Below are positions 1 through 57,541 of a stretch of DNA of 57,541 nt, one piece after another; positions within the stretch are counted from its first letter, which is position 1; the number at the start of each line of letters is the position of its first letter. A program made the translations under genes and the position numbers. A model generated the notes under the pieces. The model was not told the origin of the DNA, searched no databases, and saw nothing but the letters and a program-made list of their open reading frames with translations. Source of the DNA: Rubrivivax sp. (lineage in GTDB: Bacteria > Pseudomonadota > Gammaproteobacteria > Burkholderiales > Burkholderiaceae_C); contig JAEUPH010000292.1 in the NCBI GenBank assembly GCA_016790395.1, forward strand, positions 1 to 57,541, read 5' to 3'.

Positions 1-15
1 CTTGATCTCGGCCAT
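1..15 (-). CDS. nuoD: NADH-quinone oxidoreductase subunit D, first five codons only
   Basis: Only the start of the gene is inside the window: on the minus strand it reads ATG and then codons for A-E-I-K. This is the usual beginning of betaproteobacterial NuoD, the 49 kDa subunit of complex I that helps form the quinone site. The assignment rests on those five residues and on position: it starts 9 bp after the stop of nuoC, in the standard order nuoA-B-C-D. Confidence 0.8.
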
Positions 16-24
16 GGCTCGGAA

Positions 25-624
25 TCAGTGCGTTCCGCCGTACTGGTCTTCGCGCACCACGCGCGGCACGATCTCGCGCGGCTCGATGGTCACGGGCTGG
101 TAGATGACGCGCTTCTTCTGCTCGTCGTAGCGCATCTCGACATGGCCGCTGACGGGGAAGTCCTTGCGCATCGGGTGGCCGATGAAGCCGTAGTCGGTGA
201 GGATGCGGCGCAGGTCCAGGTGGCCTTCGAAGACGATGCCGTAGAGGTCGAAGGCTTCGCGCTCGAACCAGTTGGCCGAGGTCCACAGCTCGGTGACGGC
301 GGCCACGGCGGGCAGGTCGTCATCGGGGGCGAAGACCTTCAAGCGCACGCGCCAGTTCAGCGACACGGACAGCAGGTGCGACACCACGGCGTAGCGCGGA
401 CCTTCCCAGGATTCGTCGCGGTACTGGGAGTAGTCCATGCCGCAGAGGTCGATCAGCTGCTCGAACTTCAGTGCCGGGTGATCGCGCAGCGTCCTGGCGA
501 CGTCGAAGTAGCGCGCCGCTGGCACGGTGATGGAGATCTCGCCGCGGTCACGCACGAGCCGGGTGATCGAATCGCCGAGCGCCGACTGCAGCGCCGCTTC
601 CAGGGTGTCGAGCTTCTGAGTCAT
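25..624 (-). CDS. nuoC: NADH-quinone oxidoreductase subunit C
   Basis: Complex I 30 kDa subunit of the peripheral arm, 199 aa. The start is the ATG giving [12 protein letters not shown]; the open frame runs further upstream, but that part overlaps nuoB in another frame and is low-complexity. The central region carries the conserved family segments [21 protein letters not shown] and the following RILTDYGF, and the C-terminus has HPMRKDFP. It lies 22 bp after nuoB and 9 bp before nuoD, so it is part of the nuo operon. It is a separate C subunit, not the fused NuoCD found in enterobacteria. Confidence 0.96.
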
Positions 625-646
625 CGCGTGGGATGTCGAGTCGCGC

Positions 647-1123
647 TCAGCGCGCGATGGTGTTTTCGCGGCGGATCTTGGCCTGCAGTTGCAGGATGCC
701 GTACAGCAGTGCCTCGGCCGTGGGCGGGCAGCCAGGCACGTAGACGTCCACCGGCACGATGCGGTCGCAGCCGCGCACCACGCTGTAGCTGTAGTGGTAG
801 TAGCCACCGCCGTTGGCGCAGGAGCCCATGCTCAGCACCCAGCGCGGCTCGGCCATCTGGTCGTAGACCTTGCGCAGCGCCGGCGCCATCTTGTTGCACA
901 GCGTACCGGCGACGATCATGAGATCGCTCTGGCGCGGGCTTGGACGGAACAGCATGCCGAAGCGGTCGATGTCGTAGCGGGCCGCGCCCGCGTGCATCAT
1001 CTCCACCGCACAGCAGGCCAGGCCGAAGGTCATCGGCCACAACGAACCGGTCTTGGACCAGTTGATCAGCTTGTCCACCGAGGTGGTGACGAAGCCTTCC
1101 TTCAGAACGCCTTCGATGCCCAT
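647..1123 (-). CDS. nuoB: NADH-quinone oxidoreductase subunit B
   Basis: Complex I PSST subunit, 158 aa, which binds cluster N2, the last Fe-S centre before quinone. The tandem cysteines of N2 are visible in [13 protein letters not shown] (about residues 37-38), with further ligands in MGSCANGGG and VPGCPP. Length is normal for the family. It starts 7 bp after the nuoA stop, so translation is probably coupled. Nothing unusual is seen. Confidence 0.97.
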
Positions 1124-1130
1124 GTCTTGA

Positions 1131-1490
1131 TCACTCCCAGTCGAGGGCGCCCTTCTTCCACTCGTAGATGAAACCCACCACGAGGATCGTCAGGAAGACC
1201 ATCATGGACCAGAAGCCGACGGGGCCGATCTCGCGCAGCGCCACGGCCCAGGGGAAGAGGAAGGCGATCTCGAGGTCGAACAGGATGAAGAGGATGGCGA
1301 CGAGGTAGTAGCGCACATCGAACTTCATGCGCGCGTCCTCGAAGGCCTCGAAGCCGCACTCGTAGGGGCTGTTCTTCTCGACGTCAGGCCGGTTCGGGCC
1401 GAAGACGAAACCGATGAGTTGCGGCAACACACCGACCGCCACGCCCACCAGGATGAACAGGATCACGGGCAGGTAGGGTTGCAAGTCCAT
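1131..1490 (-). CDS. nuoA: NADH-quinone oxidoreductase subunit A
   Basis: Small membrane subunit of complex I, 119 aa, with three hydrophobic helices: about residues 5-30, 60-82 and 88-110. The family segment [19 protein letters not shown] lies between helices 1 and 2, followed by [22 protein letters not shown]. It is the first gene of the nuo operon on the minus strand. A purine-rich stretch (GAGAAG) precedes the ATG. The operon promoter is presumably in the 190 bp between this gene and tRNA-Leu, or upstream of the tRNA. Confidence 0.97.
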
Positions 1491-1682
1491 GGCTTCTCGT
1501 CGTCTCTCGCGTGCGACCCCGTTCGGGCCAGCAAAAAGCGCGCCTCGCAGCCGCTGAGATGCAGCAACTTCGGGCGCGCCCAGGTGGGGATCTTTGTTCT
1601 TGTGTCGGGCGCCGGGGCCGCATCAGCCGGCCCTGCTGCAGTGTGCAGCGCGGACCTTTCGAGAAGCGTACAAGAACAGCCT
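1491..1682 (-). other. Intergenic spacer between tRNA-Leu and nuoA
   Basis: No convincing gene is seen on either strand; the open frames crossing it are GC-driven. On the minus strand it carries a GC-rich stretch followed by five T residues (near 1534-1538), which might attenuate read-through from the tRNA, but no clean stem is present. I could not identify a clear -35/-10 pair for nuoA here, so the nuo promoter may lie here or upstream of the tRNA. Confidence 0.5.
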
Positions 1683-1767
1683 TGGTGCCGACGGCGAGAC
1701 TCGAACTCGCACAGCTTTCGCCACTACCCCCTCAAGATAGCGTGTCTACCAATTTCACCACGTCGGC
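1683..1767 (-). tRNA. tRNA-Leu (anticodon GAG)
   Basis: Read on the minus strand, the 85-nt segment folds as a class II tRNA. The acceptor stem pairs GCCGACG with CGTCGGC, followed by A and an encoded CCA end. The D arm contains AATTGGTAGACACGC. The anticodon stem CTATC/GGTAG encloses loop TTGAGGG, giving anticodon GAG. A variable arm is present, and the T arm reads GCGAGTTCGAGTCTCGC. It sits between secG and nuoA, a common position in Burkholderiales, and reads codons CUC/CUU. Confidence 0.97.
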
Positions 1768-1844
1768 ATGACGCTTCAACGAACTCTGGATCGCAGCCCG
1801 TCCGGTGGGCTCCACTGAGGAATCTGCCCCCCGGACAACCCGGA

Positions 1845-1850
1845 ATTCTA
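1845..1850 (-). promoter_or_regulatory. Possible -10 element for tRNA-Leu / nuo
   Basis: TAGAAT on the minus strand lies about 80 nt upstream of the tRNA 5' end. It follows a short hairpin after secG (GCCCC/GGGGC around 1851-1868) that may end the upstream operon. The -35 region is poor (CTGAAG, 3 of 6), so this is a weak call. Confidence 0.3.
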
Positions 1851-1884
1851 GCCCCAAAAGAGGGGGCTTCAGCGAGGTCGCGCG

Positions 1885-2301
1885 CTACTTCGAAGCCGCA
1901 GGCGCCGGCGCGGAAGCGGCCGCGGGCACATCGGGCGAGACCATGGCCGGCGCCGTCGGGATCGCGCCACCGCCGGCCGGCACGGCACTGCTGGCCGAAG
2001 GCGCGGGCTGCGAGGCGGCCGGGCGGTCCAGCACGCTGGTACCCCCCAGGCCGGCACTGCGGCCGGTGTTGCCGATGGCGGCCAGCGCCAGCGTGCAGAG
2101 GAAGAAGACGGTGGCGCAGGCGGCCGTGGAGCGCGAGAGGAAGTTCGCGCTCCCGGTGGCGCCGAAGAGGCTGCCGGAGGCTCCGCTGCCGAACGAGGCG
2201 CCCATGTCCGCGCCCTTGCCGTGCTGGATCAGCACGAGGCCGATCATGGTCACGGCCGACAGCAGTTGCACGGCCAGGATCAAGGTCATCCAGATTTGCA
2301 T
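1885..2301 (-). CDS. secG: Preprotein translocase subunit SecG
   Basis: Non-essential inner-membrane subunit of the SecYEG channel, 138 aa. It has two transmembrane helices (about residues 5-23 and 56-76). The family segment LVLIQHGKGADMGASFGSGA follows helix 1, and SLFGATGSANFLSR precedes helix 2. The last 50 residues are an Ala/Pro-rich tail typical of betaproteobacterial SecG and probably disordered. It sits downstream of tpiA and upstream of tRNA-Leu, the standard local order. Confidence 0.96.
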   Translation of the reverse strand: MQIWMTLILAVQLLSAVTMIGLVLIQHGKGADMGASFGSGASGSLFGATGSANFLSRSTAACATVFFLCTLALAAIGNTGRSAGLGGTSVLDRPAASQPAPSASSAVPAGGGAIPTAPAMVSPDVPAAASAPAPAASK

Positions 2302-2339
2302 GTTCTCGGAACTCCGGGGAATCGAATGTCTGTGCGGGG

Positions 2340-3092
2340 TCAGCCTGCCGCGCGGCAGATCGCGACGAAATCGGCCGCCTTCAAGGCCGCGCCACCGATG
2401 AGGCCACCGTCGATGTCAGGCTGTGCGAACAGCGTGGCCGCGTTGTCGGGCTTGACGCTGCCGCCGTAGAGGATCTTCATGGCTTCGCCACGGCCCGTGG
2501 CGGCCTGCAGCTGGGCGCGCAGCACGGCATGCACCGCCTGGGCCTGCTCGGGCGTGGCCGTGCGGCCGGTGCCGATGGCCCACACGGGTTCGTAGGCCAC
2601 CACCATCTCGGCCGCGCAATGCGCCAGCTGGTGGATCACGGCCGAGAGCTGGCGCTTGACCACGACTTCGGTCTGCCCGGCCTCGCGCTCGGCCAGCGTC
2701 TCGCCCACGCACACGATCGGCGTCACGCCACGAGCCAGAGCGGCCTGGGCCTTCTGTGCCACCAGGCCGTCACTTTCGGCGTGGTAGGCGCGGCGCTCGG
2801 AGTGGCCCACGATGGCGTAGCGGCAGCCGCATTCGGCCAGCATCGCGGCCGACACCTCGCCGGTGTACGCGCCCTGCTCGTGCGCGGACACGTCCTGCGA
2901 GCCCCAGCGCAGATCGCTGCCGGCCAGGGTGGCGGCCGTCTCGGTGAGGAAGACGAAAGGCACGCAGACGGCCACGTCACAGGCGTAGGGCCGGCCGGCC
3001 AGAACGCCAGCGAGAAGTTCGGCGTTGGCCGGGCGGCTGCCGTGCATCTTCCAGTTGCCCACGACGAGCGGACGGCGTGCGGATGTGCTCAT
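2340..3092 (-). CDS. tpiA: Triose-phosphate isomerase
   Basis: Interconverts dihydroxyacetone phosphate and glyceraldehyde 3-phosphate in the cytosol; 250 aa, normal length. The N-terminal lysine motif VVGNWKMHG, the histidine motif IVGHSERR and the catalytic glutamate motif [11 protein letters not shown] are intact, as is the phosphate-binding [12 protein letters not shown]. It starts 6 bp after the quinone oxidoreductase gene, so it is co-transcribed with pnp and that gene. Confidence 0.97.
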
Positions 3093-3098
3093 GGTGTT

Positions 3099-4091
3099 TC
3101 AGGTCCAGGTGAGGACGATCTTGCCGACGTGGGTGCTCGACTCCATCAAGGCGTGCGCCTCGGCCGCCTTCGGGGCCGCGAACACCTGGTGGATGACGGG
3201 CTTGATGCGCCCGGCTTCGAGCAGCGGCCAGACGGTGGCGCGCAGTTCGCGCGCGAGGCCAGTCTTGTAGGGAACGGAACGGGGACGCAGCGTGGAGCCC
3301 GTGATGGACAAGCGCTTGCGCAGCACGAGACCGCTGTCGATGCTGCTCTTCGTGCCGCCCTGCACCGCGATGATGGCCAGGCGGCCGTCTTCGGCCAGGC
3401 ACTCGAGCTCGCGGCCGACGTAATCGCCAGCCACCATGTCGAGCACCACGTCCACGCCGCGGCCGGTGATGCGCCTGACCTCGGCGACGAAGTCCTGCGT
3501 CTTGTAGTTGATGGCGTGGTCGGCGCCCAGCGCCAGGCAGGCGGCGCACTTCTCGTCGCTGCCCGCGGTGACGATGACGCGCGCGCCCAGCGCCTTGGCC
3601 AGTTGGATCGCTGTGACGCCGATGCCGCTGGAGCCGCCCTGCACCAGCAGTGTCTCGCCGGCGGCCAGCTTCGCGATCGCGAAGACGTTCTGCCAGACGG
3701 TGAAGAAGGTCTCGGGGAGGCTCGCCGCCTCGACCATGTTCAGTCCTGCCGGCACCGGCAGGCACTGGCCCGCGGGCGCGACGCAGAACTCGGCATAGCC
3801 GCCGCCGGCCACCAGCGCGCAGACGGCATCGCCAACGGCCAGCCCGGCTGCCGCCAGGTCTTCAGGCGCGCCACCGGCCACGGTGCCCGCGATCTCCAGG
3901 CCAGGCAGGTCACTGACGCCCGGGGGCATGGGGTACAGGCCCTTGCGCTGGAGCACGTCGGGTCGGTTCACGCCCGACGCCTGCACGGCGATCAGCAGTT
4001 CACCCGGCTGGGGCGCGGGTGCAGGCCGTTCGCAGGCCCGCAAAACCTCGGGCCCACCCGGCGCGCTGATCTCGATCGCTCGCATGCTCAT
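3099..4091 (-). CDS. NAD(P)H quinone oxidoreductase, PIG3-type medium-chain dehydrogenase
   Basis: Zinc-free medium-chain dehydrogenase/reductase of the PIG3/QOR group, 330 aa. The N-terminal GroES-like domain contains VQASGVNRPDVLQRKGLYP, and the Rossmann domain contains VQGGSSGIGVTAIQLAKALG. The family reduces quinones with NADPH; the substrate cannot be read from sequence. It is packed between pnp (17 bp) and tpiA (6 bp), a neighbourhood I associate with Burkholderiales. Confidence 0.9.
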   Translation of the reverse strand: MSMRAIEISAPGGPEVLRACERPAPAPQPGELLIAVQASGVNRPDVLQRKGLYPMPPGVSDLPGLEIAGTVAGGAPEDLAAAGLAVGDAVCALVAGGGYAEFCVAPAGQCLPVPAGLNMVEAASLPETFFTVWQNVFAIAKLAAGETLLVQGGSSGIGVTAIQLAKALGARVIVTAGSDEKCAACLALGADHAINYKTQDFVAEVRRITGRGVDVVLDMVAGDYVGRELECLAEDGRLAIIAVQGGTKSSIDSGLVLRKRLSITGSTLRPRSVPYKTGLARELRATVWPLLEAGRIKPVIHQVFAAPKAAEAHALMESSTHVGKIVLTWT

Positions 4092-4108
4092 TCAGGCCTG
4101 GGCTGCAC

Positions 4109-6421
4109 TCACTCGGGCTGCCTGGGCGTTTCATCGACCACGGCCGGGGCCACCGGCGCCGGGGCGGCACCGGTCTCGCTGCCTTCGGCCGGCGCGGTGT
4201 CACGTGGGGGGCGCTCGCTGCGCTCACGGCGCGGGCGGTCTTCGCGGTCGCCGCGGTCACGGCGCGGACGATCGCCACGGTCACCACGGTCGCCGCGCGG
4301 CTCGTAGCGCTCTTCGGGCATGCCTTCAGGACGCTCGATCAGCGCCTTCATGCTCAGCTTGATGCGGCCCTTGTCGTCGGTCTCCAGCACCTTCACCTGG
4401 ACGATCTGGCCTTCCTTGAGGAAGTCCTCGACCTTCTCCACGCGCTGGTGCGCGATCTGGCTGATGTGCAGCAGGCCGTCCTTGCCGGGCAGGATGTTGA
4501 TGAGCGCGCCGAAGTCCAGGATCTTGGTGACCGGGCCTTCGTAGACCTTGCCGATCTCGGCCTCGGCCGTGATCTCGGTGATGCGCTTCTTCGCGAACTC
4601 GGCCTTGTCGGCATCGACGCTGGCGATGGTGATGGTGCCGTCCTCGCCGATGTCGATCGTGCAGCCGGTCTCTTCGGTCAGCGCGCGGATGGTGGCGCCG
4701 CCCTTGCCGATGACGTCGCGGATCTTTTCCGGGTTGATCTTCATCGTGTACAGGCGCGGGGCGAACTTGCTCACCTCTTCCTTGGCGCCGCCCACGGCTT
4801 CGACCATCTTGCCCAGGATGTGCATGCGCGCTTCCTTGGCCTGCGCCAGGGCGACCTGCATGATCTCCTTGGTGATGCCCTGGATCTTGATGTCCATCTG
4901 CAGCGCGGTGATGCCACCGTTGGTGCCGGCCACCTTGAAGTCCATGTCGCCCAGGTGATCTTCATCGCCCAGGATGTCGGTCAGCACGGCGAAGCGGTTG
5001 CCTTCCTTGATCAGGCCCATGGCGATGCCGGCCACGTGCGCCTTCAGCGGCACGCCGGCGTCCAGCAGGCTCAGGCAGCCGCCGCACACGGAGGCCATCG
5101 ACGAGGAGCCGTTCGATTCGGTGATCTCCGACACCACGCGCAGCGTGTAGGGGAAGTCTTCCTTCTTCGGCAGCACGGCGACCAGTGCGCGCTTGGCCAG
5201 GCGGCCGTGGCCGATCTCGCGGCGCTTGGGGCTGCCCACGCGGCCCGTCTCACCGGTGGCGAACGGGGGCATGTTGTAGTGCAGCATGAAGCGGTCTTCG
5301 AAGTCGCCGGCCAGCGCGTCGATGCGCTGCGCGTCGCGTTCGGTGCCCAGCGTCGCGGCGACGAGCGCCTGCGTCTCGCCGCGCGTGAACAGCGCCGAGC
5401 CGTGGGTCCGCGGCAGCACGCCGGTGCGGATTTCGATCGGGCGCACGGTGCGCGTGTCGCGGCCGTCGATGCGCGGCTCGCCGGCCAGGATTTGGCCCCG
5501 CACGAGCTTGGCCTCGATCTCGAACAGCAGACCTTCGACGTAGACCTTGTCGAACTCCACGCCTTCGGCCTTCAGCGCGGCGAACACGCCCGAGGCGGCG
5601 TCGCGGCAGGCCTGGGTGCGGGCCTGCTTGCTGCGGATCTGGTAGGCGGCGGCCAGCGGGCCTTCGGCCAGCGCGGTGACCTTGGCAATGAAGGCCTCGT
5701 CCTTGGGCGCGGCCTGCCACTGCCATTCCGGCTTGCCGGCGTCGCGCACCAGCTCGTTGATGGCCGCGATGGCGATCTTGCCCTGGTCGTGGCCGAAGAC
5801 CACGGCGCCCAGCATCACTTCCTCGCTCAGCTGGTCGGCTTCCGACTCCACCATCAGCACCGCGGCTTCGGTGCCGGCGACGACGAGGTCCATCTTGCTG
5901 TCGGCCAGCTGGGTCTTGCCCGGGTTCAGCACGTACTCGCCGTTGACGTAGCCCACGCGGGCGGCGCCGATGGGGCCGTTGAACGGGATGCCGCTGATGG
6001 CCAGCGCGGCGCTGGTGCCGATCATGGCGGCGATGTCGGCCTGGACCTCGGGGTTCAGGCTCAGCACGTGCACCACCACCTGCACTTCATTGAAGAAGCC
6101 TTCGGGGAACAGCGGGCGGATGGGGCGGTCGATCAGGCGCGAGGTCAGCGTTTCCAGCTCGCTCGGGCGGCCTTCGCGCTTGAAGAAGCTGCCGGGAATC
6201 TTGCCGGCGGCGTAGGTCTTCTCGATGTAGTCGACGGTCAGCGGGAAGAAGTCCTGCCCGGCCTTGGCTTCGGTCTTGGCGACCACGGTGGCGAGCACGA
6301 CGGTGTCGTCGATGCTGCAGACCACGGCGCCGGTGGACTGGCGCGCGACTTCGCCCGTTTCGAGCGTGACGGTGTGCTGGCCCCACTGGAAGGTCTTGGT
6401 GACCTTGTTGAACATGCTCAT
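4109..6421 (-). CDS. pnp: Polyribonucleotide nucleotidyltransferase (PNPase)
   Basis: 3'-5' phosphorolytic exoribonuclease of the degradosome, 770 aa. It has two RNase PH domains, then a KH domain ([16 protein letters not shown]), an S1 domain ([18 protein letters not shown]), and an arginine/aspartate-rich tail ([13 protein letters not shown] and similar, about residues 700-740). The active-site region [10 protein letters not shown] is present. The tail is longer than in E. coli and encoded by imperfect short repeats; such tails commonly bind RNA or partners. AGGAGGA precedes the ATG. It follows rpsO, the conserved order, and its 160-bp leader contains hairpins that may mediate autoregulation. 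Confidence 0.97.
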
Positions 6422-6458
6422 GACTTGTCCTCCTGGACGATGGTGGGCAGCGTCATGC

Positions 6459-6497
6459 CATTCCAGTGATGCCCCAGCGTGGGACGCCGTTGGAATG
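6459..6497 (-). promoter_or_regulatory. Stem-loop in the pnp leader
   Basis: A 7-bp stem CATTCCA/TGGAATG encloses a 25-nt loop region in the pnp 5' untranslated region. In E. coli, RNase III and PNPase act on a leader hairpin to autoregulate pnp. A similar role here is inference from position only. Confidence 0.4.
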
Positions 6498-6541
6498 ACA
6501 CAGCAAAAGCCGCCCGTTGATGAATGGATGGGTGAAGCGAA

Positions 6542-6577
6542 CCGGCCGCCGGCGCCCGAGGGGGCGGCGGCGGCCGG
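6542..6577 (-). terminator. Strong GC hairpin after rpsO
   Basis: A perfect 10-bp stem (CCGGCCGCCG with CGGCGGCCGG) lies 6 bp beyond the rpsO stop, with no following T run. It is therefore more likely an RNA stability or processing hairpin between rpsO and pnp than a full intrinsic terminator. Confidence 0.5.
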
Positions 6578-6583
6578 AGCGGA

Positions 6584-6853
6584 TTACTTGCGCAGGCCCA
6601 GCTTGGCGATCAGCGCGGTGTAGCGGTCGGCGTCCTTCGCCTTCAGGTAGGCCAGCAGGCGCTTGCGCGCATTGACCATCTTCAGCAGGCCACGGCGGCC
6701 GTGGTGGTCCTTCAGGTGCTGCTTGAAGTGCGGCGTGAGTTCGTTGATGCGGGCGGTCAGCAGGGCGACCTGGACTTCGGGGCTGCCGGTGTCGGCGGCG
6801 CCGCGCGCATTGGCCTTGACGATGTCGGCCTTGACGGCGGTGGCGAGAGACAT
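6584..6853 (-). CDS. rpsO: 30S ribosomal protein S15
   Basis: Primary 16S rRNA-binding protein of the small subunit, 89 aa. The start is the ATG giving [16 protein letters not shown]; the frame is open 14 codons further upstream but family length supports this start. Conserved parts are [36 protein letters not shown] and the C-terminal [17 protein letters not shown]. It is upstream of pnp as in most proteobacteria. Confidence 0.97.
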
Positions 6854-7012
6854 GCTTCGTTTCCTGTTCGGACAGAGGAAACCGCATGTCGGCACCCAGC
6901 TCAGGCGCCCGCGGTTTCCGGTTTGGACTTGCGAACACCAGTGAAACCGACCGGTGCCGTGCTCGACTTCAGCACCCCAGGGTGAGCCCCCAAGCCGCCG
7001 AAGAACCGCCGA

Positions 7013-8161
7013 TCATAACCGAAGCGCGGCGCCCAGCCGGGCAAGGCCTTCGGCCAGCCGCGCAGGATCGCGTGACGCAAAGCACCAGCGCAGCCAGCCC
7101 TCGCCTTCCGGCCCGAAGGCCGCGCCCGGCGCCAGGCCCAGGCCCTGTTCGGCCACCAGGCGCTTGGCGAAGGCCAGCGAGTCGTCCTGACCCTCGACGC
7201 GGAAAAAGGCGTACAGGCCACCCGGCGGCGTGGCCACCTGCACGCCCGGCATCGCGGCCAGGCCGGGCAGCAGCGCATCGCGACAGGCCTTCAGCCGGCC
7301 GACCAGCCCGGGCACGAAGTCCTCACCCAGCGCCAGCGCGGCCAGCCCGCCGCGCTGCACGAAGACCGGCGCGCAGGAGGTATTGAACTCCAGCAGCTTG
7401 CCGGCGGCCGGCAGCAGCGATGCCGGCAGCACCATCCAGCCCAGCCGCCAGCCTGTCATCAGGAAGGCCTTGCTGAAGCTCGCTGCCACGATCAGCCGGT
7501 CTTCCGGCGCCGCGATGTCCAGGAACGAAGGCGCCGCGCGGCCTTCGCCGAACCAGATGCGTTCGTAGACCTCGTCGGCCACGATCCAGGTGCCGGTGCG
7601 GCGGCAGTGGTCCAGCAGCCGCTGCTGCTCGGCGTGCGTCAACGTCCAGCCGGTGGGGTTGTTCGGTGCGTTGACCAGCAGCACGCGCGTGGCCGGCGTC
7701 ACGGCGGCCAGCAGTTCATCGACGTCCAGTTCCCAGGCGCCGCGCCGCGGGCGCAGCGGCACGCGCGTGACGCGGGCGCCCAGAATCACCGGCTGCGCAG
7801 TGAGGTTCGGCCACACCGGCACCACGGCCACGACTTCGTCGCCGGCATCCAGCAGCAACTGCATCGCCAGCATCAACGCCGTGACGCCCGAAGACGTGAC
7901 GGCCACGCGCTCCACAGACACCGGCTGGTGCAGTGTGCTGGCGTAGCGCGCGATGGCCTCGCGCAGCTCCGGCAGGCCCAGATTGTGGGAATAGAAGGTT
8001 TCGCCACGCGCCAGCGATTCGGCGGCGGCGTCGCGGATGGCCTGCGGCGTGACCTCGTCGCTCTCGCCGAACCAGAAGGGCAGCACGTCGCTGCGGCCAA
8101 GGCCGGCATTGGCCACCTCGCGGATCTTGGAGGCGGGCAGTTGGTCGATGGCGACGCGCAT
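7013..8161 (-). CDS. PLP-dependent aminotransferase, class I/II
   Basis: Fold-type I aminotransferase, 382 aa. Visible elements: NAPNNPTGWTLT (cofactor-binding region), IVADEVYERIWF (Asp-x-x-Tyr) and the lysine motif ASFSKAFLMTGWRLGW that forms the Schiff base; the substrate-binding arginine is probably in GWLRWCFA. The exact substrate is not clear. It starts 4 bp after the stop of a periplasmic amino-acid-type binding protein, so the two are probably co-transcribed and may serve uptake and transamination of the same compound. Confidence 0.85.
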   Translation of the reverse strand: MRVAIDQLPASKIREVANAGLGRSDVLPFWFGESDEVTPQAIRDAAAESLARGETFYSHNLGLPELREAIARYASTLHQPVSVERVAVTSSGVTALMLAMQLLLDAGDEVVAVVPVWPNLTAQPVILGARVTRVPLRPRRGAWELDVDELLAAVTPATRVLLVNAPNNPTGWTLTHAEQQRLLDHCRRTGTWIVADEVYERIWFGEGRAAPSFLDIAAPEDRLIVAASFSKAFLMTGWRLGWMVLPASLLPAAGKLLEFNTSCAPVFVQRGGLAALALGEDFVPGLVGRLKACRDALLPGLAAMPGVQVATPPGGLYAFFRVEGQDDSLAFAKRLVAEQGLGLAPGAAFGPEGEGWLRWCFASRDPARLAEGLARLGAALRL

Positions 8162-8165
8162 GGGT

Positions 8166-9440
8166 TCAGTCAGGCCGCGTCATGCGGCAGGTGGAAGGCT
8201 GGGAGACGGCCGCGGCATCGAGCCTGCGCAGCGTGCGGAAGCCGAAGCCGGAGCCTTCGACGTCGTGCTTCACGCCCGGCGTGCCGGCGCGGTCCATCAC
8301 GCTCACCACCATGGGCTGCTGCAGCTGGTGGTCGGCGGCGCGCATCGTGGCCGTGTGCAGGCCGCCCAGCGTTCGGCCGTCGTAGGCCGCGCCCTCCAGC
8401 GCGCGCGCCACGGCGGTGGCCTCGACGCTGCCGGCCTTCTCGATGGCCGCGGCCAGCATCTCCACCAGCACCTGCATGCGCGCGTGCACGTAGTCGTCGC
8501 GCGGCTCGGGGAAGCGCTGGCGGAAGGCGGCGTAGAAGGTGTCGGAAGCCGCATCGCCCAGGTTGGGGTGCCACTCGGCCACCGCCAGCACACGGCCGAC
8601 GCCAGCCTCACCGATGGCCGCCGGCGCGCCCAGCGCGTTGCCGTAGAAGGTGTACAGCCGCGCGTCGGAGCCCACCTCGCGCAGTGCGCGCACCAGCAGC
8701 GTGAGGTCATTGCCCCAGTTGCCGGTGAGCACGGCCTGCGCCTGGCTGGCCTTGATCTTGGCCGCGTACGGCAGGAAGTCCTTCACGCGGCCCATCGGAT
8801 GCAGTTCGTCGCCGACGATCTCCAGGTCAGGGCGCTTCGCCGCCAGCAGCGCGCGCGCCGACTTCGCCACCTGCTGGCCGAAGCTGTAGTCCTGGCCGAT
8901 GAGGTAGACGCGCTTCACGGCGCGCTCGTCGCGCAGCGCATCGGTCAGCGCGGCCAGGCGCATGTCGGCGTGGGCGTCGAAGCGGAAGTGCCAGAAGCTG
9001 CAGCGCTCGTTGGTGAGCGCCGGGTCCACGGCGGAGTAGTTCAGCAGCAGCGCCCGCCGCGCCGGCTCACGCTGGTTGTGCTTCTCCAGCGCATCCACCA
9101 GCGCCGCCGCCGTCGCCGAGCTGTTGCCCTGCAGAATGAAGGCCATGCCTTGCTCGGTGGCGCTGCGCAGCAGGTTCAGCGCCTCCTCGGCCGTGCCCTT
9201 GCTGTCGAAGCGCACCAGCGCCAGCGGGCGCGCGCCGGCCGGCAGCTTCACGCCACCGCGCGCATTGACGCGTTCCACGGCCCACAGCAGGTTCCGGAAC
9301 ACGGCCTCGCCGGCGTTGGCGAAGGGGCCCGACAGGCCCTCGATCAGGGCCAGGCGGATGGGAGCAGGCGCCTGCGCGAAGGCGGCCGGCAGGGCGCCGG
9401 CCAGGGGCAGCGCCAACAGCGCACGTCGTCGTGGGTTCAT
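8166..9440 (-). CDS. Periplasmic branched-chain-amino-acid-type binding protein
   Basis: Substrate-binding protein of the LivJ-like (Peripla_BP_6) fold, 424 aa. The ATG gives MNPRRRALLALPLAGALP and a signal peptide cleaved around AFA-QA (about residues 22-23). The upstream open extension lacks protein-like composition. The mature part begins APIRLALIEGLSGPFANAG, the typical first strand and ligand loop. No permease or ATPase gene is next to it; the only partner is the aminotransferase 4 bp downstream. Ligand unknown. Confidence 0.82.
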   Translation of the reverse strand: MNPRRRALLALPLAGALPAAFAQAPAPIRLALIEGLSGPFANAGEAVFRNLLWAVERVNARGGVKLPAGARPLALVRFDSKGTAEEALNLLRSATEQGMAFILQGNSSATAAALVDALEKHNQREPARRALLLNYSAVDPALTNERCSFWHFRFDAHADMRLAALTDALRDERAVKRVYLIGQDYSFGQQVAKSARALLAAKRPDLEIVGDELHPMGRVKDFLPYAAKIKASQAQAVLTGNWGNDLTLLVRALREVGSDARLYTFYGNALGAPAAIGEAGVGRVLAVAEWHPNLGDAASDTFYAAFRQRFPEPRDDYVHARMQVLVEMLAAAIEKAGSVEATAVARALEGAAYDGRTLGGLHTATMRAADHQLQQPMVVSVMDRAGTPGVKHDVEGSGFGFRTLRRLDAAAVSQPSTCRMTRPD

Positions 9441-9459
9441 CGGAAGCAAAGAGGTGGGT

Positions 9460-9487
9460 CTTGAAACCGACGGGCCGGCGACCATCT
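9460..9487 (+). promoter_or_regulatory. Probable sigma-32 (heat-shock) promoter of hsp20
   Basis: CTTGAAA at 9460-9466 is a perfect sigma-32 -35 element. GACCATCT at 9480-9487 matches 6 of the 7 or 8 positions of the CCCCATNT -10 consensus loosely, with a 13-nt spacer, inside the known range. The predicted transcript start is about 60 nt before the hsp20 ATG. The downstream gene being a heat-shock protein supports the reading. Confidence 0.6.
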
Positions 9488-9555
9488 GTCGGAGCACGGC
9501 GCCGCAGCTTTTCAAACCCCACGGCGCCCAGACCCCGAATTCTAAGGAGCGCAGC

Positions 9556-9987
9556 ATGTTCATCGTCCCTGTCACCCGCGAATCCCGCCAGCTGTCCCGC
9601 CTGTTCGACGACACGCTGGAACGCTTCTTCGGTGCCGCCACCAGCCTCGACACCACCACCGCGCGCAGCCCTGTGCTCGACGTGGCCGAGACCGAGCGTG
9701 GCTATGTGGTGACGCTCGAAGTGCCGGGCGTCGCCAAGGAAGACGTGAAGGTCTCCATCGAAGGCCGCCAGGTCAGCGTGCAGGCCAGTGCCGAGCAGCG
9801 CGAAGAGCGCAGGGACGGCGAGCGCGTGGTGTACCGCGAGCGCGCCGCCGTGCGCTACGCACGCAGCTTCACGCTGCCGGTGGAAGTGGATGCGGCCGAA
9901 GCCGCGGCCAAGCTGGACCACGGCGTGCTGACGCTCACGCTGCCCAAGCGCAACGCGCGCACCGCTTCGCAGATCACCATCAACTGA
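9556..9987 (+). CDS. Small heat-shock protein, Hsp20/alpha-crystallin family
   Basis: ATP-independent holdase chaperone, 143 aa. The ATG is preceded by AAGGAG (9544-9549). A short N-terminal arm ([12 protein letters not shown]) is followed by an alpha-crystallin domain of about 95 residues: [19 protein letters not shown], then [18 protein letters not shown], the FTLPVEVD strand and [10 protein letters not shown] near the end. The I-x-I tail motif is present as ITI at the C-terminus. Its 3' end overlaps the 3' end of tsaD by 8 bp on the opposite strand. Confidence 0.93.
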
Positions 9988-11041
9988 CGGCGCTGCCCAG
10001 CTCGGCCAGCGGCCAACGCGGCCGCACGTCGAACGCGCCGCCGTGCTCGGGCTGCGCCAGCCCGTGCCGCAAGCGCAGCGCGGCGGCCAGCGCGATCATG
10101 GCGCCGTTGTCGGTGCACAGCGACAGCGGCGGGTAGTGCACCGCGGCCCGAAGCTTTGCGGCGCCGGCGTCCAGCTTCTCGCGAAGGCGCAGGTTCGCGC
10201 CCACGCCGCCAGCCACCACCAGGCGGCGCGTGCCGCCATCCTTCAGCGCGCGCAGTGCCTTGGCCACCAGCACGTCGACGATGGCGGCCTGCGTCGATGC
10301 GGCCAGGTCGGCGCGCTGGGCGTCGCTCATCGCGCCACCGTTCGCGGCATCCAGCTTGCGCGCCTGCGTCAGCACGGCCGTCTTCAGGCCGGCGAAACTG
10401 AAGTCCAGATCGCCGCTGTGCAGCAGCGGGCGCGGCAAGGCGAAGGCAAGCTCGTCGCCCTGCGCCGCCAGTCGCGACAGCGCCGGGCCGCCGGGGTAGC
10501 CCAGGCCCAGCAGCTTGGCGCTCTTGTCGAAGGCTTCGCCGGCGGCATCGTCGATGGTCTCGCCCAGCAGCTCGTAGTCGCCCACCGCGCGCACGTGCAT
10601 CAGCTGCGTGTGGCCGCCGCTGACCAGCAGCGCGATGAACGGAAACTCGGGCGCCGGTTCGGCGAGGAACGGCGACAGCAAGTGGCCTTCGAGGTGATGG
10701 ATGCCCAGTGCCGGCTTGCCCAGCGCCGCCGCCAGCGCCACCGCCACGCCCGCGCCCACCAGGAGCGCGCCGGCGAGGCCAGGGCCGCGGGTGTAGGCCA
10801 CGAGGTCGACCTCGGTCAGGCTGCGGCCAGCCTGCTGAAGCACCTGCCGCGCCAGCGGCAGCACGCGGCGGATGTGGTCGCGCGAAGCCAGCTCGGGCAC
10901 CACGCCGCCGTAGTCGGCATGCATGGCCACCTGGGTGTGCAGCGCCTCCGCCAGCAGGCGCAGTGAACCGTGTTCGGGCGCCTCGACGAGCGCCACGCCC
11001 GTCTCGTCGCAGGAAGACTCGAAACCCAGCACCAGACTCAT
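9980..11041 (-). CDS. tsaD: tRNA threonylcarbamoyladenosine transferase TsaD
   Basis: Catalytic subunit that installs t6A37 on ANN-decoding tRNAs, together with TsaB and TsaE; 353 aa, normal length. The start [18 protein letters not shown] is the standard N-terminus, although the frame is open further upstream. The metal-binding motif HHLEGH and the ASKHA-fold glycine motifs ([10 protein letters not shown] and [12 protein letters not shown]) are intact. It is divergent from the nasT-like gene with only 40 bp between starts. Confidence 0.96.
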
Positions 11042-11081
11042 GGCGCGCAGTCTAAGGCGCGGAATTTGCAAGGTCGCCGCC

Positions 11082-11711
11082 ATGTCACCGGCTGCCACCC
11101 GCATCGTCATCGTCGCACCCGACTCCTTGGTGGTGGAGCCCGGTGACGAGCAGGCGGCCGCCGAAGTGGAACGCTCGCGCAGTCTGCGCATCGGGCTGCT
11201 GGAGGCCGGCTACAACATCATCGCCGTGCTGCCGGCCGACCCTTTCCTGCCTGACCGGCTGAACCAGCTGCAGCCGGACATGATCGTCGTCGATGCCGAA
11301 AGCCAGGCGCGCGACACGCTGGAGCACGTGGTGATGGCCACGCGCGACGCGCGGCGGCCCATCGTCATGTTCACCGAAGACGAAGACACCACGCACGTGC
11401 GCCATGCCATCGCCGCCGGCGTCACGGCCTACGTGGTCGCGGGCCTGGCGCCGGAACGGGTGAAGCCGGTGCTGGAAGTGGCGCTGGCCCGCTTCGAGCA
11501 CGAGGAAACGCTGCGACGCGAACTGGCCGAGGCCCGCAGCCAGCTCGCCGACCGCAAGGTGGTGGACCGCGCCAAGGGCCTGCTCATGCAGCGCCACCAG
11601 ATCGGCGAGCCCGAGGCCTACGCACGCATCCGCAAGGCGGCGATGGACAAGGGCCTGAAGATGGCCGACATCGCTCAGCGCATCGTCGATGCCGCCGACC
11701 TGCTGATGTAG
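11082..11711 (+). CDS. nasT: ANTAR-domain antiterminator response regulator, NasT type
   Basis: RNA-binding regulator, 209 aa. Residues 6-130 form a receiver-like domain with the phospho-acceptor-type Asp at about 71 (MIVVDAES). Residues 150-209 form an ANTAR domain ([20 protein letters not shown] then [20 protein letters not shown]). NasT proteins bind leader RNA carrying two hexaloop hairpins and prevent terminator formation when nitrate or nitrite is present. Exactly such a leader follows at 11830-11951, before the nitrate transporter genes. The usual inhibitor NasS is not encoded next to it. The start is the ATG 40 bp from tsaD; the longer upstream frame would run into tsaD. Confidence 0.9.
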
Positions 11712-11799
11712 CGCCCGCGCGCACCAGCGCTGCGCGCCGCCGCCGCGCATTGGTGCGGTGCAGCGAGGCGCGGCAATGCGCGCCCCAGGCAGCCCCTGC

Positions 11800-11815
11800 T
11801 GGCACGCGCTTTGCA
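11800..11815 (+). promoter_or_regulatory. Sigma-54 (-24/-12) promoter of the nitrate transporter operon
   Basis: TGGCACG-CGCT-TTGCA matches the RpoN consensus TGGCAC-R-N4-TTGCW at every fixed position, with the invariant GG and GC separated by 10 nt. The predicted transcript start is about 11826, just before hairpin P1. Upstream at 11721-11757 are GCACCA and TTGGTGC half-sites that could serve an NtrC-type activator, but their spacing is not canonical. Confidence 0.88.
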
Positions 11816-11829
11816 ACGCGTTTGGCAGA

Positions 11830-11906
11830 GAGAGATCAAAGCCGATTTCTCGCCAGCGCCGGCCCACCGCATCGTTTGCGGCGGTCCGGCGGGACAAGGG
11901 CGTCCT
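11830..11906 (+). promoter_or_regulatory. ANTAR-type antiterminator leader: hairpins P1 and P2
   Basis: P1 (11830-11851): 8-bp stem GAGAGATC/GATTTCTC (one G-U pair) with hexaloop AAAGCC. Linker hairpin (11858-11890): outer GCCGG/CCGGC and inner CCGCA/TGCGG. P2 (11891-11906): 5-bp stem GGGAC/GTCCT (one G-U) with hexaloop AAGGGC. Both hexaloops have A at position 1 and G at position 4, the signature of known ANTAR target RNAs. P2 shares bases 11896-11905 with the 5' arm of the terminator, so the two structures exclude each other. Predicted function: NasT binding stabilises P1/P2 and allows read-through into nrtA. Confidence 0.82.
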
Positions 11907-11953
11907 CACCCGTGCGTGCCGTTCGCGGCGCGCCGACGTGCGGACGCCCTTTT
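11896..11953 (+). terminator. Leader (attenuator) terminator before the nitrate transporter genes
   Basis: AAGGGCGTCC (11896-11905) pairs perfectly over 10 bp with GGACGCCCTT (11942-11951). The stem is followed by a T-rich stretch (TTTTGCATTT counting the last two stem bases). The long GC-rich loop can fold further. It lies between the sigma-54 promoter and the first structural gene, so it acts on the operon's own transcript rather than ending an upstream one. Confidence 0.85.
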
Positions 11954-11996
11954 GCATTTCCTGTCGCATTCATCGGCCCCCAACTTGCTGGACACC

Positions 11997-13265
11997 ATGA
12001 ACCACTCTTCTTTATCCGGACGCATCGACATGGCACGCCGCTCCATCGTCAAGGCCGCCGCCGCCACCGGCGCCGCCGGCCTTCTCCCCGGCCTCCAGGC
12101 TGCCGTGCATGCCGCAGGCAGCGACAAGCCCGAGAAGGAGGAAGTGCGCATCGGCTTCATCCCGCTGACCGATTGCGCCAGCGTGGTGATGGCCAGCGTG
12201 CTGGGCTTCGACAAGAAGTACGGCGTGAAGATCATCCCCACCAAGGAAGCCAGCTGGGCCGGCGTGCGCGACAAGCTCGTCAATGGCGAACTGGACATGG
12301 CGCACGTGTTGTACGGGCTGGTCTACGGCGTGCACCTGGGCGTGGGCGGGCCGAAGAAAGACATGGCCGTGCTAATGACGCTGAACAACAACGGTCAGGC
12401 CATCAGCCTGTCGAAGAAGCTGGCCGACAAGGGTGCGGTGGACGGAGCGAGCCTCGCCAAGGCCATGGCCGCCGAGAAGCGCGAATACACCTTCGCGCAG
12501 ACCTTCCCCACCGGCACGCATGCCATGTGGCTGTACTACTGGCTGGCCTCTGCGGGCATCAATCCCATGAAGGACGCCAAGGTCATCACCGTGCCGCCGC
12601 CACAGATGGTGGCCAACATGCGTGTGGGCAACATGGACGGCTTCTGCGTCGGCGAGCCCTGGAACCATCGCGCCATCATCGACGGCATCGGCGTCACCGC
12701 CGTGACCACGCAGGACATCTGGAAGGACCACCCCGAGAAGGTGCTGGGCACGACGGGCGATTTCGTCAAGAAGTACCCCAACACGGCGCGCGCCGTGATG
12801 ATGGCGGTGCTGGAGGCCAGCAAGTGGATCGACGCCGGCCTGTCGAACAAGAACAAGATGGCCGAGACCATCGCCGACAAGAGCTACGTCAACACCGGCG
12901 TCGACGCCATCAACCAGCGCATCCTGGGCCGCTACCAGAACGGCCTCGGCAAGACCTGGGACGACCCGAACTACATGAAGTTCTTCAACGACGGCGCGGT
13001 GAACTTCCCGTACCTGTCCGACGGCATGTGGTTTCTCACGCAGCACAAGCGCTGGGGCCTGCTGAAGGACCACCCCGACTACCTGGGCGTGGCCAAGCAG
13101 ATCAACCAGGTGGCGCTCTACAAGGAAGCCGCCGGCGCGCTGAAGATCAGTGTGCCCAAGTCCGAGATGCGGAGCAGCAAGCTCATCGACGGCGTGGTCT
13201 GGGACGGCAGCAATCCCGCCAAGTACGCGGATTCGTTCAAGGTCAAGGTCGGCGCGGCCGGCTGA
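11997..13265 (+). CDS. nrtA: Nitrate ABC transporter, substrate-binding protein (NrtA/CmpA family)
   Basis: Binding protein of the NrtA/CmpA/SsuA group, 422 aa. The N-terminus carries a twin-arginine-like signal (ARRSIVKAAAATGAAGLLPG), so export via Tat is likely. The core has EVRIGFIPLTDCASVVMASV, QTFPTGTHAMWLYYWLASAG and MDGFCVGEPWNHRAI, all typical of nitrate/bicarbonate-binding proteins. Two ATGs are possible (11997 and 12030); both keep the signal. It is the first gene after the antiterminator leader. Nitrate is the likely ligand because of the NasT/ANTAR control and the nas genes elsewhere in the window. Confidence 0.9.
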   Translation: MNHSSLSGRIDMARRSIVKAAAATGAAGLLPGLQAAVHAAGSDKPEKEEVRIGFIPLTDCASVVMASVLGFDKKYGVKIIPTKEASWAGVRDKLVNGELDMAHVLYGLVYGVHLGVGGPKKDMAVLMTLNNNGQAISLSKKLADKGAVDGASLAKAMAAEKREYTFAQTFPTGTHAMWLYYWLASAGINPMKDAKVITVPPPQMVANMRVGNMDGFCVGEPWNHRAIIDGIGVTAVTTQDIWKDHPEKVLGTTGDFVKKYPNTARAVMMAVLEASKWIDAGLSNKNKMAETIADKSYVNTGVDAINQRILGRYQNGLGKTWDDPNYMKFFNDGAVNFPYLSDGMWFLTQHKRWGLLKDHPDYLGVAKQINQVALYKEAAGALKISVPKSEMRSSKLIDGVVWDGSNPAKYADSFKVKVGAAG

Positions 13266-13278
13266 CCCGAAGCACGCC

Positions 13279-14169
13279 ATGGTTGCCGCTGTCTTCCACA
13301 CCTCCGTGCACGAGCCCACCGTGCCTGCCGCCAGTGCGGCGGCCGTACCGGTGAAGTCCGCCGTCCCACCCGCCAAGGCGCCGCGTGTGCCCTTCGACTG
13401 GCGAGGCCTCTGGCTGCGCGTGCTGCCGCCGGTCTTGGGTCTGGCGCTGCTGGTGGGTGTGTGGGCCTTGCTGACGATGAACAGCACGGCCTTTCCCACG
13501 CCGCTGGCCACCTTCGACGCCGCCGTGAAGCTGTTCGCCGACCCCTTCTACAGCAAGGGGCCGAACGACCAGGGCATTGGCTGGAACGTGCTGTTCTCGC
13601 TGCAGCGCGTCGCCCTGGGCTTCGGCATGGCGGCGCTGGTGGGCATCCCGCTGGGCTTCATGCTGGGGCGCTTCGAGTTCCTGTCGCGCATGGTGAACCC
13701 GCTGGTGAGCCTGCTGCGCCCGGTGAGCCCGCTGGCCTGGCTGCCCATCGGCCTGCTGGTGTTCAAGGCGGCCAACCCGGCGGCCATCTGGACCATCTTC
13801 ATCTGCAGCATCTGGCCGATGATCATCAACACCGCGGTGGGCGTGCAGCGCGTGCCGGTGGACTACCTCAACGTCGCCAAGGTGCTGAACTTGAGCGAGT
13901 GGAAGGTGATCACCAAGATCCTGTTCCCTGCCGTGCTGCCCTACATGCTCACGGGCGTGCGGCTGAGCGTGGGCACGGCCTGGCTCGTGATCGTGGCCGC
14001 CGAGATGCTGACCGGCGGCGTGGGCATCGGCTTCTGGGTGTGGGACGAGTGGAACAACCTCAACGTCAAGCACATCATCGTCGCCATCTTCGTCATCGGC
14101 ATCGTCGGCCTGCTGCTCGAACAACTCCTGATCTGGATCGCCAAGAGGTTCACCTATGACGAGCACTGA
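13279..14169 (+). CDS. nrtB: Nitrate ABC transporter, permease
   Basis: Inner-membrane permease of the NrtB/SsuC family, 296 aa. The ATG at 13279 follows nrtA by 13 bp. It has an Ala/Pro-rich cytosolic N-terminus of about 40 residues, then helices at about residues 54-73 and 113-140 and further ones to the C-terminus (IIVAIFVIGIVGLLLEQLLI). The EAA-like coupling loop is YLNVAKVLNLSEWKVITKI, the contact with the ATPase. Its 3' end overlaps the ATPase gene by 14 bp, indicating translational coupling. Confidence 0.93.
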   Translation: MVAAVFHTSVHEPTVPAASAAAVPVKSAVPPAKAPRVPFDWRGLWLRVLPPVLGLALLVGVWALLTMNSTAFPTPLATFDAAVKLFADPFYSKGPNDQGIGWNVLFSLQRVALGFGMAALVGIPLGFMLGRFEFLSRMVNPLVSLLRPVSPLAWLPIGLLVFKAANPAAIWTIFICSIWPMIINTAVGVQRVPVDYLNVAKVLNLSEWKVITKILFPAVLPYMLTGVRLSVGTAWLVIVAAEMLTGGVGIGFWVWDEWNNLNVKHIIVAIFVIGIVGLLLEQLLIWIAKRFTYDEH

Positions 14170-14962
14170 CTTCATCAAGGTCGAGGGCGCCGAAATGGTG
14201 TTCGAGACCAGGAAGGGCCGCTTCCACGCGCTGCGCGAGATCGACCTGAGCATCGCGCAAGGCGAGTTCGTGGCGCTCATCGGCCATTCGGGCTGCGGCA
14301 AGAGCACGCTGCTGAACCTCATCGCCGGGCTGCTGAAACCCACCGGCGGCGTGCTGCTGTGCGACAGGCGCGAGATCGCTGCCCCCGGCCCCGAGCGCGC
14401 CGTGGTGTTCCAGAACCACTCGCTGCTGCCCTGGCTGAGCTGCGCCGAGAACGTGCACCTGGCGGTGGAGCGCGTTTTCGGGGCCACCGAAACCAAGGCG
14501 CAGCTGCAGGCGCGCACGCTGGCGGCGCTGGAACTGGTGGGCATGGGCCACGCCGCGACCAAGCGGCCGCACGAGATCAGCGGCGGCATGAAGCAGCGCG
14601 TGGGCATCGCACGTGCGCTCGCCATGGAGCCCAAGGTGCTGCTGATGGACGAACCCTTCGGCGCGCTGGACGCGCTCACGCGCGCACGGTTGCAGGACGA
14701 ACTGCTGAAGATCGTGGCGCGCACGAAGAGCACGGTGGTGATGGTCACGCACGACGTCGACGAAGCCGTGCTGCTGAGCGACCGCATCGTGATGATGACC
14801 AACGGCCCGGCCGCCACCATCGGCGAGATCCTGCGCGTGGACCTGCCCCGCCCGCGCGACCGCGTGGCGCTGGCCGAGGATCGCGGCTACGTGCAGTGCC
14901 GCAAGGAAGTGCTGGACTTCCTCTACACGCGCCAGGGCCACGTGGAGAAGGCGGCAGCCTGA
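14156..14962 (+). CDS. nrtD: Nitrate ABC transporter, ATP-binding protein
   Basis: ATPase of 268 aa, single domain (NrtD/SsuB-like, without the extra binding-protein domain of cyanobacterial NrtC). Walker A is GHSGCGKST, Q-loop VVFQNHSLLPWL, signature SGGMKQRVGIARAL, Walker B VLLMDEPFGALD and H-loop VMVTHDVDEA. All are intact. It overlaps the permease by 14 bp and is followed after 4 bp by the GAF-repeat gene. The symbol follows domain content; in other annotations this gene is called nrtC or nasD. Confidence 0.92.
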   Translation: MTSTDFIKVEGAEMVFETRKGRFHALREIDLSIAQGEFVALIGHSGCGKSTLLNLIAGLLKPTGGVLLCDRREIAAPGPERAVVFQNHSLLPWLSCAENVHLAVERVFGATETKAQLQARTLAALELVGMGHAATKRPHEISGGMKQRVGIARALAMEPKVLLMDEPFGALDALTRARLQDELLKIVARTKSTVVMVTHDVDEAVLLSDRIVMMTNGPAATIGEILRVDLPRPRDRVALAEDRGYVQCRKEVLDFLYTRQGHVEKAAA

Positions 14963-14966
14963 ACGC

Positions 14967-15857
14967 ATGAGCCGCAGCTTCATCCGCGCCGTCGAAGTCT
15001 GGTTGCCCAGCGAAGACGCCACCCTGCTCGAGTTCGCGGGCGGCCACTTCCCGCCCGCTTCTCGCATGCCTCAGGTCAGCCGTGGCATGTGCTTCGGCAG
15101 AGGCGAAGGTCTGCCCGGCAGGGCCTGGGACCTGGCAGCGCCCGTGGTGCTGCACGACTTCGCCGGCAGCTACTTCCGCCGCACCGAGGCGGCACTGGCC
15201 GACGGGCTGAACTGCGGCATGGCATGGCCCATCTTTGCCGGCACGGCCCTGCGTGCCGTGGTGGTGTTCTTCTGCGGCGACGACGAGGCGCACGCCGGTG
15301 CCATCGAGCTGTGGCACAACGACCCGGCGAATCCGGCGCTTGGACACGACATGGTGCTGCTGGACGGCCACTACGGCCGCACCGCCGACACTTTCGAGTT
15401 CATCTCGCGCCGCACCAGCTTTCGCCGCGGCACCGGCCTTCCGGGCATGGCCTGGGCGTCGCACGCCCCGGTGTTCCTGCCCGACCTGGGACGCGGCTCC
15501 GGCTTCCTGCGCGCCGACGGTGCGCAGAAGGTGGGCATCAACCGCGGCCTGGCACTCCCCTGCTCGGTGCCTGGACCACAGGCGTTCGTGCTGACGTTCC
15601 TGTCGGCGCTGGGCACGCCCATCGCCCAGCGGGTCGAAGTGTGGCGGCCGCTGGCTTCGACCTGGACACTGGCAGAAGGCTTCTGCGAGACGCAGGGCAG
15701 CTTGGCCGGCCTGGCGATCCGGACGCCCGCCCCCGAGGTGGCTCTGTGCCGCGACAGCGCCCGCCCGGTGGTCGGCAGCGCGCCTGCGGCGCCCATCGTC
15801 GCCCTGCCCGTGCTGGACCGCGGCACGCTCGTTGCCGTCGTCGCCCTGCAACTCTGA
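14967..15857 (+). CDS. Repeated GAF-domain protein in the nitrate transport operon
   Basis: A 296-aa protein without signal peptide or output domain, 4 bp after the ATPase gene. It is an internal duplication: unit 1 (about residues 8-110) and unit 2 (112-220) both begin with a V/I-E-V/L-W strand, share R-G-x-G-L-P-G-x-A-W (48-54 and 157-163), then P-V-x-L-x-D and a G-x-N-x-G-x-A-x-P segment. A third VEVW at 223 starts a shorter degenerate copy. This fits tandem GAF folds that bind small ligands. Membership in a NasT-controlled operon that lacks NasS suggests a sensing role in nitrate regulation; that is inference. Confidence 0.8.
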   Translation: MSRSFIRAVEVWLPSEDATLLEFAGGHFPPASRMPQVSRGMCFGRGEGLPGRAWDLAAPVVLHDFAGSYFRRTEAALADGLNCGMAWPIFAGTALRAVVVFFCGDDEAHAGAIELWHNDPANPALGHDMVLLDGHYGRTADTFEFISRRTSFRRGTGLPGMAWASHAPVFLPDLGRGSGFLRADGAQKVGINRGLALPCSVPGPQAFVLTFLSALGTPIAQRVEVWRPLASTWTLAEGFCETQGSLAGLAIRTPAPEVALCRDSARPVVGSAPAAPIVALPVLDRGTLVAVVALQL

Positions 15858-15939
15858 AACGGGCACGGCGCTTGCTGGATGGTTCGCGGCACCTTCGGGT
15901 GTCTGTCTATCTCCTCAGCAGGGCATGAGCCCTAGTCCA

Positions 15940-15973
15940 ACCTCCCCGGCGCAAGCCGGGGAGGTCTTTTTTT
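15940..15973 (+). terminator. Intrinsic terminator of the nitrate transporter operon
   Basis: Perfect 11-bp stem ACCTCCCCGGC/GCCGGGGAGGT with a GCAA tetraloop, followed by C and seven T residues. It is the clearest terminator in the window, 80 bp after the GAF gene. Confidence 0.93.
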
Positions 15974-16055
15974 GGTGCAAACGCGGTGCGGCCGGCGCAC
16001 CAGCTTCGATAGCATGCGCACCACCCCAGACGACTCGCATTCCCAAGGAGCCACC

Positions 16056-16946
16056 ATGAACGCCCTCTCCCGCCTCTGCCTTGCCACCGTCCTGCCGCTG
16101 GCGGCCCTGCTGCCGGCGCAAGCGCAGTCCACGCTCGACAAGGTCAAGGCCAGCGGCAGCATCTCCTTGGCCTACCGCGAATCGTCGATCCCGTTCTCCT
16201 ACCTGGACGACAAGGCGCAGCCGGTTGGCTTCGGCGTCGAGATCTGCGACCGCATCGTCGACGAGATCAGGAAGGCCACCGGCCGCGCCGACCTGAAGGT
16301 GACGCGCCAGGCCGTCACCTCGGCCAACCGCATCCCGCTGCTGGTGAATGGGACCATCGACCTCGAGTGCGGCTCCACCACCAACAACAGCGACCGCGCC
16401 AAGCAGGTGACCTTCGCCATCAACTACTTCTACACGGGCACGCGCTTCCTGGTGAAGGCAGACTCGGGCATCAAGAAGCTGGGCGACCTGAACAACAAGG
16501 TGGTCGTCTCGACCACCGGCACCACGAACTTCCGCATCATGCGGAACCTGATCACCGAGCAGAAGCTGCCGATCGAACTGATTGGCGCCAAGGACCACTC
16601 GGAATCCGCGCTGCTGGTGGAAAGCGGCCGTGCTGCCGCCTTCGCGATGGACGACATCCTGCTGTACGGCCTGCGCGCCAGCGCGCAGAACCCGGCCTCG
16701 CTGGCCGTGGTGGGCGACCCCATCCAGGTGGAGCCCTACGCGATCATGATGCGCAAGGACGACCCGGGCATCAAGACGCTGGTGGACGGCGTGCTGGCCG
16801 GCCTGATGAAGAGCGGCGAGTTCGAGAAGCTCTACCGCAAGTGGTTCATGTCGCCGATCCCGCCCAAGGGCATCAACCTGAACGCGCCGATGGACAAGGC
16901 GCTGGTCGACAACCTGAAGGCCCTCAGCGACAAGCCGGCGACATAA
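16056..16946 (+). CDS. Periplasmic amino-acid ABC transporter binding protein (GltI-like)
   Basis: Family 3 solute-binding protein, 296 aa. The ATG is preceded by AAGGAG and starts a signal peptide MNALSRLCLATVLPLAALLP cleaved after AQA. Conserved parts are SISLAYRESSIPFSYLDD, GFGVEICDRIVDEI and IDLECGSTTNNSDRAKQV, the last resembling glutamate/aspartate-binding GltI. No permease or ATPase is adjacent; the gene is monocistronic between a terminator and a folded intergenic element. It may serve a transporter encoded elsewhere. Confidence 0.87.
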   Translation: MNALSRLCLATVLPLAALLPAQAQSTLDKVKASGSISLAYRESSIPFSYLDDKAQPVGFGVEICDRIVDEIRKATGRADLKVTRQAVTSANRIPLLVNGTIDLECGSTTNNSDRAKQVTFAINYFYTGTRFLVKADSGIKKLGDLNNKVVVSTTGTTNFRIMRNLITEQKLPIELIGAKDHSESALLVESGRAAAFAMDDILLYGLRASAQNPASLAVVGDPIQVEPYAIMMRKDDPGIKTLVDGVLAGLMKSGEFEKLYRKWFMSPIPPKGINLNAPMDKALVDNLKALSDKPAT

Positions 16947-16949
16947 GCC

Positions 16950-17030
16950 CACCCCCGAAGCGCCTGACGGCGCTCCCCCTCGAGGGGGCGACGCCAGCGG
17001 CCCGGCAAAGCCGGTTCCGCGGCGTCCGCT
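16950..17030 (+). repeat. Folded intergenic element between convergent genes
   Basis: The segment holds the palindrome CCCCCTCGAGGGGG (16975-16988). It is followed by a 37-nt hairpin (16990-17026): GACGCC/GGCGTC and GCGG/CCGC outside, CCGGC-AAA-GCCGG inside. It separates convergent genes and could block transcription from both sides. The composition resembles dispersed intergenic palindromes of Burkholderiales genomes, but only one copy is in this window, so repeat status is unproven. Confidence 0.55.
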
Positions 17031-17042
17031 TGATCGGACAGT

Positions 17043-17381
17043 TCAGTGCTTTTCCCGGGCGTGGTTGATCGAGTACTTCGGGATCTCGATCACCACGTCC
17101 TGGTTCGAGAGGATGGCCTGGCAGCTCAGCCGTGAGGTGGGCGTCAGGCCCCAGGCGCGGTCCAGCAGGTCTTCCTCGCTCTCGTCCATCTCGCCCAGCG
17201 AATCGAAGCCTGCCTTCACCACCACGTGGCAGGTGGTGCAGGCGCAGCTCATGTCGCAGGCGTGCTCGATGGCGATGCCGTTCTCCAGCAGCGCCTCGCA
17301 GACCGAGGTGCCGGCAGGCGCCTCGATGGAGTCGCCTTCGGGACAGTACTCGGCGTGGGGCAGGATGCGGATGATGGGCAT
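17043..17381 (-). CDS. fdx: [2Fe-2S] ferredoxin of the ISC system
   Basis: Electron donor for Fe-S cluster assembly, 112 aa. The adrenodoxin-type ligand pattern is visible: CDMSCACTTCHV supplies three cysteines and LSCQAIL the fourth. The acidic segment GEMDESEEDLLDRAWGL is typical. It is the last gene of the isc operon, 9 bp after hscA. Confidence 0.95.
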   Translation of the reverse strand: MPIIRILPHAEYCPEGDSIEAPAGTSVCEALLENGIAIEHACDMSCACTTCHVVVKAGFDSLGEMDESEEDLLDRAWGLTPTSRLSCQAILSNQDVVIEIPKYSINHAREKH

Positions 17382-17390
17382 CGGGGACTT

Positions 17391-19262
17391 TCAGACTTCT
17401 TCGAGCTTGCGGCCGGCCAGTGCCTGGCGGATGCCCTGGTTCATGCGGGCCGCGGCGAAAGCCTCGGTGCCGGTGGCCAGGGCCTTGACGGCCTCGTCGA
17501 TGGCGGCCGCGTCGTCGGAGGCCGCGATGGCCTGCGTCGCATCGACCAGCGCCTCGATGTCGCGCCGCTCTTCGGCGGAGAGCAGCGCGCCATCGGCCGC
17601 CAGGGCCGAACGCGTGGCCAGCACCATGCGCTCGGCCTCCACCCTCGCCTCGCGCAGCGCGCGCGCCGCCATGTCGGCCTCGGCGTGGCTGAAACCGTCC
17701 TTGAGCATCTGCGCGATCTGGTCGTCGGCCAGGCCGTAGCTGGGCTTCACCGTCACGGCGGCTTCCACGCCCGAGAGCTGCTCGCGAGCGGACACGCTCA
17801 GCAGTCCGTCGGCATCGACCTGGAAGGTGACGCGGATGCGCGCCGCACCCGCGACCATGGGCGGAATGCCACGCAGTTCGAAGCGCGCGAGCGACCGGCA
17901 TTCGCTCACCAGGTCGCGCTCGCCCTGCAGCACGTGGATGGCCATGGCCGTCTGCCCGTCCTGGAAGGTGGTGAACTCCTGCGCCTTGGCCACCGGGAGG
18001 GTGGTGTTGCGCTCGATCACGCGCTCCACCAACCCGCCCATGGTCTCCAGGCCCAGGCTGAGCGCGATGACGTCCAGCAGCAGCAGTTCGCCGTCCTTGG
18101 CGTTGCCGGCCAGCGCATTGGCCTGGATGGCGGCGCCGATGGCCACCACCTCGTCGGGGTTCACGTTGGTCAGCACCTCGCGGCCGAAGAGTTCGCTCAC
18201 CGCCGCGCGCACACGCGGCATGCGCGTGCTGCCGCCCACCATCACCACGCCCTGCACGTCCACGGGCTTCACCCGGGCGTCGCGCAGCACCCGGCGCACG
18301 GCGCTGAGGGTGCGGTCGAGCAGGGGCGCGGTGGCGACTTCGAAGTCCCGGCGCGTGACTCGTGCGCTCAGCGGCCCGTGTTCCTGCAGACTGAGGGTGT
18401 GGGTGGTCTCGTCGGCATCGGTCAGGTCGTGCTTGATGGCGCGCGCCGTGGCCAGCAGCAGGCGCTTGTCGTTGGCGGAATGCGTGGCCAGCACCGGCCA
18501 GCCGCGCTGGCGCAGCACCATCTCGACGATCGCCTCGTCGAAGTCGTCGCCGCCGAGCGCCGCGTCACCACCGGTGCCCACCACCTCGAAGACGCCGCGC
18601 GTCAGTCTCAGCAGGCTGAAGTCGAAGGTGCCACCGCCCAGGTCGTAGACCGCGTAGAGGCCCTCGCTGGCGTTGTCCAGGCCATAGGCCACGGCCGCTG
18701 CCGTCGGCTCGCTGATCAGGCGCAGCACGTTCAGGCCCGCCAGTTCGGCGGCGTCCTTGGTGGCCTGGCGCTGGGCATCGTCGAAGTAGGCCGGCACGGT
18801 GACGACGGCACCGTGGAGTTCGTCGGAGTCGAACGTGTCCTCGGCGCGCTGGCGCAGTGTGGCCAGGATCTCGGCCGAGAACTCGACCGGCGTCTTGATG
18901 CCGTCCCGCGTGGCGATGGCCACCATGCCGGCACCGTCGACGAATTGGTAGGGCAGCTTGTCGGCACCCGCCACGTCGGCCTGCTTGCGGCCCATGAATC
19001 GCTTGACGGACACCAGCGTGTTGGCCGCATCCTCGGCCTGCGTGTCGCGCGCGTCGAAGCCGATGAGCCGCCGGCCGCCGCCGAGGTAGCGCACGGCCGA
19101 GGGAAGCAACACGCGCCCTTGCGCGTCGGGCAGGCACTCGGCCACGCCATGGCGCACGGCGGCCACCAGCGAGTTCGTGGTGCCGAGATCGATGCCCACG
19201 GCGACGCGCCGCTGGTGAGGGTCGGGGGCCTGGCCGGGTTCTGAAATCTGTAGCAGCGCCAT
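17391..19262 (-). CDS. hscA: Fe-S cluster assembly chaperone HscA (Hsp70 family)
   Basis: Specialised Hsp70 that with HscB drives cluster transfer from IscU; 623 aa. The nucleotide-binding domain (to about residue 390) has [30 protein letters not shown] and [14 protein letters not shown]. The substrate-binding domain follows ([20 protein letters not shown]), with a helical lid at the C-terminus. It starts 12 bp after hscB. Confidence 0.96.
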
Positions 19263-19274
19263 GGTGGTGTCGGG

Positions 19275-19799
19275 TCAGCGCGAAGGGTCCAGCACGTCGA
19301 GGCGGCGTGCAATGTCTTCGCGGAATCGGGCCACGAACATCAGCGCGCGCACCTGGGCCGCGGCGGCCGCCGTGTCGCCGCGTTCGTCCAGCAAGATGGC
19401 CAGTTCGGCGATGCGGCGTGCCTCGTCGGCCGCCACGGTGTCGTCCAGTTGCTCCACCGCGGCGGTGCCCGAGGCCTCTTCGAGGGCCTCGCGCCAGGCC
19501 ATCTGCTGCATCAGGAAGGCGCCCGGCATGGCCGTGTTGTTCTCGGCCTGCACCGGCAGACCGCGCAGCTCGCAGAGGTAGGCGGCGCGGCTGAGCGGGT
19601 CCTTCAGGCGCTGGTAAGCCTCGTTCACGCGCACGGCCCACTGCATGGCGATGCGCTGGGCCGCAGCGCCCTCGGACGCAAAGCGGTCCGGATGCACCCG
19701 CGCCTGCAGCTCGCGCCGCCGGGCGTCGATGTCGGCGCGGTCCAGCGCCTGGCGCTGCGGCAGGCCGAAGAGGGTGAAGTCATCGTCGGTGAGCTTCAC
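19275..19799 (-). CDS. hscB: Fe-S cluster co-chaperone HscB (J-domain protein)
   Basis: J-protein of 174 aa. The J domain spans about residues 5-75 with the HPD motif in ARVHPDRFASEG, which stimulates HscA ATPase; the C-terminal three-helix part binds IscU. The gene overlaps the upstream GNAT gene by 4 bp (ATGA-type), so the two are translationally coupled. Confidence 0.95.
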   Translation of the reverse strand: MKLTDDDFTLFGLPQRQALDRADIDARRRELQARVHPDRFASEGAAAQRIAMQWAVRVNEAYQRLKDPLSRAAYLCELRGLPVQAENNTAMPGAFLMQQMAWREALEEASGTAAVEQLDDTVAADEARRIAELAILLDERGDTAAAAAQVRALMFVARFREDIARRLDVLDPSR

Positions 19800-20287
19800 A
19801 GTGCCTTCTCGTAGAAGACCGACAGCCCGTTGTCGGGGTAACCGCCGAAAGCCGTACGCGGACGGTAGCCCTCGCGTTCGTACAGGCGCACGGCCTCGGT
19901 CTGTGCGCTGCCCGTCTCCAGCAGCGCGAGCGCAAATCCCTCGGCACGCAGCCCGTCCTCGAGGGCGGCGATCAACCGGGCGCCGATGCGTTCGCCCCTG
20001 AAGGCCGGATCCACGTACATGCGCTTGATCTCGCCGTAGCGGAGGCCGCGGGTGGCAGGCTCGCCCTGCATGCGCCTGAAGGCCGCGGTGCCCACGGCGC
20101 GGCCGCCGGGCAGGTTCTCGCGCGCCACGTAGAAGGCGATCTCGGGCTGCAGCAAATCGTGCACGTCCAGGATGTGGTTGGCCTCGGGTTCGTAGAGGCT
20201 GCCCAGGTAGGCGTCCAGCTCGGCGAGCAGATCCATCACTTCAGGCTGGTCAGGACGTTCGGGGCGGATGACGATGCGGTCGGACAT
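19796..20287 (-). CDS. GNAT-family N-acetyltransferase inside the isc operon
   Basis: 163-aa GNAT protein. The start MSDRIVIRPERPDQPEVMDL is chosen by length and composition; the longer frame reaches into iscA. Motif A of the fold is IKRMYVDPAFRGERIGARLI, with the R-G-x-x-I-G acetyl-CoA loop; motif B is LLETGSAQTEAVRLYEREGY. The substrate is unknown. It lies between iscA and hscB, where the usual operon has nothing, and overlaps hscB by 4 bp, so it is expressed with the Fe-S genes. Confidence 0.87.
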   Translation of the reverse strand: MSDRIVIRPERPDQPEVMDLLAELDAYLGSLYEPEANHILDVHDLLQPEIAFYVARENLPGGRAVGTAAFRRMQGEPATRGLRYGEIKRMYVDPAFRGERIGARLIAALEDGLRAEGFALALLETGSAQTEAVRLYEREGYRPRTAFGGYPDNGLSVFYEKAL

Positions 20288-20357
20288 GGTGCACGGGGGA
20301 TTGAAAACAACAGGGCGCGGCTGCCGAGCCGCGCCCTGCGCCAGGGAGCGCTGCGCT

Positions 20358-20681
20358 TCAGACGCGGAAGGATTCTCCACATCCGCAGCGGTCCTTCTCG
20401 CGCGGGTTGTGGAACTTGAAACCCTCGTTGAGCCCTTCGCGGACGAAATCCAGCTCGGTGCCGTCGATGTAAGGCAGGCTCTTGGGGTCGATCAGCACCT
20501 TGACGCCATGGTCCTCGAAGACGATGTCCTCGGGCGCGATGTCGTCGGCGTACTCCAGCTTGTAGGCCAGTCCCGAGCAACCGGTGGTCTTCACGCCCAG
20601 TCGCACGCCCACGCCCTTGCCCCGGCGCCCGAGGTAGCGCGTGACGTGCCGCGCTGCGGCTTCAGTGAGGGTGACAGCCAT
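20358..20681 (-). CDS. iscA: Fe-S cluster assembly carrier IscA
   Basis: A-type carrier, 107 aa. The three ligand cysteines are in [12 protein letters not shown] and DRCGCGESF. Length and spacing (10 bp after iscU) are standard. It delivers clusters, especially [4Fe-4S], to apoproteins. Confidence 0.96.
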
Positions 20682-20691
20682 CTCGTCGCGT

Positions 20692-21096
20692 TCAGTGGGC
20701 CGGTTGTGCCGGGGCGCCGTGCTTGGCCTTGTAGTCGTCCACCGCCGCCTTGATGGCGTCCTCGGCCAGGATGGAGCAGTGGATCTTCACCGGCGGCAGC
20801 GCCAGTTCCTCGGCGATCTGCGTGTTCTTGATGGCCACCGCCTCGTCGAGCGTCTTGCCTTTCACCCATTCGGTGACGAGCGAGCTGGACGCGATGGCCG
20901 AGCCGCAGCCGTAGGTCTTGAAGCGCGCGTCCTCGATCAGGCCCGTGGCCGGGTTCACCTTGATCTGCAGCTTCATCACGTCGCCGCAGGCCGGCGCACC
21001 CACCATGCCGGTGCCTACCGAGTCGTCGCCCTTGTCGAAGCCGCCCACGTTGCGCGGGTTCTCGTAGTGGTCAACCACCTTGTCGCTGTATGCCAT
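20692..21096 (-). CDS. iscU: Fe-S cluster scaffold IscU
   Basis: Scaffold on which IscS-derived sulfur and iron are assembled, 134 aa. Ligands are visible in [31 protein letters not shown] and the third cysteine in [15 protein letters not shown]. The LPPVK motif recognised by HscA is intact. Confidence 0.97.
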
Positions 21097-21115
21097 GTCC
21101 GTACTCCTTGGAAAC

Positions 21116-22330
21116 TCAGTGCGCCGCCCACTGGATGGTGCTGAGGTCGACGCCGTCCTTGAACATCTCCCACAGCGGCGACAGCTCGCGCAGCTTGGCC
21201 ACGCGGTCCTGCAGCGTGCTCACCGCATAGTCGATCTCCTCGGCCGTGGTGTAGCGGCCGATGGTCATGCGCAGGCTGCTGTGCGCCAGTTCGTCGCTGC
21301 GGCCCAGGGCGCGAAGCACGTAGCTGGGTTCCAGGCTGGCGCTGGTACAGGCCGAGCCCGAGCTCACGGCCAAGCCCTTGACGCCCATGATCAGGCTCTC
21401 GCCTTCGACGAAGTTGAAGCTCGCGTTGATGTTGTGCGGGACGCGGCGCTCCAGGTCGCCGTTGATGAACACCTGCTCGATCTTGCCGATGCCCGCCAGC
21501 AACCGCTGCTGCAGCATGCGCACGCGTTCGATCTCGGTGCCCATCTCGGCCTGTGCGATGGCGAAGGCCGCGCCCATGCCCACGCATTGGTGCGTGGGCA
21601 GCGTGCCGCTGCGCATGCCGCGCTCGTGGCCGCCGCCGTGCATCTGCGCCTCGATGCGCACGCGCGGCTTGCGGCGCACGTAGAGCGCGCCGATGCCCTT
21701 GGGGCCGTAGGTCTTGTGCGAGGCCAGGCTCATCAGGTCGACCGGCAGCGTGGCGATGTCCACGGCCACCTTGCCCGTGGCCTGCGCCGCGTCGACGTGG
21801 AAGATGATCCCGCGCTCGCGGCACATCGTGCCGATGGCGGGAATGTCCTGGATCACGCCGATCTCGTTGTTGACCAGCATCACGGAGACGAGGATCGTGT
21901 CCTTGCGCAGCGTGTCTCGGAACCTGTCCAGGTCGAGCAGGCCGTTCTCCTGCACGTCGAGGTAGGTGACCTCGAAGCCCTGGCGCTCCAGCTCGCGCAT
22001 GGTGTCCAGCGTGGCCTTGTGCTCCGTCTTCACCGTCACCAGGTGCTTGCCGCGGCTGCCGTAGAAATGCGCCGCACCCTTCAGCGCGAGGTTGATGCTC
22101 TCGGTGGCGCCACTGGTCCACACGATCTCGCGCGGGTCGGCGTTGATGAGCGCGGCCACCTGGCCGCGCGCCTTCTCCACCGCCTCTTCGGCCTCCCAGC
22201 CCCAGGCGTGGCTGCGTGACGCCGGGTTGCCGAAGTGCTCCCGCAGCCAGGGCACCATCGCGTCGACCACACGCGAGTCGCACGGCGTCGTCGCGCCGTA
22301 GTCCATGTAGATGGGGAAATGGGGGGTCAT
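21116..22330 (-). CDS. iscS: Cysteine desulfurase IscS
   Basis: PLP enzyme that converts cysteine to alanine and a persulfide; 404 aa. The start [19 protein letters not shown] is the family N-terminus (the longer frame has no similarity). The PLP lysine motif is [15 protein letters not shown] and the catalytic cysteine loop is [18 protein letters not shown]. It precedes iscU by 19 bp. Confidence 0.97.
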
Positions 22331-22344
22331 GGGAAAGACGGCGA

Positions 22345-22878
22345 TTACTTGGTGAAGGTGTTGCCGAGGGCGAAGACCGAGTTCGGGGCCGTGACCTTGA
22401 TGGGCTTGACCACGGGCGCGCTGGAGATTGCACGCTTGACGGGCGTGGCGTCGATGGACACGCCCTTGGCGATCTGCTCGTCCACCAGCTTCTGCAGCGA
22501 AATGGAGTCGAGGTACTCGATCATCTTGGCGTTGAGGCTGGCCCACAGGTCATGCGTCATGCACTTGCCGGCGTCCTCGCCCATGCAGGTTTCCTTGCCG
22601 CCACAACCGGTGGCGTCGATGGGTTCATCGACCGCCACGATGATGTCGGCGACCGTGATCTCGCCTGCGCCGCGGCCCAGCGAATAGCCGCCGCCCGGGC
22701 CGCGCGTGCTCTCCACCAGTTCATGACGGCGCAGCTTGCCGAACAGCTGTTCCAGGTAGGACAGAGAGATCTGCTGACGCTGGCTGATGGCCGCCAGGGC
22801 CACCGGGCCGGTGTTGGAGCGCAGCGCGAGGTCGATCATCGCCGTGACGGCAAAACGGCCTTTGGTGGTGAGTCGCAT
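22345..22878 (-). CDS. iscR: Fe-S cluster-dependent regulator IscR
   Basis: Rrf2-family repressor, 177 aa. A winged helix occupies residues 1-65 ([19 protein letters not shown]). The [2Fe-2S] ligands Cys-x5-Cys-x5-Cys plus His are in the segment [19 protein letters not shown]. It is the first gene of the isc operon. Its own promoter at 22981-23028 contains two matches to IscR type 1 sites, so feedback repression is expected. Confidence 0.96.
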
Positions 22879-22980
22879 CGAAATCTCCTGGTGCGCAGCG
22901 CGCGGGCTCGGCCGTCCGGCCGAGCCTGGGGTTGACGGGACCCGGCTCGTGACCGGGTGACCCGGGACTGTGGCAGATTT

Positions 22981-23028
22981 GCCCCAGTAATTAAGTCAAG
23001 TATAGCGGTTCCTGAGCATTTTAGTCAA
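22981..23028 (-). promoter_or_regulatory. isc promoter with two IscR-type boxes
   Basis: Minus strand: -35 TTGACT (23023-23028), 18-bp spacer, -10 TATACT (22999-23004). Two related stretches, TTGACTAAAATGCTCAGG over the -35 and spacer and CTTGACTTAATTACTGGGG over the -10 and start, share TTGACT-A/T-rich-CT/AGG with the type 1 IscR site. The leader to iscR is about 115 nt. This AT-rich block begins right at the stop of the upstream phosphatase gene. Confidence 0.82.
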
Positions 23029-23029
23029 G

Positions 23030-23584
23030 TTACCGAAGCCCCGGCGGCGTGGTGCCGAGGGCCGCCTGCAACCGGGGCAGAAGGCCGTCGCAGGCGTCCT
23101 CCACCAGGTCCAGCACATGGTCGAAGCCGGCTGCCGCGCCGTAGTAGGGGTCAGGCACCGCCAGGAGGTCCGGGTGATGCCTGGCATGCAGCATCAGCGG
23201 CTCGATGCGCGCCGAGTGGCCTTTGGGTGCCCGCTTGCTCAGCCACTCGAGGTTGGCCTCGTCCATCGCCAGGATCCACTGGAAGCGCGTGAAGTCCTCG
23301 GGCACCACGGGGCGTGCGCGCAGCCCGGCGATGTCGTAGCCGCGCTGGGCCGCATGGCGGATGGCCCGTGCATCGGGCGGCTCACCCGAGTGGTAGCCGT
23401 GCGTGCCCGCGGAGTCCACCTGCACCACGCCGGCCAGGCCCGCGCGCTGCAGCCGCGCGCGCAGCACGCCCTCGGCCGTGGGCGAACGGCAGATGTTGCC
23501 CATGCAGACCATCAGCACGCGCAGCTGCGGCTCGGGCCCGCTGTCTCCGCTGCTCTGCAGCCACTGCTTGAGGCGCCCGATCAT
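23030..23584 (-). CDS. Low-molecular-weight protein-tyrosine phosphatase
   Basis: 184 aa. The phosphatase loop [14 protein letters not shown] has the C-x5-R-S signature (Cys about 27), and the general acid loop is [12 protein letters not shown]. It is cytosolic. It overlaps uvrB by 4 bp at its start and ends just before the isc promoter. Partners are unknown; in some bacteria this family acts on tyrosine kinases of capsule export, but no such genes are in view. Confidence 0.93.
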
Positions 23585-25698
23585 CGGGCGCCCCCGGCCG
23601 GCGGTGGCACGAGCGGCACGACGTCGTGACCCGCGCCGCCGAAGGCCTGCTCGCGCAACAGTGCCAACTGGTCACGCACACGTGCCGCCTTCTCGAACTC
23701 CAGGTTGCGGGCGTGATCGAGCATCTGCTTCTCCAGCGCCTTGATGCGCTTGCCGAGGTCCTTCTCGGACAGGGCTTCCACCTCGGCCGCAGCCTTGGCG
23801 GCCTTCAGGTCGTCCTTCGCGGTCTTGTCGGACACCACGCCATCGATGAGGTCGCGGATGCGCGTCGTCACGCTCTTGGGCGTGATGCCCAGTGCCAGGT
23901 TGTGCGCGATCTGCTTGGCGCGGCGGCGCTCGGTCTCGCCGATGGCCGCCTTCATCGAGTCGGTCATCTTGTCGGCGTACAGGATGGCCTTGCCGTTGAC
24001 GTTGCGCGCCGCGCGCCCGATGGTCTGGATGAGGCTGCGCTCGGCGCGCAGGAAGCCTTCCTTGTCGGCATCCAGGATGGCCACGAGAGACACCTCGGGA
24101 AGGTCCAGCCCTTCACGCAGCAGGTTGATGCCCACCAGCACGTCGAACAGGCCCAGGCGCAGGTCGCGCAGGATCTCCACACGCTCGACCGTGTCGACAT
24201 CGCTGTGCAGGTAGCGCACCTTCACGCCGTTCTCGGACAGGTACTCCGTCAGCTGCTCGGCCATGCGCTTGGTCAGCGTGGTGATCAGCACGCGCTCGTT
24301 CTTGACGATGCGGTCGCGGATCTCCTGCAGCACGTCGTCCACCTGCGTGAGCGCGGGGCGTACCTCCACCTCGGGGTCGATCAGGCCGGTGGGCCGCACC
24401 ACCTGCTCCACCACCTGGCCGGCATGTTCCTTCTCGTAGTTGGCCGGCGTGGCCGAGACGAACACCGCCTGGCGGATCTTGCCCTCGAACTCCTCGAACT
24501 TCAGCGGGCGGTTGTCGAGGGCGCTGGGCAGGCGGAAGCCGTACTCCACCAGCGTGGTCTTGCGTGCCTTGTCGCCGTTGTACATGCCGCCGAACTGGCC
24601 GATCAGCACATGGCTCTCGTCCATGAACATCAATGCGTCCGACGGCAGGTAGTCCACCAGCGTCGGTGGCGGGTCGCCGGGCTTCGCCCCCGACAGGTGC
24701 CGCGTGTAGTTCTCGATGCCCTTGCAGTGCCCCACCTCCTGCAGCATCTCCAGGTCGAAGCGCGTGCGCTGCTCCAGGCGCTGCGCTTCCACCAGCTTGC
24801 CGGCCTTCACGAACTCGTCCAGGCGCTGGCGCAGCTCGTCCTTGATGGTGGCGATGGCATCCACCACGCGTTCGCGCGGCGTCACGTAATGGCTGCTGGG
24901 GTAGACCGTGAAGCGAGGGATCTTCTGCCGCACCTTGCCGGTCAGCGGGTCCAGCAGCATCAGGCTCTCCACCTCGTCGTCGAAGAGTTCCATGCGCAGC
25001 GCGAGTTCGCTGTGCTCGGCGGGGAACACGTCGATGGTGTCGCCGCGCACGCGGAAGCTGCCGCGGCTGAAGTCCAGCTCGTTGCGCTTGTACTGCATGC
25101 GGATGAGCTGGGCGATGGCGTCGCGCTGGCTGAGCTTGTCGCCCACGCGCAGCGTCATCACCATCTGGTGGTAGTCGGCCGGGTTGCCGATGCCGTAGAT
25201 GGCGCTCACGCTGGCCACGATGACCACGTCACGCCGCTCCAGCAGGCTCTTGGTGGCACTCAGCCGCATCTGCTCGATGTGCTCGTTGATCGCGCTGTCC
25301 TTCTCGATGAACAGGTCGCGCTGCGGCACGTAGGCCTCGGGCTGGTAGTAGTCGTAGTAGCTGACGAAGTACTCCACCGCGTTCTTCGGAAAGAAATCGC
25401 GGAACTCGGCGTACAGCTGCGCGGCCAGCGTCTTGTTGGGCGCGAACACGATGGCCGGACGACCCAGGCGCGCGATGACGTTGGCCATGGTGAAGGTCTT
25501 GCCCGAGCCCGTCACGCCCAGCAGGGTCTGAAAGGCCAGGCCGTCCTCGATGCCTTCCACCAGCTGCGCGATGGCGGTCGGCTGGTCTCCCGCCGGCGCG
25601 AAGGCCTGGAACAGCTGGAAGGGCGAACCGGGGAAGGTGACGAATTCGCCAGCACGCGCAGGGGCGTCGTCCTGGGAAACTTCGGCCAGGGCGCTCAT
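23581..25698 (-). CDS. uvrB: Excinuclease ABC subunit B
   Basis: DNA damage-recognition helicase of nucleotide excision repair, 705 aa. Walker A is [16 protein letters not shown], the beta-hairpin region is [16 protein letters not shown], the DEAD-like box is [10 protein letters not shown] and motif VI is QTIGRAARN. The C-terminal UVR domain that binds UvrC is in [19 protein letters not shown]. No CTGT-N8-ACAG LexA box is seen in the 148 bp upstream, so SOS control is not supported. Confidence 0.97.
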
Positions 25699-25846
25699 GC
25701 GGTCTCCGAGGCAGGCGGTCGGATGGGGAAGCGAGGCAAGGGTGACACTTAGAATCCCGGGGAAACCCCAAGGGTAGCGCAGCCCGCCGGTCCTCTGCCG
25801 TCACCGGGAAGGTGCTACCGACACCCCGTCGTCAGGAACCACCCCC

Positions 25847-27052
25847 ATGTCCGCATCGCTTTTCGCCGCCGTCGAGATGGCGCCCCGTGACCCCATCCTC
25901 GGTCTGAACGAGCAGTTCAACGCCGACACCACGCCCGGCAAGGTGAATCTGGGCGTCGGCGTGTACTTCAACGACGAAGGCAAGCTGCCGGTGCTGAGGT
26001 GCGTGGCCGCGGCCGAGAAGCAGCTGCTCGAAGCCCCCAAGGCGAAGAACTACCTGCCCATCGACGGCATCGCTGCCTATGACAAGGCGGTGCAGGCGCT
26101 GGTCTTCGGCGCCGGCAGCGCGGCCGTCACCGAAGGCCGCGTGGCCACCGCACAGGCCCTGGGCGGCACGGGCGGTCTGCGCGTGGGCGCCGACCTGCTG
26201 AAGAAGGTGAACCCCGCCGCCAAGGTGCTGATCAGCGACCCCAGCTGGGAAAACCACCGCGCCCTGTTCACGCAGGCCGGCTTCACGGTCGAAGCCTATC
26301 CCTACTACGACGCCGCCACCCGCGGCATCCGCGTCGAGGCCATGCTGGCCACGCTGCGCGCCGCCGCGCCGGGCACCATCGTCGTGTTGCACGCCTGCTG
26401 CCACAACCCCACCGGCTGCGACATCACGCCGGCGCAATGGGAGCAGGTGGCCGCCACCTGTGCCGAAGCCGGCCTCGTGCCCTTCCTGGACATGGCCTAC
26501 CAGGGCTTCGGCGAAGGCATCGCCGAAGACGGCGCCGCCGTGCAGTGCTTCCTGAAGGCCGGCCAGCAGTTCTTCGTCTCGACCTCCTTCTCCAAGAGCT
26601 TTTCGCTGTATGGCGAACGCGTGGGGGCGGTGAGCGTGGTCTGCGGCAGCGCCGAAGAGGCCGGCCGCGTGCTGTCGCAGATGAAGATCGTCATCCGCAC
26701 GAACTATTCCAACCCGCCCACCTTCGGCGCCACCGTCGTGGCCACGGTGCTGAACACGCCGGAACTGCGTGCGATGTGGGAAGAAGAACTGGCCGGCATG
26801 CGCGAGCGCATCCGCGCCACGCGCCGAGCGCTGGTGGACAAGCTGGGCGCCGCCGGCGTGAAGGGCGACCTCTCCTACATCACCGCGCAGAAGGGCATGT
26901 TCAGCTATTCGGGTCTGGCCAAGGAGCAGATGCAGCGCCTGCGCAGCGAATTCGGCGTCTACGGCGTGGACTCGGGTCGCATCTGCGTGGCTGCCATCAA
27001 CAGCCGCAACATCGACACGGTCGTCGCCGCGCTGGCCAAGGTGATGGGCTGA
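25847..27052 (+). CDS. tyrB: Aromatic amino acid / aspartate aminotransferase
   Basis: Class Ia aminotransferase, 401 aa. Typical segments: APRDPILGLNEQFNADT at the start, VVLHACCHNPTGCDITPAQW, and the PLP lysine in TSFSKSFSLYGERVG. The C-terminus has GRICVAAINSRNID. It interconverts aspartate or aromatic amino acids with their 2-oxo acids; tyrB versus aspC cannot be settled by eye. It is divergent from uvrB. A possible -10 (TAGAAT, 25750-25755) precedes it but has no clear -35. Confidence 0.87.
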   Translation: MSASLFAAVEMAPRDPILGLNEQFNADTTPGKVNLGVGVYFNDEGKLPVLRCVAAAEKQLLEAPKAKNYLPIDGIAAYDKAVQALVFGAGSAAVTEGRVATAQALGGTGGLRVGADLLKKVNPAAKVLISDPSWENHRALFTQAGFTVEAYPYYDAATRGIRVEAMLATLRAAAPGTIVVLHACCHNPTGCDITPAQWEQVAATCAEAGLVPFLDMAYQGFGEGIAEDGAAVQCFLKAGQQFFVSTSFSKSFSLYGERVGAVSVVCGSAEEAGRVLSQMKIVIRTNYSNPPTFGATVVATVLNTPELRAMWEEELAGMRERIRATRRALVDKLGAAGVKGDLSYITAQKGMFSYSGLAKEQMQRLRSEFGVYGVDSGRICVAAINSRNIDTVVAALAKVMG

Positions 27053-27066
27053 GCGAGACGAGGGCC

Positions 27067-27088
27067 GACTGTCGCGCGGGCGACAGTC
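27067..27088 (+). terminator. Hairpin after the aminotransferase gene
   Basis: GACTGTCG/CGACAGTC 8-bp stem with a 6-nt loop, 15 bp after the stop. There is no T run, so it may protect the 3' end or act with Rho rather than terminate alone. Confidence 0.4.
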
Positions 27089-27174
27089 TGCGCGTGCCCG
27101 GCACGCGAACACCCTGGTTTTCGCGCTTTCGAGAGCGCTCTCCAGGGCGCACCATGACGGAGAGCTTGCCTAAA

Positions 27175-27191
27175 TTGCTGCAGTGCAGCAA
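27175..27191 (+). promoter_or_regulatory. 17-bp palindrome upstream of phaZ, probable PhaR operator
   Basis: TTGCTGCA-G-TGCAGCAA is a perfect palindrome with 8-bp arms. It contains CTGC-N3-GCAG, the type of site described for the PHB-responsive repressor PhaR. It lies 60 bp before the depolymerase start, so coupling of phaZ expression to PHB granules is likely. PhaR itself is not in the window. Confidence 0.65.
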
Positions 27192-27250
27192 GATCGGGCT
27201 GAAACCGGTTGCATCCAGGCCGGGCGGTTGCTGCTGAGGAGTCCCATTCC

Positions 27251-28552
27251 ATGCTGTACCAGATGTACGAGACGCAACGCGCGCTGATGGCGCCGTTCGC
27301 CGAGTTCGCCAGCGCGTCGTCCAAGCTCTACAACCACCCGCTGTCGCCCTTCGCGCACCTGCCGCTGTCGCAGCGTGTCTCGGCCAGCTTCGATCTGCTG
27401 CACCGTCTGGCGAAGGAGTACGAGAAGCCCGAATTCGGCATCACCGCCGCCACGGTCGGCGGCATCGAGGTGGCCGTCCAGGAGCAGGTGGCCATGACCA
27501 AGCCCTTCTGCCGCCTGCTGCGCTTCAAGCGCTTCACCGACAAGCCGGTCGCGCTGGAGACGATGAAGGCACAGCCCACCGTGCTGGTGGTGGCGCCGTT
27601 GTCGGGCCACCACTCCACGCTGCTGCGCGAAACCGTCAAGAGCCTGCTGCACGACCACAAGGTGTTCATCACCGACTGGACCGATGCCCGCATGGTGCCC
27701 GCCGCCGTGGGCCCCTTCCACCTCGATGACTACATCGCCTACGTGCAGGAGTTCATCCGCCACATCGGCCCGAACGTGCACGTGATCTCGGTCTGCCAGC
27801 CCACGGTGCCGGTGCTGGCGGCGGTGTCGCTGCTGGCCAGCCGCGGCGAGTTCACGCCGCTGAGCATGACGATGATGGGCGGCCCCATCGATGCCCGGAA
27901 GAGCCCGACCGCCGTCAACAACCTGGCGATGAACAAGAGCCACAGCTGGTTCGAGAACAACGTCATCTTCCGCGTGCCGCAGAACTTCCCCGGTGCCGGC
28001 CGCCGCGTCTACCCGGGCTTCCTGCAGCACACCGGCTTCGTGGCGATGAACCCCGACCGGCACCTCAACAGCCACTACGACTACTTCCAGCACCTGATCA
28101 GCGGCGACGACGACAGCGCCGAGTCGCACCGCCAGTTCTATGACGAGTACAACGCCGTGCTGGACATGCCGGCCGAGTACTACCTGGAGACCATCAAGGT
28201 CGTGTTCCAGGACTTCGCGCTCGTGAACGGCACCTGGGTCGTGGACGGCGAGCCGGTGCGGCCGCAGGACATCACCACCACCGCCCTGCTGACCGTGGAA
28301 GGCGAACTCGACGACATCTCCGGCGCCGGCCAGACCAAGGCCGCGCACGATCTCTGCACGGGTGTGCCCAAGTCGCGCCAGTTCCACTACGACGCCATCG
28401 GTGCCGGCCACTACGGCATCTTCTCGGGCCGCCGCTGGCGCGAGCAGGTCTACCCGGAGGTGCGCAGCTTCATCAAGCGCTTCGACAAGGCCGAGGCCGC
28501 GCCGGCCACCAAGACCGAAGCCCGGCCCGCGCGCAAGACCCGCGGCCGATAA
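27251..28552 (+). CDS. phaZ: Intracellular polyhydroxyalkanoate (PHB) depolymerase
   Basis: Mobilises stored poly-3-hydroxybutyrate; 433 aa. It resembles the Cupriavidus PhaZ1 type, which uses a cysteine nucleophile: [14 protein letters not shown] places Cys at about 182 in a lipase-box-like turn. A late Asp ([13 protein letters not shown]) and His ([16 protein letters not shown]) complete the expected triad. There is no signal peptide, consistent with granules in the cytosol. The Lys/Ala-rich tail after 415 is low complexity. The start ATG follows GAGGAG. Confidence 0.93.
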
Positions 28553-28559
28553 TCCGGCG

Positions 28560-29264
28560 GTGCCCGTCACCGCCCTTCCCGCTGAACACGCCGCGCTGGC
28601 CGAGCGCCTGGACGCGGCACTGCCCCAGACGCAGTGCACGCGCTGCGGCTACCCCGATTGCCGCGCCTACGCCGAGGCCATGGCCGAAGGCGCGGCCGAC
28701 ATCAACCGCTGCCCGCCCGGCGGCGCCGAGGGCATCCTGCGGCTGGCTGCGCTGACCGGCCGCGCTGCCTTGCCGCTGGACGAAGCCCGCGGCCGCGAGG
28801 GCCCGCGTGCCGTGGCCGTCATCGACGAAGCCTGGTGCATCGGCTGCACGCTGTGCATCAAGGCCTGCCCGGTGGACTGCATCGTCGGCGCCAGCAAGCT
28901 GATGCACACCGTGATCGAGTCGCAATGCACGGGCTGCGAACTGTGCCTCCCCGCGTGCCCGGTGGACTGCATCGTTCTGCGGCCGGTCACCGGCCAGCGC
29001 ACCGGCTGGCAGGCCTGGAGCACCGAGGAAGCCGCTCTGGCACGCAGCCGCTACGCCTGGCGCAAGACGCGCCTTGAACGCGAGCGTCGCGAACACGACG
29101 AAGCCCTGGCCGCCAAGGCGCGCGCCAAGCTGGCCGACCTCGAGAGCCACAGCAAGCTCACCGATCCCGCCGTCCTGGCCGCCAAGCGCGCCGTGATCGA
29201 AGCCGCGTTGAAACGCGCAGCGGCGCGGCAGGCACCGCAGGAGGCTCGCGACGATGAAGCCTGA
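28560..29264 (+). CDS. rsxB: RnfB-like iron-sulfur electron transport protein
   Basis: 234 aa, GTG start 8 bp after phaZ. The Fe-S domain typical of RnfB is [17 protein letters not shown] with INRCPPGG. Two [4Fe-4S] ferredoxin motifs follow: [16 protein letters not shown] and [16 protein letters not shown]. The N-terminal membrane helix of true RnfB is absent, and no rnfA/C/D/G/E genes are present, so it is a soluble homologue. The last 70 residues are charged and helical. It overlaps nth by 11 bp, the same pairing seen between rnf/rsx and nth in many proteobacteria. Confidence 0.88.
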
Positions 29265-29886
29265 GCACATCGACCCCTTCTTCGCCACGCTGGCGGCGGC
29301 CAACCCGCAGCCGCAGAGCGAGCTGGAATACAGCAGCGTGTTCGAGTTGCTGGCCGCGGTGCTGCTGTCGGCCCAGGCCACGGACGTGGGCGTCAACAAG
29401 GCCACGCGGCGCCTCTTCGTGCTGGCGCCCACGCCGCACCGCATGATGGCGCTGGGCGTGGAACAGGTGAGCGAGCTGATCCGCACCATCGGCCTGTTCC
29501 GCACCAAGGCGAAGAATCTCGTCGAGACCAGCCGCATCCTGGTCGAACGGCACGCCGGCCGCGTGCCACGGTCGCGCGAGGCGCTGGAGGCCCTGCCCGG
29601 CGTGGGTCGCAAGACAGCCAACGTGGTGCTCAACGTGGCCTTCGGCGAGCCGACGATGGCGGTGGACACCCATGTCTTCCGCGTCTCCAACAGGACCGGG
29701 CTGGCCCCCGGGCGCAACCCGCAGGAGGTCGAGCAGAAGCTGCTGCAGCGCGTGCCGCCCAAGTACGCCGAGCACGCGCACCACTGGCTCATCCTGCACG
29801 GCCGCTACGTGTGCCTGGCACGCACGCCGCGCTGTTCGGAATGTGGTGTGCGGGCCTGGTGCGACACCGGCGCTCCTACAATGTGA
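29254..29886 (+). CDS. nth: Endonuclease III
   Basis: Base-excision repair glycosylase/AP lyase for oxidised pyrimidines, 210 aa. The helix-hairpin-helix [13 protein letters not shown] holds the catalytic lysine, and [12 protein letters not shown] the catalytic aspartate. The [4Fe-4S] pattern C-x6-C-x2-C-x5-C is intact at the C-terminus ([17 protein letters not shown]). The ATG overlaps the rnfB-like gene by 11 bp. Confidence 0.96.
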
Positions 29887-29912
29887 AGCTCGCGCGACAG
29901 GGTGGGACGCAG

Positions 29913-30134
29913 ATGGCCAAGCTCGAGGAACTCGCCGAACGGGTTGACCGCCTGGTGCTTCGGCACCAGGAGCTCAAGCGCACGAGTGCGCTGATCGAGC
30001 AGCAGCTCGCCGCTGTCACTGCCGAGCGGGACAGCCTGCGTTCGCGACTCGCGGCCGCCCGCGCCCGCATCGATGCCCTGCTCGACCGCCTCCCCGCGGA
30101 AGCCGCCGAAGGCAGCACCAAGGCGCGTCCCTGA
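29913..30134 (+). CDS. Small coiled-coil protein upstream of zapA (ZapB-like)
   Basis: 73 aa. Residues 3-62 show heptad spacing of leucines (LEELAERVDRLVLRHQELKR and beyond), predicting one continuous coiled coil. It resembles the short ZapB-like proteins found just before zapA in beta- and gammaproteobacteria, probably linked to the division ring. Its stop overlaps the zapA start (TGATG), so the two are coupled. Confidence 0.85.
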   Translation: MAKLEELAERVDRLVLRHQELKRTSALIEQQLAAVTAERDSLRSRLAAARARIDALLDRLPAEAAEGSTKARP

Positions 30135-30451
30135 TGAAGCAGATCGAAGTCACCATCCTCGGGCAGGTGTACATGCTCGGCTGTCCGGAAGGCGGAGAAA
30201 CGCTGCTGCAGTCGGCCGTGGCGGCGGTGGACCGGGAGATGACCACCATCCGCGATTCCGGCAAGGTCAAGGCCCGTGAGCGCATTGCCGTGCTGGCGGC
30301 CCTGAATCTGGCCTACCAGCTGGCCGAGCGGGGACCCGCGGCACCACCTTCGAACACGCCGGCCGCACCGGAAGGGGCGGCGCATGGCGACATCGATGCG
30401 CTGATCCGGCGTGTCGACACGGCGTTGGCTGACGACGGTCAATTGCTGTGA
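30134..30451 (+). CDS. zapA: Cell division protein ZapA
   Basis: FtsZ-bundling protein, 105 aa. The N-terminal strand region KQIEVTILGQVYMLGCPEG and the helix with REMTTIRDSGKVKARERIAV are characteristic, followed by ALNLAYQLAE. The C-terminal linker is Pro/Ala-rich. It is followed directly by the 6S RNA gene, the conserved order. Confidence 0.94.
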   Translation: MKQIEVTILGQVYMLGCPEGGETLLQSAVAAVDREMTTIRDSGKVKARERIAVLAALNLAYQLAERGPAAPPSNTPAAPEGAAHGDIDALIRRVDTALADDGQLL

Positions 30452-30456
30452 CTTCC

Positions 30457-30473
30457 GGCCCCTTCACGGGGCC
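30457..30473 (+). terminator. Short hairpin after zapA
   Basis: GGCCCC-TTCAC-GGGGCC, 5 bp after the zapA stop and before the 6S promoter. There is no T run, so termination is uncertain. Confidence 0.45.
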
Positions 30474-30507
30474 CGCAGGGTCATGCATCGGCGCCTAGAA
30501 TGGATCC

Positions 30508-30687
30508 GTCCGTTGCGGTTTGCGAGTCTCATATGCCCTTGAGCCGATGGTCTATGGACCAGGGCTTGGAACATCGCCTTGCTGGTGTGATCGTCTCGCG
30601 TCAGATGAACCTAAGGCTTGGCTGACCTCGCCCACCTGAACTTCCCCTAAGGTTCAGGCTAACCGGCTCGCCCTCCGCGGCGGACAC
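30508..30687 (+). ncRNA. ssrS: 6S RNA
   Basis: About 180 nt. A -10 element TAGAAT (30496-30501) places the start near 30508. The 5' end GTCCGTTGCGG pairs over 11 bp, with two G-U pairs, with CCGCGGCGGAC (30675-30685), forming the closing stem of 6S RNA. The interior has the long irregular stem and open centre expected of this RNA polymerase mimic. The position right after zapA is the conserved location of ssrS. The 3' end is followed by TTTTCC. Confidence 0.9.
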
Positions 30688-30716
30688 CTTTTCCTCCCCC
30701 TCAGCCCGGCCCCGCA

Positions 30717-31178
<462 letters not shown>

Positions 31179-31184
31179 AGTGCC

Positions 31185-32006
31185 TTGCCTCTCGACCTGA
31201 ACCCGGCGCTCGTCGCCGAACTGCTGGCGCTCGGCACCATCGCCGGTTTCCTGGCCGGGCTGCTGGGCGTCGGCGGCGGCATGATGATGGTGCCGGCCAT
31301 GACCTGGCTGCTGGCACAACGCGGCGTGGAGTCGGGCCTGGCGGTCAAGATGGCGGTGGCCACCTCGATGTCCACCATCCTCTTCACCTCGCTGTCCAGC
31401 GTGCGGGCGCACCAGCGCCTGGGGGCGGTGCGGTGGCCCATCGTGCGCGCCATGGTGCCCGGCATCCTGCTCGGTGGGCTGGCCGCCGGCGGCGGTGTGT
31501 TCGCCCTGCTCAAGGGCCAGGCGCTGGCGCTGGCCTTCAGCGCCTTCATCAGCTACACGGCCGTGCAGATGCTGCTGGACCGCAAGCCCAGTCCTGCGCG
31601 CGCCCTGCCCGGTGCGGCCGGCCTCACGGGCGTGGGCTTTGCCGTGGGATTCCTCTCCAGCCTCGTCGGCGCCGGCGGCGCCTTCCTCTCGGTGCCCTTC
31701 ATGACCTGGTGCAACGTACCACCGCGTCAGGCCGTGGGCACCAGCGCCGCACTGGGTTTCCCCATCGCCGCCGCCGGCGTGCTGGGCTACCTCATCAGCG
31801 GCTGGGGCCAGGCGCCCGCCCTGCCCGGCAGCTTCGGCTACCTGTGGCTGCCGGCACTGCTCATCGTCTCGACGGCCAGCGTGCTGCTGGCGCCCCTGGG
31901 CGCGCGCACGGCACAACGCATCGACGTGAAGCTGCTCAAGCGCTTCTTCGCGGTGATGCTGTTCGCGCTGGCCGCGAGCATGCTGCAGCGCGCCTTCGCG
32001 CCCTGA
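31185..32006 (+). CDS. TauE/SafE (TSUP) family membrane permease
   Basis: 273 aa, TTG start 6 bp after the EVE gene. About eight hydrophobic helices; the two family signatures GFLAGLLGVGGGMMMVPAMT and VGFLSSLVGAGGAFLSVPFM mark the internal repeat. Such proteins export sulfite, sulfoacetate or related anions; the substrate is not readable here. No other in-frame start gives a full first helix. It is convergent with the GGDEF gene, with 9 bp between ends. Confidence 0.9.
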   Translation: MPLDLNPALVAELLALGTIAGFLAGLLGVGGGMMMVPAMTWLLAQRGVESGLAVKMAVATSMSTILFTSLSSVRAHQRLGAVRWPIVRAMVPGILLGGLAAGGGVFALLKGQALALAFSAFISYTAVQMLLDRKPSPARALPGAAGLTGVGFAVGFLSSLVGAGGAFLSVPFMTWCNVPPRQAVGTSAALGFPIAAAGVLGYLISGWGQAPALPGSFGYLWLPALLIVSTASVLLAPLGARTAQRIDVKLLKRFFAVMLFALAASMLQRAFAP

Positions 32007-32015
32007 GAAGCAGGC

Positions 32016-33032
32016 TCAGGCGTCGTCGAAGCGGATGGCGGCCAGCGTGACGTGGTTGCCACCTCGCCGGCAGGCCTCGGCCAGCGCTGCGTCGCATGAG
32101 GAAATCAAGGCCTCCTGGGTGCGCGCCGTGTGAGGGAAACTGGCCACGCCCATGGAGACCGTGAAGCCCAGCTCCTGACCTTCGTGCACGACGATCTGGC
32201 TGGCGCACTGGCGCCGCAGACCCTCCATGCGCGCATGCGCCGTGGCCAGGCCCACCCCCGACAGCAGCACGGCGAAGCGGCGCTCGTCGTAGCGGCTGGA
32301 GGCGTCCATGGCCCGCGTGCCGCTGCGCAGCAGCCGCCCCACGGCTTCCAGCACCCGCTGCTCGCCTTCCACACCCAGCGCCCTGACCTTGGCCGACAGC
32401 GCATCCAGCTCGATGAAGACGATGGCGAACTCGCGGTGCTCGCGCGTGGACAGGTCCACCTCGCGCCGCAACTGGTCGTCGAAGTGCGTCCGGCGATACA
32501 GACCGGTGGACGGGTCGCGCAAGGCCTGGTCCGAAAGCTCGCGGCGCAGGAGCTCGTTGGCGCGCTGCTGCTGCTCGATCTGCTCGAGCGCCGACCTCAG
32601 CTGTGCTTCGCGCTGGCGCTCGGGCGCGAGATCGGTCCAGACGCTGCAGAGGTAGCGGCGCCCCGCAGCGTCTGGCGCAGAAGCCCAGCGCAGCACGGCG
32701 AACTCGCGCCGCTGTCCATGCAGCTCGAACCGGTGCTCGCTGCTGAGGGCAGCCCCCTGGGCCTGGGCCGTCTGCTCGGCCGCACGCAGCACGGTGGCCA
32801 GGGGCGGGTCGAAGAGTTCGGCGTCGGTGCAGCCGGTCAGCTGGGCCAGCGGGCGCCGCAGCAACTCGGCCATCGCGGCGTTGGCGTGGACGCAGCGGCC
32901 GCTGGCGAGGTCCTTGATGGCCAGGGCGTCGCCCCGGCGGTCCAGCAACGCCGGCAACAGGCCCGACAGCAGGGACTGGAGCGTTGCCCCTGCCAGCGCG
33001 GTCTCGAGAGACGTTTCGGCGATCGTGGACAT
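32016..33032 (-). CDS. PAS-GGDEF protein with degenerate active site
   Basis: 338 aa, no membrane segment. Residues 25-140 form a PAS-like domain (GDALAIKDLASGRCVHANAA), 140-168 a short coiled coil, and 172-335 a GGDEF fold (RDPSTGLYRRTHFDDQLRR near its start, GFTVSMGVASFP near its end). The signature loop reads RYDERRFAVLL: residues 249-253 are DERRF instead of GGDEF, so the catalytic residues are gone. It probably binds a nucleotide or partner rather than making c-di-GMP. It is divergent from nirB with a 319-bp shared control region. Start ATG chosen because upstream sequence belongs to that region. Confidence 0.87.
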   Translation of the reverse strand: MSTIAETSLETALAGATLQSLLSGLLPALLDRRGDALAIKDLASGRCVHANAAMAELLRRPLAQLTGCTDAELFDPPLATVLRAAEQTAQAQGAALSSEHRFELHGQRREFAVLRWASAPDAAGRRYLCSVWTDLAPERQREAQLRSALEQIEQQQRANELLRRELSDQALRDPSTGLYRRTHFDDQLRREVDLSTREHREFAIVFIELDALSAKVRALGVEGEQRVLEAVGRLLRSGTRAMDASSRYDERRFAVLLSGVGLATAHARMEGLRRQCASQIVVHEGQELGFTVSMGVASFPHTARTQEALISSCDAALAEACRRGGNHVTLAAIRFDDA

Positions 33033-33175
33033 GGGTGTCGTTGGCGGCGAAAGACTGCACCAATGTGCAACCAGCGCCCTATCTTGGTGGGCCCAAGCGG
33101 GCAGATCAAGCAGCTTGCGCATTCTGGCCCCTAGATCGGCGCCCGTGGCGATACCGATCCGGGAGCCGCACCGAA

Positions 33176-33192
33176 CGGCACGGAACCTGCTT
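33176..33192 (+). promoter_or_regulatory. Sigma-54-type promoter of nirBD-nasA
   Basis: CGGCACG-GAAC-CTGCTT keeps the invariant GG and GC exactly 10 nt apart and matches the RpoN consensus except for the first T and one T of the -12 element. The predicted start is near 33202, giving a leader of about 150 nt. Confidence 0.7.
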
Positions 33193-33265
33193 GTTCGGCC
33201 CCGTGGCGCGATGGCGCGCCTGCGTTGGGTGTCAGTCCGCGAGGTCGCGGTCTTCGCCCTTCGAC

Positions 33266-33283
33266 GTGCACAGCGACGTGCGC
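33266..33283 (+). promoter_or_regulatory. ANTAR-type hexaloop hairpin in the nirB leader
   Basis: 6-bp stem GTGCAC/GTGCGC (one G-U pair) with hexaloop AGCGAC, which has A at position 1 and G at position 4 like P1 and P2 of the nrt leader. A clear second hairpin overlapping a terminator is not found, so NasT control here is possible but not shown. Confidence 0.45.
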
Positions 33284-33299
33284 AGTTTCCGTCCGCTCT

Positions 33300-33324
33300 G
33301 CCGGCCCTTGCCGGAAGGGCAGGC
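33300..33324 (+). other. GC-rich hairpin before nirB
   Basis: GCC-G-GCCCTT with loop GCCGG and AAGGGC-A-GGC, a 9-bp stem with one mismatch, ending 27 nt before the start codon. No T run follows. It could be a remnant attenuator or affect initiation. Confidence 0.45.
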
Positions 33325-33351
33325 CCTGCATGTCCCGCACGGAGGTTCGCC

Positions 33352-35811
33352 TTGAACAAGTCCCGCCTGGTGCTCGTCGGCAACGGCATGGCCGGTGTCC
33401 GCACGCTCGAAGAACTGCTGAAGATCGCGCCCGGTCTCTACGACATCACCGTCTTCGGTGCCGAGCCGCACCCCAACTACAACCGCATCCTGCTGAGCCC
33501 GGTGCTGGCCGGCGAACAGACGGTCGAGCAGATCGTCCTCAACCCGCTGAGCTGGTACGACGAGCACGGCATCACCCTGCACCGCGGCTGCACCGTGACC
33601 GGTGTCGACCGCACGCGACGCACCGTCACCGCCGACGACGGCCGCGGCGGCACCGTCACCGCCGAGTACGACCGCCTGCTGCTGGCCACCGGATCGGTGC
33701 CCTTCATGCTGCCGGTACCGGGCAAGGACCTGCCCGGCGTCATCGCCTACCGGGACATCGCCGATACCCAGGCGATGATCGATGCCGCGTCGAAGTACCG
33801 GCAGGCCGTCGTCATCGGCGGCGGGCTCCTGGGGCTGGAAGCTGCCAACGGGCTCATGAAGCGCGGCATGGACGTGACGGTGGTCCACATCATGCCCTGG
33901 CTGATGGAGCGCCAGCTGGACGAGACGGCGGGCCGGTTGCTGCAGAAGTCGCTGGAAGAGCGCGGCCTGAAGTTCCTGCTCGGCGCGCAGACGGCGGCGC
34001 TGCTGGCCGGGCCCGACGGCCGCGTGGCCGAGGTCTCGTTCAAGGACGGCAGCGCCATTCCTGCGCAGCTGGTGGTCATGGCCGCCGGCATCCGCCCCAA
34101 CACGGCGCTGGCCGAGCGGATCGGCATCCACTGCCACCGCGGCATCGTCGTGAGCGACACGCTGCAGACCATCACCGACCCTCGCGTGTACGCGGTGGGC
34201 GAGTGCGCGGCGCACCGCGGCATCGCCTACGGCCTGGTGGCGCCGCTGTTCGAGCAGGGGAAGGTCTGCGCCACGCACCTGGCGCAGTTCGGCATCGGTC
34301 GCTACACGGGCAGCCAGACCAGCACCAAGCTGAAGGTCACGGGCATCGACCTCTTCAGCGCCGGCAACTTCGGCGGTGGCGAGGGCACGGAGGAAATCGT
34401 GCTGTCCGATCCCTACGCCGGCGTCTACAAGAAGCTGGTGATCCAGGGCGACAAGCTGGTCGGCGCCTGCCTCTACGGCGACACGGTGGACGGCAGCTGG
34501 TACTTCAAGCTGCTGCGCGAAGGCCGCAGCGTGGCCGACCTGCGCGAACGGCTGATGTTCGGCGAGTCGAACATCGGGGACGTGGGCCACGAAGGCCACA
34601 GCAAGGCGGCAGACATGGCCGACAGCGATGAAGTCTGCGGCTGCAACGGCGTCAGCAAGGGCGCCATCTGCAAGGCCATCAAGGACAAGGGCCTGTTCAC
34701 GCTGGAGGAGGTGCGCAAGCACACCAAGGCCAGCGCCAGCTGCGGTTCCTGCACCGGGCTGTTGGAGCAGTTGCTGATGTTCACCGCGGGCGGCGACTAC
34801 TCCAAGGCACCGACGAAAAAGGCCCTGTGCGGCTGCACCGACGCCAGCCACGAAGAGGTGCGCCAGGCCATCCGCGAGCAGCACCTGCTGACCATCGCCG
34901 GCGTGCAGCAGGCCCTGGGCTGGCGCACGCCCGACGGCTGCGCCAGCTGCCGGCCGGCCTTGAACTACTACCTCATCAGCACCTGGCCCAAGGAAGCCGT
35001 CGACGACCCGCAAAGCCGCTACATCAATGAACGCAGCCACGCGAACATCCAGAAGGACGGCACCTACAGCGTCATCCCGCGCATGTGGGGCGGCGAGACC
35101 ACGGCCGACGAGCTGCGCCGCATCGCCGACGCGGTGGACAAGTACAGGATCCCCACGGTCAAGGTCACCGGCGGGCAGCGCATCGACCTGCTGGGCGTGA
35201 AGAAGGAAGACCTGCCGGCCGTGTGGAAGGACATCGGCATGCCCAGCGGCCATGCCTACGCCAAGGGGCTGCGCACGGTGAAGACCTGCGTGGGCAGCGA
35301 GTGGTGCCGCTTCGGCACGCAGGACAGCACGCAGATGGGCAAGGACCTGGAGCGTGCGCTGTGGCGCATGTATGCCCCGCACAAGGTGAAGCTGGCGGTC
35401 AGCGGCTGCCCACGCAACTGCGCCGAGGCCGGCATCAAGGACGTCGGCGTGATCGGCGTGGACAGCGGATGGGAGATCTACGTCGCCGGCAACGGCGGCA
35501 TCAAGACCGAGGTGGCGCACTTCTTCTGCAAGCTGGAGACACCGGCCGAGGTGCTGGAGGTCAGCGGCGCCTTCCTACAGCTGTACCGCGAGGAAGGCTG
35601 GTACCTGGAGCGCACGGTGCACTACGTCAACCGCGTGGGCCTGGACGTCGTGAAGAAGCGCATCCTCGACGACGCCGAAGGTCGCAAGCGCCTGTGGGAA
35701 CGCCTGCAGTTCAGCCTGGACGGCGAGCCCGACCCCTGGTTCGAGTTCGACAAGGCACGTGTCGACACGCGCCAGTTCGTGCCCGTGCTCCCCGTCGCGG
35801 AGGTGCGCTGA
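33352..35811 (+). CDS. nirB: Assimilatory nitrite reductase [NAD(P)H], large subunit
   Basis: Reduces nitrite to ammonium with six electrons; 819 aa, TTG start with GGAGG 6 nt upstream. FAD/NADH domains come first (LVLVGNGMAGVRTLEELL and VVIGGGLLGLEAANGLM). Two BFD-like [2Fe-2S] regions follow (VCGCNGVSKGAICKAI and LCGCTDASHEEVRQAI). The sulfite/nitrite reductase core holds the siroheme-[4Fe-4S] ligands in TCVGSEWCRFGTQDS and SGCPRNCAEAGIKD. nirD starts 1 bp after its stop. Siroheme supply is encoded downstream in the same cluster. Confidence 0.96.
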   Translation: MNKSRLVLVGNGMAGVRTLEELLKIAPGLYDITVFGAEPHPNYNRILLSPVLAGEQTVEQIVLNPLSWYDEHGITLHRGCTVTGVDRTRRTVTADDGRGGTVTAEYDRLLLATGSVPFMLPVPGKDLPGVIAYRDIADTQAMIDAASKYRQAVVIGGGLLGLEAANGLMKRGMDVTVVHIMPWLMERQLDETAGRLLQKSLEERGLKFLLGAQTAALLAGPDGRVAEVSFKDGSAIPAQLVVMAAGIRPNTALAERIGIHCHRGIVVSDTLQTITDPRVYAVGECAAHRGIAYGLVAPLFEQGKVCATHLAQFGIGRYTGSQTSTKLKVTGIDLFSAGNFGGGEGTEEIVLSDPYAGVYKKLVIQGDKLVGACLYGDTVDGSWYFKLLREGRSVADLRERLMFGESNIGDVGHEGHSKAADMADSDEVCGCNGVSKGAICKAIKDKGLFTLEEVRKHTKASASCGSCTGLLEQLLMFTAGGDYSKAPTKKALCGCTDASHEEVRQAIREQHLLTIAGVQQALGWRTPDGCASCRPALNYYLISTWPKEAVDDPQSRYINERSHANIQKDGTYSVIPRMWGGETTADELRRIADAVDKYRIPTVKVTGGQRIDLLGVKKEDLPAVWKDIGMPSGHAYAKGLRTVKTCVGSEWCRFGTQDSTQMGKDLERALWRMYAPHKVKLAVSGCPRNCAEAGIKDVGVIGVDSGWEIYVAGNGGIKTEVAHFFCKLETPAEVLEVSGAFLQLYREEGWYLERTVHYVNRVGLDVVKKRILDDAEGRKRLWERLQFSLDGEPDPWFEFDKARVDTRQFVPVLPVAEVR

Positions 35812-35812
35812 G

Positions 35813-36163
35813 ATGGCCGCCTGGACCCGCATCTGCGCCCTCGAAGACATCCCGCCGCTCGGCTCACGTCGCGTGGCGCGCCCGCAAGGCCCCGAGGTGG
35901 CCCTCTTCCGCACCGCCGACGACCGCGTCTTCGCGCTGCTGGACCGCTGCCCGCACAAGGGCGGCCCGCTGAGCCAGGGCATCGTGTTCGGCGACAGCGT
36001 GGCCTGTCCGCTGCACAACTGGACCATCGGCCTGGCCGACGGCACGGCGCGTGCGCCCGATCAAGGCTGCACGGCCCGCTTCAGCGTCCGACTGGAAGGT
36101 GGCGAGGTCTTCCTGGATGCCGATGAGCTGGCCACGCGCGGCCTGACGCCGGCGGCGGCGTGA
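35813..36163 (+). CDS. nirD: Nitrite reductase [NAD(P)H], small subunit
   Basis: 116-aa Rieske-fold partner of NirB. The full Rieske ligand set is present (CPHKGG and CPLHNW), whereas the E. coli NirD lacks it, so this subunit can probably hold a [2Fe-2S] cluster. The ATG is 1 bp after nirB, and its end overlaps nasA by 4 bp. Confidence 0.93.
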   Translation: MAAWTRICALEDIPPLGSRRVARPQGPEVALFRTADDRVFALLDRCPHKGGPLSQGIVFGDSVACPLHNWTIGLADGTARAPDQGCTARFSVRLEGGEVFLDADELATRGLTPAAA

Positions 36164-38883
36164 AGACGACGAAGTCCACCTGCCCCTATTGCGGGGTGGG
36201 CTGCGGCGTGCTGATCGACAGCAATGGCGCGCAGATCACCGGCGTGCGTGGCGACCCCGACCATCCGGCCAACTTCGGCCGCCTGTGCACCAAGGGGCAG
36301 ACGCTGCACCTCACGGCCAGCGCCGCCATCACGCTGCACCAGCGGCTGCGCGTGCCGAAGCTGCACGGCCGCGAAGTGGGCTGGGACGAGGCGCTGACCA
36401 CCGCCGCCGACCGCTTCGCCAGCATCGCCGAGACCCACGGCGCCGACGCCCTGGGCTTCTACGTCAGCGGCCAGCTGCTGACCGAGGACTACCACGTCTT
36501 CAACAAGCTGGCCAAGGGCTTGCTGGGCACCAACAACATCGACACCAACTCGCGCCTGTGCATGAGCAGCGCCGTGGCCGGCTACAAGCTCACGCTGGGC
36601 GCCGACGCGCCGCCGGCCTGCTATGACGACGTGAACCATGCCGATGTGCTGTTCATCGTCGGCAGCAACACGGCCTGGGCCCATCCGGTGCTGTACCGGC
36701 GCATCGAAGCAGCGCGGCAGACCCGGCCGGGCATGAAGGTGATCGTCGTCGACCCGCGTCGAACGGAAACAGCTGCCGAGGCAGACCTGCACCTGCCGCT
36801 GCTGCCCGGCACCGACGTGGCCCTGTTCCACGGCCTGCTGCACCTGCTGCTGTGGGAAGGGCTCACCGACGCGCGCTTCATCGCCGAGCACACGAGCGGC
36901 ATCGAAGCGCTGCGCGACCGCGTGCGCGAGTACACGCCGCGGGAGACGGCACGCATCACGGGACTGAAGGAAGAGGCCATCGTCACCGCGGCGCGCTGGT
37001 TCGGGCGCGGACCGGCGACGCTGAGCCTGTACTGCCAGGGCCTGAACCAGAGCAGCAGCGGCACGGCCAAGAACGCCGCGCTCATCAACCTGCACCTGGC
37101 CACGGGACAGATCGGCCGTCCCGGCGCCGGGCCCTTCTCGCTGACGGGCCAGCCCAACGCGATGGGTGGGCGCGAGGTGGGCGGCATGGCCAACCTGCTG
37201 CCCGCCCACCGTGACCTGGCCAACCCCGAGCACCGCGCCGAAGTGGCCCGCCTGTGGGGCGTGGACGCGGTGCCGGCGAAGCCCGGCAAGACCGCCGTGG
37301 AGATGTTCCAGGCCGCCGCCGACGGCGAGATCAGGGCCTTGTGGATCGCCTGCACCAACCCCGCGCAAAGCCTGCCCGACCAGGCCACGGTGCAGCGCGC
37401 CCTGCAACGCGCCGAGTTCGTGGTGCTGCAGGAGGCCTTCGAGGGCACGGCGACGGCGCGTTTCGCGCACCTGCTGCTGCCGGCCAGCACCTGGGCCGAG
37501 AAGGAAGGCACGGTCACCAACAGCGAACGCCGCATCAGCCGCGTGCGCGCCGCCGTGCCTCCGCCGGGCCAGGCGCGGGCCGACTGGGCCATCGCGGCGG
37601 ACTTCGCATGCCGTCTGGAAGCGCGGCTGCGGCCGGGGCGGCCGACGCTGTTCCCCTACGACGGTCCGGAAGCCATCTGGAACGAACACCGCCAGAGCAC
37701 GCGGGGCCGCGACCTCGACATCACCGGCCTGGACTGGGCCCGCCTGGAGGCCGGCGCGCAATGCTGGCCCTGCCCCGACGGGGCGCAGACGGGCACCGAG
37801 CGCCTCTACACCGACGGTCGTTTCGCCACGCCCGATGGTCGCGCCCGCTTTGCCGACGTCCCCTTCAAGCCCGTGGCGGAACCCCGCGATGCGCGCTACG
37901 CCTTCGCGCTGAACACCGGCCGCCTCCGCGACCACTGGCACGGCATGAGCCGCACCGGCACGCTGGGCCGCCTGTTCGGCCATGTGCCCGAACCGACCCT
38001 GGACCTGCACCCGCAGGACCTGGCGCGGCTGCGCCTGGCCGAGGGCGATCTCGTGCGCGTGCAGTCGCGGCGCGGGGCCCTGGTGCTGCCCGCGCGCGGC
38101 AGCGACAGCGTGGCACCTTCGCAGGCCTTCGTGGCCATGCACTGGGGCGAGGAATTCTTGAGAGGCGGCGTGAACCGCCTCACCACGCCGGCGGCCTGCC
38201 CACAGTCGCGACAACCGGAGCTGAAGCATGCTGCCGTTCGCATCGAAGCGGCCGAACTGCCCTGGCGCCTGGTGGCACTGGGCTGGTGCGACGAGCCCGG
38301 TGCCATCGCCCTGCGCCGCGACCTGCAGCGCTTCTTCGAGCCCTTCGGCTACGCCGCCTGCGTGCCCTTCGGGCGCGAACGCCATGGTGTGCTGTTCCGC
38401 GCCGCCGCCGCAACGCCGGCCGATGCCGAGACCGTGGCGCGCATTGCCGATCTCTTCGGCCTGCAGGGTGCGCAAGCGCTGCACTACAGCGACGCACGGC
38501 GCGGCCAGCGGCGAAGCCTGCGGCTGCAATCGTTGGCGGATGGCGAACAGCGCCTGGAGGCCTTCCTGCTGGCCGGCGACACGCGCGCCGAAGCCTGGAT
38601 CGCCCCGCTGCTGGTCGATGAACAACCCGTGAAGGCTCTGGGTCGCCAGATGCTGCTGGCCAGCGCCACGCCGCCCGTCGCCAGCGCCCCACGCGCGCGG
38701 CAGGTGTGCAGCTGCTTCGATGTCAGCGAAGCGCGAATCGCGCAGGTGCTGAGCGAGGTGGAAGGCGGCCCCCAGGAAGCGCGCCTGGCCGCGGTGCAAG
38801 GGCGGTTGCGCTGCGGCACGCAGTGCGGTTCGTGTCTGCCCGAGTTGAAGCGGCTCGTGACCCGTGTCACTGTCGTGGCCTGA
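36160..38883 (+). CDS. nasA: Assimilatory nitrate reductase, catalytic subunit
   Basis: Molybdopterin enzyme reducing nitrate to nitrite in the cytosol; 907 aa, GTG start overlapping nirD by 4 bp. The N-terminal [4Fe-4S] ligands are Cys 8, 11, 15 and 43. The Mo-bis-MGD domains follow (TNNIDTNSRLCMSSAVAGYK, GQPNAMGGREVGGMANLLP). The C-terminus carries a BFD-like [2Fe-2S] domain (VCSCFDVSEARIAQVL and CGTQCGSCLPELKRL), as in Klebsiella NasA. There is no signal peptide, so it is assimilatory rather than periplasmic Nap. Confidence 0.95.
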   Translation: MKTTKSTCPYCGVGCGVLIDSNGAQITGVRGDPDHPANFGRLCTKGQTLHLTASAAITLHQRLRVPKLHGREVGWDEALTTAADRFASIAETHGADALGFYVSGQLLTEDYHVFNKLAKGLLGTNNIDTNSRLCMSSAVAGYKLTLGADAPPACYDDVNHADVLFIVGSNTAWAHPVLYRRIEAARQTRPGMKVIVVDPRRTETAAEADLHLPLLPGTDVALFHGLLHLLLWEGLTDARFIAEHTSGIEALRDRVREYTPRETARITGLKEEAIVTAARWFGRGPATLSLYCQGLNQSSSGTAKNAALINLHLATGQIGRPGAGPFSLTGQPNAMGGREVGGMANLLPAHRDLANPEHRAEVARLWGVDAVPAKPGKTAVEMFQAAADGEIRALWIACTNPAQSLPDQATVQRALQRAEFVVLQEAFEGTATARFAHLLLPASTWAEKEGTVTNSERRISRVRAAVPPPGQARADWAIAADFACRLEARLRPGRPTLFPYDGPEAIWNEHRQSTRGRDLDITGLDWARLEAGAQCWPCPDGAQTGTERLYTDGRFATPDGRARFADVPFKPVAEPRDARYAFALNTGRLRDHWHGMSRTGTLGRLFGHVPEPTLDLHPQDLARLRLAEGDLVRVQSRRGALVLPARGSDSVAPSQAFVAMHWGEEFLRGGVNRLTTPAACPQSRQPELKHAAVRIEAAELPWRLVALGWCDEPGAIALRRDLQRFFEPFGYAACVPFGRERHGVLFRAAAATPADAETVARIADLFGLQGAQALHYSDARRGQRRSLRLQSLADGEQRLEAFLLAGDTRAEAWIAPLLVDEQPVKALGRQMLLASATPPVASAPRARQVCSCFDVSEARIAQVLSEVEGGPQEARLAAVQGRLRCGTQCGSCLPELKRLVTRVTVVA

Positions 38884-38948
38884 TCCCTAACTCGCGAAGT
38901 GCGGCGCGGCCCGGAACTTGCGAAGTGGGGTGCAGGAGACCGGGTGTC

Positions 38949-39905
38949 ATGAGCATCGCCGCTTATCTGAAGGACGTGGGCCGGGGCGCAGAAGGCGCCC
39001 GGGCGCTGTCGACCGCCGCGGCGCACGACGCCCTGGGCCAGTTGCTCGATGGCCGTGCCGGCGAACTGGAGACTGGCGCCTTCCTCATGGCCATGCGCAT
39101 GAAGGGCGAGACGCTCGACGAGATCATCGGCTTCCTGCAGGCGGTGCACGATCGCTGCGTCAAGGTGCCGGCCGCACGGCCGGTGGTGCTGATCCCGTCC
39201 TACAACGGCTCGCGCAAGCTGCCCAACCTGACACCGCTGCTGGCCATGTGGCTGGCACGCGAGGGGCTCGACGTCATCGTGCATGGCCCGCTGGCCGACC
39301 CCTCCCGCGTCACCAGCGCCGCCATCCTGGCCGACCTGGGCATCCTGCCCGTGGCCCAGCTGGCCGAGATCGAAGAAGGCTGGTCGCGCCGCAAGCCGGC
39401 CTTCGTGCCCACGGGCGTGCTCTGCCCGCCGCTGCAGCGCCTGCTGGACATGCGCCAGCGCATCGGCCTGCGCGGCCCCGGGCACACGGTGGCCAAGATG
39501 TTGAACCCGGTGGTCGGCGTGCCGACGCTGCGCCTGGTGAACCACACCCATCCGGAGTTCGGTGCGCTGATGTCGGCCTGGGCCCAGCGCGAGGCCGTGG
39601 ACGCCATGCTGCTGCGCGGCACCGAGGGCGAACCCGTGGCCGACGCGCGCCGCCAGCCCCGCATCGACACCTGGCTGGCCGGCATGCCGTGCCCCGAGTG
39701 CTCGCTGCCGGCGCAGGAAGGCGTGCTGGCCGAACTGCCGCTGCTGCCGCGCGCCAACGATGCCGCCAGCACGGCCCTCTACGTGCAGGAGGTGCTGTCG
39801 GGCATGCGCCCGGTGCCGCCGGCGGTGGCGCGACAAGCGGCGCTCATCGTGTCGGCCACGACGGCCTTGCGCTCGCGGGCTCCGGTGCTGGAGAAGCGCG
39901 CATGA
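38949..39905 (+). CDS. ybiB: YbiB / TrpD2-like nucleic-acid-binding protein
   Basis: 318 aa, fold of the anthranilate phosphoribosyltransferase family (glycosyltransferase 3 N-terminal helix bundle followed by the alpha/beta domain). Recognisable parts: GAFLMAMRMKGETLDEIIGF, RKLPNLTPLLAMWLAREGL and GPGHTVAKMLNPV. E. coli YbiB binds nucleic acids without known enzyme activity. It lies between nasA (65 bp) and the methyltransferase (4-bp overlap), so it is transcribed with nitrate assimilation genes; its job there is unknown. Confidence 0.87.
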   Translation: MSIAAYLKDVGRGAEGARALSTAAAHDALGQLLDGRAGELETGAFLMAMRMKGETLDEIIGFLQAVHDRCVKVPAARPVVLIPSYNGSRKLPNLTPLLAMWLAREGLDVIVHGPLADPSRVTSAAILADLGILPVAQLAEIEEGWSRRKPAFVPTGVLCPPLQRLLDMRQRIGLRGPGHTVAKMLNPVVGVPTLRLVNHTHPEFGALMSAWAQREAVDAMLLRGTEGEPVADARRQPRIDTWLAGMPCPECSLPAQEGVLAELPLLPRANDAASTALYVQEVLSGMRPVPPAVARQAALIVSATTALRSRAPVLEKRA

Positions 39906-40681
39906 AGCGCACGGCCCGGCCCTGGTGCGCGCTCGTGGGTGCCGGCCCCGGCGACCCCGAACTGCTCACGCTCAAGGCCCTGCGCGTGGCACGCCGTGCC
40001 ACCGTGCTGCTGGTGGACGACCTGGTCTCCGACGCCGTGCTGTCCCTGGTGCTGCGCGGCCGTCGTCCGGCCCCGCGCGTGGTGCACGTGGGCAAGCGCG
40101 GCGGCTGCAACAGCACGCCGCAGGCCTTCATCGAACGGCTGATGGTGGCCGAGGCGCTGGCCGGGCAACGCGTGGTGCGCCTCAAGGGCGGCGACCCCTT
40201 CACCTTCGGCCGAGGCGGCGAGGAGGCAGCCACGCTGCGCGCGCACGGGGTGGAGGTGGAAGTCGTCAACGGCATCACGTCGGGGCTGGCCGCGGCCACC
40301 GCGCTGGGCGTGCCCTGGACGCACCGGGAGCATGCGCACGGCGTCATGCTGGTCACCGGGCACGCCCGCGACGGTGCGGCGGGCCTGCATTGGCCGACGC
40401 TGGGCGCGGCGGCGGCGCAAGGCCTCACGCTGGTCATCTACATGGGCATGTCGCACCTGCCCGAGTTGCAGGCCGGCCTGCTGGCCACGATGGCGGGCAG
40501 CACGCCGGCGGCCGTCGTGCAAAGCGCCGGCACACCGGATGAGCGCCTGTGCGTCACCACGCTCGCCGGCCTGGCCGCCGACGCCCGCTCGGCCGGTCTG
40601 GGCAGCCCGGCCATCGTGATCGTGGGCGATGTGCTGCGCGCCCGCGCTGCGCTGCGGTCGGACGTTCGCCAGGCGGCCTGA
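39902..40681 (+). CDS. cobA: Uroporphyrinogen-III C-methyltransferase (SUMT)
   Basis: Methylates uroporphyrinogen III to precorrin-2, the first step to siroheme for NirB; 259 aa. Signatures: [49 protein letters not shown] and [18 protein letters not shown]. It is the methyltransferase alone, without the CysG dehydrogenase/ferrochelatase half, which must be encoded elsewhere. It overlaps ybiB by 4 bp and ends the nas cluster. Confidence 0.93.
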
Positions 40682-40688
40682 AATTGCC

Positions 40689-40694
40689 TATAAT
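40689..40694 (+). promoter_or_regulatory. -10 element of the rpsU promoter
   Basis: TATAAT begins 7 bp after the SUMT stop, 112 bp before the rpsU start. The -35 region (around TTCGCC at 40665-40670) is weak. The leader contains a GCTGGCTAGCAGC stem, a six-T run (40732-40737) and a GGTTCCGGAACC palindrome, so some leader control is possible. Confidence 0.6.
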
Positions 40695-40805
40695 GGCGGG
40701 CTTTGCTGGCTAGCAGCATCTCGACCTGACGTTTTTTACAGTGCTGGTTCCGGAACCCCGGCCACGGCAGGCACCGAGAGCAAACCCTTCGGGATCCCAA
40801 GACAC

Positions 40806-41018
40806 ATGACCACCATCCGCGTCAAAGAGAACGAGCCCTTCGACGTCGCCCTGCGTCGCTTCAAGCGCACCATCGAAAAGATCGGCCTGCTGACGGAACT
40901 GCGCGCCCGCGAGTTCTACGAGAAGCCCACCGCCGAGCGCAAGCGCAAGAAGGCCGCGGCCGTGAAGCGCCACTTCAAGCGCGTGCGCAGCATGCAGTTG
41001 CCGAAGAAGCTCTACTGA
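40806..41018 (+). CDS. rpsU: 30S ribosomal protein S21
   Basis: 70 aa. [20 protein letters not shown] and [20 protein letters not shown] are family signatures. The ATG at 40806 gives the exact family length. It is followed by a terminator and yqeY, the usual Burkholderiales order. Confidence 0.97.
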
Positions 41019-41042
41019 GTCCTTCGCCCCACTGAAGACACG

Positions 41043-41074
41043 AGCCCGCGCGGGACGCCGCTGCGGGCTTCTTT
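41043..41074 (+). terminator. Terminator after rpsU
   Basis: AGCCCGC (41043-41049) pairs with GCGGGCT (41063-41069), followed by TCTTTC. Some transcripts probably read on into yqeY, 20 bp downstream. Confidence 0.7.
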
Positions 41075-41094
41075 CATTCTGACGAGCTGAAACG

Positions 41095-41541
41095 ATGAGC
41101 CTCAAGGACCGCATCACCGAAGACATGAAGGCCGCCATGCGCGCGAAGGAGGCCGAGCGACTGTCCACCATCCGCATGCTCATGGCCGCCATGAAGCAGC
41201 GCGAGGTCGACGAGCGCATCGTGCTGGACGACGCCGCCATCGTGGCCATCGTCGACAAGCTCATCAAGCAGCGCAAGGACAGCATCACCGCCTTCCGCCA
41301 GGGCGGCCGCGAAGACCTGGCCACCAAGGAAGAGGCCGAGGCCGCCGTGCTGGCCGCCTACCTGCCGGTGCGCATGTCGGCGGAGGAAGTTGAGGCCGAG
41401 GTGGCGAAACTCGTGGCCGCACTCGGTGCCACGGGCCCAGGCGACATGGGCAAGGTGATGGGCGCCGCCAAGGCGCAGCTCGGTGGCAAGGCCGAGATGG
41501 CGCTCGTTTCCGCCGCGGTGAAGCAGGCTCTGGCAAAGTAG
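41095..41541 (+). CDS. yqeY: GatB/YqeY domain protein
   Basis: 148 aa, all helical. MSLKDRITEDMKAAMRAKEA and LIKQRKDSITAFRQGGREDL are typical, with the C-terminal tail region MGKVMGAAKAQLGGKAEMAL. The family resembles the tRNA-binding part of GatB, but its own activity is not established. Confidence 0.94.
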   Translation: MSLKDRITEDMKAAMRAKEAERLSTIRMLMAAMKQREVDERIVLDDAAIVAIVDKLIKQRKDSITAFRQGGREDLATKEEAEAAVLAAYLPVRMSAEEVEAEVAKLVAALGATGPGDMGKVMGAAKAQLGGKAEMALVSAAVKQALAK

Positions 41542-41545
41542 CACC

Positions 41546-41890
41546 ATGAGCAACCTGCCTCTGCGCGCCGTCGCACCCGATGTCTGTGTCGCCCCGCAAC
41601 TGACGCCCGAGGCCATGGCCGAGGCGGCTGCGATGGGCTTCAAGAGCATCGTCAACAACCGCCCCGACTTCGAGCACGGGCCTGACCAGCCCAGCAGCGC
41701 CGAGATCGAAGCCGCGGCCCGGGCCGCAGGCCTCGAGTACCGCCACCTGCCGGTGGACGGCGGCTGGCAGTCGCCAGAGGAGATCGCGGCCTTCGCCCAG
41801 TTGCTGGCGGAATTGCCGCGGCCGCTGCTGGCCTTCTGCCGTTCGGGGGCGCGCTCCACGCGCCTGTACATGGCCGCCCAGGCGCTCTGA
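41546..41890 (+). CDS. Beta-lactamase-hydrolase-like phosphatase/sulfurtransferase (DUF442 type)
   Basis: 114 aa, 4 bp after yqeY. It has a dual-specificity-phosphatase-like fold with the loop AFCRSGARSTRL (C-x5-R) and the segment GFKSIVNNRPDFEHGPDQPS near the start. Related domains (TIGR01244 type) occur alone or fused to persulfide dioxygenase-like hydrolases in sulfide metabolism. No such partner is adjacent here. Confidence 0.87.
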   Translation: MSNLPLRAVAPDVCVAPQLTPEAMAEAAAMGFKSIVNNRPDFEHGPDQPSSAEIEAAARAAGLEYRHLPVDGGWQSPEEIAAFAQLLAELPRPLLAFCRSGARSTRLYMAAQAL

Positions 41891-42028
41891 AGCCCCTTGC
41901 GCCGGCGCCCATCTACGGGCTAACCACTAGGCCCGACGCCGCGGGTTTCAGCGGCCTTTCAGTCACGCTCCCCTAAAGTCCCCTCCCAACGCGGGTCCGT
42001 GCGGGCACCGTGCTGGAAGGAGACAAAA

Positions 42029-42643
42029 GTGCAAGCTCTGTTGAAGCTGTCGCGCGCCATCGACGCGCTCAGCGAATTCGTCGGGCGCTGGCTCGCGTGG
42101 CTGGTGCTGGTGGCGGTGCTCATCAGCGCCGGCAATGCCATCGTGCGCAAGGCCTTCGACACCAGCTCGAACGCCTGGCTCGAGATCCAGTGGTACCTGT
42201 TCTCGGCCGTGTTCCTGCTGGCCGCCGGCTACACGCTGCTGCGCCAGGAGCACGTGCGCATCGACGTCGTGCTGGGCCGCTTCTCCAAGCGCACGCAGAT
42301 CAAGGTCGAGGCCGTCTGCCTGGCCCTGTTCCTGTTCCCCTTCTGCTTCGAGGTCATCGGTCTGGTCTGGCCGCTCGTGACGAAGGCCTACGTCTCCGGC
42401 GAGATGTCGTCCAACTCGGGTGGCCTGATCCGCTGGCCCGTGTACGCCCTGGTGCCCATCGGCTTCGTGCTGCTGTTCCTGCAAGGGCTCAGCGAGCTCA
42501 TCAAGCGCGTGGCCTTCCTCATGGGGCTGATCGACGACCCGACGAAGAAGAAACAGCAGAAGACAGCCGAGGAGGAACTTGCCGAATTCGTGCGCGCACA
42601 GGCTGAAGCGGCTGCCGCGGCTGCCAAGGGAGCGACGAAATGA
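42029..42643 (+). CDS. dctQ: TRAP transporter small membrane subunit (DctQ type)
   Basis: 204 aa with four helices (about residues 18-40, 52-75, 93-113, 137-158). The GTG at 42029 follows AAGGAGA; the frame extends ten codons upstream but lacks a ribosome site there. The C-terminal 45 residues are charged and Ala-rich. It overlaps the large subunit gene by 4 bp (ATGA). Confidence 0.92.
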   Translation: MQALLKLSRAIDALSEFVGRWLAWLVLVAVLISAGNAIVRKAFDTSSNAWLEIQWYLFSAVFLLAAGYTLLRQEHVRIDVVLGRFSKRTQIKVEAVCLALFLFPFCFEVIGLVWPLVTKAYVSGEMSSNSGGLIRWPVYALVPIGFVLLFLQGLSELIKRVAFLMGLIDDPTKKKQQKTAEEELAEFVRAQAEAAAAAAKGATK

Positions 42644-44415
42644 TGGAGTTCCTCACGGCCTACATGGCCCCGATCATGTTCGTGGGCCTGATCGCCTTCC
42701 TGCTGCTGGGCTTCTCGGTGGCGTTCTCGCTGGCCGCCTGCGGCATGCTGTTCGGCTTCATCGGCATCGAGATGGGCCTGCTCCCGGCCACGCTGCTGCA
42801 GGCCCTGCCGCTGCGGCTGTTCGGCATCATGCAGAACGACACGCTGCTGGCGATTCCGTTCTTCACCTTCATGGGGCTGATCCTCGAACGCTCAGGCATG
42901 GCCGAAGACCTGCTGGACACCATCGGCCAGCTCTTCGGTCCCATCCGCGGCGGCCTGGCCTACGCGGTGATCCTGGTGGGCGCCATGCTGGCGGCCACCA
43001 CCGGCGTGGTGGCGGCCTCGGTCATCGCCATGGGCCTGATCTCGCTGCCCATCATGCTGCGCACGGGCTACGACCGCCGCGTGGCCAGCGGCGTGATCGC
43101 GGCTTCGGGCACGCTGGCGCAGATCATCCCGCCATCGCTGGTGCTGATCATCATGGCCGACCAGCTGGGCCAGAGCGTGGGCGACCTCTACAAGGGCGCC
43201 TTCGTCCCCGGCTTCGTGCTCACGGGCCTGTACCTGGGCTACATCCTGCTCGTCAGCCTGATCAAGCCGACCTGGGTGCCGGCCCTGCCGGCCGAGGCGC
43301 GCACCATCCGCGAACCCGACGGCAAGTCGGGCCTCACCTCGCTGGCGCTGCTGTTCGTGGCCTGCGTGGCGCTGTCGGTGTGGTTCGCCAAGAGCCGCCC
43401 GGCCGAGACGCCGACGGATGAGCTGATCGTCGTCTCGATGTGCGTCGGCGTGGGCCTGGCCTTCGTGCTGGCCGTGGTCAACAAGGTGCTCAAGCTGGGC
43501 CTGCTGTCGCAGATGGCCGAGCGCGTGACCTTCGTGCTGATCCCGCCGCTGGGCCTGATCTTCCTCGTGCTGGGCACCATCTTCCTGGGCGTGGCCACGC
43601 CGACCGAAGGCGGCGCCATGGGCGCGGTGGGCGCACTGATCATGGCGATGGCGCGTCGCCGGCTCGACCTCAAGCTGATGCGCCAGGCCATGGACACGAC
43701 CATGAAGCTGTCCTGCTTCGTCGTCTTCATCCTGGTCGGCTCCACGGTGTTCAGCCTGTCCTTCCAGGGCGTGGACGGCCCGAAGTGGGTGGAACACCTG
43801 CTCGCCGGCCTGCCGGGCGGCCAGGTGGGCTTCCTGATCGTGGTGAACATCCTGATCTTCGTGCTGGCCTTCTTCCTCGACTTCTTCGAGCTCAGCTTCA
43901 TCGTCGTGCCGCTGCTCGGCCCGGTGGCCATCAAGCTGGGCATCGACCCGGTGTGGTTCGGCGTGCTGCTGGCGGTGAACATGCAGACCAGCTTCATGCA
44001 CCCGCCCTTCGGCTTCGCGCTGTTCTACCTGCGCAGCGTGGCGCCGAACGAGGACTACGACGACCGCGTCAGCGGCAAGCGCATCGCCCGCGTCACCACG
44101 GGACAGATCTACTGGGGTGCGGTGCCCTTCGTGGTCATCCAGATCATCATGGTCGGCCTGATCATCGCGTTCCCGGGCATCGTCAGTCGCGATACGGCCG
44201 CGGCCACCGGCAACCTGAACGAGCTCCAGATGGAAGTGGACCGCGACCGCGCCGCCGAAGAGGCCGCGCTGCCGCCGGCCGAAGCGGCGTCGGGGGCCGA
44301 GCCCGGGGCTTCGGCGGCCGAGGGCGCGGCGCCCGCGGCGTCGGCCCCCGAGGAAGACGACCCGATGAAGGCACTGGAAGAGGCCGTCAAGCGCGAGGCC
44401 GCCGGCAAGAAGTAG
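42640..44415 (+). CDS. dctM: TRAP transporter large membrane subunit (DctM type)
   Basis: 591 aa, the channel-forming subunit of a sodium-driven uptake system for organic acids. There are about 12-14 helices with the duplicated DctM pattern (RGGLAYAVILVGAMLAATTG; LGTIFLGVATPTEGGAMGAV). A ~100-residue insert between the halves and a Glu/Ala-rich tail of about 65 residues make it longer than classical DctM (about 430 aa), which fits the long TRAP class that pairs with TakP-type binding proteins. Confidence 0.93.
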   Translation: MMEFLTAYMAPIMFVGLIAFLLLGFSVAFSLAACGMLFGFIGIEMGLLPATLLQALPLRLFGIMQNDTLLAIPFFTFMGLILERSGMAEDLLDTIGQLFGPIRGGLAYAVILVGAMLAATTGVVAASVIAMGLISLPIMLRTGYDRRVASGVIAASGTLAQIIPPSLVLIIMADQLGQSVGDLYKGAFVPGFVLTGLYLGYILLVSLIKPTWVPALPAEARTIREPDGKSGLTSLALLFVACVALSVWFAKSRPAETPTDELIVVSMCVGVGLAFVLAVVNKVLKLGLLSQMAERVTFVLIPPLGLIFLVLGTIFLGVATPTEGGAMGAVGALIMAMARRRLDLKLMRQAMDTTMKLSCFVVFILVGSTVFSLSFQGVDGPKWVEHLLAGLPGGQVGFLIVVNILIFVLAFFLDFFELSFIVVPLLGPVAIKLGIDPVWFGVLLAVNMQTSFMHPPFGFALFYLRSVAPNEDYDDRVSGKRIARVTTGQIYWGAVPFVVIQIIMVGLIIAFPGIVSRDTAAATGNLNELQMEVDRDRAAEEAALPPAEAASGAEPGASAAEGAAPAASAPEEDDPMKALEEAVKREAAGKK

Positions 44416-44451
44416 CCGCTCAGGGGGCCCGCTCCCGCGGGCCGCCCCATG

Positions 44452-44483
44452 AAAAAAGCCCCGCAGTGCGGGGCTTTGCTTTT
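44452..44483. terminator. Bidirectional terminator between dctM and dctP
   Basis: AAAGCCCCGC-AGT-GCGGGGCTTT, a 10-bp stem flanked by A residues on the left and TTTGCTTTT on the right. It can therefore end transcription of the convergent genes on both strands. Confidence 0.92.
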
Positions 44484-44496
44484 GGCGCCGGCTCGG

Positions 44497-45579
44497 TCAG
44501 AGCTTCTGGGCCTGCATGAAGCTGTCGAAGCGCGCTTCGGTGAAGCGGAACCACAGGTTGGCGTCGCGGCGGAAGTTGGCGTAGTCGGTGTAGATCTTCT
44601 TCCACGCCGGGTTGTTGGTGCCGATCTCGCTGTACAGCGCCATCGCCTCCTTGTAGGCCGCGTCGAGCACCGTCTTGTCGAAGGACACCAGCTTGGCCTT
44701 GCCGGCCACCAGGCGCTTCAGTGCCGAGGGGTTGCGGGCGTCGTACTTGGCCTGCATCTCGGTGTGGGCGTAGGCCGAGGCGCTTTCGATGATGGCCTTG
44801 TACTCGCCGGACAGGCCGTCGTAGGCCTTCTGGTTCACGAACAGGTCCAGTTCCGGGCCACCTTCCCACCAGCCGGGGTAGTGGTAGAAGGGCGCGACCT
44901 TGAAGAAGCCCAGCTTCTCGTCGTCGTACGGGCCCACCCACTCGGCGGCGTCGATGGTGCCCTTTTCCAGCGCCTGGTAGATCTCACCGCCGGGGATGTT
45001 CTGGGGCACGGCACCCAGGCGCGTGCAGACCTTGCCGGCGAAGCCGCCGACGCGGAACTTCAGGCCCTTGAAGTCGGCCAGGGTCTTGATCTGCTTGCGG
45101 TACCAGCCACCCATCTGCGCGCCGGTGTTGCCCATGGGGAAGCTGATGAAGCCGTAGTTCGAATAGAACTCGCGCATCAGCTTCAGGCCGTTGCCGTCGT
45201 ACATCCAGGCGCTCATCTGGCGGCTGTTCAGGCCGAAGGGGATGGCGCAGCCCAGCGCGAAGCAGTCGTTCTTGCCGAAGTAGTAGTAGGGCGCGGTGTG
45301 GCCCATCTCGACGGTGCCGTTCTGCACCGCGTCCACCAGGCCCGGCGTGGGCACCAGCTCGCCGGCGGCGTGCACCGAGATCTCGAACTTGCCACCGGAC
45401 ATCTCCTTGACCTTCTTGGCGAAGGTTTCGGCGGCGCCGTAGATGGTGTCCAGCGACTTCGGGAAGGCCGACGTCAGGCGCCAGCGCAGCGCGGTCTGTG
45501 CGTGCACGATGGCGGGCGCGGTGCCTGCGGCGATCACGCCGGCCAGGCCGGCACCACGAACGAAGGAACGACGTTCCAT
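44497..45579 (-). CDS. dctP: TRAP transporter substrate-binding protein (TakP/DctP family)
   Basis: 360 aa. The start MERRSFVRGAGLAGVIAAG is a twin-arginine-type signal (cleavage near VHA-QT); GGAGAC precedes the ATG. It resembles TakP (2-oxo acids): WRLTSAFPKSLDTIYGAAE, GAQMGGWYRKQIKTLADFKG with the conserved arginine in KFRVGG, and EWVGPYDDEKLGF. It is convergent with dctQM rather than in line with them, but is the obvious partner of that membrane pair. Confidence 0.92.
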   Translation of the reverse strand: MERRSFVRGAGLAGVIAAGTAPAIVHAQTALRWRLTSAFPKSLDTIYGAAETFAKKVKEMSGGKFEISVHAAGELVPTPGLVDAVQNGTVEMGHTAPYYYFGKNDCFALGCAIPFGLNSRQMSAWMYDGNGLKLMREFYSNYGFISFPMGNTGAQMGGWYRKQIKTLADFKGLKFRVGGFAGKVCTRLGAVPQNIPGGEIYQALEKGTIDAAEWVGPYDDEKLGFFKVAPFYHYPGWWEGGPELDLFVNQKAYDGLSGEYKAIIESASAYAHTEMQAKYDARNPSALKRLVAGKAKLVSFDKTVLDAAYKEAMALYSEIGTNNPAWKKIYTDYANFRRDANLWFRFTEARFDSFMQAQKL

Positions 45580-45635
45580 GCAGAGTCTCCTTGGGGATTG
45601 CTTGAAGGTGGGTGTGACGAACAACAGGCGCCGAA

Positions 45636-45678
45636 ATTCTAGGAGGGGGCCCCTGGAAGCCCGGGCGGGTTTACCCGC
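45636..45678 (-). promoter_or_regulatory. Possible dctP promoter and operator
   Basis: A TAGAAT -10 (minus strand, about 45636-45641) lies some 60 nt before dctP. Just upstream is the palindrome GCGGGT-TT-ACCCGC (45665-45678), a plausible regulator site. The binding protein is unknown. Confidence 0.4.
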
Positions 45679-45775
45679 TCGAAAGGCGCACCGCCGCAAG
45701 TGTCATCAAGGCTGGCTGAAAGCAATCTGAAATCAGGGTAAGCACGGAGCGCGGCGAGCCCGCCGTTGACGCGCC

Positions 45776-47242
45776 TCAGACACGAACCACCGTCACGGTG
45801 CAGTCGGACTGCGCCACCACCTGCGAGCTGACGCTGCCCAGGTAGCGCCGCAGCGCGGAGTTCCCGCGCGCGCCCATCACGATGTGGTCCACCTGGTTGC
45901 GCTCGGCGAAGTCCACCAGCGCCGCCGCCGGGTCGGGGGCCTCCAGCACGTGGAAGGTGAGGCGGCCTTCGCCGAGGTCGAGCTGGCGGCTGATCGGTCG
46001 CGCCCAGTGGCGCAAGCCGACCAGCTGCTTCACGTGCACGCTCTGGCCGCGTTCATCGACGCGCTCGTCCATGCCGATGCGCGCCGTCTTCATCACGCTC
46101 ACGCAGGCCAGCCGCGCGCCCGGCTCGGTGAGGACGATGCGGCGCACCGTCTCGCGCAGGCGTTCCAGCAGTTCGGGTGCAGCGTTCTCCACGTCCACGG
46201 CCGCCACCACGATGGGGCTGCGCGCGACCTGGCTGCTGACGCCCAGGCGCGGTCCGGCCTCAGGATCGGCGCCGGCGGCGAAGAACCAGCGCTTGGCGCG
46301 TCGCAGCAGCCCGCTGGTCTGCAGGCGCTCGGCGCGCTCCGTCAGCGGTACCTGGGAGGGCTCCTGCAAGGCCAGCGCCAGCTGGGCCGCGCTCTGGTAG
46401 CGCCGCTCGGGCTTCACTTCGAGACATCGGAGGATCACCTCCTGCAGCCACGGCGGGCAGTCCTTGCGGATGCTGCGCGGCGGCACCGGGTCCACGTAGA
46501 GGCGCCGGCGCAGGCCACGCACCGACTCGGGCGCCCCGAAGGGCCGCTCGCCGGTGGTGAAGTGGTAGAGCATGACGCCCAGCGCGAAGAGGTCGCTGCG
46601 CGGGTCGTTGCGCACGTACTGCACCTGCTCGGGCGACATGTAGGGGCCCGTGCCCATGGGCAGCGTGAACTCCTCCTCCAGCAGGTCGGGCAGGCGGTCG
46701 TGGTGCGACAGGCCGAAATCCACCAGCACCGCCGTGCCGTCGGGCCGCAGCATGATGTTGCTGGGCTTCACGTCCAGGTGCACCAGGTGCTGGCGGTGCA
46801 GTTCGTGCAGCGCCGTGGCCACGCGCGCGCCGATCTCGCTGACCTCGTCCAGCGACAGGGGCGCCTCGTCCAGACGCGGGCGCAGCGACGGGCCCTCGAT
46901 GCGCTCCATCACGAGGTAGGGTTGGCGCGTGAAGTCGCCACGGCCGGCATACAGCGGCACGTGCGGGCCCTTCAGCGCCGGCAGGATCATCTGCTCGACC
47001 TCGAAGCCGACGATGGTGGCCGGGTCCTCGCCGCCCTTGATGCGCGGCACCTTCATCAGCCAGCGCAGGCCCTCGCTCCCGGCCGGCAGGCGGGGCATGG
47101 CCGCGCCGGCCTCGGGCAGCACGCTCCACAGGTGGGCCATGCCGCCGGTGTGCAGTTTCTCCTGCAGCCGCCAGCCGTCCACCACGTCGCCCGCCTTCAG
47201 CGGGAGCAGGCCCGGCCCCCCGGCGCCGAGGTCAGTGTCCAT
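45776..47242 (-). CDS. Serine/threonine protein kinase fused to a universal stress (UspA) domain
   Basis: 488 aa, start at MDTDLGAGGPG. Residues 22-300 form a Hanks-type kinase: glycine loop KLHTGGMAHLW, Lys 64 (WLMKVPR), catalytic loop HLDVKPSNIM (155-164), DFG at 175-177, and GTGPYMSPEQ in place of APE. Residues 342-488 form a UspA domain with the ATP-binding pattern G-x2-G-x9-G-S (GARGNSALRRYLGS). No membrane helix. The combination suggests a stress- or nucleotide-sensing soluble kinase. Its 5' end overlaps the metallophosphoesterase gene by 11 bp. Confidence 0.92.
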   Translation of the reverse strand: MDTDLGAGGPGLLPLKAGDVVDGWRLQEKLHTGGMAHLWSVLPEAGAAMPRLPAGSEGLRWLMKVPRIKGGEDPATIVGFEVEQMILPALKGPHVPLYAGRGDFTRQPYLVMERIEGPSLRPRLDEAPLSLDEVSEIGARVATALHELHRQHLVHLDVKPSNIMLRPDGTAVLVDFGLSHHDRLPDLLEEEFTLPMGTGPYMSPEQVQYVRNDPRSDLFALGVMLYHFTTGERPFGAPESVRGLRRRLYVDPVPPRSIRKDCPPWLQEVILRCLEVKPERRYQSAAQLALALQEPSQVPLTERAERLQTSGLLRRAKRWFFAAGADPEAGPRLGVSSQVARSPIVVAAVDVENAAPELLERLRETVRRIVLTEPGARLACVSVMKTARIGMDERVDERGQSVHVKQLVGLRHWARPISRQLDLGEGRLTFHVLEAPDPAAALVDFAERNQVDHIVMGARGNSALRRYLGSVSSQVVAQSDCTVTVVRV

Positions 47243-47975
47243 CGACAAGGCGCTCGGCCAGCGCCTGCGGCAGGTCGGCGGCGCGGATCTTGGCGCCGGC
47301 GGTCTCGACGTCGTAGGGCACCCGCCAGTACGTGAGCGAGGCCCGCTCGTCATCGAACATGGCGTAGCAGGCGGCGGGGTCGCCGTCGCGAGGCTGGCCG
47401 GCCGAACCGGGGATCACCAGCCAGCGCCGCGTGCCCAGCAGCGGGATGGGTTCGCCCGGGATGGGCGTGAAGTCGGAGGTCTTGCCCACGGCCGACATGT
47501 GGAACAGCCGCGGCTCGTGCATGTGGCCGCAGAAGGTGATGCGCTGCTGGGTGGCCATCAGGCTGCGCGCTGCCTCCATGCGGCCGTGCAGATAGTCCCA
47601 GCCCGCCGGGTGGTAGGCATTGGCGTGCACGAACAGCAGCTCGCCGTAAGGCAGCATCAGCGGCAGCCGCGCCAGGAACTCGATCTGCGAGGCGTCCAGC
47701 TGCGCGCGCGTCCACTCCACCACGCGGCGCGCGTCCAGCCGCATCGTCGACGAAGGGCCCTGCGCCACGGCCAGGTCGTGGTTGCCCTGCACCGCGATGG
47801 CCCCGCGCGAGACCTTCTCGCGCGCCATCTCCACCACCCAGGACGGGTCGGCGCCATAGCCGACGAAGTCGCCGACGAAGGCCCACTGCTCGGCACCGCG
47901 CGCCTCGGCGTGCTCCATCACGGCCTGCACCGCCTCGCGGTTGGCGTGCAGGTCGGTGAGCACCGCGATCTTCAC
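47232..47975 (-). CDS. Metallophosphoesterase (calcineurin-like)
   Basis: 247 aa. Metal ligands: D-x-H in LTDLHANREAV, GD in FVGDFVGYGADP, GNHD in VQGNHDLAVA, and the later histidines in FVHANAYHP and FCGHMHEPR. This resembles the YfcE/PPP-like bacterial subgroup. It overlaps the kinase gene by 11 bp and starts 7 bp after pmbA. A kinase and a phosphatase made together may act on the same targets; a nucleotide substrate is equally possible. Confidence 0.9.
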   Translation of the reverse strand: MKIAVLTDLHANREAVQAVMEHAEARGAEQWAFVGDFVGYGADPSWVVEMAREKVSRGAIAVQGNHDLAVAQGPSSTMRLDARRVVEWTRAQLDASQIEFLARLPLMLPYGELLFVHANAYHPAGWDYLHGRMEAARSLMATQQRITFCGHMHEPRLFHMSAVGKTSDFTPIPGEPIPLLGTRRWLVIPGSAGQPRDGDPAACYAMFDDERASLTYWRVPYDVETAGAKIRAADLPQALAERLVDGH

Positions 47976-47982
47976 GGGCGCT

Positions 47983-49362
47983 TCAGTCCTGCGGGCCGGC
48001 CAGCTTCATCCGAGACACCAGCACCGAACCCACCGACTTGCTGCCCTGCGTGTAGACGTCGGCGCCGATGGCGGCAATGTCCTTGAACATCTGGCGCAGG
48101 TTGCCGGCGATCGTTACCTCGTGCACCGGGTGCACGATCTGTCCGCCCTCGACCCAGAAGCCGGCCGCGCCGCGCGAGTAGTCGCCGGTGACCATGTTGA
48201 TGCCCTGGCCCATCAGCTCGGTGACGAAGAGGCCGCGGCCCAGCTTCTTCAGCATGGCCTCCAGGGTGTCGCCGCGTTTCGTTCGGCGGCTGGTCATGGC
48301 CAGGTTCTGCGATCCGCCGGCGTGGCCGGTGGTCTTCATGCCCAGCTTGCGCGCCGAGTAGCTGGACAGGAAATAGCCCTGCACCACGCCGCCCTCGACA
48401 ACGCGGCGCGCACGGGTGCGCACGCCCTCGTCGTCGAAGGGTGCGCTGCCCTTGCCCTTGGCCAGGTGCGGCTGCTCGTCGATGTCGATGTGCCTGGCCA
48501 GCACGGGCTGGCCCAGGCTGTCCACCAGGAAACTGGTCTTGCGGTACAGCGAGCCCCCCGAGGTGGCCTGCACGTAGGCGCCCAGCAGGCCCGCGGCGAC
48601 CGTGCTCTCGAACAGCACCGGCACCTGCGCGGTGGCCACGCCCCGTGACTTCAGGCGCGCCAGCGTGCGCTCGGCGGCGTAGCGGCCGACGACTTCGGGC
48701 GCCGCCAGCTCCGCGGCGTCGCGCATGCTGGTGTACCAGCCGTCGCGCTGCATGCCCTTGCCCTTGCCCGCGATGGCGCTGACCGACAGGTAGTGGCGCG
48801 AGCTGGCGTAGCCGCCGCGGAAGCCGCGTGTGTTGCCGGCCCAGAAGTGCGCCTGCTGCGCCGAGACGCCGGCACCTTCGGAGTTGCTGATGCGCTTGTC
48901 CACCGACAGCGCGGCCGCCTCGCAGCGGCGTGCCAGTTCGGACGCCGCCGCGGCGTCGATGTCCCAGGGGTGGAAGAGGTCCAGGTCACGCGCGGCCTCT
49001 TCGGCCGTGGCCAGGTCTTCGGCGTCGGGCAGGCCGGCGGCAGGGTCCTCGGCGGTGAAGCGGGCGATGTCGTAGGCGGCCTGCACGGTGCGGCGAAGCG
49101 CGTCGACCGAGAAGTCGGAGGTGCTCGCATTGCCGCGACGCTGGCCGATGTAGACGCTGACACCCAGCGACTTGTCGCGGTTGCGCTCGACGTTCTCCAG
49201 CGCGCCCTTGCGCACCGAGACGCTGAGGCCCACCCCTTCGGAGACCTCGGCGCCGGCGTCGCTGGCACCCAGCTGGCGCGCCAGGGCGAGCGTGTCTTCG
49301 ACGATCTGCTGGAACTGGTCGCGCCGGTAGGCGAAGCCGGGCGCGGCTTGGGAAGAGGTCAT
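47983..49362 (-). CDS. pmbA: Metalloprotease-related protein PmbA (TldE)
   Basis: 459 aa, partner of TldD in peptide maturation and degradation. The start MTSSQAAPGFAYRRDQFQQI is chosen over a longer frame by similarity. Recognisable parts: GVGLSVSVRKGALENVERNR, PVLFESTVAAGLLG, KTTGHAGGSQNL and GRGLFVTELMGQGIN. Like other TldE proteins it lacks the HExxxH zinc motif of TldD. It is divergent from yjgA, the conserved pairing. Confidence 0.94.
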   Translation of the reverse strand: MTSSQAAPGFAYRRDQFQQIVEDTLALARQLGASDAGAEVSEGVGLSVSVRKGALENVERNRDKSLGVSVYIGQRRGNASTSDFSVDALRRTVQAAYDIARFTAEDPAAGLPDAEDLATAEEAARDLDLFHPWDIDAAAASELARRCEAAALSVDKRISNSEGAGVSAQQAHFWAGNTRGFRGGYASSRHYLSVSAIAGKGKGMQRDGWYTSMRDAAELAAPEVVGRYAAERTLARLKSRGVATAQVPVLFESTVAAGLLGAYVQATSGGSLYRKTSFLVDSLGQPVLARHIDIDEQPHLAKGKGSAPFDDEGVRTRARRVVEGGVVQGYFLSSYSARKLGMKTTGHAGGSQNLAMTSRRTKRGDTLEAMLKKLGRGLFVTELMGQGINMVTGDYSRGAAGFWVEGGQIVHPVHEVTIAGNLRQMFKDIAAIGADVYTQGSKSVGSVLVSRMKLAGPQD

Positions 49363-49441
49363 CGGGGCTCGCTGGCAATGTGCCCAAAGGGGCTCGCAAC
49401 TATGATAGCCGCCACCCTTTCGCCATCCCTTCACGCATTCC

Positions 49442-50002
49442 ATGGCCCGACGCGCTGCCCCGCACCGTGGCATCGACGTTCACTACGGCGACGCTCCCGA
49501 CTCGTCCGACAGCGACGCCGATGACCGCCCCAGCAAGACCCGGCTCAAGCAGGCGTCGCACGATCTGCAGAAGCTCGGTCTCGAACTCGCGGCGCTGTCC
49601 GACGGCGCGCTGGAAGCCATCGAGATGCCCGAAGCCCTGCGCGACGCGCTCGTCGAGTACCGCCGCACCCGGAGCCACGAAGGCCGCCGCCGCCAGCTGC
49701 AGTACGTCGGCAAGCTGATGCGCAGCGCCGATGCCGACGCGCTGCGCGAGGCCGTGGCCGCCGCCACCCTGGGCAGCGCACAGAACGCGCTGGCACTGCA
49801 CGTGGTGGAACGCTGGCGGGCCGAACTCATCGCCGGCGAGGAGGCCATGACGCGCTGGATGGCCGAGCACCCCGAGACCGACACCCAGCAGCTGCGCAGC
49901 CTGGTGCGCGCCGCCCGCCGCGACGCCGCCGGCCTGGCGCCCGAGGCGCGACAGCCCAAGAGCTTTCGCGAGTTGTTCCAGTTTCTCAAGCCCTTGCTTT
50001 GA
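49442..50002 (+). CDS. yjgA: Ribosome-associated protein YjgA/DarP
   Basis: 186 aa. The protein is helical and charged: PSKTRLKQASHDLQKLGLEL, EYRRTRSHEGRRRQLQYVGK and the C-terminal SFRELFQFLKPLL are signatures. DarP associates with late 50S assembly intermediates. It is followed by mog after 7 bp. Confidence 0.95.
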   Translation: MARRAAPHRGIDVHYGDAPDSSDSDADDRPSKTRLKQASHDLQKLGLELAALSDGALEAIEMPEALRDALVEYRRTRSHEGRRRQLQYVGKLMRSADADALREAVAAATLGSAQNALALHVVERWRAELIAGEEAMTRWMAEHPETDTQQLRSLVRAARRDAAGLAPEARQPKSFRELFQFLKPLL

Positions 50003-50009
50003 TCCCGCC

Positions 50010-50600
50010 ATGAGCCTGCCTCTCGACCCCGTCCGCATCGGTGTGGTTTCCATCAGCGACCGCGCGTCCGCCGGCGTCTACCAGGACAAGGGCATCCCGG
50101 CGCTGAAGGACTGGCTGACGCGGGCGCTGAAGAACCCCATCGAGTGGCAGGAGCGCCTGATTCCCGACGAGCAGGCCGGCATCAGCGCCGCGTTGCGCGA
50201 ACTGGTGGACGAAGCACGCTGCGCGCTGGTGCTCACCACCGGCGGCACCGGGCCGGCGCCGCGCGACGTCACGCCCGAAGCCACGCTGGCTGTCGCCGAC
50301 AAGGTGATGCCCGGCTTCGGCGAGCAGATGCGCCAGGTGAGCCTGGCCTTCGTGCCCACGGCCATCCTGTCGCGCCAGGTGGCGGTGATCCGCGGCCAGG
50401 CGCTCATCATCAACCTGCCGGGGCAGCCCAAGTCCATCGCGGAAACGCTCACCGGCCTGCCCGAGCGCAGCCCGCCGGTGCACGGCATCTTCTCGGCCGT
50501 GCCCTACTGCATCGACCTCATCGGCGGCCCCTGGCTCGAGACGGACGAATCCGTCTGCAAGGCCTGGCGGCCCAAGACGGCGGTGCGGCCGGGCTCCTGA
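50010..50600 (+). CDS. mog: Molybdopterin adenylyltransferase
   Basis: Adenylylates molybdopterin before molybdate insertion; 196 aa. Signatures: RIGVVSISDRASAGVYQDKG, LTTGGTGPAPRDVTPEA and the ALIINLPGQPKSIAETL segment. Its product is needed by the nitrate reductase encoded elsewhere in the window. It is somewhat more like the MogA form than MoaB. Confidence 0.94.
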   Translation: MSLPLDPVRIGVVSISDRASAGVYQDKGIPALKDWLTRALKNPIEWQERLIPDEQAGISAALRELVDEARCALVLTTGGTGPAPRDVTPEATLAVADKVMPGFGEQMRQVSLAFVPTAILSRQVAVIRGQALIINLPGQPKSIAETLTGLPERSPPVHGIFSAVPYCIDLIGGPWLETDESVCKAWRPKTAVRPGS

Positions 50601-50673
50601 GCTCCCGCCTCAAGTCGGGGCACCCAGGCGCCGATATCCGGGGCGGAGCCTTTCCGCCCGCCCCCCAGCCGCC

Positions 50674-52683
50674 GTGCCCGATTCCACGTCCCAGCGCCCC
50701 CAGCTGCTGCCCACCGTTTCCATCGTCGAAGGGACGATGCGGCAGTCGCGGCGCGCCGTCATGCTGGCGCTGGCCGGGGCGGTGGCCATCACCTTGGTGC
50801 TGCTGGGCGAGCGGATGTGGTCCGGCGAGGCCATGAAGGCGGCGGCCGACCGCCACGCCCAGGCCTACCGGCTGGCCGCCGACCTGCGGTCCACCCAACA
50901 ACAGCTCACCAGTGCGGCGCAGCTGGCTGCCGTGACCGGCGACTCGGCCTGGATCGACCGCTTCGACCGCCTGGTGCCCGAGCTGGCCCGCACCACGGAG
51001 CACGCCGCCTTGCTGGCACCGCCCGAAGCCGCGCTGCGCTTCGAGAACCAGACCCGCGAGGCCTCGGCCACGCTGTCGCGCATGCACCTGTCCGCGCTCG
51101 AGGCCATGGGCAGCGGCGGCGCGGCCGCCGCGCGCGGCCTGCTGGAAAGCGATCGCTACCGCAAGCTCAGCGCCGAGGTGCAACAGGCCACCGAGTCGCT
51201 GACCACGGCGTCGCTGGAAGCGACGGCGGCCCGGGTGGACGAACTGCGCGAACGCAGCTACTTCGTCGCGGCCGCCATGCTGCTGACGACGGTGGCACTG
51301 GGCTTCACGCTCTGGCGCCGGCTCAGCAGCAACCTCACCAACTCACGCGGCTCGCTGATGGACGCCGAGGAGCGCATCCAGCGCCTGGCGGCCAGCGACC
51401 TGCTGACCGGCCTGGACAACCGCGCCGCGCTGCACGACGCGATGCAGCAGCTGATGGCCCGGGCGCGCCGCACCGAGCATTCGCTGGCGGTGCTGATGGT
51501 GGACCTGGACCGCTTCAAGCCGGTGAACGACCGCCACGGCCACATGGTGGGCGACATGGTGCTGAAGGAAGTGGCGCGCCGCCTGACCCGCTGCGTGCGC
51601 CAGGGCGACCTGCTGGCCCGCTACGGCGGCGACGAGTTCGTCGTGGTGGTCGACGAGACCGGCGGGGTCGGCCAGGCCGTCAGCACGGCCGAGACCATCA
51701 TCGACCGCATGGCCCAACCCATCCAGTTCGGCGACCTCGTGGTGAGCGTGGGCGCCAGCGTCGGCATGGCGCGCTTTCCGGCCGACGCCTTCACCGACGA
51801 CGAATTGCTGCGCAAGGCCGACTCGGCGCTGTACCGGGCCAAGCAGGCCGGCCGCGGCGGCGTCTGCCTGTACGAGTCGCGCCTGGACGAACGGCTGTCG
51901 GAGCGCCATGCGCTGGAGCAGGAACTGCGCGAGGCCATCGCCGGTGGCCAGCTGGTGCCCTTCTACCAGCCCATCGTCGACCTCTCCCAGCGCAGCGTGC
52001 GCTCGCTGGAGCTGCTGTGCCGCTGGCGCCACCCGGTGCGCGGGCTGCTGGCGCCGGACAAGTTCATCGCCGTGGCCGAGGACAGCGGCCTCATCGGCCC
52101 GCTGACCATGAGCCTGCTCGACCAGGCCTGCAAGGACATCGCGAAGTTCCCCGGGCCGTGGCGCATGTCCTTCAACGTCGCACCGCGGCAGATCCAGGAC
52201 GAGACCCTGGTGCCGCAGCTGCTGAAGATCCTGGCGGCAAACGCCGTGCCGCCTTCACGCATCGACGTGGAGCTGACGGAAACGGCGCTGGTCAACGACA
52301 CGGCGCGCGCGCGCAGCGTGATCCTGGCGCTCAAGCGCGCCGGCATGACGGTGACGCTGGACGACTTCGGCACCGGCTACTCCAGCCTCAGCTACCTGGC
52401 CGAGATGACCTTCGACAAGATCAAGATCGACCGCAGCTTCGTGCGCACGCTGCACGACCGCCCCGAGAGCGCGAAGATCGTCGACGCCATCGTGGGGCTC
52501 AGCCGCAGCCTGGGCGTGCACACCGTGGCCGAAGGCGTGGAGACCGAGGAGCAGGCGCGCGCGCTGCAGCGCCTGGGATGCACCTTTGCGCAGGGCTACC
52601 TGTTCGGCCGCCCGGTGCGCGCGGCCGAACTGTCGGACCGCGCCGCGCTGGCCAAGGACCTGATCCTGGTGCCGGCCTCCTGA
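50674..52683 (+). CDS. Membrane-bound GGDEF-EAL protein (c-di-GMP turnover)
   Basis: 669 aa, GTG start. Helices at about residues 29-46 and 193-211 enclose a ~145-residue, mostly helical periplasmic sensor. GGDEF domain (about 235-400): signature ARYGGDEFVVVVDE intact, so cyclase activity is possible. EAL domain (about 415-660): ExL present as LELLCRWRHP, with DDFGTGYSSLSYL and DKIKIDRSFV; it keeps the metal-binding residues visible by eye, so phosphodiesterase activity is likely. Which activity dominates is unknown. Confidence 0.94.
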   Translation: MPDSTSQRPQLLPTVSIVEGTMRQSRRAVMLALAGAVAITLVLLGERMWSGEAMKAAADRHAQAYRLAADLRSTQQQLTSAAQLAAVTGDSAWIDRFDRLVPELARTTEHAALLAPPEAALRFENQTREASATLSRMHLSALEAMGSGGAAAARGLLESDRYRKLSAEVQQATESLTTASLEATAARVDELRERSYFVAAAMLLTTVALGFTLWRRLSSNLTNSRGSLMDAEERIQRLAASDLLTGLDNRAALHDAMQQLMARARRTEHSLAVLMVDLDRFKPVNDRHGHMVGDMVLKEVARRLTRCVRQGDLLARYGGDEFVVVVDETGGVGQAVSTAETIIDRMAQPIQFGDLVVSVGASVGMARFPADAFTDDELLRKADSALYRAKQAGRGGVCLYESRLDERLSERHALEQELREAIAGGQLVPFYQPIVDLSQRSVRSLELLCRWRHPVRGLLAPDKFIAVAEDSGLIGPLTMSLLDQACKDIAKFPGPWRMSFNVAPRQIQDETLVPQLLKILAANAVPPSRIDVELTETALVNDTARARSVILALKRAGMTVTLDDFGTGYSSLSYLAEMTFDKIKIDRSFVRTLHDRPESAKIVDAIVGLSRSLGVHTVAEGVETEEQARALQRLGCTFAQGYLFGRPVRAAELSDRAALAKDLILVPAS

Positions 52684-52736
52684 GCACCACGCCGGCTTGC
52701 GGCAGATCAAGGGCCGGGGCGTGGCCGGCCCATTAA

Positions 52737-52752
52737 ATCAGTAAATGCTGAT
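52737..52752 (+). promoter_or_regulatory. Inverted repeat before the AhpD-like gene
   Basis: ATCAG-TAAATG-CTGAT, in an unusually AT-rich stretch 11 bp before the start codon region, followed by ATATAAAG and AAGG. It could be a repressor site (for example ArsR or MarR type) over the promoter or ribosome site. Confidence 0.45.
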
Positions 52753-52763
52753 ATAAAGAAGGC

Positions 52764-53120
52764 ATGAGCAAGCACTACCCCGACATCACCCGCGAGGTCT
52801 CGGCGACGCTGGCCAAGCTGCGCGCCGACATCCCGGACACCACCCGCGGCTTCTCGTCGCTGGCCCAGGCCGCCACCCGCGAGGGCGCGCTCGACAAGAA
52901 GACCAAGGAGCTCATCGCCATGGCGCTGTCGGTGGCCGCGCGCTGCGACCCCTGCCTGGGCTTCCATGCCGAGGCCCTGGTCAAGCTGGGCTGCACGCGC
53001 GCGGAGTTCGAGGACATGCTGGGCATGTGCGTCTACATGGGCGGCGGGCCGTCACTGATGTACGCCGCCGCGGCGCTGGACGCCTACGAGCAGTTCGGCG
53101 GCGAGAAGAAGGCGGCCTGA
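52764..53120 (+). CDS. Carboxymuconolactone decarboxylase / AhpD-like protein
   Basis: 118 aa, all helical. The redox motif is AARCDPCLGFHAEAL (C-x2-C then H), as in AhpD-type thiol peroxidase partners. Segments KTKELIAMALSVAARC and MGGGPSLMYAAAALDAYEQF are typical. It is alone in its unit, preceded by an AT-rich palindrome. Likely an oxidative-stress or electrophile-related enzyme; a true decarboxylase role is unlikely. Confidence 0.92.
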   Translation: MSKHYPDITREVSATLAKLRADIPDTTRGFSSLAQAATREGALDKKTKELIAMALSVAARCDPCLGFHAEALVKLGCTRAEFEDMLGMCVYMGGGPSLMYAAAALDAYEQFGGEKKAA

Positions 53121-53133
53121 GGCCGCCTGCGCC

Positions 53134-53913
53134 TTACTTCACCAGCCGGTTCAGGCGCTCGGCGTCGAAGGTTTCCTGCGTGGCCGCGTCCTGCGGCACG
53201 CAGTCCTCGCCGGGCAACTCGCGCGCGCGGGCCGAGAGCTTCTCGATGGCCTGCCAGAGCAGCGCGATCTGGTGCTCGTGGCCCGAGGCGTTGTCGATCA
53301 GGCCCTTCATGGCCTGCGACACCGGATCGTCACCCTGCGTCACGCCGTAGGCCGAAAAGCCCATCTTGGCGGCGGCGGCTTCGCGCGCCGCCTCCACGTC
53401 ACGCTGGATCACGCGCGCCGGGTTGCCCACGGCCGTGGCGCCCGGCGGCACGGGCTTCACGACCACGGCGCTGGAACCGATGCGCGCGCCGTCACCCACC
53501 GTGAAGCCGCCCAGCACCTGCGAGTTGGCACCGACGATCACGCCCTTGCCCAGCGTCGGGTGGCGCTTGGCGCCCCGGGTGAGCGAGGTGCCCCCGAGCG
53601 TGACGCCCTGGTAGATGGTGCAGTCGTCACCGATCTCGGCCGTCTCGCCCACCACCACGCCCATGCCGTGGTCGATGAACACGCGGCGTCCCACCGTGGC
53701 GCCCGGGTGGATCTCGATGCCGGTGAGAAAGCGCGCCACGTGCGAGATGAAGCGGCCCAGCCAGCGGAAACCGTGCTGCCACGCCCAGTGGGCGCGGCGG
53801 TGCAGCACCAAGGCGTGCAGGCCGGGGTAACAGGTCAGCACCTCCCACGTCGAACGCGCGGCAGGGTCGCGCTCGCGGATGCAGGCAATGTCTTCGCGGA
53901 GGCGGCTGAACAT
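53134..53913 (-). CDS. cysE: Serine O-acetyltransferase
   Basis: Makes O-acetylserine, the cysteine precursor; 259 aa. Left-handed beta-helix: [40 protein letters not shown] and [20 protein letters not shown]. The short N-terminal helical part marks it as the EpsC/NifP type. It follows trmJ by 26 bp and is probably co-transcribed with it. The ~80-residue C-terminal extension after the helix is longer than usual. Confidence 0.94.
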
Positions 53914-53939
53914 GGTGACGCCAGTTTAGTGCGGCGCGC

Positions 53940-54683
53940 CTATTCGCGCCGAGGACGTGGAGAAACCGCGGCGCGCGCGATGCCGCGCAGGATGTGCACC
54001 TCCTCGGTGCCCAGCTGGGCGCGGTTGAACAGCTGGCGCAGGCGCGGCAACAGCTTCTTGGGCGCCTGCGGATCGAGGAAGCCGATCTCCACCAGCATCT
54101 GCTCCCAGTGCGCCACCAGGCCTTCGACCGCGGCGCCGTCGGCCAGGTCGCGCGGTGCGGTGCGGGCTTCGACGGCGAAACTGCCCAGGGCCTGGCGCCA
54201 GTCGTAGGCCAGCAGCTGCACGGCCTGGGCCAGGTTCAGGGAGCCGTAGCCGGGATGCGTGGGGATGGAGAGGCAGGCGTGACAGCGGTAGACGTCGTCG
54301 TTGCTCATGCCCGTGCGTTCGGCGCCGAACACGAAGGCCACGCGGTGATCGCTGGCCGCCAGGCTGGCGAAGTGCTCGCGCGGCGCGAAGGTGGGCGGGC
54401 CGAAGTCGCGTGGCGTCATGGCCGTGGCGCAGGCCCAGGTGATGCCGTCCAGGGCCTCGGCCAGCGTGGGCACCACGCGGGCGGCGGCCAGCACGTCGGT
54501 GGCACCGCTGGCGAAGGCGGCGGCGTCGGGCCGGGCCAGCACGTCGGGGAAGCGCGGCGCCACCAGCACGAGGTCGGAAAAGCCCATCACCTTCATCGCG
54601 CGCGCCGCGGCGCCCACGTTGCCGGCGTGGCTCGTGCCGACGAGCACGAAGCGCGTGCGGTCAGCGGTGGCGGGGGCGGTCAT
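53940..54683 (-). CDS. trmJ: tRNA (cytidine/uridine-2'-O-)-methyltransferase TrmJ
   Basis: SPOUT methyltransferase for position 32 of tRNAs, 247 aa. Start [21 protein letters not shown]. The trefoil-knot elements are [36 protein letters not shown] and the N-terminal [17 protein letters not shown]. The C-terminal helical domain is of the TrmJ type. It is divergent from suhB with about 100 bp between starts. Confidence 0.93.
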
Positions 54684-54689
54684 CGTCGA

Positions 54690-54695
54690 TAGAAT
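54690..54695 (+). promoter_or_regulatory. Possible -10 element of suhB
   Basis: TAGAAT about 90 bp before the suhB start, in the gap shared with trmJ. No convincing -35 is present. Confidence 0.35.
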
Positions 54696-54784
54696 CAAGG
54701 GTTTTCGCGGACATTCTCGCCGCGACGCTCTTTCCCAGTTCCGAAGCCCTTCCCCACGCGGCCTTTGCGGCCGCCGATGCCGTC

Positions 54785-55729
54785 ATGTCGCAAGCCCTCC
54801 ACCCCATGCTCAACATCGCCATCAAGGCGGCACGCGGCGCCGGCGCCATCATCAACCGCGCCGCGCTGGACCTGGAAGTGCTGAAGGTGGGCAGCAAGGG
54901 CCCCAACGACTACGTCAGCGAGGTCGACCGCGCCGCCGAGGCCTCGATCATCGAGACCCTGCTGGATGCCTACCCCGGCCACGGCATCCTGGCCGAAGAG
55001 AGCGGCCGCGAGCACGGCGCCAAGGACAGCGACTTCGTCTGGATCATCGACCCGCTGGACGGCACCACCAACTTCCTGCACGGCTTTCCCGTCTACGCGG
55101 TGAGCATCGCGCTCGCCTTCCGCGGCCAGGTGCAGCAGGCCGTGGTCTACGACCCCACGCGCAACGACCTCTTCTTCGCCAGCAAGGGCCGCGGTGCGTT
55201 CCTCAATGACCGCCGGCTGCGCGTGTCCAAGCGCACGCGCCTGTCGGACGCCCTCATCGGCACCGGCTTTCCCTTCCGCAAGGGCGACAACTTCAAGCGT
55301 TACGTGAAGATGTTCGAGGAGGTGATGCAGAGCTGCGCCGGGCTGCGCCGCCCTGGCGCCGCCGCGCTCGACCTCTGCTACGTGGCCGCCGGCCACTACG
55401 ACGGCTTCTTCGAGACCGGCCTGCAGCCCTGGGACGCCGCCGCCGGCTCGCTGATGATCACGGAAGCCGGTGGTCTGATCGGCAACTTCACCGGCGAGAG
55501 CGACTACCTCTTCCAGCGCGAAGTGGTGGCCGGCAACCCCAAGGTCTACGGCCAGCTGGTGCAGATCCTGGCGCCCTACACGCGTGTCATCAAGGACGAG
55601 CCGGCGGCCGCGCCGGTGGCGGCCGCCGAGGCCACCGAGGCCTTCATCGCCCAAGCCACGCCGGCCGCGGCGAAGAAGGCACCGACCCGCATCCGCAAGG
55701 CGGTGCCCGGCGACGACGCGCCGATGTAA
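54785..55729 (+). CDS. suhB: Inositol-1-monophosphatase family protein SuhB
   Basis: 314 aa. Metal site: [11 protein letters not shown] and [20 protein letters not shown]; the late motif is [20 protein letters not shown]. coli SuhB also serves in rRNA antitermination complexes. The C-terminal 50 residues (after about 265) are an Ala/Pro/Lys tail beyond the usual end. It is convergent with the DyP-CDGSH gene. Confidence 0.94.
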
Positions 55730-55735
55730 GGCGGC

Positions 55736-57034
55736 TCACTCCGGCGCGCAGAAGCCCACGCGGGCATGCGCGCCGTCGCAGAAGGGCTTGTTGGCCGAGT
55801 GGCCGCAACGGCACAGAGTGGGGCCCTCCACGGTGCCCAGAGACGCACCGTCGGCCGCGCACAGCTCCACGGCACCCTGCACCACCAGCGGCCCGTCGGC
55901 CACGGGTTGCACGATCACCGGCCGTGCGGCGCCGCGCCCCTGTCCCGTGAGCGCCGCGCAGCCACCGGCGGCCACGAAACCGGCGGCGGCATGGCTGCCG
56001 TCGCAGAAGGGCTTGTCGGCCGAACGCCCACAACGGCACAACGCGCCGCGCACCATCGGCACACCGGCAACGACGAAATTGCCCGCCAGCAGCAGCGGGC
56101 CGTGCTCGCGCAGCGTGAGGGTGCTGCGCGCGGGCAAGGGAGCGGCGGGCGCGGCGACCGCGGGCCTGCGCTGCGCGGCGGGCAGCAGCAGCCGGCCGTC
56201 GGCCACCGGCGGCACGAAGTAGTAGGCCCCGGTCTCGGCCTGGCTGTGGCCCAGGAGCGCGTCCTGCAGGCCGTCTTCCAGGCCCACCATGCGCCGCAGC
56301 ATGCGCTCGGGCTTGGACAGGTCGCTGGCGAAGGCGATGAACACCAGGCCGTGGCGGCGCAGGTCGCCCCAGGGCATGGAACGGCGCAGCAGGAAGGCCG
56401 GCGGGTCGAAGTCCTCCTGCTCGGTGCGCTTGATGTGCGCCGTGGGCGGCGCGTCGTCCATCTCCACGTCGCCCTCCAGGGTGCGGCCGATGGTGAGATC
56501 GCGCTCGGCCTGAGGCAACGCGGCAAAGCGCTCGCGGAAGTGCAGCCAGCGCTGCACCAGCGCGAAGCTGCCATGCTCGAAGGGGCCGTCCTCGATGAGG
56601 GCTGCGGCCCAGGCCTCGTCACCCCGAGGGTTGGCCGTGCCGTCCTGGTAGCCGGTGAGGTCGCGCCCCTGGCGGTACGAGAACATCGTCCGCGCCTCGC
56701 TCACGCGAAGATGGGCGGCCAGACGCTGCTTGAGCGCTTCGGCGCGCTGGAACACCTCGCCCGGGCTGGCGCCCAGCGCCAGCGTCCACAGGGCGTGCGG
56801 CGTCGCCGGCAGGGTGTGGCGGCCCTGCTGCAGCCGCTCGAAGGGGCGGTAGCCCGGCACGTGGGCGCCCACGGCGTCGAGCAGCGGCCCTCCCAGGCCC
56901 ACGACGACGCCCTCGGCCACCAGGCCGGGGAGCACAGCCCACAACGCGGCCGCATCGCCCCGCAGGTCCCACTCCAGCGACATGGCGCTGAGAGCGCCTT
57001 CGATGCCGATGGCAGCTTGGTGGGTGCTGGACAT
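55736..57034 (-). CDS. DyP-type heme peroxidase fused to two CDGSH iron-sulfur domains
   Basis: 432 aa, no signal peptide. Residues 1-285 are a DyP peroxidase: G-x-x-D-G motif GYQDGTANP (128-136, catalytic Asp 131), probable proximal His 200 (TAHIKRT) and the distal Arg in [10 protein letters not shown] (217-218). After a Pro/Ala linker come two CDGSH domains: Cys 333, 335, 344 and His 348 ([16 protein letters not shown]), then Cys 408, 410, 419 and His 423 ([16 protein letters not shown]), both with full 3Cys-1His ligands. Heme and labile [2Fe-2S] clusters in one chain suggest a peroxide-linked redox or sensing role; physiological substrate unknown. The gene stands alone, between suhB and mutS. 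Confidence 0.92.
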
Positions 57035-57127
57035 GCTGGTGGCCTTGCGAAGAGACGATGGCGCAGTGTACGAAGGCCCGGGCCGCCGACCCTGGACAAT
57101 GCGGCCCGCAGCGCCCCGCCCGCCCCG

Positions 57128-57541
57128 ATGACCACGCCCTCCTCAGCCACCGACACCGCCCTCGCCGGCCACACGCCGATGATGCAGCAGTACCTGCGCA
57201 TCAAGGCCCTGCACCCCGACACGCTCGTCTTCTACCGGATGGGCGACTTCTACGAACTCTTCTTCGACGACGCGCGCAAGGCCAACCGCCTGCTGGACAT
57301 CACGCTCACGCAGCGCGGCCAGAGCAACGGCGAGCCGGTGGTGATGGCCGGCGTGCCCGTGCATTCGGTGGAAAGCTACCTCTCACGCCTGATCAAGCTG
57401 GGCGAGGCGGTGGCCGTGGCCGAGCAGGTGGGCGACGTGGCCACCGCCAAGGGGCCGGTGGAGCGCAAGGTGGTGCGCGTGGTCACGCCGGGCACGGTGA
57501 CCGACAGCGCGCTGATGGCCGAGCGCGCCGACACGCTGCTG
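57128..57541 (+). CDS. mutS: DNA mismatch repair protein MutS, N-terminal part
   Basis: First 138 codons; the gene continues beyond the window. The mismatch-binding domain I is present with [20 protein letters not shown] and [17 protein letters not shown], which includes the Phe-x-Glu wedge (FYELF). It is divergent from the DyP gene with about 90 bp between starts. Confidence 0.96.

Follow-up and report, generated by a model that had tools for sequence, protein, structure and literature searches.

A probable three-hairpin ANTAR-type leader RNA before the nitrate transporter genes nrtABC of Rubrivivax sp., and its likeness to the P11 and narK RNAs

Background

The closest described relatives of the RNA element reported here are the leaders of nas and nirB operons controlled by the antitermination proteins NasT and NasR. 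They have in common with our leader an ANTAR protein, hairpins whose hexaloops carry A at position 1 and G at position 4 (A1/G4), an overlap between the last hairpin and the terminator, and nitrate genes downstream. These leaders contain two hairpins, whereas the leader described here has three, the middle one filling the usual linker. Romeo (2012) reportedly places antitermination inside the P. aeruginosa nirBD operon. NasS-NasT systems include a nasS gene, in contrast to the present locus, where nasT stands without nasS beside it. The passages of PMC3795266 drawn on here state that Paracoccus NasT, once freed by nitrate, is an oligomer that on the whole agrees with a hexamer, and that it binds the leader of nasA.

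The A1/G4 hexaloops are also shared with the eut leaders and with the EutX RNA, both of which are bound by EutV, although these belong to another operon with the partner kinase EutW, and EutX is a sequestering sRNA rather than a leader of the present kind. An additional G4 hexaloop is reported beside the dual motif of EutX (PMC8934654, passages cited). According to the passages cited from PMC8934654 and PMC3369931, an EutV dimer is modelled to sit on the first hairpin and then to move to the antiterminator hairpin, one hexaloop is the proposed minimal EutV site, and the linkers of eut leaders measure 5-12 nt, longer ones hurting or abolishing antitermination.

Two Rfam families are relevant as well, P11 (RF00625, type Gene) and narK RNA (RF03032, type Cis-reg). 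P11 is known as an sRNA and is a reported driver of inherited avoidance in C. elegans (PMC10977744, passages cited); it is also said, with reference to Marogi 2024, to regulate the nitrogen assimilation operon of PA14 (PMC12080996, passages cited), so that its tie to nitrogen assimilation is already in print. In the main texts of openly available papers we found no literature joining P11, PA14 and antitermination and, in the passages covered, no mention of three hexaloops in one leader. New here are the third hairpin and the connection to the P11 and narK RNAs.

Results and discussion

Architecture of the nasT-nrtABC locus

The window, as we call the whole stretch of 57,541 nt that was analysed, contains the leader within a 285-nt intergenic region between nasT (11082-11711) and nrtABC (11997-14962). 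The features of the locus are as follows.

11082..11711, + strand: nasT, ANTAR-domain antiterminator of 209 aa (Pfam ANTAR PF03861, 75.8 bits, cut-off 27.3)
11721..11735, + strand: NtrC-like box GCAC-N7-GTGC with one mismatch (pattern match, upstream of the promoter)
11800..11815, + strand: sigma-54 promoter (-24/-12), TGGCACG-N4-TTGCA (direct sequence; in 10/10 genus leaders)
11830..11851, + strand: P1, 8-bp stem with hexaloop AAAGCC (A1, G4) (fold; covariation in the genus)
11857..11891, + strand: middle hairpin of 35 nt, apical loop AUCGUUU at 11871-11877 closed by a C-G pair (fold; covariation)
11892..11905, + strand: P3, antiterminator hairpin with hexaloop AAGGGC (A1, G4) (fold; loops in the genus)
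11896..11953, + strand: intrinsic terminator, its 5' arm formed by the loop and 3' arm of P3 (fold, -41.1 kcal/mol)
11997..13265, + strand: nrtA, nitrate-binding protein (NMT1_2 PF13379, 345 bits)
13279..14169, + strand: nrtB, nitrate ABC transporter permease (TIGR01183, 249.9 bits, over cut-off)
14156..14962, + strand: nrtC/D, nitrate ABC transporter ATPase (TIGR01184, 335.5 bits, over cut-off)

The ANTAR match of nasT bears out the proposal of an earlier note on this DNA that such a protein is encoded just upstream of the leader. Relatives of nasT that are 82-90% identical were found in nine further genomes of the same genus, and an nrtA match adjoins nasT in 46 of 51 family-level loci. The N-terminus of the window's nrtA product reads as a twin-arginine-like export signal. 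The same genome has a second, weaker ANTAR domain of 31.9 bits at another locus (L002, G000:C201:11504-11620).

The perfect RpoN promoter claimed in the earlier note is present, TGGCACG-N4-TTGCA conforming to what we take to be the sigma-54 consensus, and its position points to the probable transcript start. The upstream box follows GCAC-N7-GTGC, presumably the NtrC box consensus. Exact copies occur in 30 of 51 upstream regions against 0.49 expected, and copies with at most one mismatch in 48 of 51 against 7.5 expected; the window and all nine genus relatives have one mismatch, none being exact. Since NtrC-like boxes precede the promoter, nitrogen shortage would start the transcript.

Predicted folds of the leader

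Folding of 11820-11965 (146 nt), a slightly wider stretch than the earlier note had suggested for this check, gave z = -5.9, with none of 200 shuffles equally stable, and recovered the predicted elements with small changes in coordinates. P1 (GAGAGAUC-AAAGCC-GAUUUCUC, predicted -8.4 kcal/mol) and P3 (GGAC-AAGGGC-GUCC, predicted -4.0 kcal/mol), the latter formerly named P2, were both found with the hexaloops that had been assigned to them. The hairpin noticed between them is indeed present and stable (predicted -24.7 kcal/mol), its length being 35 nt instead of 33. The top of this hairpin in the window reads CCGC-AUCGUUU-GCGG, a loop of 7 nt, or of 5 nt if A and U pair. The terminator stem opens with ten contiguous pairs and its 5' arm starts at 11896, in agreement with the 10-bp terminator proposed to reuse the loop and 3' arm of the antiterminator hairpin; the 3' arm, which contains GGACGCCC at 11942-11949, is followed by UUUU at 11950-11953. 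P3 and the terminator are thus mutually exclusive in the predicted folds of the window. The predicted energy of the leader is -77.9 with the terminator and -60.2 with P3 forced; the two folds share P1 and the middle hairpin unchanged.

The features of ANTAR leaders found here are two hairpins with A1/G4 hexaloops, the last of which excludes a terminator, and an ANTAR protein (NasT) encoded in the genome. The short linker is the feature that is missing: P1 and P3 are 40 nt apart compared to 5-12 nt, a range that comes from the E. faecalis eut genes and may not define all ANTAR leaders. When the middle hairpin is discounted, the single-stranded spacers flanking it in the window are 2+0 nt (5+0 in another fold), and such spacers total at most 15 nt in 37 of the 39 family-level leaders measured. 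We consider the switch very likely to be real and to be a member of the ANTAR antitermination leaders, the short-linker feature aside. A pattern search for further P3-type sites elsewhere in the genome returned 11 matches, compared to 113 for a reversed-pattern control, and none is claimed.

Conservation within the genus

Ten of the 81 genomes sampled from the genus, the window's own included, encode a NasT of at least 82% identity, and all ten leaders contain the promoter, P1, the middle hairpin and P3. In the alignment of the ten sequences, standard pairs fill 96.3% of the 240 pair cells, and both partners have changed in 14 of the 24 pairs, neither value being reached in 500 shuffles; structures slid along the same alignment pair in just 35-45% of cells. 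All cells of P1 are paired (100%), with both-side changes at five of its eight pairs, and the middle helix is paired in 92.5% of cells with both-side changes at nine of its 12 pairs. The A1 and G4 bases claimed in the earlier note for the loops AAAGCC and AAGGGC are retained in P1 and P3 of all ten genus members.

With the C-G pair common to all ten members as anchor, the middle loops of the genus read AUCGUUU, AAGGUUU, AAGGACU, CAUGUGU, AGGGUUU, ACUGUCU, AGCGCUU, AUCGUCU, GAAGUUC and AGCGUUU. These 7-nt loops have G4 in 10/10 and A1 in 8/10 cases, and position 7 is U in nine of them and C in the one with G1 (L245). The composition hints at a possible pair between positions 1 and 7 (mostly A-U; G-C in L245) that would leave a plain 5-nt loop in the genus. 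In L238, L240 and L245 the middle loop is smaller still in the minimum-energy fold. Both observations speak against a protein site in this loop of the genus. Two loci of the genus with more distant NasT relatives (L248 and L249, 53-55% identity) have the middle hexaloops AATGGC and AAGGCC.

The middle hairpin in family-level relatives

For a broader comparison we collected the region 3' of nasT from 51 family-level genomes with a NasT identity of at least 53%. A recognizable promoter, P1 and P3 were present in 39 of them; the other 12 were dropped before counting owing to the lack of a promoter match (L014, L024, L038, L047, L048 and L054), an unrecognized P3 (L007, L013, L028, L056 and L057) or a missing P1 (L029). 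Inspection by eye of the dropped loci that have a promoter showed a middle A1/G4 hexaloop only in L029 and not in L007, L013 or L028, with L056 and L057 resembling another architecture.

The linker is at least 14 nt long in 37 of the 39 leaders. A middle hexaloop was called when the linker could form an A1/G4 hexaloop hairpin at a cost of at most 2 kcal/mol relative to its best fold, which was the case in 30 of the 37 long-linker leaders against 1.28 expected from dinucleotide shuffles of the same linkers; the seven leaders without one include the window. The P1 assignment is wrong or uncertain for no fewer than seven leaders (L005, L012, L019, L020, L027, L030 and L041). One of the 30 calls, L005, was made via a misplaced P1, although its true middle hairpin (loop AGCGTT) fits too, and it was excluded from the loop statistics, which use the other 29. 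Among features that were not part of the filter, position 2 is A and the closing pair is C-G in 29/29 middle hexaloops, and position 6 is C in 25/29. This closing pair is the same as that of P1 and P3 in the genus. The stem varies, with five or six pair types at each of pairs 3 to 5 (29, 25 and 21 leaders, respectively).

Two details that the earlier note had called unusual appear as the rule in this sample: the linker hairpin is a family feature, and P1 begins 0 to 6 nt past the inferred start in 30/39 leaders by automatic call, so that a P1 near the start is the norm among the relatives. By these comparisons, the middle hairpin of the window is the counterpart of the ANTAR-type hairpin of its relatives, and the window contains a diverged three-hairpin leader. 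Because the linker hairpin matches the middle ANTAR-type hairpin of the relatives, we describe the leader as three-hairpin rather than as a dual motif with an odd linker.

The A1/G4 signature, the retention of which in close relatives the earlier note had made a test of its reading, is constant in the genus and less so in the family. All three loops carry it in only 15 of the 39 family-level leaders, and the P1 loop deviates in 8/39 by automatic assignment. In 15/39 leaders, including L004, L006, L008, L015 and L017, the P3 hexaloop has G1, which can pair with C6 (GACGGC, GATGGC, GAAGGC and GACGAC). Overall, the reading of the locus as a sigma-54 promoter with an ANTAR antitermination switch stands with respect to architecture, the adjoining nasT, covariation, and A1/G4 in the genus; it is revised in that three hairpins replace the dual motif and A1/G4 is not universal beyond the genus.

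Linkers of just 1-2 nt were found in L046 and L051, which are two-hairpin leaders and natural counterparts of the three-hairpin ones. Among loci of the same family with a NasT of 41-51% identity, 11 of 13 (L063-L075) have two hexaloop hairpins about 3-20 nt apart, so that these less similar NasT proteins are accompanied by shorter linkers.

Proposed mechanism and the role of the middle hairpin

Taken together, the element is probably the leader RNA of the nrtABC operon with two-step control, consisting of initiation by NtrC and sigma-54 and antitermination by NasT, in which the middle element serves as a third ANTAR-type hairpin. Under nitrogen shortage, NtrC and sigma-54 would start transcription, and without bound NasT the transcript would end at the terminator. 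NasT would be recruited to P1 once this hairpin leaves the polymerase, would pass along the middle hairpin or also occupy it, and would finally hold P3, using up the 5' arm of the terminator and letting transcription continue into nrtA. The middle hairpin has a hexaloop in relatives; in the window's genus this loop would have grown to 7 nt, or closed to one of 5. It spans what without it would be a 40-nt linker. The elements, their covariation, the genes and the match of the middle hairpin to that of the relatives are observed, whereas we infer the binding of NasT, the sequence of steps, any function of the middle loop, nitrate as the signal and the part of NtrC. Three NasT dimers on three hairpins would make an attractive match to the hexamer-like NasT of Paracoccus, a speculative analogy.

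The strongest competitor, to which we give a minor though real chance, is that only P1 and P3 bind NasT and that the middle hairpin is a structural spacer that folds the long linker away and keeps them close. The short single-stranded spacers around the middle helix, near the eut linkers in total length, agree with this, as does the lack of a hexaloop in the window's middle hairpin. A spacer, however, would need neither a loop with A1, A2 and G4 nor the shared C-G closing pair, both of which are kept in relatives, and G4 is retained in all ten middle loops of the genus. If the middle hairpin is a third site, the recruitment-and-transfer model of ANTAR antitermination can be tested directly on three tandem sites, because natural two-hairpin and three-hairpin leaders coexist.

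Similar leaders and the P11 and narK RNAs

An independent sample was obtained by scanning named genomes with a pattern that fixed only the promoter and the last hairpin, 58-88 nt apart. It matched at least 120 stretches, and 80 loci were analysed. Two more A1/G4 hexaloops were found in 32 of the 80, one in 43 and none in five, compared to 0.02 leaders having at least two and 3.35 having at least one in shuffles; a terminator-like end is present in 76/80. Among the matches listed, and with groups taken from record titles, the three-loop kind accounts for 22 of the 36 loci from the Pseudomonas group and for 10 of the remaining 44. Eighteen of the 22 Pseudomonas three-loop loci were scanned against Rfam, and all 18 are P11 (95-137 bits, cut-off 70). 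The narK RNA model exceeds its cut-off in 11 of the same 18 stretches.

The Rfam consensus of P11, as seen with L078 (126 bits), contains a sigma-54 promoter and the hexaloops AACGau, AuaGAA and AAAGGC, the last of which sits in the terminator. P11 therefore has in common with our leader the promoter, the three-hairpin layout and the last hairpin in the terminator, and differs in that P1 lies further from the start. The narK RNA resembles our leader in having a sigma-54 promoter followed by ANTAR-type hairpins, but its model spans two hairpins and no terminator, compared to three hairpins and a terminator in the window. This resemblance to a sigma-54/NasT ANTAR leader was observed in L132 and ten other Pseudomonas loci, and in L090-L117.

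Both RNAs share one cluster with nasT in Pseudomonas sp. TH41 (L132). The order there is a NasS-like gene (NMT1_2 match; no export signal seen in the sequence as read), nasT (ANTAR, 61.2 bits), the narK RNA (3609-3679), a nitrate/nitrite transporter gene of the NarK family (TIGR00886, barely over cut-off), a protein kinase gene, P11, and the start of nirB (TIGR02374, 392 bits, under the full-length cut-off since the gene is cut by the end of the stretch). P11 thus stands before nirB, downstream of nasS-nasT, and the narK RNA between nasT and the transporter gene, whereas the window's leader stands before nrtA.

The window itself is not a member of either family by Rfam rules. Its matches are full-length but weak, 16.5 bits to RF00625 (gathering cut-off 70) and 16.0 bits to RF03032 (gathering cut-off 43.2), and the only Rfam hit in the window at the gathering score is a minus-strand tRNA at 1686-1767. 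The P11 and narK models exceeded the Rfam cut-offs in 1/369 and 3/250 sampled genomes and in 0/14 control genomes. Forty loci found with the two models in the sampled genomes were considered, 36 under and four over the Rfam cut-off; 35 of the 40 parse as leaders of this type, with at least one further A1/G4 hexaloop in 33 and two in eight. Matches of the narK model with three hexaloops are L108, L112, L113, L115 and L116.

From these comparisons, P11 and narK RNA both look like NasT-type ANTAR leaders, which provides a mechanistic reading for two Rfam families. If P11 is such a leader, its level would be set by nitrogen shortage and by termination without nitrate. The sRNA status of P11 also bears on a second, rather improbable alternative, by which the third hairpin exists for the sake of the terminated transcript: P1 and the middle loop would form a complete pair of NasT sites and soak up NasT as EutX does EutV. 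In line with this proposal, both hairpins keep their fold in the terminated form, whereas a dual leader would keep P1 alone; P11, alike in layout, is known as an sRNA (PMC10977744, passages cited), and EutX is reported with its additional hexaloop (PMC8934654, passages cited). It assumes, on the other hand, that leader copy number suffices to titrate NasT. An evolutionary version, which we likewise regard as a long shot, holds that the three-site design evolved for feedback, each aborted transcript being a complete two-site NasT decoy that draws down the free NasT and makes the response to nitrate sharper, with P11 as an example and sRNA accumulation as its function in the bacterium.

The question of the sensor

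How NasT senses nitrate is a question posed by three-site leaders in genomes lacking a recognizable NasS. NasS is an NrtA-like sensor that lacks an export signal, and a search with the Pseudomonas NasS found no separate NasS gene in 12 genomes; the window's own assembly is 75% complete, and ten of the 12 genomes reach 90% completeness or more and stay at or below 5% contamination. The best match in 12/12 genomes is the NrtA of the operon (51-56% identity), other matches reaching at most 37%. As no NasS was found, the switch is without a known sensor, a point against the proposed mechanism. NrtA itself may be the partner or sensor of NasT in place of NasS. The lack of a separate NasS in these genomes would also suit a nitrate-blind, constitutive leader, with the sigma-54 promoter as all the control and the hairpins as mere terminator and RNA stabilizers, but loop bases and closing pairs kept while stems covary, together with the nasT gene staying adjacent, make this very improbable.

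A GAF-domain protein (39.3 bits) is encoded at 14967-15857, directly 3' of the nitrate transporter genes. It was considered as a substitute sensor and rejected, with matches in only three of the 12 genomes, its own included. A match to it occurs on the nasT contig of one genome (G804), and a 67% partial match lies close to nrtA in L129. Finally, a second NrtA-like gene lies at another place of the window's genome (L034, G000:C230), with a permease-like gene after it.
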